A DNA stretch of 38,326 nt from Nitrospirales bacterium (lineage in GTDB: Bacteria > Nitrospirota > Nitrospiria > Nitrospirales > UBA8639). Where the stretch lies: NCBI GenBank assembly GCA_021604365.1, contig BQIZ01000012.1, forward strand, positions 1 through 38,326, in the 5' to 3' direction. Positions 1 through 38,326 of the stretch are shown here, one piece after another. Made by a program: the position numbers and the translations under genes. The number at the start of each line of letters is the position of its first letter. The stretch's first letter is position 1. Below the pieces are notes generated by a model, which searched no databases, was not told where the DNA came from, and worked only from the letters and a program-made list of their open reading frames with translations.

Positions 1-365
1 CGAAAAAACCCCCGGTCTCGAGTCAACAACGCATCCGCATGGTGTAGAGCGTGAGCCCCAATGAGAAAGTCAGCCACCATACGGTCTCGCCGTCCACCCT
101 TTTGTCGATAATCCTTCCACAATCGCCCGGCAAACAATGAAGCATCAATCCCTAAGGGAGAAAACTGCACTCCCAACGTTTGCAAAACCTCATGGGCATC
201 GCTCTCAGAAGGAAACACGGCCGAAACCTCGGCCCACACGACCTCACAAGCGACTAAAGATCCTTGACTCATGCATGAACGAATAGCCTCTTTTGAGTGA
301 ACCCCATGAATGGGATCGGCCCCAAAAAGATCAATAAGGATGTTCGTATCTATGGCCGTAATCAC
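1..365 (-). CDS. vapC: VapC-type PIN-domain toxin, 3' end off the window
   Basis: A PIN-domain ribonuclease, the toxin half of a VapBC-type pair. The reading frame opens with GTG at 365 and runs off the left edge, so about 121 residues are visible. The N-terminus reads ITAIDTNILIDLF, the usual first acidic motif of PIN domains. Further on come an E in the CEVVWAEVSAVF segment, an acidic D in RMVADFLIGAHA, and LLTRDRGFF near the C-terminus, all in the expected order. The GTG start overlaps the antitoxin stop (GTGA), so the two are translationally coupled. Family knowledge says such toxins cleave RNA, often tRNA or rRNA, with Mg2+; the target here is unknown. Only the last few residues should be missing. 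Confidence 0.88.
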   Translation of the reverse strand, partial: MITAIDTNILIDLFGADPIHGVHSKEAIRSCMSQGSLVACEVVWAEVSAVFPSESDAHEVLQTLGVQFSPLGIDASLFAGRLWKDYRQKGGRRDRMVADFLIGAHALHHADALLTRDRGFF

Positions 366-592
366 TTGGGATCAGGTTTCCCTCGTAATGCCGTCATGGT
401 TTGATCAGTGCGTTGCTTGGTTTTTAATATGCCAAATAATGCTCCTACCGGATCAGACGTTTGAGCCTTTGTGGCTACCAGTTTCCCTTTCTCCTCTCGA
501 AAATCCAATACTTGTCCGGGGAGAAGACCTAAACGGTCTCGAAGAGGTTTGGGGATCGTCACTTGTCCTTTTTCAGAGATGGTTGTTTTCAT
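362..592 (-). CDS. vapB: AbrB/SpoVT-fold antitoxin of the VapBC pair
   Basis: A 76-residue antitoxin with an N-terminal swapped-hairpin AbrB domain: KTTISEKGQVTIPKPLRDRLGL is the standard start of this DNA-binding fold, followed by PGQVLDFREEKGKLVATKA. The C-terminal 30 residues (PVGALFGILKTKQRTDQTM) should be the toxin-neutralising tail. It lies directly upstream of the PIN toxin and overlaps it by four bases. These antitoxins normally bind their own promoter together with the toxin, so autoregulation is expected but not shown. A TTGACA-like -35 sits about 85 bases upstream (680-675 on the minus strand), but no well-spaced -10 goes with it. Confidence 0.88.
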   Translation of the reverse strand: MKTTISEKGQVTIPKPLRDRLGLLPGQVLDFREEKGKLVATKAQTSDPVGALFGILKTKQRTDQTMTALRGKPDPK

Positions 593-919
593 ACTTTAAT
601 TGTAAGAATTCCTACTCATTTGGTCAAATTGCATACGGTTACCTATAGCATATCCACTATAATCACTCTTTGAATGTCAAATTCTTCTTCGTTCCTGCAA
701 AGATGTGGGGCCGTCGCTCACGAATAAAATCAGAGTTTTATCAAAAAAATAGCGCAGGATACCTCCCTCAGCCTGTTGAGGGGGAGCATTACTGCCTTTT
801 CAGCTAAAGAAAGATATTGTTTCGAGTGGGACAGAGTTAAATAGCGGGTGGGCGTCTGCCCACCCGCTAGGGCTCGTTGTGATGGGGAGAAAAAGAATTG
901 AGATGAAGATCTTACTCCA
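593..919. other. Intergenic region between antitoxin and hpf
   Basis: A 327-base stretch without a convincing gene. It contains the antitoxin upstream region (593-690) and the hpf terminator hairpin at 842-869. I see nothing else recognisable in 700-840. Confidence 0.6.
842..869 (-). terminator. Probable intrinsic terminator of hpf
   Basis: A perfect 12-bp stem (TAGCGGGTGGGC paired with its complement) with a four-base loop lies 50 bases past the hpf stop. On the minus strand it is followed by ATTTAAC, a rather short U-tract, so termination strength is uncertain. Confidence 0.65.
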
Positions 920-1297
920 TCAGACAGCGGTCAGGGCCATCGCTTTTTCGACCTTTTTCGCTGTGGCCTTGGCATTGCGGGCCAATCGCTTTTCTTCAAC
1001 TTTATCCAGTTCATGCTCTATGGCCAGAAAGGCTGAGCGAATGGCTTCTTCAAAGGTTTTCGATTCTTTTCTGGCGGTCACCGTCCGACGCCGGGGAAGC
1101 GTCACGACAACCAGCGCCTCCGCGTTATCGGCACCTTTTTTATGATGGGCATTTTTCGTCAGAGTGACACGGGCATGAATGATGCGAATGGTATCCGTTT
1201 GCAACGCCTCAGTCCGTCTCTCAATTTCGGCTTTCCACCGAGGGGTCATGCCCACGTTCCGGCTCTCAATTTTTACATCCAGCGTGTGTTCATCCAT
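920..1297 (-). CDS. hpf: Ribosome hibernation promoting factor / RaiA family protein (short form)
   Basis: A 125-residue protein of the sigma54-modulation/S30EA family. Family members bind the small ribosomal subunit in stationary phase and block the mRNA/tRNA path, giving inactive 70S or 100S ribosomes. The beta-alpha-beta-beta-beta-alpha layout is visible: LDVKIESRNVGMTPRW, then IRIIHARVTLTKNAHHK, then EALVVVTLPRRRTVTARKES, and a final helix FEEAIRSAFLAIEHELDKVEE. The tail is basic and alanine-rich and lacks the long dimerisation domain, so this is the short form. An AAGGAG-type ribosome-binding site lies just upstream of the ATG. It is monocistronic with its own terminator. Confidence 0.85.
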   Translation of the reverse strand: MDEHTLDVKIESRNVGMTPRWKAEIERRTEALQTDTIRIIHARVTLTKNAHHKKGADNAEALVVVTLPRRRTVTARKESKTFEEAIRSAFLAIEHELDKVEEKRLARNAKATAKKVEKAMALTAV

Positions 1298-1552
1298 AGA
1301 CTCTCCTTCTCTGCAGTTCGTTGAATCTGTGAAGCCCCCTACACGTTCCGGCCTGTTTTTTCGATGCCGCAGTCCTGAATCAACCCTCCTTTTCTTTGAG
1401 TTTTCTTTAGTGTAAAAATTTTCCTTCTTTCAGTCAAAGGCCTCATGACCAACGCTGTAATTTTTTTTACCTTGGCCAGACTGTTACAGTATACCAGGTT
1501 GGATGGAAGACGAGAGAATCTCCACCGTCTCAACTCAGAGGAGGGATACCGG

Positions 1553-2074
1553 ATGTCCATAAATATGAACGTAAACAGGAGAAATCTTATGAAAATCGGC
1601 GTGGCATTGGGCTTTGGAGTTCTCGCTAAAACCCTCGGTGTGGCCTTGGCCGCTCCCAATCCATCAACCGGGGAGTCAGACATCACCAAAATAACGAAAA
1701 CGGATGAAGAGTGGAAGGCACTTTTAACCCCCATGCAATATCAGGTCTTACGCCATGAAGACACAGAACCGCCCTTTACCAATGAATATCACCAAAGCAA
1801 AGCCAAAGGCATCTACCAATGTGCGGGATGCGAACTGCCACTCTTTTCTTCCGACACAAAATTCGACAGTGGAACCGGATGGCCCAGTTTTTGGCAACCG
1901 ATTTCGGATAAAGTGGTCGAAACTCGGACTGATTGGAAAATAATTTATCCCCGGACGGAAGTTCACTGTGCCCGCTGCGGCGGCCACCAGGGACACATAT
2001 TTGACGATGGCCCACAGCCAACTGGATTACGGTATTGCATTAATTCCGCGGCATTAAAATTTGTTCCGGCATAA
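1553..2074 (+). CDS. msrB: Peptide-methionine (R)-S-oxide reductase MsrB with Tat signal
   Basis: Reduces methionine-R-sulfoxide in proteins. The 173-residue product starts at the ATG at 1553, preceded by GAGGAGG; the open frame extends upstream to 1445 but without an equally good site. Residues 1-34 look like a twin-arginine signal (NRRNLMK followed by a hydrophobic stretch and ALAA). The MsrB domain follows: zinc ligands Cys90/Cys93 (CAGC) and Cys139/Cys142 (CARC), the FDSGTGWPSFW motif, GGHQGHIFDDGP, and catalytic Cys162 in RYCINSAALKF. All key residues are present. Export suggests repair of oxidised envelope or periplasmic proteins. Its 3' end overlaps that of the convergent CHASE2 gene by 35 bases. 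Confidence 0.93.
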   Translation: MSINMNVNRRNLMKIGVALGFGVLAKTLGVALAAPNPSTGESDITKITKTDEEWKALLTPMQYQVLRHEDTEPPFTNEYHQSKAKGIYQCAGCELPLFSSDTKFDSGTGWPSFWQPISDKVVETRTDWKIIYPRTEVHCARCGGHQGHIFDDGPQPTGLRYCINSAALKFVPA

Positions 2075-4664
2075 TAAAACGCTGGCGCACTAACTGCTCG
2101 ACTGCCGGAAAATGACGCTCCGGAAGATTGCGAAACCGTTTTCGGCAGTCAGCAATCGCAACGTCAACGGAGGAATAGTGCTTGGAGGAAGGGAGTAAAT
2201 TTTTGGAATACTCGCGCAACCGTCTTTCCACCATTCGCGTCAAAGTCTCATCCCCTGCCAGCGCCTGCGCCGCGGCTTCTAGATTTCCGTGATAGTCGAC
2301 TAATGCTTGAAATCCGAGACCTTTCAAACGTTGGGTCACGGTGCTGCGATCCCACCCTAAAGCCCTAGCTGACGCCTGCATATCGAATCCATGACGTCGC
2401 AGGCATTCCAACACCATGTCATCTTCCAATCGTCCCAGGTCCACCAAACCGTGTCCCTCACCCTTCACGTAGGGCATGACCGGGCTACTCAGATGCAAGT
2501 CCGCTTCGGTAATGAGGGATCCGTTGGCCAACGCCACGGCTTGGGCCACGGTTTGTCGAAGTTCTCGAATATTGCCCGGCCATCGATAGGCCGTCATCGC
2601 CTCCAGCGCACCTTGCGTGAACGCCAGATCCATTCGATCCTGTTGCCGGGAGAAATGCTTTAGGAAGGATTGAGCCAACAGCAGACAGTCTTCCTCTCCT
2701 CGTTCCCGGAGAGGAGGCAGAGTCAACACAATACTCCGTAACCGATAGTATAAATCTTCCCGGTATCGGCCTGCCTCCACATCCTGTTGAAGATTGCAAT
2801 TTGTCGCCGCGATAATGCGCACATCCACCTGGGTCAGTCGACTTTCTCCAACCCGGTGAAATGAACCGTCCTCCAAAAACCGAAGCAACTTTGCCTGCAA
2901 ATCGGATGGGAGTTCGCCGACTTCATCTAAAAAAAGCGTTCCGCCATTCGCCGTTTCAATATAACCCTCACGGCCCACAGCTCCCGTAAATGCCCCCTTC
3001 ACATGACCGAACAATTCTCCTTCAAATAACTCCGACCGGATAGCTGCCATATTCACTGACACAAATGGCCCACGATGCCGGGGACTCAACGCATGGGCCG
3101 CGCGAGCAAACACCTCTTTTCCCGTACCCGTTTCTCCCAATAGGAGAATGGGGCTCCGGGTCACCGCCGCTTTGGCTAGATCCTGAAACACGCGAAGAAC
3201 CGAAGGAGCACGTGTCAGAATATGCAGCGACTCACATTCCTGAAGTAATGACTGATTCTCCCGGGATTCGGGCATCTGATGCCCAGCATGGTGCATGGCC
3301 GGCACCTGGTGACGAAGATCCTCCAATTCCACCTCCAAACGGTCAATTTGTCGCCGGGTTTCTTCTATTTCGGATTGAGCAATCTCCAATTGGCGAGACG
3401 CTCCCCCTTGGAGCGTTTCTAAACCTTCAATAACCGTCGCCGACTGGTGTGCATTATCTTGGGCCACATGCAAGTGAGTTTCGAGTTCCCCGATATGCTG
3501 CAGTCTCTCGGCCAGCTCTGTTTCCAATTGTTGTAGCTGCTGTTGCCCCTGAGTGATCCGCCCTTGAATAATCGACCGCGACCTGAACAATCGCCAAGCC
3601 AGCGTTCCCCCAAGGGTCATGCCTAAAGCCAGTCCTGTACTCAAGATCGGCCAAACCCAACCACTGTAAAGTCCCCACCACAGAGCAAGCCCCGCAAAAA
3701 GAGTACAGGCTAGGCTCATCATCCCCAGGCGGGTTAGCGGAATTTCCCAAAGAAGGAAAAAGGCGAAGAACAGGCTGACACTGACTGTCACAAGAAACGC
3801 GACCCATACAGGAGTCGTGAAGACCCACCCATTGGTCAGTACGGCATTGCTCAATAAGGCATGAAGAAATTCCCCCGGCACAGCCGATTCCCACGGAGTC
3901 GAAAGCATTGGTTCCTTTGACATAAGAGAAAAAAGGATCACCGCTTTCCCGCGAAACAACTTCGTTAATTGATCGCGATCTTTACTCTGGATAATGTTCC
4001 ATACGTCGGAAAAGTCATGGGTAGGAAATGGAGGATTCTTCCAACGCCCAACGAACCGAAGCTGATTGTCGATGAACCCAGGATTGCTAGTCATTGCCTC
4101 CTTCGACACAAACGAGGCGATTAATAGGCCGATCGGAGGATGCGACGATGAACCGGCAGAGAGAGTAGCGGACTTCACCCCCCTAAACACCCCATCCGGA
4201 TCAGGCATCAAGGTCAGTGTCCCTAAAGCGGTTGCCGCATCCGCCAAGGGGAGAGGAACCGAGTTTGGATAGACCACAGACCCGACTCGTTTGGTCACTT
4301 CAGCCAGTCGAACCAGCCCCGCCAAACCTCCGCATTCAGAAGCTACCGGGGATGCCACATTCGTTAAGGGAACAATGACCGCGGCTCCGGCTTCATGAAG
4401 AGCTGCCAATACGGCCTCCAACACGGAAAGATTCCATCGTCCTTCCCCACATAACGCGGGACTCATGCTTTCCGTGACCGTCACCAACGCCAGGGAAGGG
4501 TCGACACGTCCAGGTGCCATGTGAGCCAGTTGCCAATCAGTCAACCATCGTTCTCCCTGGGGAAAAAGGGAGGAGACGCTAAAAGCCAGCACCGTGCTCA
4601 CCAGTGAAAAGGCGAGGGCCAATGCCATGGTCTTGGAACGATCTGTCATTGACGTCTTAATCAT
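2040..4664 (-). CDS. CHASE2-domain sigma-54-dependent transcriptional activator
   Basis: A membrane-bound enhancer-binding protein. From the ATG at 4664 (874 residues): an N-terminal membrane segment, an extracytoplasmic CHASE2-like sensor (about 30-285), two or three membrane helices (about 285-360) and a coiled coil (about 365-465). The sigma-54 AAA+ domain (495-715) has Walker A GETGTGKE at 510-517, GAFTGA at 557-562, LFLDE at 577-581, arginine YRLR at 640-643 and WPGNIREL at 695. A Fis-type helix-turn-helix lies at about 750-785, with an 85-residue tail beyond it. With GAFTGA intact it should remodel sigma-54 holoenzyme. CHASE2 more often precedes kinases or cyclases; here sensor and output are one polypeptide. 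A TTG at 4700 is an alternative start; neither has a strong ribosome-binding site. It follows the TPR gene closely, probably in one operon. Confidence 0.88.
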   Translation of the reverse strand: MIKTSMTDRSKTMALALAFSLVSTVLAFSVSSLFPQGERWLTDWQLAHMAPGRVDPSLALVTVTESMSPALCGEGRWNLSVLEAVLAALHEAGAAVIVPLTNVASPVASECGGLAGLVRLAEVTKRVGSVVYPNSVPLPLADAATALGTLTLMPDPDGVFRGVKSATLSAGSSSHPPIGLLIASFVSKEAMTSNPGFIDNQLRFVGRWKNPPFPTHDFSDVWNIIQSKDRDQLTKLFRGKAVILFSLMSKEPMLSTPWESAVPGEFLHALLSNAVLTNGWVFTTPVWVAFLVTVSVSLFFAFFLLWEIPLTRLGMMSLACTLFAGLALWWGLYSGWVWPILSTGLALGMTLGGTLAWRLFRSRSIIQGRITQGQQQLQQLETELAERLQHIGELETHLHVAQDNAHQSATVIEGLETLQGGASRQLEIAQSEIEETRRQIDRLEVELEDLRHQVPAMHHAGHQMPESRENQSLLQECESLHILTRAPSVLRVFQDLAKAAVTRSPILLLGETGTGKEVFARAAHALSPRHRGPFVSVNMAAIRSELFEGELFGHVKGAFTGAVGREGYIETANGGTLFLDEVGELPSDLQAKLLRFLEDGSFHRVGESRLTQVDVRIIAATNCNLQQDVEAGRYREDLYYRLRSIVLTLPPLRERGEEDCLLLAQSFLKHFSRQQDRMDLAFTQGALEAMTAYRWPGNIRELRQTVAQAVALANGSLITEADLHLSSPVMPYVKGEGHGLVDLGRLEDDMVLECLRRHGFDMQASARALGWDRSTVTQRLKGLGFQALVDYHGNLEAAAQALAGDETLTRMVERRLREYSKNLLPSSKHYSSVDVAIADCRKRFRNLPERHFPAVEQLVRQRFIMPEQILMPRN

Positions 4665-4712
4665 GGAAATTTCAGGAAGTTTCCACTCCCATACCTGCAA
4701 TCCAACTCAAAA

Positions 4713-6701
4713 TTACAACCCGGGCATGACGGTCTGGTCCGGACATCCATTTGCCGCCAATTGCCAGTCTGCTGAAAAACGCTCGGCCGATTCAGGAGCA
4801 ACGGCTCGAACGACCTGACAGGAAAAGGGATCTCCTTCTTTCGCCGTTTGCAGAAAGTAATTTCGGATCTGAGGATCTGCCGGAACCAACCGACCACGCT
4901 CTCCATTCACATACCAGGCATGGAGTGTATGCTGGGCAGACTGATCACCGGCCAAGGCCTGGTCGATCACCCACGCAACAACGGGTTCACTCGGAGTCAG
5001 GTGGCCCCAGGTGTCCTCATCATTGGCCAACTGAGTGGACATGCGATGGGAAGGGGCCAATCGGTGAAGGTCTTCTCGAATGAGACCAAAGCCGGTTAAC
5101 ACTTCCTGCCGGTCACCGGACGAAAAGAGGTGTCGATGCAGACCGCGACGGAATTGTGAGAGCTGTTCTCTGGCGGTCTGCGTGAGCGAAGGTGCCATCG
5201 TGGCCCGACTACTCCGAAACCACCATAACATCGCCAAGGGGATATTGCGATCCACGCCACTACCATTGGCATACATCGAAGCCAACAGGCTTTGGGCTTC
5301 GCCCGATCCGCCTTCCGCCGCCAGACGAAACGGCTCGACCGCTTCGCCGGTCCGGTTCTGAGCACGAAGCACGACCCCCAAATGAAACCATGCATTGACA
5401 AATTGAGGCTCAACTTCGACCGCTCGTTGAAAGGCGGCAACAGCCTGAGACAAGTTCCCCGCTTCAGCCTGGGCTTTGCCAATGGCAAAATGGAGGTGCG
5501 CCCAGGCCGGTTGCAATCGAGCAGCGGATTCCAGGGCGACCACGGCCTTTTCCCATTGTCGGGTCGCCAGAAGCGCCGAGCCCAACTGAGACCACCCAGG
5601 AGCCCATTCAGGACGCTGACCCGTTACCACATTGAATTCAACAGTCGCCTCGTCGACAAGTCCCATGGCAGCCATGGCGACTCCCAGATTGTAATGGAGC
5701 CATACCCCATCTTTGGCAAAGGGATCCCGGCGTAATGCCTCACGCCAGAGCGAGGCGGCCTGCGCCCAATTTCCCTGACGACTCCACACGACACCAAGCA
5801 GCAATCTGGCCGAAGTGAATCGGGGATCGAGGGAAAGGGCCCTTTCCAGGGATGGGACACTGGCTGACTCGTCGCCTTTCGCAAACAACGCCACACCGAT
5901 ATTGTAATGCGCGGCCACAAGGTCAGGTTGAAGTGTCACCGCATGCCGGGAATATCCGATCGCTTCTTGAAAATTTCCCTCCTGCAAACGAAGTAATCCC
6001 AAATTGGCATGAACCTTGGGGAAATCGGGCTCCAAAGCCAGAGCCTGACCCCAGGCCTGCTCGGCCAGAACATTTTCATGTGAGGCATAATAGGCCAATC
6101 CCAAGGCTTCAAAGCCATGCGCCCAATGAGAGGCCTCGTGAAGGGTTGCTTGAAAATGGGCCACAGCTTGCACAGGATCGCCTGACGTTAAATATCCCAA
6201 TCCCAACGCATAATGGGCTTCTGGAAAATCAGGTTGGATGCGAAGCGCGGCCCGCCATTGCGCCATGGCCTGCCCAACCCGACCATTTCGCACTAGGGAA
6301 ATACCATAGTTATACGAAACCAGGGCTGACAGGTGATATCGCAAGGAGGCCGTGTGAACATCCAACCGTTCGGCTTGGGACCAAGCCGCAATGGCCCCGG
6401 TTAAATCCCCCGTTTTGGCCAGGGCCACCCCAAGATTATGATAGGCATCGGCATAGCCGGGCCGTTGACGAGCCGTCTCCCGAAACTCATCAATAGCCAC
6501 ATCCAGTTCATCCGTGAGAAAAAAATCAATGCCTAACCGTAAATGCGCTTCCGCGGAATCCTGAATAGGAGATGAATCCGCTTGGGAGACGCCAGTCACT
6601 TCCGCATGGGAGGGAGAAACGCCAGGAAATTCCTTCAAGAGGAAAAGTCCCACAATGGCGGCACAGACCATTAAACCGCCAGGTACCCGCCGATTTACCA
6701 T
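4713..6701 (-). CDS. TPR/Sel1-repeat protein, membrane-anchored or exported
   Basis: A 662-residue solenoid protein. A hydrophobic N-terminal segment (VCAAIVGLFLL) suggests a signal anchor or signal peptide. From about residue 45 there are ten or more tetratricopeptide repeats with typical A-Y-NLGVAL and P-AHYALGLGYL patterns. These are followed by Sel1-like units near the middle to C-terminal part (GEAQSLLASMYANGSGV and QSAQHTLHAWYVNGERG). Such proteins act as protein-binding scaffolds. The gene sits directly upstream of the CHASE2 activator, so it may present a periplasmic cue to that sensor or be its target; this is inference. The start chosen is the ATG at 6701; a TTG at 6740 is possible. 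The specific function is unknown. Confidence 0.85.
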   Translation of the reverse strand: MVNRRVPGGLMVCAAIVGLFLLKEFPGVSPSHAEVTGVSQADSSPIQDSAEAHLRLGIDFFLTDELDVAIDEFRETARQRPGYADAYHNLGVALAKTGDLTGAIAAWSQAERLDVHTASLRYHLSALVSYNYGISLVRNGRVGQAMAQWRAALRIQPDFPEAHYALGLGYLTSGDPVQAVAHFQATLHEASHWAHGFEALGLAYYASHENVLAEQAWGQALALEPDFPKVHANLGLLRLQEGNFQEAIGYSRHAVTLQPDLVAAHYNIGVALFAKGDESASVPSLERALSLDPRFTSARLLLGVVWSRQGNWAQAASLWREALRRDPFAKDGVWLHYNLGVAMAAMGLVDEATVEFNVVTGQRPEWAPGWSQLGSALLATRQWEKAVVALESAARLQPAWAHLHFAIGKAQAEAGNLSQAVAAFQRAVEVEPQFVNAWFHLGVVLRAQNRTGEAVEPFRLAAEGGSGEAQSLLASMYANGSGVDRNIPLAMLWWFRSSRATMAPSLTQTAREQLSQFRRGLHRHLFSSGDRQEVLTGFGLIREDLHRLAPSHRMSTQLANDEDTWGHLTPSEPVVAWVIDQALAGDQSAQHTLHAWYVNGERGRLVPADPQIRNYFLQTAKEGDPFSCQVVRAVAPESAERFSADWQLAANGCPDQTVMPGL

Positions 6702-6817
6702 TAAGACACTCTCAGGAAGCAGAGATTGAGATGGTTCCAAAGACAGACGAAACCCTCATGAACACCAACTTTAATGTATTAAGAAATCAAGGAAAATGGA
6801 AGGGCGCACCGGGAGGA

Positions 6818-7441
6818 TCAGACCTTCACCGCCATCCCCTGAGAAAAATAGGCAAAAGGCTTCGGAACGCCGGGAAGATAAAAATTTTCGAGTGCGGTGA
6901 CCGTCCAGCCCTGCGACTGAATCATCTGAACCATTGGACGGTTTAAATGACAGCCATCGCCAAGATGTTTCCACACCGGCGTGAGACCATCCTGCCACAG
7001 GCGAACCGAACGATCCGGACTTTGCCCGTGCTCCAAAAATAAGAACCGCCCTCCAGCCCTCACAACCCGAAGCAATTCCTGCAGGGCATTGGAAGGCAAA
7101 GGCACGCTACATAGGGTCATCGTGCTCACCACCGTATCGAAGGAGGAAGAGGGAAAAGGAAGCGCTTCCGCCGAGCCCAGGACAAGGTGAACGGGAATCA
7201 CGGCCTTCTCCTGAAGCGCGCGGGCCAAAGGGATCATGCCGGGATTAGGATCAAGCGCCGTTAATGAATAGATCTGAGATGGATAGTAAGAAAAATTGGC
7301 GCCAGTCCCAAAACCGATCTCCAAAACCAAGCCTGACGCCTTTGCAACCAAAGAATGCCGCAAGGGGGTAAAACCCGCTTGCCCCATGCTCCATTGCACC
7401 AGCCTGGGAAACACTCGCCCTGAATACCACCCGCGTTTCAT
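6818..7441 (-). CDS. Class I SAM-dependent methyltransferase (UbiE/Methyltransf_11 type)
   Basis: A 207-residue Rossmann-fold methyltransferase. Motif I is LVLEIGFGTGANFSYY, with the acidic residue of motif II in LTALDPNPGM. GSAEALPFPSSSFDTVVSTMTLCS carries motifs III/IV, and LLRVVRAGGRFLFLEHG is the post-motif region. The layout and the HG and DGCHLNRP segments recall small methyltransferases related to METTL7-like thiol or lipid methylases, but the substrate cannot be told. The ATG at 7441 is preceded by GAAGG at good spacing. It is separated from the TPR gene by about 115 bases and is probably co-directional rather than operonic. Confidence 0.85.
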   Translation of the reverse strand: MKRGWYSGRVFPRLVQWSMGQAGFTPLRHSLVAKASGLVLEIGFGTGANFSYYPSQIYSLTALDPNPGMIPLARALQEKAVIPVHLVLGSAEALPFPSSSFDTVVSTMTLCSVPLPSNALQELLRVVRAGGRFLFLEHGQSPDRSVRLWQDGLTPVWKHLGDGCHLNRPMVQMIQSQGWTVTALENFYLPGVPKPFAYFSQGMAVKV

Positions 7442-7904
7442 AAATGACCTTCAAGGCAATTGAATATGCCTTCTAATTCGCCTTTTCCTAAGCATCAGAA
7501 TAGCGCTTATCTTCCTAGGTAGTCTGCAAGCAAACGCATGACCCAGAATCGCATCGACGACATTTTTCCATATCCCCCGGTCCCTTTAAGAATGAAATAC
7601 CGGAATGCCAATTTTCGTTGAAAAAGTTTTTCCCGGGAATGGATGAGGCGTCAGTGGTATACCTGAGCAAAATCAATAAGATAATCGGGAGAAAGGGATT
7701 GGGGCTGAAGATCTGACTTGAACGAGCAGGGACCAGAAGGCTGGCTTCTGTTCTCACAAAACCCCTCACTCATGCAGTCGCTTCACTCCGGTCACCCTAA
7801 TGAAAGGAGAATTCCCAAATTAGAACCCCAGTTCGAATCTCGACACAATTTTTTGTAAGGTTACGACTAAATGGCAGAGATGATTTAGAGATCGGTAGGA
7901 TTAT
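7442..7904. other. Intergenic region upstream of methyltransferase
   Basis: About 460 bases between the tRNA 3' end and the methyltransferase start. An 84-codon minus-strand frame (7515-7769) has no recognisable motif, no ribosome-binding site and odd composition, so I do not call it. No clear repeats or promoter could be pinned down. Confidence 0.5.
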
Positions 7905-7988
7905 TGGTGCCGAAGGCGGGACTTGAACCCGCATGGGTTTCCCCACACGCCCCTCAAACGTGCGTGTCTGCCATTCCACCACTTCGGC
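7905..7988 (-). tRNA. tRNA-Leu (anticodon GAG)
   Basis: An 84-nt cloverleaf including an encoded CCA (7905-7907). The acceptor stem GCCGAAG pairs with CTTCGGC, with discriminator A. The D-arm reads GTGGTGGAATGGCAGAC. The anticodon stem CACGT/GCGTG (one T-G pair) encloses loop TTGAGGG, giving GAG in positions 34-36. A long class II variable arm (TGGGGAAACCCATG) fits leucine. The T-arm is GCGGG-TTCAAGT-CCCGC. It should read CUC and CUU codons. Confidence 0.95.
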
Positions 7989-8097
7989 ACGAAGTAGGCA
8001 GATTATGAAACCTCCTGATGTCCTTGTCAACGAGGGGAGCGCGGAGTAGAATCCCGACCATTCATTGATCATCTGACCGTTCGGATTATAGCTCACC

Positions 8098-8793
8098 ATG
8101 ACCCGCTCGACCACTTCGCCCGCACCCCTGACTCATTCCCAGCATTGGATCGGTGCCTTTTTCGATGTGGATAACACATTGATTCCCGGCACATCGATTG
8201 AAATCGGGTTTTTCAGGTATCTCTGGCAAGACGGTGTCATGGGTTGGCCGGAACTATGGCACAGCCTGGAATATGCCATTCGGCAGATGCCGCCCATTTC
8301 GCTCAACCCTCTGCGACGGAGGAAGCTTTACCTGATGGGGCATGATGTCTCCCTCATTGAGCAAATGGCCATCGAGTACGTGGAGTTATATGTTGTCCCA
8401 CGAGTCTCAACGAGGGCTTTGAATCGTTTATCCCGTCATCATGATGCTGGACATGTCGTGGCCTTCGTCAGCGGATCACCTGAGTTTTTGGTGAAACCAC
8501 TCGCGGCGGCGCTTGGAGTCTCATTGGTTTTTGGCGCAAGGCCGGAATCCCAGGCAGGACTTTATACGGGAAAGGTGTTTGCCCCATTGCCCTATGGTGA
8601 GGGAAAGGGCCGGTATGTGGAGCGCCTAGCCACCCGTTTCAATCTGGACTTGAGCCGTAGCTATGCCTATGGCGATAGCCCCGGAGATTTCCATGCACTC
8701 CAACTGGTTGGCCATCCCTTTGTGGTGAATCCCATTCGTGGTATGGCCCGAATTGCCCGCCAGCGAGGTTGGCCGATTACACAATGGGCTTAG
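8098..8793 (+). CDS. HAD-IB family hydrolase (SerB-like phosphatase)
   Basis: A 231-residue haloacid dehalogenase superfamily phosphatase of the IB subfamily. Motif I is FFDVDNTLIP, with nucleophile Asp23 and acid/base Asp25. Motif II is AFVSGSPEFL. The motif III lysine lies in the GEGKGRYVE segment, and motif IV is YGDSPGDFHAL. The helical cap between motifs I and II has the size seen in phosphoserine-phosphatase-like proteins. The substrate is not predictable; relatives include phosphoserine phosphatase and lipid or sugar phosphatases. It starts about 110 bases from the divergent tRNA. The ribosome-binding site is weak. Confidence 0.88.
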   Translation: MTRSTTSPAPLTHSQHWIGAFFDVDNTLIPGTSIEIGFFRYLWQDGVMGWPELWHSLEYAIRQMPPISLNPLRRRKLYLMGHDVSLIEQMAIEYVELYVVPRVSTRALNRLSRHHDAGHVVAFVSGSPEFLVKPLAAALGVSLVFGARPESQAGLYTGKVFAPLPYGEGKGRYVERLATRFNLDLSRSYAYGDSPGDFHALQLVGHPFVVNPIRGMARIARQRGWPITQWA

Positions 8794-9040
8794 GGGCGGC
8801 CATCTGCGATGACATTGCCCTCCTTGCTTGCGCTACTTTGACAGCTTCTCCTAATTTTTTGCATTTAATAGCCCCTCCTAAGTGTTCACATGACCGAAAA
8901 ATCCGACTCAACCCGATCTACCCTCGTGACAATTCTTCATCCCGGACAGCCATTTTGCGCACATTTCTCCTTTCCCCTCCCCCTCACCCCACACTTTGAG
9001 TACAATGTCCTCTGATATGTGCTTTGAGATGAGGGTTCTT

Positions 9041-9694
9041 ATGACCACTTTGCCTTTTTTAAAGATCACCGAAATTTTTCACAGCCTTCAAGGGGAATCC
9101 ACCCGTGTGGGACAACCGTGCGTATTTGTCCGGTTAACGGGGTGTCCGCTTCGCTGCACCTGGTGTGACACGGAGTATGCCTTTCATGGTGGAAATACCA
9201 TGCCGATGGAGACAATTTTGGCCCAAGTGCAATCATATGGTTGTCCACTCGTCGAGGTGACCGGGGGTGAACCATTGCATCAACCCGGCTCTCTGGTATT
9301 GTTAACACAACTATGCGACGCCGGATTTCAGGTGATGCTGGAAACCAGCGGGGCGTTTGATATTTCCAACGTGGATGAGCGGGTTTCGATTATTTTGGAT
9401 GTCAAATGCCCGGGGAGTGGCATGACGGACCGGATGCGGTGGGATACCCTCACACATCTATCCGGAAAAGACGAAGTGAAGTTTGTTTTGAAGGATCGGG
9501 CCGATTATGAGTGGGCGCGAGATATCGTGAACCAGTATTCGTTGGGAGACCGTTGTCCCGTCCATATGAGTCCGGTCTTTGGAGTCCTCGATTTGCAATC
9601 CCTGGCTGAATGGATTCTGGAAGATCGACTGCCTGTTCGATTTCAACTCCAATTGCATAAAGTGATCTGGGATCCTGAAACCCGTGGCGTGTAA
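9041..9694 (+). CDS. queE: 7-carboxy-7-deazaguanine synthase QueE
   Basis: Radical SAM enzyme of the queuosine pathway that rearranges 6-carboxytetrahydropterin to 7-carboxy-7-deazaguanine. The 217-residue product has the early ITEIFHSLQGESTRVGQPCVFVR segment. The CX3CX2C iron-sulfur motif follows at Cys35, Cys39 and Cys42 (GCPLRCTWCDTEYAF), then VEVTGGEPLHQPG for SAM binding. The ATG at 9041 follows GAGGG at correct spacing; the open frame extends upstream to a TTG at 8996, but homologues begin near the chosen start. No other queuosine gene is in the window. The following pepA is 56 bases downstream. Confidence 0.94.
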   Translation: MTTLPFLKITEIFHSLQGESTRVGQPCVFVRLTGCPLRCTWCDTEYAFHGGNTMPMETILAQVQSYGCPLVEVTGGEPLHQPGSLVLLTQLCDAGFQVMLETSGAFDISNVDERVSIILDVKCPGSGMTDRMRWDTLTHLSGKDEVKFVLKDRADYEWARDIVNQYSLGDRCPVHMSPVFGVLDLQSLAEWILEDRLPVRFQLQLHKVIWDPETRGV

Positions 9695-9750
9695 CGCAAC
9701 GGGAAAAGGGTCGTTTTACGGTAGGGGCGATTTATTTCTTGAGGAGGCGT

Positions 9751-11265
9751 ATGAATATTCTTGTGAAGAGTGGTGAAGCCACCGCTGCGACAACAGACGT
9801 GTTGGTATGTTTGGAATATGAACAAGACAAAACCTGGAGCAAGGCTGTCCAGCCGGTCGACCAGAAACTCGGTGGACAATTGAACACCTTGCGCAAAAGT
9901 GGAGAATTTTCCGGTAAGCCAAATAACACTGCCTTACTACATATCGATGGGAAATTGGCGGCAAAACGCGTGCTTCTTGTCGGCCTGGGAACACGGGAGA
10001 CAGTGACCTTGGAACGAATTCGTCAAGCGATGGGGACCGCTGCCAAACGCGCTCGCACCGCCAAAGCCAAAGGGATTGCTTGCGTGATGCCGGACGTGCC
10101 AAAGAGCACCGGCCCTATAGATGACGTGGCTCAAGCCATGGTGGAAGGGATCGTTCTTGGGGACTATCGGTTTAATGAGTACCGCACGGACCGCACGGAC
10201 CGCACGGACGACAACCACTCCTTGCAATCCTGCACCCTCCTCACCACCTCCAACGCTCACCTGAATGAGGCCAAAGATGGAGCCAAACGTGGACAAATCC
10301 TTGGTGAAGCCACCTGTTTCGTCCGGGATTTGTGCAACCACCCGGCTAACGTGATGACGCCTTCCCGGGTCGTCACCGAAGCCAAAAAAATTGCTAGGGA
10401 GGCCAAAGTCCGGCTCAAAGTCTTGGACCGCAAACAGCAGGAAAAACTCGGCATGGGCGGCTTATTGGGAGTCTCTCGAGGCAGCATCGAACCGCCCCAA
10501 TTCATCATTCTGGAATATATGGGTGGCCCTCGCACACAAAAACCCATTGTCTTTGTCGGTAAAACCGTGACATTTGATAGCGGTGGGATCTCCCTAAAAC
10601 CATCAGAAAATATGGAACAGATGAAGGCCGACATGACCGGTGGAGCCGAAGTCTTGGCGACGATTCGAGCCGCCTCCCGGCTCAAACTCCCGGTGAATGC
10701 AATCGGCCTCTTGCCTGTGACGGAAAACATGCCGGGAGGTCGGGCAACTAAACCCGGCGATATCCTTACCATGCTCTCGGGAAAAACGGTGGAAGTCCAA
10801 AATACCGATGCGGAAGGTCGTTTGATTCTTGCTGACGGCTTGGCCTATGCCTCACGGCTCAAACCCGCCTGCGTGATTGACATTGCCACACTGACTGGTG
10901 CAGCTGCTGTCGCGTTGGGACAATTCGCCATTGGGATGTTGGGCAATGACGACACCATGAAAGCCGACCTAAAAAAGTCCGGCAATCATGCCGGGGAACG
11001 GGTATGGGAAATGCCCCTTTGGGATGAATATTTTGAGCAGCTAAAAAGTGACGTGGCGGACATGCGGAATATCGGTGGACGCGGAGGCGGAATGATTACT
11101 GCGGCGATGTTCTTATCAAAATTCGTCGGAGACCATCCCTGGGTCCATTTGGACATTGCCAGCACTGATTGGGGTACAACAGAACGGCCCTATGTTCCTA
11201 AAGGTCCAACCGGCATCGGGACCCGGTTGCTCATTCAGTATTTACTGAATCATGCCAATCGCTAG
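9751..11265 (+). CDS. pepA: Leucyl aminopeptidase (M17), PepA
   Basis: A 504-residue cytosolic dinuclear zinc/manganese aminopeptidase that removes N-terminal residues in peptide turnover. The catalytic C-terminal domain carries TFDSGGISLKP and MKADMTGGAEV. The signature NTDAEGRLILADGLAYA follows, then IDIATLTGAAAVALG, covering the expected metal ligands and catalytic Lys and Arg. The N-terminal domain is the usual regulatory macro-like fold. The ATG at 9751 follows a strong GAGGAGG; a further ATG four codons upstream is less well placed. Oddity: residues around 145-155 contain a short TDRTDRTD run made by a 9-bp tandem repeat. nagZ begins immediately after the stop. Confidence 0.95.
   Translation: MNILVKSGEATAATTDVLVCLEYEQDKTWSKAVQPVDQKLGGQLNTLRKSGEFSGKPNNTALLHIDGKLAAKRVLLVGLGTRETVTLERIRQAMGTAAKRARTAKAKGIACVMPDVPKSTGPIDDVAQAMVEGIVLGDYRFNEYRTDRTDRTDDNHSLQSCTLLTTSNAHLNEAKDGAKRGQILGEATCFVRDLCNHPANVMTPSRVVTEAKKIAREAKVRLKVLDRKQQEKLGMGGLLGVSRGSIEPPQFIILEYMGGPRTQKPIVFVGKTVTFDSGGISLKPSENMEQMKADMTGGAEVLATIRAASRLKLPVNAIGLLPVTENMPGGRATKPGDILTMLSGKTVEVQNTDAEGRLILADGLAYASRLKPACVIDIATLTGAAAVALGQFAIGMLGNDDTMKADLKKSGNHAGERVWEMPLWDEYFEQLKSDVADMRNIGGRGGGMITAAMFLSKFVGDHPWVHLDIASTDWGTTERPYVPKGPTGIGTRLLIQYLLNHANR
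10182..10208 (+). repeat. Three exact 9-bp tandem repeats inside pepA
   Basis: CCGCACGGA occurs three times in a row, in frame, encoding an alternating R-T-D run in the linker-like part of the N-terminal domain of PepA. The unit length keeps the frame, so copy number could vary without loss of function. Confidence 0.9.
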
Positions 11266-12369
11266 GTGGCCACACACGCCATGTCTTTCGCTGAACTCGT
11301 AGGGCAACTGTGTATGATCGGGTTCGAAGGGACGGAGGTCACTCCGGACCTTCGAGCCTGGATGCAGGAATTCCGACCAGGAGGGATCATTCTTTTTTCC
11401 CGCAATTTGGTTGACCCTGTCCAAATCGCACATCTCACGAACGACCTCCAATCCCTTGCCGGGGACATCCCCCTGCTCATCGGCATCGATCAAGAAGGCG
11501 GGCGCGTCTCCCGCCTTCCTTCAGGCTTTACCATCTTTCCTCCTGCATCCACTGTCGCCCACTCGGGGTCCACGGAACTGGCCTACCAAGCCGCAGCCGT
11601 CACGGCCAAGGAGTTACGCGCCGTCGGGATTAATATGAATATGGCGCCGGTTCTGGACATCCATACGAATCCCTCCAATCCTATTATCGGGGATCGGGCA
11701 TTTGGGACCGAGCCGGAACAGGTGTCCCTGATGGGAACGGCCACTCTCGCGGGCCTGCACGACCATCGCGTATTGGCCTGCGGAAAACATTTCCCTGGTC
11801 ATGGCGACACCAGTACAGATTCACATGTGGAACTGCCGGTGGTCCATGCCACCAGGGAACGTCTGGAGAGGGTAGAACTCAAACCTTTTCGATACGCCAT
11901 TACTCATGGCCTACAGGCCATGATGACAGCCCACGTCCACTATCCCGACCTAGACCCCACAAACCCCGCAACCCTCTCTTCCATGATATTGACAGATATC
12001 CTTCGGCAGCAGATGGGATTTTCCGGTGTCATTTTGAGTGACGACTTGGAGATGGGCGCCATTGTAAAACATTCGACAATCGGCGAGGCGGCTGTACGCT
12101 CGTTGCAAGCCGGAGTAGATATGTTATTGGTGTGTAAAACCCGCAGACTCGCAACCGATACCATTAACGCTGTTTGTTGTGCCGTTGAATCCAACATATT
12201 GGATCAAAGCCACCTTGAGGCTAGCCTAGCCCGCATAGCCACCGTCAAACAGCAATTTGTCTCACCCTATCACCCAATCGACATTCCCTCCATCCCTGAT
12301 ACCGTCGGCATTCCTGCTCATCGCCATGTGTTAGCACAGGTCCAAGACCAGTTTCGCACCTGGGCCTGA
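11266..12369 (+). CDS. nagZ: Beta-N-acetylhexosaminidase NagZ (GH3)
   Basis: A 367-residue glycoside hydrolase family 3 enzyme that removes N-acetylglucosamine from anhydro-muropeptides in peptidoglycan recycling. It shows GGIILFSRN, IGIDQEGGRVSRL, GDRAFG and the catalytic-loop motif KHFPGHGDTSTDSH. The nucleophile aspartate lies in VILSDDLEMGAI. There is no signal peptide, which fits the cytoplasmic location of NagZ. The start is uncertain: a GTG directly follows the pepA stop, and an ATG lies at 11281. Coupling to pepA fits joint turnover of peptides and muropeptides. Confidence 0.93.
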   Translation: MATHAMSFAELVGQLCMIGFEGTEVTPDLRAWMQEFRPGGIILFSRNLVDPVQIAHLTNDLQSLAGDIPLLIGIDQEGGRVSRLPSGFTIFPPASTVAHSGSTELAYQAAAVTAKELRAVGINMNMAPVLDIHTNPSNPIIGDRAFGTEPEQVSLMGTATLAGLHDHRVLACGKHFPGHGDTSTDSHVELPVVHATRERLERVELKPFRYAITHGLQAMMTAHVHYPDLDPTNPATLSSMILTDILRQQMGFSGVILSDDLEMGAIVKHSTIGEAAVRSLQAGVDMLLVCKTRRLATDTINAVCCAVESNILDQSHLEASLARIATVKQQFVSPYHPIDIPSIPDTVGIPAHRHVLAQVQDQFRTWA

Positions 12370-12633
12370 AGGCACAAAAAGCTTAGAGACGGATTACCAT
12401 CCATACTCCAATAGGCGGTCTAGGCTTCGTTTCCATCTGGGCTAATTTATGGATACCAGCTATATCGCTTACCTGACCAACCGATCAAAGAAGTCCATAG
12501 CCCAATTCTGGACATTCCCTACAAAGATTTGTTTAGCTAACAACCTTGCGGTATGAACCGACGCATCCAATCATCTATTCCTATTGCTGATGACAGAATT
12601 TCATGATTCATTTCGAGAGCAAGGAGCATGGCC

Positions 12634-13035
12634 ATGGCATTGAAAAAAGGGGACATAATCGACGAACGTAAACGGTTTCCGGATTCTTGCGGGCTGGTAC
12701 TCAAGGTGATGAGCGGAGGGGAAGGTTTTGAAAAAATTCGGTGTTGCGGGCATGACCTGACCCAGGAAGATATAGTTCCCTCGTTTAATCAAGAGCGTGG
12801 CCGCCGGGCAGGAGCCTTGGCAGTCGGCATGCCACTCAATGAGAAAATCGTTGCGACTGATTCCTGTGGACTTCGCCTAATGGTGATGGCGGGAGGTGAG
12901 GGCTTTAAAGAAGTTATCTGCTGTGGTCATTCGTTTGGGGCAAGTGCGATTCAAAGTTTAGAGTTTGGTCAAATGCGGGGAGAGGACCCGGGGCCGGAGC
13001 ACACCCCCAATACCCCCCATCAAGGAACCGCCTAA
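12634..13035 (+). CDS. Protein with two desulforedoxin-like cysteine modules
   Basis: A 133-residue protein of unknown function with a clear internal duplication. Copy one (about residues 16-40) has SCGLVLKVMSGGEGF then IRCCGH. Copy two (about 72-98) has SCGLRLMVMAGGEGF then VICCGH. The spacing and the GG..F..CCG pattern resemble the iron-binding desulforedoxin domain at the N-terminus of desulfoferrodoxin. That domain begins with CxxCG, whereas here only one cysteine precedes the glycine, leaving three cysteines plus a histidine per module. A metal-binding or redox role is therefore inference. The C-terminal tail is polar and proline-rich. The ATG at 12634 sits seven bases after AAGGAG; an earlier ATG at 12628 is too close. 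It is 15 bases from the next gene. Confidence 0.75.
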   Translation: MALKKGDIIDERKRFPDSCGLVLKVMSGGEGFEKIRCCGHDLTQEDIVPSFNQERGRRAGALAVGMPLNEKIVATDSCGLRLMVMAGGEGFKEVICCGHSFGASAIQSLEFGQMRGEDPGPEHTPNTPHQGTA

Positions 13036-13050
13036 GAGGACACATTCCAT

Positions 13051-13530
13051 ATGTTAGGGTGGACACCAGAATCGATCAAGCAATGGGTCAAATGGATGCA
13101 GTTCCTCGACCGGTGGGGCTATATCACGGCCTGCTTGAGTTTTCTTCTCGTGGGCATGTTGGTTTTCGGGTATAGTTGGGTAGCCTATGCTCAAACGGTA
13201 CAGACGGGATTTTTGCCAGCCACCATCACCTTACTGAATGACCTGCTGTTCGTCATCATTCTTTTGGAGTTGTTCCGCACGGTCTTAGGCTTTCTGCAAA
13301 ACGACCGTATTCGCCTCGAACCCTTCCTCCATGTAGGGATCATCGCCTCTGTCCGAAGAATTCTCACCGCTGGAGCTGAATTCTCGCACCAGGATTCCGT
13401 CCCTGAGGACATCTTTCGTCATTACCTCATGGATATGTCCTTGCATGTCGTCGTGATTTTAGTCCTCATGATTGCATTATATCTTCACCGAAAATCCGAA
13501 ATACCCGTAGAACCTGTTTTCAATAAATAG
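13051..13530 (+). CDS. PsiE-family inner-membrane protein
   Basis: A 159-residue integral membrane protein with four predicted helices at about residues 25-50, 60-80, 88-105 and 128-148. The conserved core is LLNDLLFVIILLELFRTVLG, then RLEPFLHVGIIASVRRILT. This matches the PsiE (phosphate-starvation-inducible E) family, whose biochemical role is not known. The name reflects E. coli regulation, not a shown link to phosphate here. The gene lies 15 bases after the duplicated-cysteine protein and is very probably co-transcribed with it. Confidence 0.82.
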   Translation: MLGWTPESIKQWVKWMQFLDRWGYITACLSFLLVGMLVFGYSWVAYAQTVQTGFLPATITLLNDLLFVIILLELFRTVLGFLQNDRIRLEPFLHVGIIASVRRILTAGAEFSHQDSVPEDIFRHYLMDMSLHVVVILVLMIALYLHRKSEIPVEPVFNK

Positions 13531-13690
13531 CCCTTCCGAGTTCCAGGAAAATTCTGTTTCTCATTCATCTTCCCTCCATCAAATTATTGTCAAAAATACC
13601 AGATGAACTTCTTTCGTTCATATTGCATACCGCCGAGGGCTGTGGCAGTATAGCCTCCTTTTTGGACAACAATCCGTTGTGTTGGTCATC

Positions 13691-14098
13691 ATGGAGTCTC
13701 TTCCTGAATTAGTTGGCACGGTCCATATTATCATGGGCCCTTATCGAGGAAATCCGATCGCACTGTATATGTGCCAGGAGGAGTCCGCCTGCCGCATTTC
13801 TCCTCGCATCTATCCATGGAATCAAACCGTTGGAACTGGAGAAACCCCCAATAAAGCCGCTGCGGACTTTGAAGCCAAGTGGAAACAAACAGACTTGGCC
13901 GACGATATGTATACCGGCCCTCATTGGGAAGGTGGCATCAAGCCCGAAAAGCCCAAACCCGTCCCTCCCCCCAAGCCTGCATCTCCTCCTGTAGCTAAGA
14001 CCGCAGCCGCACAAGACACCAAACCCCCTTTACCTAAATCACCAGCTCCGCCGGAACCACCACAACCAGCCCCAGAAGCTGATGACGCGACTCCGTAA
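13691..14098 (+). CDS. Hypothetical protein with proline-rich tail
   Basis: About 135 residues. The N-terminal half (GTVHIIMGPYRGNPIALYM, then CRISPRIYPWNQ) looks globular and matches no family I recognise. The last 55 residues are a proline/alanine/lysine-rich linker (KPKPVPPPKPASPP and similar). There is no signal peptide or membrane helix. The start is uncertain: a GTG at 13679 and the ATG at 13691 are both possible, and neither has a good ribosome-binding site. It is convergent with the amidotransferase gene. Confidence 0.55.
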   Translation: MESLPELVGTVHIIMGPYRGNPIALYMCQEESACRISPRIYPWNQTVGTGETPNKAAADFEAKWKQTDLADDMYTGPHWEGGIKPEKPKPVPPPKPASPPVAKTAAAQDTKPPLPKSPAPPEPPQPAPEADDATP

Positions 14099-14184
14099 GA
14101 CCCCCGTCCTCTTCCCCATATCAGGTATTCTCTTTCGTAAAGAATTTGTGCGAACCAGGCCCAAGCCAAAATGGCCGGGCCAGG

Positions 14185-14946
14185 CTATGTTCGGCTGGCG
14201 GCAAACTTTCTGGCGGATTGTATCAACCCAATAAATAGACGTTTCTGAATCGCGTCGTGCCGGTATAAGAACTCCGGATGCCATTGGACACCAAGCCAGA
14301 ATGGATGACGAGAGGCTTCAATCGCTTCAATGACTCCATCTGGAGCAACCCCAGTGATTTGAAAGAACGACGGAACAGATTTGATAGATTGATGGTGAGA
14401 ACTATTCACCGCAATACTTAACCGCTTAGCGATGCGCTGAAGTAGGCTGTTGGGTTCAATGTCGATGAGATGGGCTGTTTTCGTTGCGGATTTTGTAGGA
14501 CGATGTTCAATTTTCGTCGACATTTGAGAGGAAATATCCTGCAGCAAGGTTCCTCCCAAGGCCACATTCATGGATTGCATACCCCCGCAAATGCCGAGCG
14601 TTGGCAAACCCTGACGAAAGGCCAACTTTGATAGTCCAAGCTCAAGTTGAGCGCGCCCTTCGCTCATTCGCTGAAAAGGATACCGCTGTTTCTCCCCATA
14701 CAACTCAGGGGCTAAATCCGATCCGCTCCCGGTCACCAGAAGGCCGTCGAGCCGTTGTAAAAGGTATTTCTGTTTGGCCAGACCACGCACCAGGGGAAGC
14801 ACAATGGGCATTCCCCCGGCGTCCTGAATTGCCTGAAGGTACCTGGCCCGCAAAAAATAGGTGGGTTCTTTCCCACCCATATCCTTCCGATTTCCAGGGT
14901 TAAAATCCGGTGTGATCCCAATGATAGGTTTGACCATGCCAGTCAT
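14185..14946 (-). CDS. Class I glutamine amidotransferase-like protein (peptidase C26, PuuD type)
   Basis: A 253-residue hydrolase of the gamma-glutamyl-GABA hydrolase group. It has KPIIGITPDFN at the N-terminus and GLLVTGSGSDLAPELYGE, a variant of the usual GG.D motif. The nucleophile elbow is LGICGGMQSMNVALGG, and the His-Glu pair is in GVQWHPEF, so the triad is complete. Known relatives remove glutamate from gamma-glutamylated amines; the substrate here cannot be fixed because no putrescine-pathway genes lie nearby. Two ATGs (14946 and 14937) compete as start. It stands about 35 bases from the small exported protein gene upstream and may share its transcript. Confidence 0.88.
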   Translation of the reverse strand: MTGMVKPIIGITPDFNPGNRKDMGGKEPTYFLRARYLQAIQDAGGMPIVLPLVRGLAKQKYLLQRLDGLLVTGSGSDLAPELYGEKQRYPFQRMSEGRAQLELGLSKLAFRQGLPTLGICGGMQSMNVALGGTLLQDISSQMSTKIEHRPTKSATKTAHLIDIEPNSLLQRIAKRLSIAVNSSHHQSIKSVPSFFQITGVAPDGVIEAIEASRHPFWLGVQWHPEFLYRHDAIQKRLFIGLIQSARKFAASRT

Positions 14947-14979
14947 TTCAACTTAGGCGGGTATATTTGTTGATTCGGT

Positions 14980-15381
14980 CTAAAGGGCTTGATCCTCGTG
15001 ATCCTCATATGCGGAGACCCCAATGAATCGAACGGGTTCATTCCCCTTCAGATGATCGGGGGTGATGACATACGTGCCATAGAAGCTCGGTTCCCATACG
15101 GCTTTTGCCGTATCAAGGTCGCCACCCGTCAATCCATAGGTAAAGGATCCCACAACCCCACCCAAGATGGCATAGGCCAATTTAACAGGGAAATAGACCA
15201 CGGTCAGCAAAGCACTCCCAATCCCAAGGCCCGCCTCATTGGTTGGACTCGATAATTCGTGTTCGGCAGCCAGACTTACCCCCGTGGCACCCAGACCTAC
15301 GACCAGGGAAAAAGCCAACAACACACATACCCCGGTTACTTGTTTAAGCACATCTCCCCAAAAACCCTTGGATTGCCGCAT
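14980..15381 (-). CDS. Small exported/membrane protein of unknown function
   Basis: A 133-residue protein. Residues 15-40 are a hydrophobic signal ending in SLAAEHE. A second hydrophobic segment (about 55-85, VVYFPVKLAYAILGGVVGSFTYGLTGG) is followed by a conserved-looking GTYVITPDHLKGNEPVRFIG. I recall similar proteins in Nitrospirota and deltaproteobacteria but no function. The ATG at 15381 is eight bases after GGAAGGAG, which decides this start over a GTG at 15390. Confidence 0.72.
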   Translation of the reverse strand: MRQSKGFWGDVLKQVTGVCVLLAFSLVVGLGATGVSLAAEHELSSPTNEAGLGIGSALLTVVYFPVKLAYAILGGVVGSFTYGLTGGDLDTAKAVWEPSFYGTYVITPDHLKGNEPVRFIGVSAYEDHEDQAL

Positions 15382-15503
15382 AAGAAACACTCCTTCCTGT
15401 TTAATTTTTATGCAAACCTTCTGGTGGTTATTCTAATCAGGAATGATTCGTCAGTCTTCTGTTTTTAAATAAAAAACAATGAATTATAGCAAATTTAAGA
15501 CCT

Positions 15504-16004
15504 TCATAGTGAATGGGGGCCATCTTCTGTTTCAACCAAATCCAACTCGATGAAAATCTGCCTCTTGATTTCCTCGGCCTCCCGCTCAACCACCTCATCA
15601 GTCTCAGCAATGAGAGCGTCTCCGGGAACCTGAATATTCTCCTGCTTGATTCCCTGATGAATAAAAGCATGGAGCTTGTGGAAACACAACAACTGCACCA
15701 ACAAATCATGACTTTTTTCACGATAGCTTTCCTGGTCCTCCACCGGAACGCCCCCTAGGACGACTTCCAACCATGACGAATGCTGAAGAATTTCTTCAAG
15801 CTTGGCTATTTGGTTCTTTTTCATTACCACCTCAACTTGCACCCCGCCCTTCCAGCTGCGTTTTTTAACATTAAAAATACAGTGTACTGAATCTGAGGCA
15901 CCTTCAACGGCTTCGGGGCCGTAAAAAAGGGTGATCCGAAAGAGAGGAATCTGAGGTGGTGAGAGTAATGACATTCTGGACCCACTCGTTAATTTAACGG
16001 ACAT
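15504..16004 (-). CDS. Hypothetical protein, 166 residues
   Basis: No family recognised. The first half is a mixed beta-strand pattern (FRITLFYGPEAVEGASDSVHCIFNVKKRSW, then VQVEVVMKKNQ). The second half is helical and acidic, with EREAEEIKRQIFIELDLVE near the end. There is no signal peptide or membrane segment. The start may be the ATG at 16004 or one at 15974; neither has a convincing ribosome-binding site. It is divergent from tatA, with about 150 bases between. Confidence 0.6.
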   Translation of the reverse strand: MSVKLTSGSRMSLLSPPQIPLFRITLFYGPEAVEGASDSVHCIFNVKKRSWKGGVQVEVVMKKNQIAKLEEILQHSSWLEVVLGGVPVEDQESYREKSHDLLVQLLCFHKLHAFIHQGIKQENIQVPGDALIAETDEVVEREAEEIKRQIFIELDLVETEDGPHSL

Positions 16005-16150
16005 AACACAATATGAAGAATACGCAAAAACTTGGCTGGGGCATAGCGTTCTAAGCCTACCGTATTTAGGTTGACACTCGTCAATCTTGAAAGATAGAGT
16101 CTTTTTAGTTGAATTTTTTCGCAGTAAGCTGAAGGGAAAGGGGCTTCTTT

Positions 16151-16939
16151 ATGTTCGGAACCATGGGGTTCTCTGAACTCATGATCATTCTGGTGATCAT
16201 CCTGATTATTTTCGGGGCAGGTCGGCTCCCGCAAATCGGGGAAGGTGTCGGAAAAGCTCTAAAAGGCTTTAAGAAGGAAGTCGCCGATGTCCCTCAACCT
16301 GTGGACCCCAATGAGCCACTTCCATCTGCACCGCCCGAACCAGCACAAGCTCAATCCCAGCCGACTACCCCAGTAGGCACCCAGACCAATCAACCATTCC
16401 AGCCTGGTCCTGAACAAACGCCTGGAACCACGGCAGCGTTACTTTACCAGGGAGCAGGGCCTCAAGTGGTCCAGCCTTCAGCTAAATCTACTGTAGCCCC
16501 TAACTCTCCTCAAACCACGACTGCCCCTCCTGCACCGTTGCCGATGTCCATGGAGGATAGGCAAGCGCAACCCGCCCCTATGGCTTCGAGGCAATACCCC
16601 GCTCTCCCGGCTGGAGCACAGGCAAAGCCCGTGCTGAAGCGCCCTGCAGCTGTTGTCAATAAACAGGCCGTGGCCAGAGTCCAAGCCCAGCAAGCTGCAA
16701 TGAAAGCCCAGACTTCCCAGCAGTCCGGATTAGCTCCACGAGATATGCAATCCTTAGGAGAAGGCCTTGGGAGTGCCGTACGCACCTTCCGGGATGCCGC
16801 AGCAGATATTAAAAATTCGATCGATCCTCAAATGCGCACCATTCAGGCTGAAATGGAGTCTGCCGAAAAAGAGATGCAAGATTCCATCGAAGTGGCTAAA
16901 GAGCCTCTGACCCCCAAAGAACGTTCAGGATCTGCCTAA
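16151..16939 (+). CDS. tatA: TatA/TatB-type twin-arginine translocase subunit with long C-terminal extension
   Basis: A 262-residue Tat pore/receptor subunit. Residues 1-20 are the membrane helix (FSELMIILVIILIIF). The hinge FGAGRLPQ and the amphipathic helix IGEGVGKALKGFKKE follow, typical of TatA. Ordinary TatA proteins are 60-100 residues. Here about 150 residues of proline/alanine/glutamine-rich linker come next, then a C-terminal helical part (SLGEGLGSAVRTFRDAAADI) that resembles a second Tat amphipathic helix. The ATG follows AAGGGG. No tatC is in the window. The HEAT-repeat lipoprotein gene follows after five bases, so the two are probably co-transcribed. A Tat-dependent MsrB is encoded in the same window. 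Confidence 0.88.
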   Translation: MFGTMGFSELMIILVIILIIFGAGRLPQIGEGVGKALKGFKKEVADVPQPVDPNEPLPSAPPEPAQAQSQPTTPVGTQTNQPFQPGPEQTPGTTAALLYQGAGPQVVQPSAKSTVAPNSPQTTTAPPAPLPMSMEDRQAQPAPMASRQYPALPAGAQAKPVLKRPAAVVNKQAVARVQAQQAAMKAQTSQQSGLAPRDMQSLGEGLGSAVRTFRDAAADIKNSIDPQMRTIQAEMESAEKEMQDSIEVAKEPLTPKERSGSA

Positions 16940-16944
16940 TCTTC

Positions 16945-17718
16945 TTGCTACCATTCCCTACCAGTCCTGCTGTCCTTATCGGAACCATTTTTTTCTTTGG
17001 ACTCATTGGGTGTGTCATTGAATCCCCACCTGAACCACCCGAAACTGTCACCGAACGACTTATTCCACTTCTGACCGATATTCAGCCTGATACTCGACGG
17101 ACCGCAGCTTTATCACTAGGGAAAATTGGTGATCCTCAGAGCGTACCAGCCCTTGTTCTCGCCTTATCGGACCCAGATGACCAGGTTCGACAATCAAGCG
17201 CATGGGCCTTGGGAACAATGGCCGAATCCTTATCTGATCAGTCTCTAGTTGCATTGGTTCAACACCTTACGGATCCCTCCGATTCAGTCAAAAAAGCTGT
17301 AGTATTGGCGTTGGGTCGGACAGAGGTGCAGGAAGAATTATTGCGGGTATTAACCGAAGCCTACGCTATTTCCACAATTGACTCCCAAAGAACCATTATC
17401 CAATCTCTTGCTCACTTTGAATTTCCATTTTCCTATTCCGTGTATCTCCAAGCTCTGGAAAGTCCAGATTCTCTCACACGTCAATCGGCAATTGCAGGGC
17501 TCGGTGAATTAGGTGATCCTAGAGGACTCCCGTTCTTACGCACCCATCTTCTCCAAGACCCAAGCGTGGGAGTGCGATCGGAAGCTGCGTTTCGTTTAGG
17601 CAAATTGGGAACCAGTGCGGATGTGTCTGCACTGAAACAAGCCATGGAAACAGACCCGACCCCCAATGTGCATTTTTGGTCATCCTGGGCTCTTGCCCAA
17701 ATTAGTCCGAATACCTAA
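16945..17718 (+). CDS. HEAT-repeat lipoprotein
   Basis: A 257-residue protein starting with TTG. The N-terminus is a lipoprotein signal (FFFGLIGC, with Cys about residue 23). The rest is a helical solenoid of HEAT/PBS-lyase-type repeats: RRTAALSLGKIGDPQSVPAL, then VRQSSAWALGTM, SVKKAVVLALGR, TRQSAIAGLGELGDPRGLP and VRSEAAFRLGKLG. Such repeats mediate protein binding. Sitting five bases after tatA it may help assemble envelope complexes; that is inference. The start is weak: no ribosome-binding site is seen, so translation is probably coupled to tatA. Confidence 0.78.
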   Translation: MLPFPTSPAVLIGTIFFFGLIGCVIESPPEPPETVTERLIPLLTDIQPDTRRTAALSLGKIGDPQSVPALVLALSDPDDQVRQSSAWALGTMAESLSDQSLVALVQHLTDPSDSVKKAVVLALGRTEVQEELLRVLTEAYAISTIDSQRTIIQSLAHFEFPFSYSVYLQALESPDSLTRQSAIAGLGELGDPRGLPFLRTHLLQDPSVGVRSEAAFRLGKLGTSADVSALKQAMETDPTPNVHFWSSWALAQISPNT

Positions 17719-17877
17719 ATTCTTCACCAATTTTTCCTGGTCGTCCTATTCATTATTTTCTCAGATTCTCAGTCAATACTGCCCCTAGATCAGAATCTTT
17801 ACATATTCGATGCGCCTGATTGAATACTCAAGATAAAGTTATTACAATTCGCCTTCTTTTTCTCAACGAGGCAATAA

Positions 17878-18123
17878 ATGAAGAAAAACAAAATAAATCT
17901 GCTCATAGGCTTCATGACAATACTTTTGGGCGCGAGTTGTGCCTCAGACCCGATGAAGTGGTACAAATCTGGCACTTCCCAGGAAACCTTTACCCGTGAT
18001 AAATCGGATTGCGAGGAAGCCTTGCTCTCAACAGGAAGCACTCAAAGGGAAAAGGATATTTATTCCTTAGAAGGATGCCTGGAGTCTAAAGGCTATACGG
18101 CTATCCCCCTTTCTTCTCAATAA
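17878..18123 (+). CDS. Small lipoprotein, 81 residues
   Basis: Starts at the ATG at 17878. A short signal with lipobox LGASC (Cys about residue 21) is followed by a polar mature part containing MKWYKSGTSQETFTRDKSDCEEAL and a second cysteine in LEGCLESKGY. The pattern (lipidated Cys, W-x-K-P/S-G-T, then a conserved CE and C pair ending in KGY) occurs in many small bacterial lipoproteins of unknown function. The two mature-part cysteines could form a disulfide. Confidence 0.75.
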   Translation: MKKNKINLLIGFMTILLGASCASDPMKWYKSGTSQETFTRDKSDCEEALLSTGSTQREKDIYSLEGCLESKGYTAIPLSSQ

Positions 18124-18293
18124 AGAAAAATCAAAAATTCGGTTTTACATTAATCCTGGGGAGGATAAACTCTGGAGCTTTCGTAAAAAACGGCTAGTCT
18201 CTTCGGGGGGTGGACAATGTGACGTTCCGATAATTTAGAATAATGAGGTGGTAGCTCAAGATTTAAGAACGGGTTAAATAAGCGAACAAGAAC

Positions 18294-18662
18294 ATGAAAA
18301 AGGTCCTTCTGGTAGATGATGATCTCAATGCTCGGGAAGCACTTCGCCTAGTCCTGGAATCCCAACAATTAGAATGTATTGAGGCCAGCAATGGATCAGA
18401 GGCCATCGCGTGGTTATCCACTCACCGAGCTGACCTAATCATCTCCGACAATCAAATGCCGGTTCTGGCAGGACTAGATTTCATTGACCAAATTAAACTG
18501 CAAGAGAAAGATCCCATCCAAACTCCCGTCATCTTACTCAGTGGTCATCTGAAAGAACAGGATAAATATCGTGCGCGTCAGGCGGGAGTCTTTGCTATTT
18601 TAGATAAACCCTGTAATTTTAGCCAATTCCTGTCTATGGTTCAGCTCGCGTTGGACCAATAA
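18294..18662 (+). CDS. Single-domain response regulator (CheY-like receiver)
   Basis: A 122-residue receiver domain without an output domain. It has the acidic pocket Asp8-Asp10 (LLVDDD), phosphoacceptor Asp52 (LIISDNQMP), Ser83 (VILLSGH) and Lys105 (ILDKPCN), so phosphorylation chemistry is intact. No histidine kinase is adjacent, so the partner is elsewhere. It may act by protein interaction, as CheY or Spo0F do. No clear ribosome-binding site is seen, although the start is well fixed by the beta-1 strand. Confidence 0.9.
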   Translation: MKKVLLVDDDLNAREALRLVLESQQLECIEASNGSEAIAWLSTHRADLIISDNQMPVLAGLDFIDQIKLQEKDPIQTPVILLSGHLKEQDKYRARQAGVFAILDKPCNFSQFLSMVQLALDQ

Positions 18663-18942
18663 GTCTGATCTTTGCCTTACTGCTCTTCTCCTTCAAACGG
18701 CATTCCCCCCCCTCGATCAGAAAAAAACTCTCCCTAATCTACATATATAGCATTTCCTAATCAGTGCTCGACTTCCAATCCTTTAGCGGTATTTACCCAT
18801 TAACCTTTTTCTCTATATCTCTTCACCAGGGTGATGGATTTACTTTCCAACACAAATCCTTTCCCTGACTTGGGAAGTGGTTGACCCAAGAAATAGAAAA
18901 TTTTTCTCGTTGACCTTCGTCTTCAACAAAAGGAGTGATCCC

Positions 18943-19197
18943 ATGCTGAAAATATTCGGGGGAATGATTATTGGGTCCCTCATGACCATGATACTCTTGG
19001 GCGGAGTATCTGCTGCTGACAAGGTTCTGGCAAATGCGCAAACCTTATACTTCGAACAGATCCAGCGCCCAGACACCACCACCACACTTCTACTACTTGT
19101 CTTTTCAAGTATCTTCCTTGCTGTTCTGACTCTATGGCCCGCAAAACCTGTTTTGGACACAAAGAAAATCACTAAACAATTGCGCCGGCACTGTTAG
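18943..19197 (+). CDS. Small two-helix membrane protein
   Basis: 84 residues from the ATG at 18943, preceded by AAAAGGAG; the open frame runs 22 codons further upstream without a site. The first hydrophobic segment (IFGGMIIGSLMTMILLGGVSA) may be a signal or anchor. A second (TTTTLLLLVFSSIFLAVLTLW) is near the C-terminus, followed by a basic cytoplasmic tail. No family is recognised. Confidence 0.6.
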   Translation: MLKIFGGMIIGSLMTMILLGGVSAADKVLANAQTLYFEQIQRPDTTTTLLLLVFSSIFLAVLTLWPAKPVLDTKKITKQLRRHC

Positions 19198-19394
19198 AAA
19201 ATAAAAATCCTTCAATCCCCAGGAAGGAAAACAATAATAGGTGGAACAACGGCCACGGGGCCCTATTCGACCTGAGACCCTCAAGTGGACTCTCAGACAA
19301 AATTAATAAGTCTGCCATTTGTGCAATAGGAGAATGAATCTTCGTTAATTTTTTCATTAATTTCTCAATGGGCATTTTTCTTATCAGTAAAGTT

Positions 19395-19930
19395 CCCCGC
19401 CCAAAGGGCGGGGCTTTCCAGCCCCCTCAAAACAACTTCAGTTGCTTAACCCCGTGTTCTTCATGCCGATGATAGCGAATATATCGCTGCACCACAGCCG
19501 CCGTTACGGGGCATCTCCCACTGTCCGAACAAAATACCCCTCTTCCCAAAACGCTTGCCTCCTCAGTTGTTTCTTCAAATCTGGATATTCCCTAAACACC
19601 TGACTGGCTGAAATGCTCTTGAAAATCCCCACCATTTTGGCAATCGAATACCGGGGCGGAAAATCCAGACAGACAGGCACGTGCTCCTTCGCCACCTCCA
19701 ATTCGACCTAGCTCACAACCAAAGTCCTCCGTAATTTGGTGAAACACCTGTCAAGGCGTTGTCGAATATCCTCCCGAATGATCTACCTCCGCTATTTCGG
19801 GGCTCAGACCAGATGATATTTCGTGTCGTAAACCGCAGGGCTCGTTCGTTTCAGTGGCATACGCCCATGGCATCACAACCTGGACCGGCCTCCGGCCGGC
19901 TGAACGTTTCCTGCCCGCTCAAAGAGCGGG
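19395..19930 (-). mobile_element. Decayed IS200/IS605-type insertion sequence
   Basis: The remains of an IS200-like element. Both ends keep a hairpin of the kind recognised by Y1 transposases: CCCCGCCC-AAA-GGGCGGGG at 19395-19413 and CCCGCTC-AAA-GAGCGGG at 19914-19930. Both are followed by GGCTTTCCA or GGCTTCCA. Between them lies a degenerate tnpA. No tnpB is present, so this is the short IS200 layout. The hairpins have stayed perfect although the gene has decayed. A sequence rich in GGCCGG (19880-19900) near the left end may be a further structure. Confidence 0.8.
19427..19860 (-). pseudogene. tnpA: Degenerate IS200-type transposase gene (tnpA)
   Basis: Reading from the ATG at 19860, the fragments match a Y1 (HUH) transposase in order: YDTKYHLV, then stops, REDIRQRLDR, then EVAKEHVPVCLDFPPRYSIAKMVGIFKSIS, FWEEGYFVRTVGDA, and after a frameshift VVQRYIRYHRHEEHG. 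There are at least four in-frame stops plus a one-base shift near 19510. The HUH metal motif, normally HVH, reads HVP. It is therefore inactive. The tyrosine region (VVQRYI) is still recognisable. Confidence 0.85.
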
Positions 19931-20275
19931 GCTTCCACGTTCGTTTTAGTGCAATAAGAAAGGAACGATTGAATCTCCCGTTCCCGTCTTTAATTCCTCA
20001 TTCGAAAACCTGAGCATGAACGGGTTGTAGTAGGTTGTTGACCTAAGAACCGCCTCGGACGCGGCCATTAGAGTGGAAAGGGATGTCCTGCTGCCGTTTT
20101 CAGGATGATATATCCAAACCATTTTTCGGACATCACTGTTTCTGCATCATCGGGACCACCCCCGCAAAACATTTTTTAGAAGTTCAATTTATACGATTAA
20201 CCCATCACCATTGGCCTAAAATGAGTCAATTTATCTCACCAAAAGTCCGAAATCTATGTGAACAGGCTTTTCCTA
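19931..20275. other. Intergenic stretch between IS relic and SprA-family pseudogene
   Basis: 345 bases. A plus-strand frame from 20083 has cysteine/histidine-rich composition but no ribosome-binding site and overlaps the SprA frame; I do not call it. Nothing else is recognisable. Confidence 0.5.
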
Positions 20276-20784
20276 ATGAACATATTCTCTTCCACCTCAC
20301 CCTTTTCACTCCAGAATTCTTTATTGGCCCTCCAAAACCGTTCTGACGGGAATAAGACCAAACAATCACAAGAAACTCCCTCCATACAGAAAAAAGAGAT
20401 GGTGGAACTTCAGAATCGCGATCGTGAAGTTAGAAATCACGCACAGGCGCACATAGCAGCATCAGGAGGACTAGCCAAAAGTGGGACCAGCTTTTCCTTT
20501 CAACGAGGGTCTGATGGATATTCTATGCTGCCGGAGGAGAAGTCAGAATTGACACTTCTCCCATATCAGGTAATCCACAAGCCACCATACAAAAAGCCCA
20601 GCAAATTCGGGCCGCAGCTCTAGCACCTGCAGATCCTTCAGCCCAGGATCGGGCGGTGGCCGTTTCAGCCAATACCCTTGAAGCGGCAGCCCGCCCAAAA
20701 AGGCAACAAAAAACCAAAGAAGACGCGATTCCGTCTGAAAAACCACCGGATGCTATAATCTCTCGTATTGATGTGTTCGCTTAG
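20276..20784 (+). pseudogene. SprA-family (putative metalloprotease-like) gene with frameshift
   Basis: The first frame has LQNRDREVRNHAQAHIAASGG, the HxxxAH-like region typical of SprA-related proteins, then [12 protein letters not shown]. After a one-base loss between about 20525 and 20532 the next frame continues with the family's [18 protein letters not shown] and [20 protein letters not shown], ending at 20784. The two parts join into one normal family member. The function of the family is not established. The indel may be real decay, close to an IS relic, or a sequence error. Confidence 0.78.
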
Positions 20785-21260
20785 TACTCATTTATTCACG
20801 CCTCGCTCAAATCCTCATATTTCTCTCACTGAAAGTCCCGTTTTTTTTGGTGCCCGATTACAAAGCCTGACCTACTAAAGTTCATCCACCATTTGATCGA
20901 AAAAATCTGCAAACAAGTACATTAACCTAGTCATTAAATTGTAAAACTCGGCATACCTTTCCACTCCCAAGAATCTCTTGCCCATTACCTTCTCCACATT
21001 GAATAACCTCCTTCTCTCTCAAAAATGCTCCTTTCACTAACGCATTCTGGAAATTGTAAGCCCGATATGCTGACATGCCCTCTCCAACGAAGTTGGCAAC
21101 GGACTTGCTCAAGCTTATGTCACAAGACAAAGCATGGAAAGATTATTATTAAACAACCAGAGCCTTTCGTACCGATACATCAAAATACCCAAGCACACAC
21201 AGAAAAAATGCAACATTGGACCAGGTGCAATATCTCGAACTGGTGGAGATGAGGAGACTT
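20785..21260. other. Long intergenic region upstream of methyltransferase-TPR gene
   Basis: 476 bases. A minus-strand frame at 20927-21130 (TTG start) has no known motif. Within it a strong AAGGAGG is followed by an ATG and then a stop after four codons, perhaps a remnant of a small gene. No promoter or RNA could be supported. Confidence 0.45.
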
Positions 21261-22355
21261 ATGAACATTGTGGAAAAAATGAAACACGACTGGAACGAAC
21301 GAGCCCAACACCATGCCAGATTTGGGATTGCCACCGAGGCTTACCACACAGAAGAAAAGTTTACTCAATCAGGAAAAGACACTGCCCAAGCCTTGCTGGC
21401 AACCCTCCCAGTCCCTCACCTACCGTCGTGGAATGTTTTAGATATTGGATGCGGCATTGGCAGAGTTCTCAAAGCCCTCGCCTCCCATTTCCATCATTTA
21501 GTGGGTGTCGATGTCTCCTCCGCAATGATTGCCCAGAGCAAACAATGGTTAGCTGCCTTTCCCCATATCCACACACATGAAACCTCTGGGGTGGATCTTT
21601 TGGAATTTCCTCACTCCTCATTTGATCTAGTCTATTCCTACGTCACATTTCAACACATGCCTCGTCCTGTATTTGAACTTTACCTGAGAGAAATCCACCG
21701 CGTCTTGACTCCTAAGGGGTATCTGGTCTTTCAACTACCCATAGGCCATTTTCAAGACGTTCCTCTCGAAGACACCATTGGGATACGGTCGTATTCCAAT
21801 CAGGAAATTGAAGAAATCCTTGGGCGGAACGGCCTAGGTTTCCATCCAACATCCGATCCAGAATTCACAGAGTTATCTGACCCACACAGCCATCGGTTCC
21901 GGCTGGCACAAAAGATCGGCCCAATAAGCCCCCCTGTCTCAATGGACTGGGACGAATTGGAACAATCACACTTTGTCTCTGAATTGGATAACCATCTGTA
22001 TGGCATTTATGCCGACCACTGCGCGGATGCAGGCAACTATCAAGAAGGAATTCAGACCTTGCAAATACTGGTCAATAAGAATCCGGTAAATCTAGAAGGA
22101 AGGTTGCGGTTGGCAGCATTATTAATCGAGGCGGGACAGCTACCAAAAGCTTTTGCCACCATGGAAGAAATCATCACCCTACACCCTGAATACGAAGAAG
22201 GCCATCGAACGCTCAGACAACTCCTTGAGAAATGTCCTGATCTAAGGCCAGCTAGGATTCCTTCTTTATCCACAAACAGCCAACATTCTCCGGCTGACAC
22301 ATCACGAAATATTCCTGCATTGACCAACAGGGAATATTCAACCACTAAAGTCTGA
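21261..22355 (+). CDS. SAM-dependent methyltransferase fused to TPR module
   Basis: 364 residues from the ATG at 21261, which follows GAGGAG; the frame is open to 21216. Residues 20-190 are a class I methyltransferase. Motif I is NVLDIGCGIGRVLKAL, motif II LVGVDVSSAMI, and motif IV HSSFDLVYSYVTFQHMP, followed by LREIHRVLTPKGYLVFQLP. Residues 240-320 form about two TPR units (ADHCADAGNYQEGIQTLQILV, then AALLIEAGQLPKAFATMEEI). The tail is serine/threonine-rich. TPRs could recruit the substrate. Similar fusions occur near glycan and surface-polymer genes, but none lies nearby here, so the substrate is unknown. Confidence 0.82.
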   Translation: MNIVEKMKHDWNERAQHHARFGIATEAYHTEEKFTQSGKDTAQALLATLPVPHLPSWNVLDIGCGIGRVLKALASHFHHLVGVDVSSAMIAQSKQWLAAFPHIHTHETSGVDLLEFPHSSFDLVYSYVTFQHMPRPVFELYLREIHRVLTPKGYLVFQLPIGHFQDVPLEDTIGIRSYSNQEIEEILGRNGLGFHPTSDPEFTELSDPHSHRFRLAQKIGPISPPVSMDWDELEQSHFVSELDNHLYGIYADHCADAGNYQEGIQTLQILVNKNPVNLEGRLRLAALLIEAGQLPKAFATMEEIITLHPEYEEGHRTLRQLLEKCPDLRPARIPSLSTNSQHSPADTSRNIPALTNREYSTTKV

Positions 22356-22449
22356 ACACAAAATAAATCTGCCAAAGAGGATCCCGTCAGGCGTCAATGG
22401 GGAGATGTGCATGTTTGTGTAAATTTTGACTTTCCAATAGCCTTCCTTT

Positions 22450-22458
22450 TGTTATAAT
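22450..22458 (+). promoter_or_regulatory. Extended -10 promoter element of the DUF3015 gene
   Basis: TGTTATAAT is a perfect extended -10 (TGn plus TATAAT) 58 bases before the start codon. A TTGACT lies 21 bases upstream of the -10 (22426-22431), too far for a standard -35, so recognition would rest on the extended element. Confidence 0.55.
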
Positions 22459-22516
22459 CATCTTCACAGGTCGTAAAACTATTCCTTTATCTCTCACACC
22501 AAACTAGGAGGAAAGC

Positions 22517-23032
22517 ATGGGGAAAAAACCATGGGCATTGGTGTCAACCTTTTTTCTGATCATGGGAATGTCAGGCATGGCGTTAGGGAATCCGCCAAAC
22601 AATGGTCCAGGTTGCGGATTAGGAAAACTCGCGTGGGGGGATTCCAGCCAAAAAGAAAGCATTGGTGGTCAGGTCATGATGGCCACAACCAACGGCACTT
22701 TTGGATCTCAAACGTTTGGAATCAGTTCGGGTACTTCCGGATGCACCAATGATGGGAAAATTTTTGCATCCGAAAAAGTGAATGTCTTTGCGGGTGTAAA
22801 TTTTGACAATTTGTCTCAAGAAATGGCACAAGGGCAAGGCGAACATCTCACATCCTTGGCCACACTGATGGGTATTCCCATTGCCCAACAGCCCGCGTTC
22901 TTTGCCATGACCCAAGAGAAATACACTACTCTCGTTCAGGCGGGCGAAACCTCTCCCAAGGCGGTAGTGATAGCCATTCACGCTGCCATGGACAACCATC
23001 CCGTTTTAGCTCAAGCCACGACATTGAAGTAA
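22517..23032 (+). CDS. DUF3015-family exported protein
   Basis: A 171-residue exported protein. A signal peptide (residues 1-24, ending ALG) is followed by the family hallmark GPGCGLGKLAWGDS, then MMATTNGTFGSQTFGISSGTSGC and an NVFAGVNFDNLSQEMAQGQGEHL stretch. The family is periplasmic or outer-membrane and of unknown function. It is often found beside DUF4105 genes, as here. A strong AGGAGGAAAG ribosome-binding site is present, and an intrinsic terminator follows, so the gene can be expressed at a different level from its downstream neighbour. Confidence 0.9.
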   Translation: MGKKPWALVSTFFLIMGMSGMALGNPPNNGPGCGLGKLAWGDSSQKESIGGQVMMATTNGTFGSQTFGISSGTSGCTNDGKIFASEKVNVFAGVNFDNLSQEMAQGQGEHLTSLATLMGIPIAQQPAFFAMTQEKYTTLVQAGETSPKAVVIAIHAAMDNHPVLAQATTLK

Positions 23033-23041
23033 ATTCTTTCA

Positions 23042-23066
23042 GGCTCCGGCCTTACAAGCCGGAGCC
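23042..23066 (+). terminator. Intrinsic terminator after the DUF3015 gene
   Basis: GGCTCCGGC pairs with GCCGGAGCC (9-bp perfect stem, 7-base loop), followed by TCTCTTTTC. It lies ten bases after the stop and just before the DUF4105 gene, so readthrough would set expression of the latter. Confidence 0.8.
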
Positions 23067-23086
23067 TCTCTTTTCTTTCCTAGCAT

Positions 23087-24991
23087 GTGAAAAATATTCT
23101 CCTTCTTTTTCTTGCACTACTGTTCTTTCCGTTTGAACTCAAGGCTCAAGGTCCCCCCTCTCCCTATCTGCAAGAACTACTTCAACAAGCCAGCGTGGAC
23201 AAACTTCACCAGAACCGTTATTGGCATCTCTTACTCCATTACCGACAAAACTTTTTTGGAGGCTACACCAGCGAAGTCGATGATCCGGGGTTTTTCCTTT
23301 CACCGGATGGGAAAACTGATCCAGAAGCTGAATTACAAGCCACACTGACATATTTTTTTTCTGATACATTAGTTGGCCGTTCCAAACAGCCGGCACAATG
23401 TGCATTTATTGCCCGATATCACTGGCTGAAAGAGAAACTACACTTTCAGGACTCTCAACTTCCTCCACATCCATGTGAGCGTTTTGTCAGTTGGCTTAAA
23501 GAACTCAACCCTGATTCGATTACGGTTATTTTTCCTTCAGCCTATATGGATAATCCCGCATCGATGTTTGGACATTCATTTTTGCGAGTTGATCAAAAAG
23601 GCGAAACAGCAGAAACGAATATCTTGGCATATACGATAAACTACGCTGCGGAGGTCCCGCCGAATGCGGGGATTGAATTTGCTTATAAAGGGATTTTTGG
23701 AGGATACAAGGGATTCTTCTCGACCATTCCCTATTACATGAAAGTCAAAGAATATCGAGATCTTGAGAATCGGGATATCTGGGAATATCGCTTGAATTTT
23801 TCACGAGAGGAATATTACAAATTGCTCAGACATGCGTGGGAATTAGGGAATGCTTATTTCGACTATTACTTCTTTAAAGAAAATTGTGCGTACCACATCC
23901 TCTCACTTTTAGAAGTGGCCGATCCCAACCTACACCTGACCGACCAATTTCACTTTGCGACGATTCCTGCCGATACCATTCGCCTTCTTGCTCGACAGAA
24001 AGGATTGGTTCAAAATGTTTCTTACCGCCCGGCCCGCAGTACTCTCCTCAAACGCAAGAGAGAAGCATTAACAAAAGAAGAAACTTCCTTAGTCCGAAAC
24101 CTCGTTCACAATCCTCAAATGATAAGCCAATTCGAATTTCTTCAATTACCAAAAAACCGGAAAACATTCCTTCTGGATTTCGCTTCAGACGTCTTGAGAT
24201 ATAAAGGGACAACCGATCAGGACAAGGCTGAAGACTATAAGGCCAAAAATCGTTCTATCTTAGTCGCACGTAGTCACATTCCCATCCCATCCGGCCCCTT
24301 TCCGGTTAAACCGTATTCCCTCTCTCCCGAACACGGACACCAAACACTCAGAGTAGGAGGTGGAGTCGGGTGGCGAAACAATGAGACCTTTGAAGAAATC
24401 AACTTCAGGGGCGCCTATCATGATCTCCTGGACCCTGACGAGGGGTATACGCAAGATGCTCAAATAGAATTACTTGATTTGAGGTTGAGGCATTATCACC
24501 GACGGGAGCAATTACGAGTAGAACAGTTCACCTTCGCCAATGTCCTCTCATTTGCTCCCATTGATTCGTTGTTTGCCTCGCCGTCATGGAAATTTAATGT
24601 TGGAATGGATACCGTCAAGACATCAACTTGCGACCTCTGTTCAAATGGGAATGCAAATGCAGGAATTGGTGGAGCCCTAGAAACTCAGGTGTTTCAACGG
24701 GAGGTTTTTTTTCTCTTTGGGGAGATGGATGCCAACGTCAGTGGCGCGTACAAAGAAAATCACCGGGTGGGGGGAGGAGTATCTGGCGGCGTGATGGCCA
24801 CAATTAATCCGAGGTGGAAATGGCTCATGTCAGCAGGATATTTATACTATCCCCTTGGAGATCGATCGCATGACATCCCTATTTCTGTGGGGCAACGATG
24901 GACATTCGCCAAAAATTTCTCGGTGCGCGCCACCTTCACTCACCATGATCACGACAATGAAGTCCTTGGTGTTTTTCACGGGTATTTCTAA
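23087..24991 (+). CDS. DUF4105 / Lnb N-terminal periplasmic domain protein
   Basis: A 634-residue exported protein starting with GTG. The signal peptide is residues 1-20 (LLLFLALLFFPFELKAQG). The central domain shows MFGHSFLRVDQ, with the conserved His, then FKENCAYHILSLLE, with the conserved Cys. These are the putative catalytic residues of the DUF4105/Lnb domain. Lnb proteins of some Gram-negative bacteria have been shown to act in lipoprotein N-acylation; whether this protein does so is inference. The C-terminal 230 residues (LRVGGGVGWR onwards) look like a beta-barrel or beta-rich domain ending in an aromatic residue, typical of the outer membrane. It is paired with the upstream DUF3015 gene. 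Confidence 0.85.
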   Translation: MKNILLLFLALLFFPFELKAQGPPSPYLQELLQQASVDKLHQNRYWHLLLHYRQNFFGGYTSEVDDPGFFLSPDGKTDPEAELQATLTYFFSDTLVGRSKQPAQCAFIARYHWLKEKLHFQDSQLPPHPCERFVSWLKELNPDSITVIFPSAYMDNPASMFGHSFLRVDQKGETAETNILAYTINYAAEVPPNAGIEFAYKGIFGGYKGFFSTIPYYMKVKEYRDLENRDIWEYRLNFSREEYYKLLRHAWELGNAYFDYYFFKENCAYHILSLLEVADPNLHLTDQFHFATIPADTIRLLARQKGLVQNVSYRPARSTLLKRKREALTKEETSLVRNLVHNPQMISQFEFLQLPKNRKTFLLDFASDVLRYKGTTDQDKAEDYKAKNRSILVARSHIPIPSGPFPVKPYSLSPEHGHQTLRVGGGVGWRNNETFEEINFRGAYHDLLDPDEGYTQDAQIELLDLRLRHYHRREQLRVEQFTFANVLSFAPIDSLFASPSWKFNVGMDTVKTSTCDLCSNGNANAGIGGALETQVFQREVFFLFGEMDANVSGAYKENHRVGGGVSGGVMATINPRWKWLMSAGYLYYPLGDRSHDIPISVGQRWTFAKNFSVRATFTHHDHDNEVLGVFHGYF

Positions 24992-25060
24992 CTTTCCAAG
25001 AGACGAGGCAAGCCAAAACCTTACTTCGCAAAAATTTTTACAAAAACATCCAACCTAAGA

Positions 25061-25702
25061 CTAAAACAAAAAACCAATGCCCCCCAAAAAATACTCGCTC
25101 CTGAAATTTAAGGAAAGTTCCTTCCAATGGTAATTCGCAGAGAAATATTTGTATTCTCCAAATACAAACCACCTTTCAGTAATGACGAGTTGCATGCCAC
25201 CTAAAAATTGATATCCAGGAGCCGTTCCTGTTTCAAAAGTTTTATCTTTTCTTCCAGGAATATCGGCATTTCTCAATATTCCATTTGAAAGCCCGCCTCC
25301 TATACCCGCATACGGTCGGAACATAGTCCCTGGATATCGCACAATAAAATTGACCATGGACTGATAGGTTATAAGGCTGCTATTACCTTTTGTCGGTCCC
25401 AAACTACTGCCTATTGGAAAACGGATTGAATTATTATTTCCAAATGATTCCAATTCCAGACCAAGGAATCCACTGGCAAAATGAGGGAAGAACCCTACCT
25501 TAAATCCCAAACCAGGATCTCCATTCACCTTCTCGCCTGAAAGCTCTCTGCTTTTGAACGAAACTCCCTTATTTAAAGGCTGTGACCCCATACCATAGCC
25601 TGCCAGATAAATCTCAATGTCATCCAAAGCCTCCAAACGACAGGGAAGAAAAATGGCCACAAACCAGGAAAGGAGCAACACAAATTTTATGGAAAAATAC
25701 AA
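25061..25702 (-). CDS. Small outer-membrane beta-barrel protein (OmpA-like barrel)
   Basis: A 213-residue protein with a signal peptide (residues 1-25). Alternating strands follow: IEIYLAGYGMGS, GLGFKVGFFP, FLGLELESFG, MVNFIVRYPGTMFRPYAGIGGGLSNG, QFLGGMQLVITERWFVFGEYKYFSA and a last strand YFLGGIGFLF. The closing aromatic residue is the usual barrel-assembly signal. This is the eight-stranded OMP_b-brl/OmpX-like type. The start is TTG at 25702, supported by GGAGAGAG upstream; no ATG is available. It is convergent with the DUF4105 gene. Confidence 0.82.
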   Translation of the reverse strand: MYFSIKFVLLLSWFVAIFLPCRLEALDDIEIYLAGYGMGSQPLNKGVSFKSRELSGEKVNGDPGLGFKVGFFPHFASGFLGLELESFGNNNSIRFPIGSSLGPTKGNSSLITYQSMVNFIVRYPGTMFRPYAGIGGGLSNGILRNADIPGRKDKTFETGTAPGYQFLGGMQLVITERWFVFGEYKYFSANYHWKELSLNFRSEYFLGGIGFLF

Positions 25703-25997
25703 CTCTCTCTCCGAGTATATTCTAAATTAACATAATTCAGAAACCTAAGATCGCCTGACATTATATTCCAGGCGCTCTTGCCTATAATGTCAAGAAAACT
25801 CTCTAGGCAATGAACCTCGCCTCCTGTGGTCCCAGCTTTTTTCGCCATCATATTCTTCTGCCACAATGAGAAATCGCCGGATTCCTTGTTGGAGAATGAT
25901 CTGGTTGGAATCATTGCGGAGGTAACGCTCAGCCTTGCCTAACCCTACGACATAGAGTTTGTTCGCCCATGCGGTGAAGAGGGTACGTCCATCTGAT

Positions 25998-26187
25998 GGG
26001 AGTGTTGAATAATAAATATTTTCAAGGGCAAATTTGCGCAGGATTAGATTACACATCAGAGGTTCCGGGTCGGTTCAAAAAGTCCGTCCAGCAAGGCTGC
26101 AACCGTTTTTACGCGCGGAGCGTACGCTTAGTACGTGAGCACGGAAAAATGACGAGAAAGCCGCTGGCGGCTTTTTTCAACAGACCC
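25998..26187 (+). mobile_element. MITE-like element, copy 1
   Basis: A 190-bp element bounded by imperfect inverted repeats (GGGAGTGTTGAA at the left; the right end inverted reads GGGTCTGTTGAA) and an exact 5-bp direct repeat CTGAT (25993-25997 and 26188-26192). Inside are an imperfect palindrome around AGCGTACGCTTAGTACGTGA, and the hairpin AAAGCCGCTGGCGGCTTT followed by T's near the right end, which could end transcription. It has no coding capacity for a transposase. Copy 2 is 1.05 kb downstream in the same orientation. Confidence 0.82.
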
Positions 26188-26603
26188 CTGATGTGTTGGG
26201 CCGATCCGAAGGTTTTGCCCTGGCAAATGATGGGCATGTTCCAGAGCATCAGGTACCAAACTGTGCCTTGAGGAGAACTGGCGTTCAAAAAAGTTTCGGG
26301 GCGGGAGGCTTTAGTCCTATGGATTTTACGGGTAGCGCCAGTAGGGGGAGAAAATTGGCAATTCAGCAGTATCTACAAGAACAAGGCAGAGCGAGAGAAA
26401 AACTTCGTCAATTAAATCTTTCCAAATATCCCGCAGTTTGGCCACGAAGATTTTAATTCAAAAACGGGCTTCCACCTTGGGCTGGAAATAGCCTATCTGA
26501 AAATAGAAGCCTGTATTTTATAGTTTGAGAGACTGGCCTATGGGTTAAAACTTACCATCACTATCCAGTTCTAAGTGTTTGGGTTACTTTTCCCAGTAAA
26601 AAA

Positions 26604-26638
26604 GGGGATTGTCCTAAGACACCCTTAGGACAATCCCC
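26604..26638 (-). terminator. Strong intrinsic terminator of the TRL lipoprotein gene
   Basis: A perfect 15-bp stem (GGGGATTGTCCTAAG and its complement, five-base loop). On the minus strand it is followed by six T's, 25 bases past the stop. The plus-strand side has six A's before the stem and a weaker tail, so it points to the minus strand. Confidence 0.92.
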
Positions 26639-26662
26639 CAAAGAAATTAATTTACTAACCGA

Positions 26663-26980
26663 TTAGGAACCATGCACGATAGTACACCACTCCCCCCAGA
26701 TTCCAAGAATATTTTTTGCGGAATGATCAACGTAGGTAATCTGAGTTATTCCACCATTCGCCATGGCCTTTTCCTGACTAGCATCACCTGTCGCAACCAT
26801 AGCAAGAATTGATGTTGCACAGGCTGTTCCAGTTTTAGTCCCAACAGCACCATCAGTAACTTGGTTGCCGAATTTGGCTTCAGTATAAGCCCACCCTGCA
26901 ACAGGTGAGGCTACCCCCATACATCCGGTCAAATTGAGTAAACAAAATCCTAAGAAACCAGCAATTAGCAGATTTTTCAT
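26663..26980 (-). CDS. TRL-family lipoprotein
   Basis: A 105-residue protein. A lipoprotein signal with lipobox LTGC (Cys about residue 20) is followed by the TRL-like domain: VAGWAYTEAKFGNQ, GTKTGTACATSILAMVATGDASQEKAMANGGIT and ITYVDHSAKNILGIWGEWCTIVHG. The conserved G-S/D-A-S, GGI and VD positions match the TRL (tRNA-associated-locus-like) family, whose role is unknown. A strong GGGAGG ribosome-binding site and a powerful terminator suggest a well-expressed single gene. It lies between the two MITE copies. Confidence 0.85.
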   Translation of the reverse strand: MKNLLIAGFLGFCLLNLTGCMGVASPVAGWAYTEAKFGNQVTDGAVGTKTGTACATSILAMVATGDASQEKAMANGGITQITYVDHSAKNILGIWGEWCTIVHGS

Positions 26981-27236
26981 TTCCTGCCTCCCATTAAGGT
27001 TATTGGATTGTACGTGGCACTTTATCCCAGATAATTGTCCTCATTTAAGTAGCCTATTCCCCTTTTAATGTCAAGGAAGAATCCCCACCCCAGAATGCGA
27101 TAAAGGGTCGGTATTTGCAAAGTATCATGACTTGTGGAAGCGTTGACACGCTCTCCATTCTGGAGAAGTGCCTTATTATGAAGCACTACTCATTTTTCAT
27201 CCCCAAATATGCCCCTCCCACAAGAACATCTTAAAT

Positions 27237-27474
27237 GGGAGTGTTGAATAATACTAATTTCCAAGGGCATAGTGACCCACAGGCACGGTGCCGATCAGCG
27301 GCCTCGGGGCGGTTCAAAAAAGCATGCCCTGAGCCTTTCATAGGGATTGTCCAGTCCTGCCCTGAGTCATGTCGAAGGGAAGGCCCCAGCCATTTTTGCG
27401 CGCAGAGCGTACTTCCAGTACGTGAGCACGGAAAAATGGCGAGAACGCCGCTGACGGCTTTTTTCAACAGCCCC
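27237..27474 (+). mobile_element. MITE-like element, copy 2
   Basis: A 238-bp relative of copy 1 with the same left end (GGGAGTGTTGAATAAT), a right end that inverted reads GGGGCTGTTGAA, and an exact 5-bp duplication TAAAT (27232-27236 and 27475-27479). It shares the GGTTCAAAAA block, the long imperfect palindrome (CCATTTTT to AAAAATGG around CGTACTTCCAGTACG) and the GCCGCTGACGGCTTTTTT end. It additionally carries two REP-like units, at 27327-27345 and 27360-27379, absent from copy 1. No transposase frame is present. Confidence 0.85.
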
Positions 27475-27609
27475 TAAATGGTTCAACCGTCTTGATTCGA
27501 AAAAAGACAGATAGCCCTTTCCTCAACCCCCTCTTTTTTGATTAGATGAAGCAGCAAGACAAGAGAGGGAACTTTCACCACCATAGCCAATTTTATTTTG
27601 GGCATGTAA

Positions 27610-28461
27610 ATGAGTTTAGAAGACGAATTTTGCGATATCATTAAAAAGGCTCGTTTTGGGCAAGGACTGGGAATTGAAACCCTGGCGGACTTGGCGAAAA
27701 TGGAGCAGGCCGACGTGGAAGACCTTGAGAAAGCCAACCGTACTCCGACCAAAAGCGAAATTCAGGGAATTAGCCAGGCCTTGCACCTACGCGTTGGACC
27801 CCTGATAAACCTGACTTTGGACGGATGGTTACCTCAGCCCCAACCAGAGTGGACGACTGAACACGATCTTGTTCAGACCATCAAAGGCGACATTGGCGGG
27901 TATGAAGTTAAAGGGTATCTATTAACTGATCCAGCCACCAAACAGGCCCTCATGATTGATACAGGGTACAATGCCAAGCAGATGCTTTCGAGCATTTCCC
28001 AACGTGCATTGACCTTAATCGGCATCTGCCTCACCCATGGGCATACGGATCATGCGGGAGGGTTGGAAGAGATTTTGGCTCAATTGCCAGTACCGGTCTA
28101 TCTGGGAAATGGAGATTTCGACCTGCTCCCATGGAAACCACCTGACGCCTCCATAAAAATACCAGCCGACCATCAGATGATTGCCCTGGGAGAGTTGACG
28201 GTTGAATGTTTGGCCACCCCGGGCCATACCCCTGGAGGATTTTGCTACCTGTTATCGTTCAAAGGCCAAACCCTGTGTTTTGTGGGAGATACGCTCTTTT
28301 CCGGTTCGGTGGGGCGCTCCAACCCTTTTTCGCTGTATCCACAGCATTTGCAATCCGTTCGCCATACCCTGTTACACTTATCAAAAGACACCACCTTGTT
28401 TCCTGGCCATGGTCCCTCCACAACAGTGACTGAGGAACAAGCGCACAATCCATTTGCCTGA
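27610..28461 (+). CDS. Metallo-beta-lactamase-fold hydrolase with N-terminal HTH domain
   Basis: 283 residues. Residues 5-65 resemble an XRE-type helix-turn-helix (LGIETLADLAKMEQADVEDLEKANRTPTKSEIQGISQAL). The rest is an MBL-fold hydrolase. LTHGHTDHAGG (His143, His145, Asp147, His148) is the dinuclear metal site, completed by TPGHTPGG, FVGDTLF and FPGHGPST. The sequence is closest in pattern to glyoxalase II-like or persulfide dioxygenase-like hydrolases. Whether the HTH binds DNA is unknown; such a fusion could couple regulation to a metabolite. The ribosome-binding site is weak. The M50 gene follows 50 bases later. Confidence 0.85.
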   Translation: MSLEDEFCDIIKKARFGQGLGIETLADLAKMEQADVEDLEKANRTPTKSEIQGISQALHLRVGPLINLTLDGWLPQPQPEWTTEHDLVQTIKGDIGGYEVKGYLLTDPATKQALMIDTGYNAKQMLSSISQRALTLIGICLTHGHTDHAGGLEEILAQLPVPVYLGNGDFDLLPWKPPDASIKIPADHQMIALGELTVECLATPGHTPGGFCYLLSFKGQTLCFVGDTLFSGSVGRSNPFSLYPQHLQSVRHTLLHLSKDTTLFPGHGPSTTVTEEQAHNPFA

Positions 28462-28511
28462 TATTGCATGTCAGACCAATTCCTGGCTTGGCATTCAATA
28501 AGGACGTGTTA

Positions 28512-29636
28512 ATGGATCACGAATCGCCCACACCTTCAACGCCTTCGGAGAACAACCCAACACCCCCACCTTCTCTATTGAATCCTATTGCTCCCACCGA
28601 TCCAATCCCTTCAACTAACCCAACTACCCCTCTGATCATGCCTATCTCCAAAGACGCCGTGCTTCGAGAACGCTCACTCGAAAGATCCTCCCGCGGAATA
28701 GGTCATTGGCATTCAATTCAACCTGACCGGCTTGACACTCGAGACGAGGTGGACGAATTCCCTCCTCCAACTCCCAGCGCCTTTTCTCAATGGGGACTTC
28801 CTATTTTGCTCTTTGGGCTCACTATATTCACCACACTGTGGGCAGGAGCATTTCAGGTTAATATGAAACCAGTCAACGGGGCCTGGGATTTTTTAATGCG
28901 TTATCCAGGCTCTTTAGTCAATGGGATCCCCTTTGCCGCAACCCTATTAGGAATCCTTGTCACCCATGAATTCGGGCATTACCTCCTCTCCCGAATTCAT
29001 CGTGTTCCCGCGTCCTTACCGCTGTTCATTCCCGGTCCTCCACATTTCATCGGTACCTTTGGGGCGGTCATTCGCATGCGATCCGCAATCATGAATCGTC
29101 GTGCGCTTTTTGATATTGGCGTTGCAGGTCCCATTGCCGGATTTATCGCCGCGGTTGTCGCCATTATTATCGGCCTCTCTTTCTCCCATATCGTCCCCAG
29201 ATCCCAAACCTATGGGTTACAGTTGGGCGAACCTCTCCTGCTGCAATGGTTTGCCTGGCTCATGTTTGGTCCGATCCCACCCACGCACGATATTGTGCTC
29301 CATCCGATTGCTTTTGCCGCGTGGTTCGGGTTTTTCGTCACCGCGATTAATTTATTACCCTTGGGGCAATTGGACGGAGGCCATGTGGCATTTGCCGTAT
29401 TAGGTCGTCGACAACGCTCACTGGCATTGGCCACGATTCCCATCCTCATCTATTTGGGCCTCACGGGGTGGCCGGGGTGGATTCTCTGGGTCGGATTGGC
29501 CAGCCTGGTCGGGATTGCCCACCCGCCAGTGATGGACCCGCACACGGTTTTGGGTAAACACCGGCGATGGGTCGCCTGGGCGGCCCTGGCTATTTTCATT
29601 GTGACTTTTGCTCCGGTGCCGTTTTCAGTTGGATGA
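28512..29636 (+). CDS. Site-2-protease family intramembrane metalloprotease (M50)
   Basis: 374 residues from the ATG at 28512, preceded by AAGGAC. The first 85 residues are a proline/threonine-rich cytoplasmic region. Several membrane helices follow. The zinc site is THEFGHYLL (152-156), and the second motif NLLPLGQLDGGHVAFAV supplies the third ligand. The GNPxAG-like element is GVAGPIAGFIAAV. The pattern resembles the EGY1/PDZ-less M50 group. Site-2 proteases cleave membrane-bound regulators; the substrate is unknown. It probably shares a transcript with the MBL gene upstream. Confidence 0.9.
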   Translation: MDHESPTPSTPSENNPTPPPSLLNPIAPTDPIPSTNPTTPLIMPISKDAVLRERSLERSSRGIGHWHSIQPDRLDTRDEVDEFPPPTPSAFSQWGLPILLFGLTIFTTLWAGAFQVNMKPVNGAWDFLMRYPGSLVNGIPFAATLLGILVTHEFGHYLLSRIHRVPASLPLFIPGPPHFIGTFGAVIRMRSAIMNRRALFDIGVAGPIAGFIAAVVAIIIGLSFSHIVPRSQTYGLQLGEPLLLQWFAWLMFGPIPPTHDIVLHPIAFAAWFGFFVTAINLLPLGQLDGGHVAFAVLGRRQRSLALATIPILIYLGLTGWPGWILWVGLASLVGIAHPPVMDPHTVLGKHRRWVAWAALAIFIVTFAPVPFSVG

Positions 29637-29743
29637 CGACATGTTAGCCCCCTTGTCGTTGTTCTTGGAATACCATCCGTTTTCCCCACCCTCGTTTCCG
29701 TGCTTGCACTCTCAGCCCAAACACGAAAAGGACCCGTCATCTC

Positions 29744-31147
29744 ATGAGTGATTATCAATCCCAATTACGCACCTACATTCAAGATCAGCGCCCCAACTTT
29801 GAAGACCTTTTAGGTCAGATGGTAGAAGTGCCATCAGTAAGTTCAGACCCTGAGCATGCCCACGATATGCACCGAATGGCCCAATTAGCCGTTCAGTATC
29901 TGGAACAATTTGGAGCCAAGGCCGCTATCGTGAACACCAAGGGTTACCCAAGCGTGGCTGGAGAATGGGTGGCCGGGCGACAATATCCCAGTCTGACCAT
30001 TTACAATCATCTCGATGTCCAACCGGCTCAAGAACCCGAATGGCGTCAGCCTCCCTTTGCCTTTAAAAAGGATGGTGATCGGTACTGTGGCCGTGGGGCC
30101 ACGGATGATAAAGGCCCTGCATTGACCGCCCTCTTTGCTGCCAAATTTGCAAGAGAAGCCGGCATTCCCCTAAACATTCGGGTCCTCTGGGAATTGGAGG
30201 AAGAAATTGCCAGCCCGAATTTCCCCGAGGTCCTTCAAAACCGTAAAGCTGTCCCACCGTCTGATTCGGTTCTGGTGTCTGACACGATTTGGGTGGCGAA
30301 GGATCGCCCGGCCCTCTCCTGTGGGCTTCGCGGTTTGTTGGTCGCCAAGTTGGTGCTTCGCACAGGGGAAACCGATATTCATTCCGGTCTCACGGGCGGC
30401 GGGGCGCGCAATCCCTTGGCCGAATTATGCGACGCCGCCTATTCCTGCTTGGAAGCGAAAACCGGACGCGTGAAAATCACCGGATTCTACGATGATGTCG
30501 TCCCGCCAACCCGCACCGAAATGAAAAATTTTCTGGCCTCAGGATTCCAGGTTCGCCTCTTTAAAGAGGCCTATCAACTGCGATCGCTTCGAACCTCTGA
30601 CCCTCAGGATTTGCTCAAACGGATCTGGGCCTCCCCCACCTTTGAAGTGCATGGATTAACGGGTGGGCACATGGGCCCAGGCGTCAAAACCATTGTGCCG
30701 GCCTGGGGGGAACTCAAAGTGAGTATGCGATTAGTTCCAAATCAACATCCCTCAAAAATTTTCCGACTCCTGAAAAAACACCTTCGTGCCCGCAATCCTG
30801 ATATCGAGGTGATAAATGATGGAGAACTGGAACCCTATCGTGGAATTTCCGATGGCCCCTATGCGGAGGCACTGCAAGAGGCAGTAGCCCAGGGCTTTGG
30901 ACGCCGACCGGTGTTTGTGCGGGAAGGTGGATCTATCGGGGCCATTGCGGTATTACAACGGGCCTGGAAGGCCCCGATTCTGTTTATGGGTCTCAGCCTG
31001 CCTGAACATGGGTACCATGCCCCCAATGAATATTTCGATTGGGGACAAGCCTCAGGGGGGATACAAGCCTTCGTCCATTACTTCGATCACTTAAGTCGGA
31101 TGCGACCGGGAAAATCCAATACCCGCCTCAAGCCGGCAACAGGCTAA
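29744..31147 (+). CDS. M20-family metallopeptidase (dipeptidase-like)
   Basis: A 467-residue cytosolic zinc peptidase. Metal ligands are visible in YNHLDVQPA, GRGATDDKG, ELEEEI and SDTIWV, with late His in LPEHGYHAPNEYFDW. The dimerisation domain lies between, with HSGLTGGGARNPL. The pattern is that of the carnosinase/PepV-like dipeptidase group (M20/M25/M40). The exact substrate is not predictable. The stop codon overlaps that of the convergent cytochrome c gene (CTAA). An AAAGGA lies 12 bases upstream of the ATG. Confidence 0.9.
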   Translation: MSDYQSQLRTYIQDQRPNFEDLLGQMVEVPSVSSDPEHAHDMHRMAQLAVQYLEQFGAKAAIVNTKGYPSVAGEWVAGRQYPSLTIYNHLDVQPAQEPEWRQPPFAFKKDGDRYCGRGATDDKGPALTALFAAKFAREAGIPLNIRVLWELEEEIASPNFPEVLQNRKAVPPSDSVLVSDTIWVAKDRPALSCGLRGLLVAKLVLRTGETDIHSGLTGGGARNPLAELCDAAYSCLEAKTGRVKITGFYDDVVPPTRTEMKNFLASGFQVRLFKEAYQLRSLRTSDPQDLLKRIWASPTFEVHGLTGGHMGPGVKTIVPAWGELKVSMRLVPNQHPSKIFRLLKKHLRARNPDIEVINDGELEPYRGISDGPYAEALQEAVAQGFGRRPVFVREGGSIGAIAVLQRAWKAPILFMGLSLPEHGYHAPNEYFDWGQASGGIQAFVHYFDHLSRMRPGKSNTRLKPATG

Positions 31148-31553
31148 GATCCAGAAGAAGGAAGCTGAGGTGATGGTGGGTCTTGAAAATGCACAAGGGT
31201 TCGAATATAGGCAAGGATATGACGCCGTTCATCATCCGACAATTGATGACTCCAGCCGCTCATGGCCGTCCTGGGTATTCCCTTAGCAAGAATCTCGAGG
31301 ATTTCTTCATCAGTTTTGATTGAGGTTGCTGCCGAGACTAAATTACCTGGGCGAGGGGCCAACATGGCCGCTCGTGGACCATCCCCCCGTCCTTCCGCCC
31401 CATGACATTCCAGGCAATGAATAGATAGAGGTCTCGCCCCTCCTCCCATCGGGGTTGCACACCAACAATCCTTGACTCGTGGGAAGCGGCTAAGCCTGAA
31501 ATGACCAGGCCGTTCATAAGGATCAGGACACCCATCCAAACCATGCGACTCAT
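31144..31553 (-). pseudogene. Mono-heme c-type cytochrome gene with frameshift
   Basis: From the ATG at 31553 one frame gives a signal peptide (MVWMGVLILMNGLVISGLAA), then ESRIVGVQPRWEEGRDLYL. After a one-base loss near 31433 another frame continues IHCLECHGAEGRGDGP, with the CxxCH heme site, LAPRPGNL, and TAMSGW, with the distal methionine. It ends in ERRHILAYIRTL. Joined, they make a normal exported class I cytochrome c of about 135 residues. As read, heme attachment and export are separated, so the product should not be functional unless the indel is a sequence error. Confidence 0.8.
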
Positions 31554-31655
31554 GCTTCAAATTGTACTGCATGAATGGCGTAAGTTCAAAAATTACTCTG
31601 ATTAAAAACTATACGACAGTGTCCAGCAGAGATCTTGAGCTATTGCAAAAACTCT

Positions 31656-33071
31656 TTATTGACTACGCAACAATATCCGGAGCGGAATCCCCTCAAAACC
31701 ATATTCCGTTCTGATGGAGTTTTCTAGATAACGGAGGTAGGAGGCTGGAACTTTTGGTGCGGATTTGACAAATAACGCAAAGGTAGGCGGCTTGGTCGCC
31801 ACCTGAGTGATAAATACGGATTTTTTCGGATTGCCTCGGACCAATGTCATGGGATTTTTTTCCAGGAGTTCCTGAACAAAGAGGTTCAGCTTACGGGTGG
31901 GAATACGCTTGGAAAAATCGGCCACAACCTGATCAATTTCAGGAAAGATTCGCGTGAGCGTTTCCGACTGAATGGCGGCACCAAAGACAACCGGCACATA
32001 GGTAAAAAATGGAAACCGCCGGGCCAATTCCAGATTGTAGGCGGGGTACGCCTCACGATCTTCCGCGCGCAAGTCCCATTTATTCACGAGGATGATACAG
32101 CCTCGCCCTTGCTTACTGATTAAGCCGGCGATTTTCGTATCTTGCTCCGTGACTCCTTCTACCCCATCCAAAACCAGGACGGCAACATCAGACCGTCCTA
32201 ACGCTCGAATGGCGCGCACGACACTATAACCTTCAATTCCACGCTCGATCCGCCCTCTTCGTCGGAGACCGGCCGTATCTGTAAAGATATACCTTCGTCC
32301 ATGAAGTCTGACCATTGAATCAATTGGATCGCGGGTCGTTCCTGGAATATCACTGACAATGAGTCGTTGTTCACCGAGAATGGCATTGACTAGCGTCGAT
32401 TTACCCACATTGGGTCGACCCACCACCGCAATCCTTGGGATCTCTCTTTGGACTTCATTTTCCGGGGCTTGGGGAAGATAGGGCAAAAGGGCTTCCAGTA
32501 ATTCATCCACCCCTAATCCTCCCTCAGCCGAAATAGGGAAAATTGTTTTTATCCCCAATTTGTAGAAATCGGCCAAGAGCGGTTCAGCCTGAGGAGTATC
32601 GATCTTGTTGACCGCCAGAAAAATCGGCTTCGTCACCGGTCGCAATAGCTTAACGAGATCGGCATCCAAAGGAGACAAGCCCACCCGGCCATCCATGACG
32701 GCGATGACCAAATCCGCTTCCTCAATGGCCGCTTGGGTTTGAAATTTGATCTGCTCCACAATGACATCGTCGGTGGTCAGATCCAGCCCACCGGTGTCGA
32801 CCAACGTAAATATCCGATTTTGATAATCGCACTCTGCCGTGTTTCTATCCCGAGTGACCCCTGATACATCATCTACAATTGCCGTACGATGGCCGACAAT
32901 TCGATTAAACAGTGTAGATTTCCCCACATTCGGCCGCCCCACAAGGGCTACCAATGGTCTGTGTGAGGGTGGTTCAAAGGGAACTTCGACAGGCAGATCC
33001 GACGGTAGGGACAATTCTAGAGATGGCCTGGTACTGGAGCGAGGGGTGCGAGAACGTGAAGATCGAGCCAT
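31656..33071 (-). CDS. der: Ribosome-assembly GTPase Der (EngA)
   Basis: A 471-residue tandem GTPase for 50S ribosome maturation. GTPase domain 1 has GRPNVGKST at about 45-53, VTRD, DTGG and NKID. Domain 2 has GRPNVGKST at about 217-225, GTTRDPID, DTAGLRRRG and NKWD. A C-terminal KH-like domain follows (FFTYVPVVFGAAIQSETLTRIF to LRILLRSQ). Oddity: about 38 basic, serine- and proline-rich residues precede the first GTPase domain, longer than usual. No internal ATG offers a better start, and the ribosome-binding site is weak. Confidence 0.96.
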   Translation of the reverse strand: MARSSRSRTPRSSTRPSLELSLPSDLPVEVPFEPPSHRPLVALVGRPNVGKSTLFNRIVGHRTAIVDDVSGVTRDRNTAECDYQNRIFTLVDTGGLDLTTDDVIVEQIKFQTQAAIEEADLVIAVMDGRVGLSPLDADLVKLLRPVTKPIFLAVNKIDTPQAEPLLADFYKLGIKTIFPISAEGGLGVDELLEALLPYLPQAPENEVQREIPRIAVVGRPNVGKSTLVNAILGEQRLIVSDIPGTTRDPIDSMVRLHGRRYIFTDTAGLRRRGRIERGIEGYSVVRAIRALGRSDVAVLVLDGVEGVTEQDTKIAGLISKQGRGCIILVNKWDLRAEDREAYPAYNLELARRFPFFTYVPVVFGAAIQSETLTRIFPEIDQVVADFSKRIPTRKLNLFVQELLEKNPMTLVRGNPKKSVFITQVATKPPTFALFVKSAPKVPASYLRYLENSIRTEYGFEGIPLRILLRSQ

Positions 33072-33498
33072 TGGACAGCAAATAACTTAATAGGGTGGAG
33101 CAACAAACTGGTAGGAAAATTAATTTTCAGGCGTCCGGTCGTCTACCAGATCAACAAGACGATTTATCAAAAGAATCCGCAGTGATAGTCTGGATTAAGC
33201 TACCCAGCCAACTATCAGGTAATCAACCTTCCTTAAGACCCTGATTTTTTCCCAGCCACACGATAATTTATCCAGGAAGATCTTTTCTGCAGTTGGATCC
33301 ATTATGAGAAATGGATCCATGCGAATTCTTTAGCTATTTGGTATCAACTATGATGGGTATTCGAAAAGGTTAGGCTCTTTTGTGGTCAACCCAGCCATTC
33401 CCACTGGGAAGTTCAATTCATTAAAGCATTCAGAAGATTGAAGCAGGGGAAAAGCCTGTAAAACTACGCCATGCAAAATTCAATGTAAGAAAAATTAG
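33072..33498. other. Intergenic region with a 10-bp inverted repeat
   Basis: 427 bases between der and the CopD-like gene, without a gene. A perfect inverted repeat TGGATCCATT / AATGGATCCA with a 6-base loop lies at 33294-33319. It has no T-run, so it is more likely an operator or a stray palindrome than a terminator. Nothing else is recognisable. Confidence 0.55.
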
Positions 33499-34026
33499 TT
33501 ACACATGGAGATGTTTCATCGCTGCCGCACAAAGAATGATAAACACCCCCATCCACAAGGCTACACGCTGAAATGGAACCGGCTCTATGGCCATCTCTTC
33601 TAATTCTTCGCTTGTCTCACCACCTGTGGGTTCATTTTTAAAGATAATGGTGTATAGAAAAATGGTCAGAATTCCCAGCACCAAGAACAATTTAATAAAA
33701 AAAACGGTTAGGTATTTGGCATGATGGGAGACACCCTCCCCCGACTGCATGACCATCCCCTCACTTACATAATGGAGATTAAATCCTCCAGTAAAAAGGA
33801 TAACTACCAAGAGAATCCCGACCACCCGTTTATATTGTTGATAAAAGGTTTCAGATATTGGTCGGATAAATTGTTTTGGAACAGTGTTTTTGAGACAGGG
33901 CGTTACGGCCATGACAAGAAACGCCAGCCCACCAATCCACACCACGGCAGACAGCAGGTGCAACCAATGCACCAGGATGGGAATAATCTGATTAAGATCG
34001 GTGAGAACTCCGAGGAGGGATTCCAT
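33499..34026 (-). CDS. CopD-like four-helix membrane protein
   Basis: A 175-residue inner-membrane protein with four helices at about 15-40, 68-85, 108-130 and 150-170. Helix one contains LVHWLHLLSAVVWIGGLAF, resembling the CopD/DUF2269-type family with histidines that may bind copper or heme. Further histidines are at LHYVSEG, GVSHHAKY and the terminal MKHLHV. Its start codon overlaps the stop of the radical SAM gene by one base (TAATG), so it is the third gene of that operon. A role in electron transfer or metal/heme handling is inference. Confidence 0.75.
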   Translation of the reverse strand: MESLLGVLTDLNQIIPILVHWLHLLSAVVWIGGLAFLVMAVTPCLKNTVPKQFIRPISETFYQQYKRVVGILLVVILFTGGFNLHYVSEGMVMQSGEGVSHHAKYLTVFFIKLFLVLGILTIFLYTIIFKNEPTGGETSEELEEMAIEPVPFQRVALWMGVFIILCAAAMKHLHV

Positions 34027-35408
34027 TAGAACTTAAACACAGGCTTTTCATTTCCGAATCGACGCTTCCGAAGTTCTTCCATTAATTCAATGGTCACGAC
34101 TGGAAGACCTTGTTCAACAGCATGACGCTCGACACCTTTTTTTACCATAGCTCGAAGAAAATATGGGATCCGACTGAGCCGTTCTTCCGCGTCGGCTTCC
34201 CATTCCACGGACGAGGATTCCGGCATATTGAAGGCCACTTTAATTTTTTCTCCCCCTCTGGGAGTGTACAGACACCATTCATCCTCATCCATCGCATCCC
34301 CGTGGTCCACATAAGGACGAGCGCGGCACCCGCCGCAAATTTCACTGTATTCGCAATCTCCGCATTTGCCCTTGAGGTGAGGATAGCGAAAGGAGTTGAA
34401 TACTTCTGAGTTTTCCCATAAATCGACAAAACTAGTGTCGCGAATGTTTCCTGCAGACAGGGGCATATACGGGCAAGGCGTGAGATCGCCATTTGGCGTC
34501 ACTCGCGCATAGTTAGTGCCTGCCAGACATCCCCCTCCCATATATCCTGTCGCCTTGGTAATGGGAGAATTTGGATCTTTTTCATAGGCTAAGCGTTTGA
34601 AATGCGGCGCACAACGCGCCCGAACCAACATGTCCTGGTATTTATCTTGGCTCTCCACCATATAAGTCAAAACCTCTTCATATTGCGAAGGCGTGATGTC
34701 AGTGAGTTCTTCACCCCGTCCAGTGCACACCATGAAAAAGACATTTAAGACTTTGGCACCTAAATCGTGTGACCAATCGATGACCGCTGGTAATTCCTTG
34801 TAGTTCATGGGCTGTGCGCTGAAATGTACTTGAAATTGAAGACCATTTCGTTTGCAGGCCTCAATGCCAGCCATAGCGCCTTCCCATGCACCAGGTAAAC
34901 CTCTAAACGCGTTGTGGGTTGCTGAATCCAAGGAATCAATACTAATTCCTACGCCCATCACACCAATGTCTACCATGGCTTTCGCCATCTTATCGTCAAT
35001 CAGCATACCATTGGTGCCAAATACGACCATAAATCGCTTCTCGACTGCATGACGCGCGATTTCAAGAATATCAGGACGAACCAACGGCTCTCCTCCGGTA
35101 ATAACAAGAAGACTACCGGCATTGACTTGGGCAATCTGATCAATAAGCTGAAAACATTCTTCTGTCGTCAATTCATCGTGCCCACCGCCCATTTTCGTTG
35201 TGGCATCCAGATAACAATGGTCGCATTTGAGATTGCAACGCTTGGTTAAATTGAGGGCCACCAGGTAGGGCTTAAAATCATCCACGGTTCGACCATCCCC
35301 AGGCGCTCCGGAATCTGGACGAAACGTTTCAAACTTAGAAATTGCACTGGACCCTAACGAGTTCAGCGTATTAAGGAATGAATTGATAACAGGCAGAGAC
35401 TTACCCAT
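34026..35408 (-). CDS. Radical SAM/SPASM protein with C-terminal PCP_red domain
   Basis: A 460-residue radical SAM enzyme. The core cluster is at Cys58, Cys62 and Cys65 (CNLKCDHC), with TGGEPLVRPD for SAM binding. A SPASM-like C-terminal part has Cys266, 294, 312, 349, 352, 358, 361 and 379, enough for one or two auxiliary clusters. Residues 402-450 (EWEADAEERLSRIPYFLRAM and on) form a PCP_red domain, known from protochlorophyllide/chlorophyllide reductase subunits. The general layout resembles heme-d1/alternative-heme enzymes (NirJ, AhbC/D) without the PCP_red tail. The start overlaps the upstream stop by eight bases. The substrate is unknown; a tetrapyrrole or a peptide are both possible. 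Confidence 0.85.
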   Translation of the reverse strand: MGKSLPVINSFLNTLNSLGSSAISKFETFRPDSGAPGDGRTVDDFKPYLVALNLTKRCNLKCDHCYLDATTKMGGGHDELTTEECFQLIDQIAQVNAGSLLVITGGEPLVRPDILEIARHAVEKRFMVVFGTNGMLIDDKMAKAMVDIGVMGVGISIDSLDSATHNAFRGLPGAWEGAMAGIEACKRNGLQFQVHFSAQPMNYKELPAVIDWSHDLGAKVLNVFFMVCTGRGEELTDITPSQYEEVLTYMVESQDKYQDMLVRARCAPHFKRLAYEKDPNSPITKATGYMGGGCLAGTNYARVTPNGDLTPCPYMPLSAGNIRDTSFVDLWENSEVFNSFRYPHLKGKCGDCEYSEICGGCRARPYVDHGDAMDEDEWCLYTPRGGEKIKVAFNMPESSSVEWEADAEERLSRIPYFLRAMVKKGVERHAVEQGLPVVTIELMEELRKRRFGNEKPVFKF

Positions 35409-37500
35409 TATGGCCGGCTCCAGATTGAGCTTCCGAGGGAGCCCCCGCGCCAGTCAACTTGGCCACAATGTCCTTGACATTGCCAGTTTTCATGGCTTCT
35501 TCCATAGTAGTTTTGGCTTGCTCAATTCCCTGGTTCGCCACATCTAGAGTTATGGTTGTGGTTCCAATTTTTTCAGCATGTTTGATAATTAACGCTTTGG
35601 TGCAATCACGCATAAATCCGGCAGGAGCTCTTTCCAATCGTTGTAGGGCATCGGGCTCCCACACATACGGGTCGGCTCCATTGGTGTTGCCAGTATTTTC
35701 AGATTTGGATTCAGAGACCATAGTTGCCGTCTCCCCAGCCGTTTTATTGGCAAAAATTGGTGTATAGTCCTCGCTTGCCGCTTCTTGAATCATTGCTCCT
35801 GAATATTCCAACGTAATCGTGGTCATTCCAAGTTTTCTTGCAGTTTTTTCGATTTTCGCTTTTGCCCGTCGGCGTTGAAAACCAGCGGGAACGGCTCGAA
35901 TGGCTTCACGAGCATCTTTCGTCCACTGCATAGGTATATCATCATATGATACTTGGGTTTCCAAGCCACCTTCCGCCTTGGCAGCCGCATCAAAAATAGA
36001 TTTATCGACTTGCTTGAATTGTGCTCCATCAAGACCACAGACAGGGCACAGCACCGGTTGATCGCCTTTTCCAATATATCCACATCCACCACAAACATAA
36101 TAGTCTCTGGACATTCGCGCTAGATACGACTTGTTCCCTGCGCTCATTGGCGCCGAATCCTCCGATGGCTTTTCTTCCACCACATGAGACATCATGCCGC
36201 TCAAGGTGGAACCCATCAAGTCCTGCGCAACCTCATCCCCTGCCTGCATGGCATTCCGATCGACTCCAGCAGCATCGAGAGTACCGCCTAACGTTTTCAT
36301 GGCGTCCATGGCCCCTTTGGGTAGAATATCACCAACCGCATCATCGATGACAGAATTACTGATGATGGTATGACCCTTTTCGATAGCATATCGATGTATC
36401 GCAGTCTTTGCCACTCCCCGTGCAAAGACAGGTATCTTTTCCATCCGCCGTAAGGCTTCTTCCGTCCAGGCGATCGTGTATTCGGCCTGCGTGTCAATCG
36501 GAGGAACAAACTTCTTGTTAGATATTAATACATTGCAAGGAGCTGAACGCAAAAGATTCTCGGCATTGCTGCCAATATCCATATCATCGTCGCTATGCAC
36601 CCCAATCCGTCCTACAATTAGCAGCCATGGCTGCTCTTTCCGAACGTATTGAATGATTTTCTCAAACGCTTTGCCGTCAAGAAGAGTTGTCTTAATATCT
36701 GCGCCCTCATCCTGGGCGACATCGCGAGAGACATCAAGATGAGACTGGTAAATTTTTGCTAACCCGCTGTCAATGACTTCCTCATGAAGCTTTTCCTGCT
36801 CCTTAAATCGAAACACCTTTCCAGCCTCTTCATTCAGGACACCGGAAATACTGTGAAACGCGGCGTAATGAAAATAGGGGTCGAATGCCGAAATCGCTTC
36901 TACAGGCTTATTGAGCGCCTTTCCCAGTGCTAACGCGGTTTTCAATCCGCCAAAGGAGTAATGGCTCCCATCTACAGCTACCACAATTTTCCCACCATTC
37001 ATGGGTTTGGTATCTTTCACTACGAACATATCCGAATTACGAATCCGACGGATCACACGTTCCGTGTTACTGCCGATCACAGAGTCCTTCACTGCCCCAA
37101 CCCCCAAGGACCCCATAATGGTCAAGTCATACCCATTTTTTGAAATATCTTCTGCAATTGCCTTCCAATTTCGTCCCTCGAGTGAGCGCCGCTCCAGAGG
37201 AATATTCGCTTCCGCGCATTTCTGATCGACAAAATCCAAATATGAATCTGTAATTATTTGCAAACCTCTGGTGATAAGGGAATCATGTATTTGGCGTTGG
37301 CGATCTAACTCCTTTTCGTCGTGATATTCCTCAGGAAGACCTGCCTCCATTTGCTTAAACCGCTTATCATGCATCTTCGCCGCATACACATGACTACCCA
37401 CAATTTTCGATCCGAAAATTTTCGCGAACTGCACCCCCAGTTCTACAGCCATATTCGAATGGTCTGAATTATCAACCGGGACATATATTGTTTTGTACAT
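35401..37500 (-). CDS. Tandem universal-stress / PCP_red / rubredoxin-like fusion protein
   Basis: A 699-residue soluble multidomain protein. USP domain 1 covers 1-163 and USP domain 2 about 170-328. Both keep the ATP-binding pattern G-2x-G-9x-GS (Gly130-Ser144 and Gly297-Ser311). PCP_red domain 1 is at 344-394. A rubredoxin-like ribbon has Cys470, 473, 485 and 488 (CGGC and CPVC). PCP_red domain 2 is at 525-573 and domain 3 at 613-661. The linkers are acidic and low-complexity. The ATG at 37500 sits eight bases after TAAGGAGG, the best ribosome-binding site in the window; a TTG one codon earlier is less likely. USP domains bind nucleotide under stress, and the ribbon should bind iron or zinc. 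It is first gene of the operon, overlapping the radical SAM gene. Confidence 0.88.
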   Translation of the reverse strand: MYKTIYVPVDNSDHSNMAVELGVQFAKIFGSKIVGSHVYAAKMHDKRFKQMEAGLPEEYHDEKELDRQRQIHDSLITRGLQIITDSYLDFVDQKCAEANIPLERRSLEGRNWKAIAEDISKNGYDLTIMGSLGVGAVKDSVIGSNTERVIRRIRNSDMFVVKDTKPMNGGKIVVAVDGSHYSFGGLKTALALGKALNKPVEAISAFDPYFHYAAFHSISGVLNEEAGKVFRFKEQEKLHEEVIDSGLAKIYQSHLDVSRDVAQDEGADIKTTLLDGKAFEKIIQYVRKEQPWLLIVGRIGVHSDDDMDIGSNAENLLRSAPCNVLISNKKFVPPIDTQAEYTIAWTEEALRRMEKIPVFARGVAKTAIHRYAIEKGHTIISNSVIDDAVGDILPKGAMDAMKTLGGTLDAAGVDRNAMQAGDEVAQDLMGSTLSGMMSHVVEEKPSEDSAPMSAGNKSYLARMSRDYYVCGGCGYIGKGDQPVLCPVCGLDGAQFKQVDKSIFDAAAKAEGGLETQVSYDDIPMQWTKDAREAIRAVPAGFQRRRAKAKIEKTARKLGMTTITLEYSGAMIQEAASEDYTPIFANKTAGETATMVSESKSENTGNTNGADPYVWEPDALQRLERAPAGFMRDCTKALIIKHAEKIGTTTITLDVANQGIEQAKTTMEEAMKTGNVKDIVAKLTGAGAPSEAQSGAGHNG

Positions 37501-37659
37501 CAAAAAGCCTCCTTAGAGATTTCCGCCTTAGGAAAAGCGGTATCACACCCTCGTCTCAATCGCCGGGAAATGCTTATAAACAGATGTTTTTTCACACGAA
37601 ATAAGAGCGGATCTTACCACTGAGAATTCTAGGTACGCAACCCAATGAACTTTTCCACC

Positions 37660-37687
37660 TTGACATGAGTGAGATATTAAATATCAT
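37660..37687 (+). promoter_or_regulatory. Candidate sigma-70 promoter, plus strand
   Basis: TTGACA, a 16-base spacer and TATCAT, in an A+T-rich stretch. It would transcribe towards metK with a leader of nearly 570 bases. Confidence 0.45.
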
Positions 37688-38144
37688 ATATTTATCAGTG
37701 GAATTGAAAGTCTACTGTTGGGGTTTTTCCAGTTCGTACCAAATTCAGGTCAACCACCTAAAATTACTTGCCATCCCTTAGCTTACTTCTAATCTAATGT
37801 TTCAATATGCAACCAGTTAATACTTGTGCCCTACCCTATCACTAATCGAACCCAATACAAATTCCCATCAAAAAACACGCAAGATCTAAATATTCGGAGA
37901 GCGATGGCTGACCCTGGAACTTTCACAACCCGATGGGTGCGTACAGAACGTTAGGTGTTCCGGGAAAATCATATCGAAAAGAAAACCATTCATTGCCCGT
38001 GCCCCGCTACCTTTTCAATCCTCTATTAGGGGAACTGCTTGCTGTGGGGGATTTTACGTTTCACCGATTCTTCCACCGAAAACGTCGAAAACAAGGAGTC
38101 AAACGGCAAAAAATCAAAATTTCAGCTGTAGCCCATACCAAAAA

Positions 38145-38174
38145 TTGCGTGAAGCGGTTAGGTTACGCTATAGT
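38145..38174 (+). promoter_or_regulatory. Candidate metK promoter
   Basis: TTGCGT, an 18-base spacer and TATAGT, 86 bases before the metK start codon. It gives a conventional short leader. Confidence 0.5.
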
Positions 38175-38260
38175 GAATGTTTTGTGCTTTGCTTTATTCA
38201 CCACTGAGACCATGCCCGGCACGGACATGTGGGCTCAAGCAATTGGTTAGGGGGAACTCG

Positions 38261-38326
38261 ATGAGACAAACCAATTTCCTTTTCACCTCGGAATCGGTCA
38301 CGGAAGGGCATCCCGATAAGATTGCC
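38261..38326 (+). CDS. metK: S-adenosylmethionine synthase, 5' end only
   Basis: The first 22 codons of MetK, which makes SAM from methionine and ATP. The visible start (TNFLFTSESVTEGHPDKIA) carries the family's N-terminal ESVTEGHPDK signature with the ATP-contacting histidine. The ATG follows GGGGGAA. It runs off the right edge. Its place next to a radical SAM operon is suggestive but they are divergent. Confidence 0.95.
   Translation, partial: MRQTNFLFTSESVTEGHPDKIA

Follow-up and report, generated by a model that had tools for sequence, protein, structure and literature searches.

A three-gene unit of a Nitrospirales bacterium encodes a radical SAM enzyme whose distribution over genomes nearly coincides with that of a cytochrome bd-like (OR-N-type) oxidase, and the unit therefore probably helps to build this oxidase or its haem. 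Judging the chances to be about even, we regard the unit as belonging to a maturation module dedicated to the OR-N-type oxidase and to the nitrite oxidoreductase (NXR) chain served by that oxidase. In Nitrospira and Nitrospina, OR-N oxidases are presumed to act as the terminal oxidases, and anammox-type Planctomycetota have related enzymes.

Three overlapping genes and their domains

The unit lies on the minus strand of the window, the whole stretch of 38,326 nucleotides that was analysed (Table 1). All three open reading frames of the original prediction were found in the sequence, as were both overlaps, of 8 bases between genes 1 and 2 (35401-35408) and 1 base between genes 2 and 3 (34026). 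In the best 30 loci, including the window's own, a CopD gene follows the gene for the radical SAM enzyme with a PCP_red domain (rSAM-PCP) in all 30 and a USP gene precedes it in 27, the remaining three loci running out at a contig end or close to one, so the triple is not a chance arrangement. A lack of conservation outside close strains had been set beforehand as refuting, but the gene order persists in families f1-f3 and f6, which takes in several Nitrospirales families and one family outside them; the architecture of gene 1 also occurs in Bacteroidota (L139) and Poribacteria (L124). Open reading frames at the compared loci were chosen by length, so that in places (L141, L110) a gene lying beneath a longer frame of the opposite strand was overlooked. 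Relatives were taken from the best 80 of 531 (at least 591 stretches), and the phyla named here are a minimum.

Table 1. Features of the three-gene unit (window positions)
Feature	Position	Strand	Remarks
Shine-Dalgarno-like AAGGAGG before gene 1	37508..37514	-	Sequence reading
Gene 1, USP-USP-PCP_red-rubredoxin-like-PCP_red-PCP_red protein	35401..37500	-	699 aa from ATG 37500
Second Usp domain, residues 172-327 of 700-aa frame	36523..36990	-	Pfam; other Usp stretch upstream
PCP_red copy 1	36337..36468	-	53.2 bits
Rubredoxin-like ribbon CxxC..CxxC	36013..36099	-	RUBY_RBDX 22.6 bits, below cut-off 26.5
PCP_red copy 2	35806..35925	-	41.6 bits
PCP_red copy 3	35533..35661	-	30.5 bits, E 1.8e-6, below cut-off 32.5
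Gene 2, radical SAM/SPASM-PCP_red protein, NirJ2/AhbD-related, own clade	34026..35408	-	460 aa
Radical_SAM domain, residues 53-191; C58, C62, C65	34836..35252	-	Pfam
SPASM domain, Pfam bounds, residues 294-353	34350..34529	-	Eight further invariant Cys at 266 to 379
PCP_red copy 4, C-terminal	34068..34202	-	60.4 bits
Gene 3, CopD/DUF4149-like membrane protein	33499..34026	-	175 aa; four long helices in model; invariant H23, K112

The two universal-stress domains read in gene 1 were recovered by Pfam, with a whole-protein score of 117 bits over two stretches (PF00582, cut-off 24), next to 108 bits for PCP_red over three stretches. The four segments proposed as PCP_red, for which a failure of the profile (PF08369) had likewise been named as refuting, all match it, three of the four copies singly scoring above 32.5 bits and one below. 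Contrary to what had been supposed, the domain is not rare here, with 12 places in four loci of the window's own genome, and further PCP_red proteins have the forms ribbon-PCP_red and 4xPCP_red. RUBY_RBDX (PF21349, cut-off 26.5 bits) scores 49.2 bits in homologue L093 and 19.5 and 21.0 bits in L139 and L124. Genes 1 and 2 have the PCP_red domain in common with BchB/ChlB of dark-operative protochlorophyllide reductase but carry it in 3+1 copies, and Pfam did not find the nitrogenase-like domain in either. Gene 1 was rejected as a BchB, since TIGR01278 gives 62 bits against a cut-off of 490.35, all of them contributed by the end of the model that covers PCP_red. The accessible part of PMC7948495 allows no decision on whether PCP_red serves for docking in protochlorophyllide reductase.

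Both USP domains contain, by eye, G-2X-G-9X-G(S/T), which we take to be the ATP motif. This motif and the presence of a Haem_oxygenas_2 protein close to the module at one locus (L085) would fit a stress-response or regulatory unit, with gene 1 sensing the ATP or redox state and the enzyme repairing or degrading damaged tetrapyrrole; we consider this very improbable, however, as it leaves the oxidase co-occurrence unexplained. The earlier label 'stress-responsive' came from the name of the USP domain and is not supported.

Gene 3 matches known families weakly (DUF4149, E 0.0018; CopD, NF033808, 30.7 bits where the cut-off is 195). Like CopD and UPF0093 (HemJ), it is short and has several helices, with a His early in the chain and a Lys further along, as in the HemJ pattern. 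Of the membrane histidines that had been proposed, a single invariant one (H23) stands among 14 homologues, beside one invariant lysine (K112). HemJ identity was rejected, UPF0093 (PF03653) being unmatched by Pfam at E 1. A weak UPF0093 match of the window's own genome sits on another contig. In a fold search, gene 3 matched nothing below E 0.001 and gave weak STEAP1 matches only, with no fold support for haem binding.

The radical SAM enzyme between AhbD and NirJ2

The gene 2 product scores 87 bits for Radical_SAM, 43 for SPASM and 56 for PCP_red, and its closest families are NirJ2 (TIGR04055, a putative haem d1-type radical SAM protein; 325.5 bits) and the haem b synthase AhbD (TIGR04545; 319 bits), both with cut-offs of 500. 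Six other rSAM-PCP proteins score 266-343 bits against TIGR04545. Eleven cysteines are invariant in 22 sequences and make up AhbD's full motif, namely the radical SAM CX3CX2C and a SPASM pattern, CX27CX17CX36CX2CX5CX2CX17C in gene 2, given for AhbD as CX20-33CX17CX36-37CX2CX5CX2CX17-35C in the accessible part of PMC10452713. From these cysteines, gene 2 is predicted to hold two auxiliary Fe-S clusters. The C-terminal PCP_red domain sets it apart from both families; in the radical SAM enzymes of L139 and L141 this domain scores 21.1 bits (E 3.3e-4, below the cut-off) and 39.0 bits (above it).

In a tree built from 76 of 160 radical SAM rows, from which 13 more distant rows were removed for the final version, the rSAM-PCP proteins form their own clade (support 99/92), distinct from both the AhbD group (100/100) and the NirJ2 clade (100/100). 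The AhbD label was given by score to L168, L145, L056, L059, L064 and L065 and by position to the other five; the NirJ2 label was given by score to L143 and L158 and by position to three. The scores below 500 bits and the separate clade rule out membership of gene 2 in either family. Scores and tree bracket it by iron-tetrapyrrole enzymes, in keeping with the conserved redox or tetrapyrrole-type system first proposed, and an iron-tetrapyrrole is the substrate of NirJ according to the part of PMC12505453 that was accessible.

Could gene 2 be a general haem b synthase that, like AhbD, converts iron-coproporphyrin III to haem b, its link to OR-N reflecting a common aerobic, haem-rich lifestyle? 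Its AhbD score and cysteine motif are compatible with this, as is the absence of ferrochelatase (PF00762) from all 35 genomes of the window's family. However, besides the missed cut-off and the separate clade, siroheme decarboxylase (AhbA/B, PF17805) was found in 0 of 57 genomes, with the control positive in 4 of 14 named genomes, and families with ferrochelatase also carry gene 2. We therefore rate this explanation as improbable, and a replacement for missing ferrochelatase is likewise not favoured because ferrochelatase-bearing genomes have gene 2 too.

SPASM enzymes often have peptides as their substrate, and gene 2 might instead modify a peptide or protein, maturing an OR-N or NXR subunit by a cross-link or cofactor attachment, a reading that we consider unlikely. 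Its solved fold relatives are led by PqqE, SkfB and SuiB with anSME close behind, and the genomic link to OR-N and NXR fits equally well. Yet the 50 fold matches listed are generic radical SAM enzymes and include no haem-pathway enzyme of the AhbD/NirJ2 group, so the fold result is undiscriminating, while the peptide maturase families GeoRSP (154 bits) and WgkB (147 bits) lie far below NirJ2 (325) and the tree places gene 2 beside AhbD and NirJ2.

Co-occurrence with the OR-N-type oxidase

Among the correlates tested, the cytochrome bd-like oxidase is the best for the rSAM-PCP gene. In 198 Nitrospirota genomes it was found in 75 of 77 carriers versus 9 of 121 non-carriers, and outside families f1 and f3 in 21 of 23 carriers versus 7 of 119 others; in 199 Planctomycetota genomes, enzyme and oxidase occur in the identical 14. 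A scan of named genomes, drawn from the best 80 of 531 relatives, covered 24 of 36 loci reaching PCP_red and 22 of 44 PCP-less loci, the 12 PCP_red loci omitted being Nitrospira and other Nitrospirota (including L121). It found the oxidase in 23 of 24 carriers (three of them Nitrospirota MAGs, with L113's genome, G258, apparently the same as G102 of the Nitrospirota sample, the place and score of the oxidase being identical) and in none of the 22 genomes that carry a PCP-less relative, most of which are anaerobes judging by their names. Fisher values (Planctomycetota aside) assume that genomes are independent, which does not hold here, and the Nitrospirota carrier threshold (E < 1e-90) was set after viewing the list, in which the weakest carrier has 4.4e-92 (G077, a fragment that lacks the PCP_red end) and the next row, at 4.8e-84, is PCP-less. 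The OR-N label rests on PF01654 (72 bits) and on descriptions in the accessible parts of PMC12342949 and PMC10839748.

The correspondence has exceptions in both directions. The oxidase was not found in G060, G066 and G252 despite the presence of the enzyme. Nine OR-N-bearing Nitrospirota genomes gave no rSAM-PCP match at E 1e-70; one of these (G225) does carry the gene, another (G181) has an AhbD-type match, and G201, G216 and G223, which lack a match, are 97-99% complete. Co-occurrence is not mechanism, and lifestyle may couple enzyme and oxidase.

PCP_red genes also adjoin OR-N or NXR genes in at least four phyla, though not in all: Pseudomonadota (L207/L156), Planctomycetota (L123, L209, L216-L218, L222, L223), Bacteroidota (L139) and Nitrospirota (L113, L136, L214 and L041, the window's own genome). 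No PCP_red reading frame was present around the PCP-less relatives (0 of 44 loci from the best 80 of 531), and 12 of 18 loci chosen for the oxidase alone had no PCP_red gene. Draft genomes of Nitrospina have the OR-N operon and the gene for the enzyme on separate contigs. Co-occurrence with the oxidase and adjacency to OR-N and NXR genes, both passed over in the original prediction, point to a role in the biogenesis of that respiratory chain.

The module could serve nitrite oxidoreductase itself, with the haem b of NxrC as one conceivable target, and track OR-N only through the common chain. The rSAM-PCP gene is directly behind nxrABC-like genes in L156 and, in G156, G215 and G217, lies 4-5 kb away from an NxrA-like gene, a USP-PCP gene sits between the OR-N operon and NXR-like genes in L223/L211, and OR-N operons include EB_dh proteins. 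But NxrA was found in only 52 of 77 Nitrospirota carriers, although draft genomes may have lost nxrA, versus the oxidase in 75 of 77, so a tight link to NXR only was rejected as the main correlate. With 14 carriers outside f1 and f3 having the oxidase without an NxrA match, we think it quite doubtful that the module serves NXR itself and tracks OR-N only through the chain.

A proposed maturation module

Taking up the observed domains, gene order, clade, cysteine set, co-occurrence and adjacency, maturation of the OR-N-type oxidase could proceed as follows. Gene 2 would abstract a hydrogen from the side chain of an iron-tetrapyrrole, a substrate suggested by its relatives, and so make or alter a haem needed by the OR-N complex or a haem-b partner. 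PCP_red, in genes 1 and 2 as in the ribbon-PCP_red and 4xPCP_red proteins, may be a shared module that holds the tetrapyrrole or docks, perhaps for the Mrp-type ATPase that adjoins some PCP_red genes. For gene 1, we propose an ATP-binding (USP) protein with a rubredoxin-like site that acts as carrier or scaffold, and for gene 3 a putative four-helix membrane protein that hands over or anchors haem; the direction of transfer is our assumption. More tentatively, OR-N oxidases might hold a chemically new haem made by the rSAM-PCP_red enzyme and brought by PCP_red proteins out of the cytoplasm to the complex in the membrane. PCP_red would then be a module for handling tetrapyrroles in general and not a domain of photosynthesis.

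In the open-licence papers searched we found no such system described and no link between a radical SAM enzyme and a cytochrome bd-like oxidase in Nitrospira. The words 'heme', 'radical SAM' and 'universal stress' are absent from the accessible part of the Nitrospirales genome paper PMC12342949, and that of PMC10839748 describes no maturation factor for OR-N oxidases and treats the oxidase itself as awaiting experimental confirmation.

In major nitrite oxidisers, respiration presumably ends with the reduction of oxygen by OR-N oxidases, whose composition and function still await experimental confirmation according to the accessible sources. A small gene set that accompanies them in several phyla offers a handle, pointing to candidate assembly factors and to a haem worth inspecting, and would guide heterologous expression of the oxidase. 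The finding also moves PCP_red beyond its photosynthesis niche.

Conservation and architecture of the three-gene unit

The original prediction had gene 1 (the USP-PCP_red-ribbon protein), gene 2 (the radical SAM-SPASM-PCP_red enzyme) and gene 3 (the CopD-like membrane protein) overlapping by 8 and 1 bases, and their coordinates bear this out. Scored singly, the PCP_red (PF08369) copies reached 53.2, 41.6, 30.5 and 60.4 bits, the third having an E-value of 1.8e-6 though lying below the curated cut-off of 32.5 bits.

Coordinates of the features in the window
Feature	Position	Strand	Content
Gene 1	37500-35401	minus	two Usp, three PCP_red, one rubredoxin-like ribbon
Gene 2	35408-34026	minus	radical SAM, SPASM, C-terminal PCP_red
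Gene 3	34026-33499	minus	membrane protein, 175 aa
Small cytochrome c gene	31144-31572		adjoins EngA-like GTPase gene

With gene 2 as the query against 59 genomes of the order, a close copy was found in most, at 68-98% identity in families f1 (the window's own) to f3 and 48-49% in two full copies of f4, while several drafts (for example G010, G011, G039, G040 and G045) gave only fragments or no close match. All 30 of the best loci have gene 3 directly after gene 2, and 27 have gene 1 ahead of gene 2, the other three stopping at or near a contig end. The -8/-1 spacing of the window recurs in 11 of the 39 rows in which the three genes share a strand (-8 for the first overlap in 19, -1 for the second in 17), a set that includes some genes fetched twice. 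Outside the order, all three neighbours occur together in f6 (L085), and the gene 1-gene 2 pair in f11, f13 and f17 (L093, L084 and L091); gene 1 was not found next to gene 2 in f4 (L044, L045). The Usp-Usp-PCP-ribbon-PCP-PCP architecture is also present in Bacteroidota (L139) and Poribacteria (L124), with the ribbon under the cut-off in both.

Downstream of the three genes, the pairing of the small cytochrome c and EngA-like GTPase genes is kept in L042 and L048. In f4 (the stretch L045:8320-14989, and L044), the enzyme gene runs divergently from one encoding a 285-aa protein and from an open frame, 1365 aa or longer, whose product resembles a multicopper oxidase by eye.

In a single scan of named genomes, the best 80 of at least 531 gene 2 relatives were taken as loci, and in 36 of these the match extends into PCP_red. 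The 36 include Nitrospira and other Nitrospirota, Nitrospina/Nitrospinota, Ca. Brocadia, Ca. Anammoxibacter, another Planctomycetota, Poribacteria, one Chloroflexi, one Bacteroidota, one Deltaproteobacteria (Myxococcota in the tree) and two Betaproteobacteria-type MAGs; they come mostly from MAGs, and isolated cases may be binning errors. PCP_red scored 39.0 bits at L141 and 21.1 bits, below the cut-off, at L139.

The radical SAM enzyme and haem supply

Of the curated families, NirJ2 matched gene 2 best at 325 bits, just ahead of the haem b synthase AhbD at 319 (cut-off 500 for each), and TIGR04053 (266), NirJ (180) and AhbC (179) came next; six homologues from six phyla gave a similar pattern, all under the cut-offs. 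Peptide-type families score lower, from 154 bits downward. Peptide modification is a rival reading of gene 2; PqqE, SkfB and SuiB are the solved folds closest to its model (pLDDT 78, pTM 0.80), in which the PCP_red region forms three helices (405-451). Eleven cysteines are invariant across 22 sequences, as CX3CX2C and then CX27CX17CX36CX2CX5CX2CX17C, a spacing that fits the full SPASM motif of AhbD from methanogens and sulfate reducers as given in the available text of PMC10452713. In a tree built from core columns excluding PCP_red, 35 gene 2-type enzymes with PCP_red (rSAM-PCP), several on long branches, lie together on one side of a branch with support 99/92, recovered in 200/200 bootstrap trees checked, and are separate from the AhbD and NirJ2 groups (100/100 each).

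By its sequence, gene 2 belongs with the tetrapyrrole-type radical SAM enzymes and has the full set of cysteines. AhbD takes a hydrogen from the beta-position of a propionate (PMC11306076), and didecarboxysiroheme loses propionates through NirJ (PMC12505453). Because these neighbours act on iron-tetrapyrroles, we infer that gene 2 probably does so too.

PCP_red is joined to an AhbD-like radical SAM enzyme a second time, separately, in L092:990-2378, a fusion that is placed outside the main rSAM-PCP clade. In another Nitrospirota genome (L098:5442-7540), a NirJ2/AhbD-like gene without PCP_red directly adjoins a gene that is HemE-like by eye.

Gene 2 might alternatively be a general haem synthase. 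Ferrochelatase (PF00762) was absent from all 35 f1 genomes (G000-G034), some nearly complete, and present in 18 of 22 tested genomes of the order's other families; siroheme decarboxylase (PF17805) was found in none of 57 genomes.

Genetic coupling to the bd-like oxidase

The gene unit is conserved and genetically coupled to one respiratory complex. Using the bd-like protein of L041 (PF01654, 72 bits) as the oxidase query, with thresholds of E < 1e-90 for gene 2 and up to 1e-25 for the oxidase, we found gene 2 in 77 of 198 Nitrospirota genomes (a fragment in G077), the oxidase in 84 and both in 75. Fisher values were 1.4e-41 for [[75,2],[9,112]] and, leaving out f1 and f3, 4e-17 for [[21,2],[7,112]], counting each genome as independent, which genomes are not. 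G060 and G066 have gene 2 with no oxidase found; G040, G085, G118, G181, G201, G216, G223, G225 and G227 have only the oxidase at the gene 2 threshold, G225 having gene 2 (L093) despite missing it. The fairest control is Planctomycetota, because both traits are patchy inside a single phylum: the oxidase occurs in 14 of 199 genomes and rSAM-PCP in the identical 14 (in G362 as one frame matched in two pieces; PCP_red was read in the five most distant carriers, L216, L217, L220, L221 and L224), and 32 more have shorter relatives only and no oxidase match. Among genomes behind the named-scan loci, the oxidase is present in 23 of 24 rSAM-PCP carriers (three of them Nitrospirota, L113, L119 and L136; the miss is L133's genome) and in none of 22 with relatives lacking PCP_red, most of which are anaerobes judging from their names.

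In most oxidase loci read, the OR-N gene leads a series of genes for cytochrome c, membrane cytochrome c and cytochrome c-EB_dh (PF09459) proteins. We use the OR-N label provisionally, because PMC12342949 and PMC10839748 place the CydA-like proteins found in Nitrospirales and Nitrospinota within OR-N CydAA', which is a putative cytochrome c oxidase. The oxidase stretch also carries PCP_red genes in Pseudomonadota (L207/L156), Planctomycetota (L209, L216, L217, L218, L222, L223), Nitrospirota (L214, L113, L136, L041), Anammoxibacter (L123) and Bacteroidota (L139); in Poribacteria G243 and G244, oxidase and rSAM-PCP share a contig about 22-23 kb apart, with the gene 1-type protein (USP-PCP) closer. 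Of 18 loci chosen by oxidase alone (L202-L215, L218, L219, L225, L226), four have a PCP_red ORF inside the stretch, two an edge-cut USP-PCP confirmed by extension, and 12 no PCP_red ORF on the stretch, including the Nitrospina loci, where the enzyme genes sit on other contigs. Around relatives lacking PCP_red, no PCP_red ORF was found in 44 loci (608 kb). One oxidase copy on contig C13 of the window's genome stops about 0.5 kb before nxrA.

The unit could instead serve nitrite oxidoreductase (NXR) itself. One Pseudomonadota contig of 16,876 bases (L207 and L156, treated as one on account of its length and the identical NxrA) holds USP-PCP, oxidase, cytochromes, nxrA-, nxrB- and nxrC-like genes (named in L156 from Pfam domains and by eye) and rSAM-PCP; USP-PCP adjoins NXR-like genes in L223. 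NxrA is the poorer correlate, found in 57 Nitrospirota genomes, 52 in common with the 77 gene 2 carriers.

The wider PCP_red family and a proposed role

Going by profile matches, PCP_red is a module common to gene 2 and other proteins. Beside the three genes in L085 (7629-11661), genes for 4xPCP_red, Haem_oxygenas_2, ribbon-like with two PCP_red, Mrp-type ATPase (PF10609) and DUF420 membrane proteins stand in a row. In the window's genome, PCP_red-family genes are dispersed instead of clustered, with 12 PCP_red places over four loci: an Mrp gene adjoins a ribbon-PCP2 gene in L039, L040 has a 4xPCP gene, and L041 (G000:C3:31000-43000) reads DUF420, PCP2, a 357-aa protein and the bd-like oxidase, its DUF420 gene being presumably CtaM-like. 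The rSAM-PCP proteins of Brocadia and a related Planctomycetota (L112, L118, L114) have three PCP_red domains behind SPASM.

Gene 2 would make or trim haem for the respiratory complex, with PCP_red as a holding or docking part; the USP protein may perform transfer by means of ATP and its ribbon, and gene 3 the handover at the membrane. The gene 3 model (pLDDT 74) has four long helices and matched no solved structure at E < 0.001; H23, K112, Y105, Y125 and several Gly are invariant. A stress role would be another reading of a unit whose first protein carries Usp domains. No description of this system was found in the parts of the open-licence literature searched. The gene 2 enzyme represents a new clade within a known kind of enzyme, and within the literature searched its link to a terminal oxidase is new.
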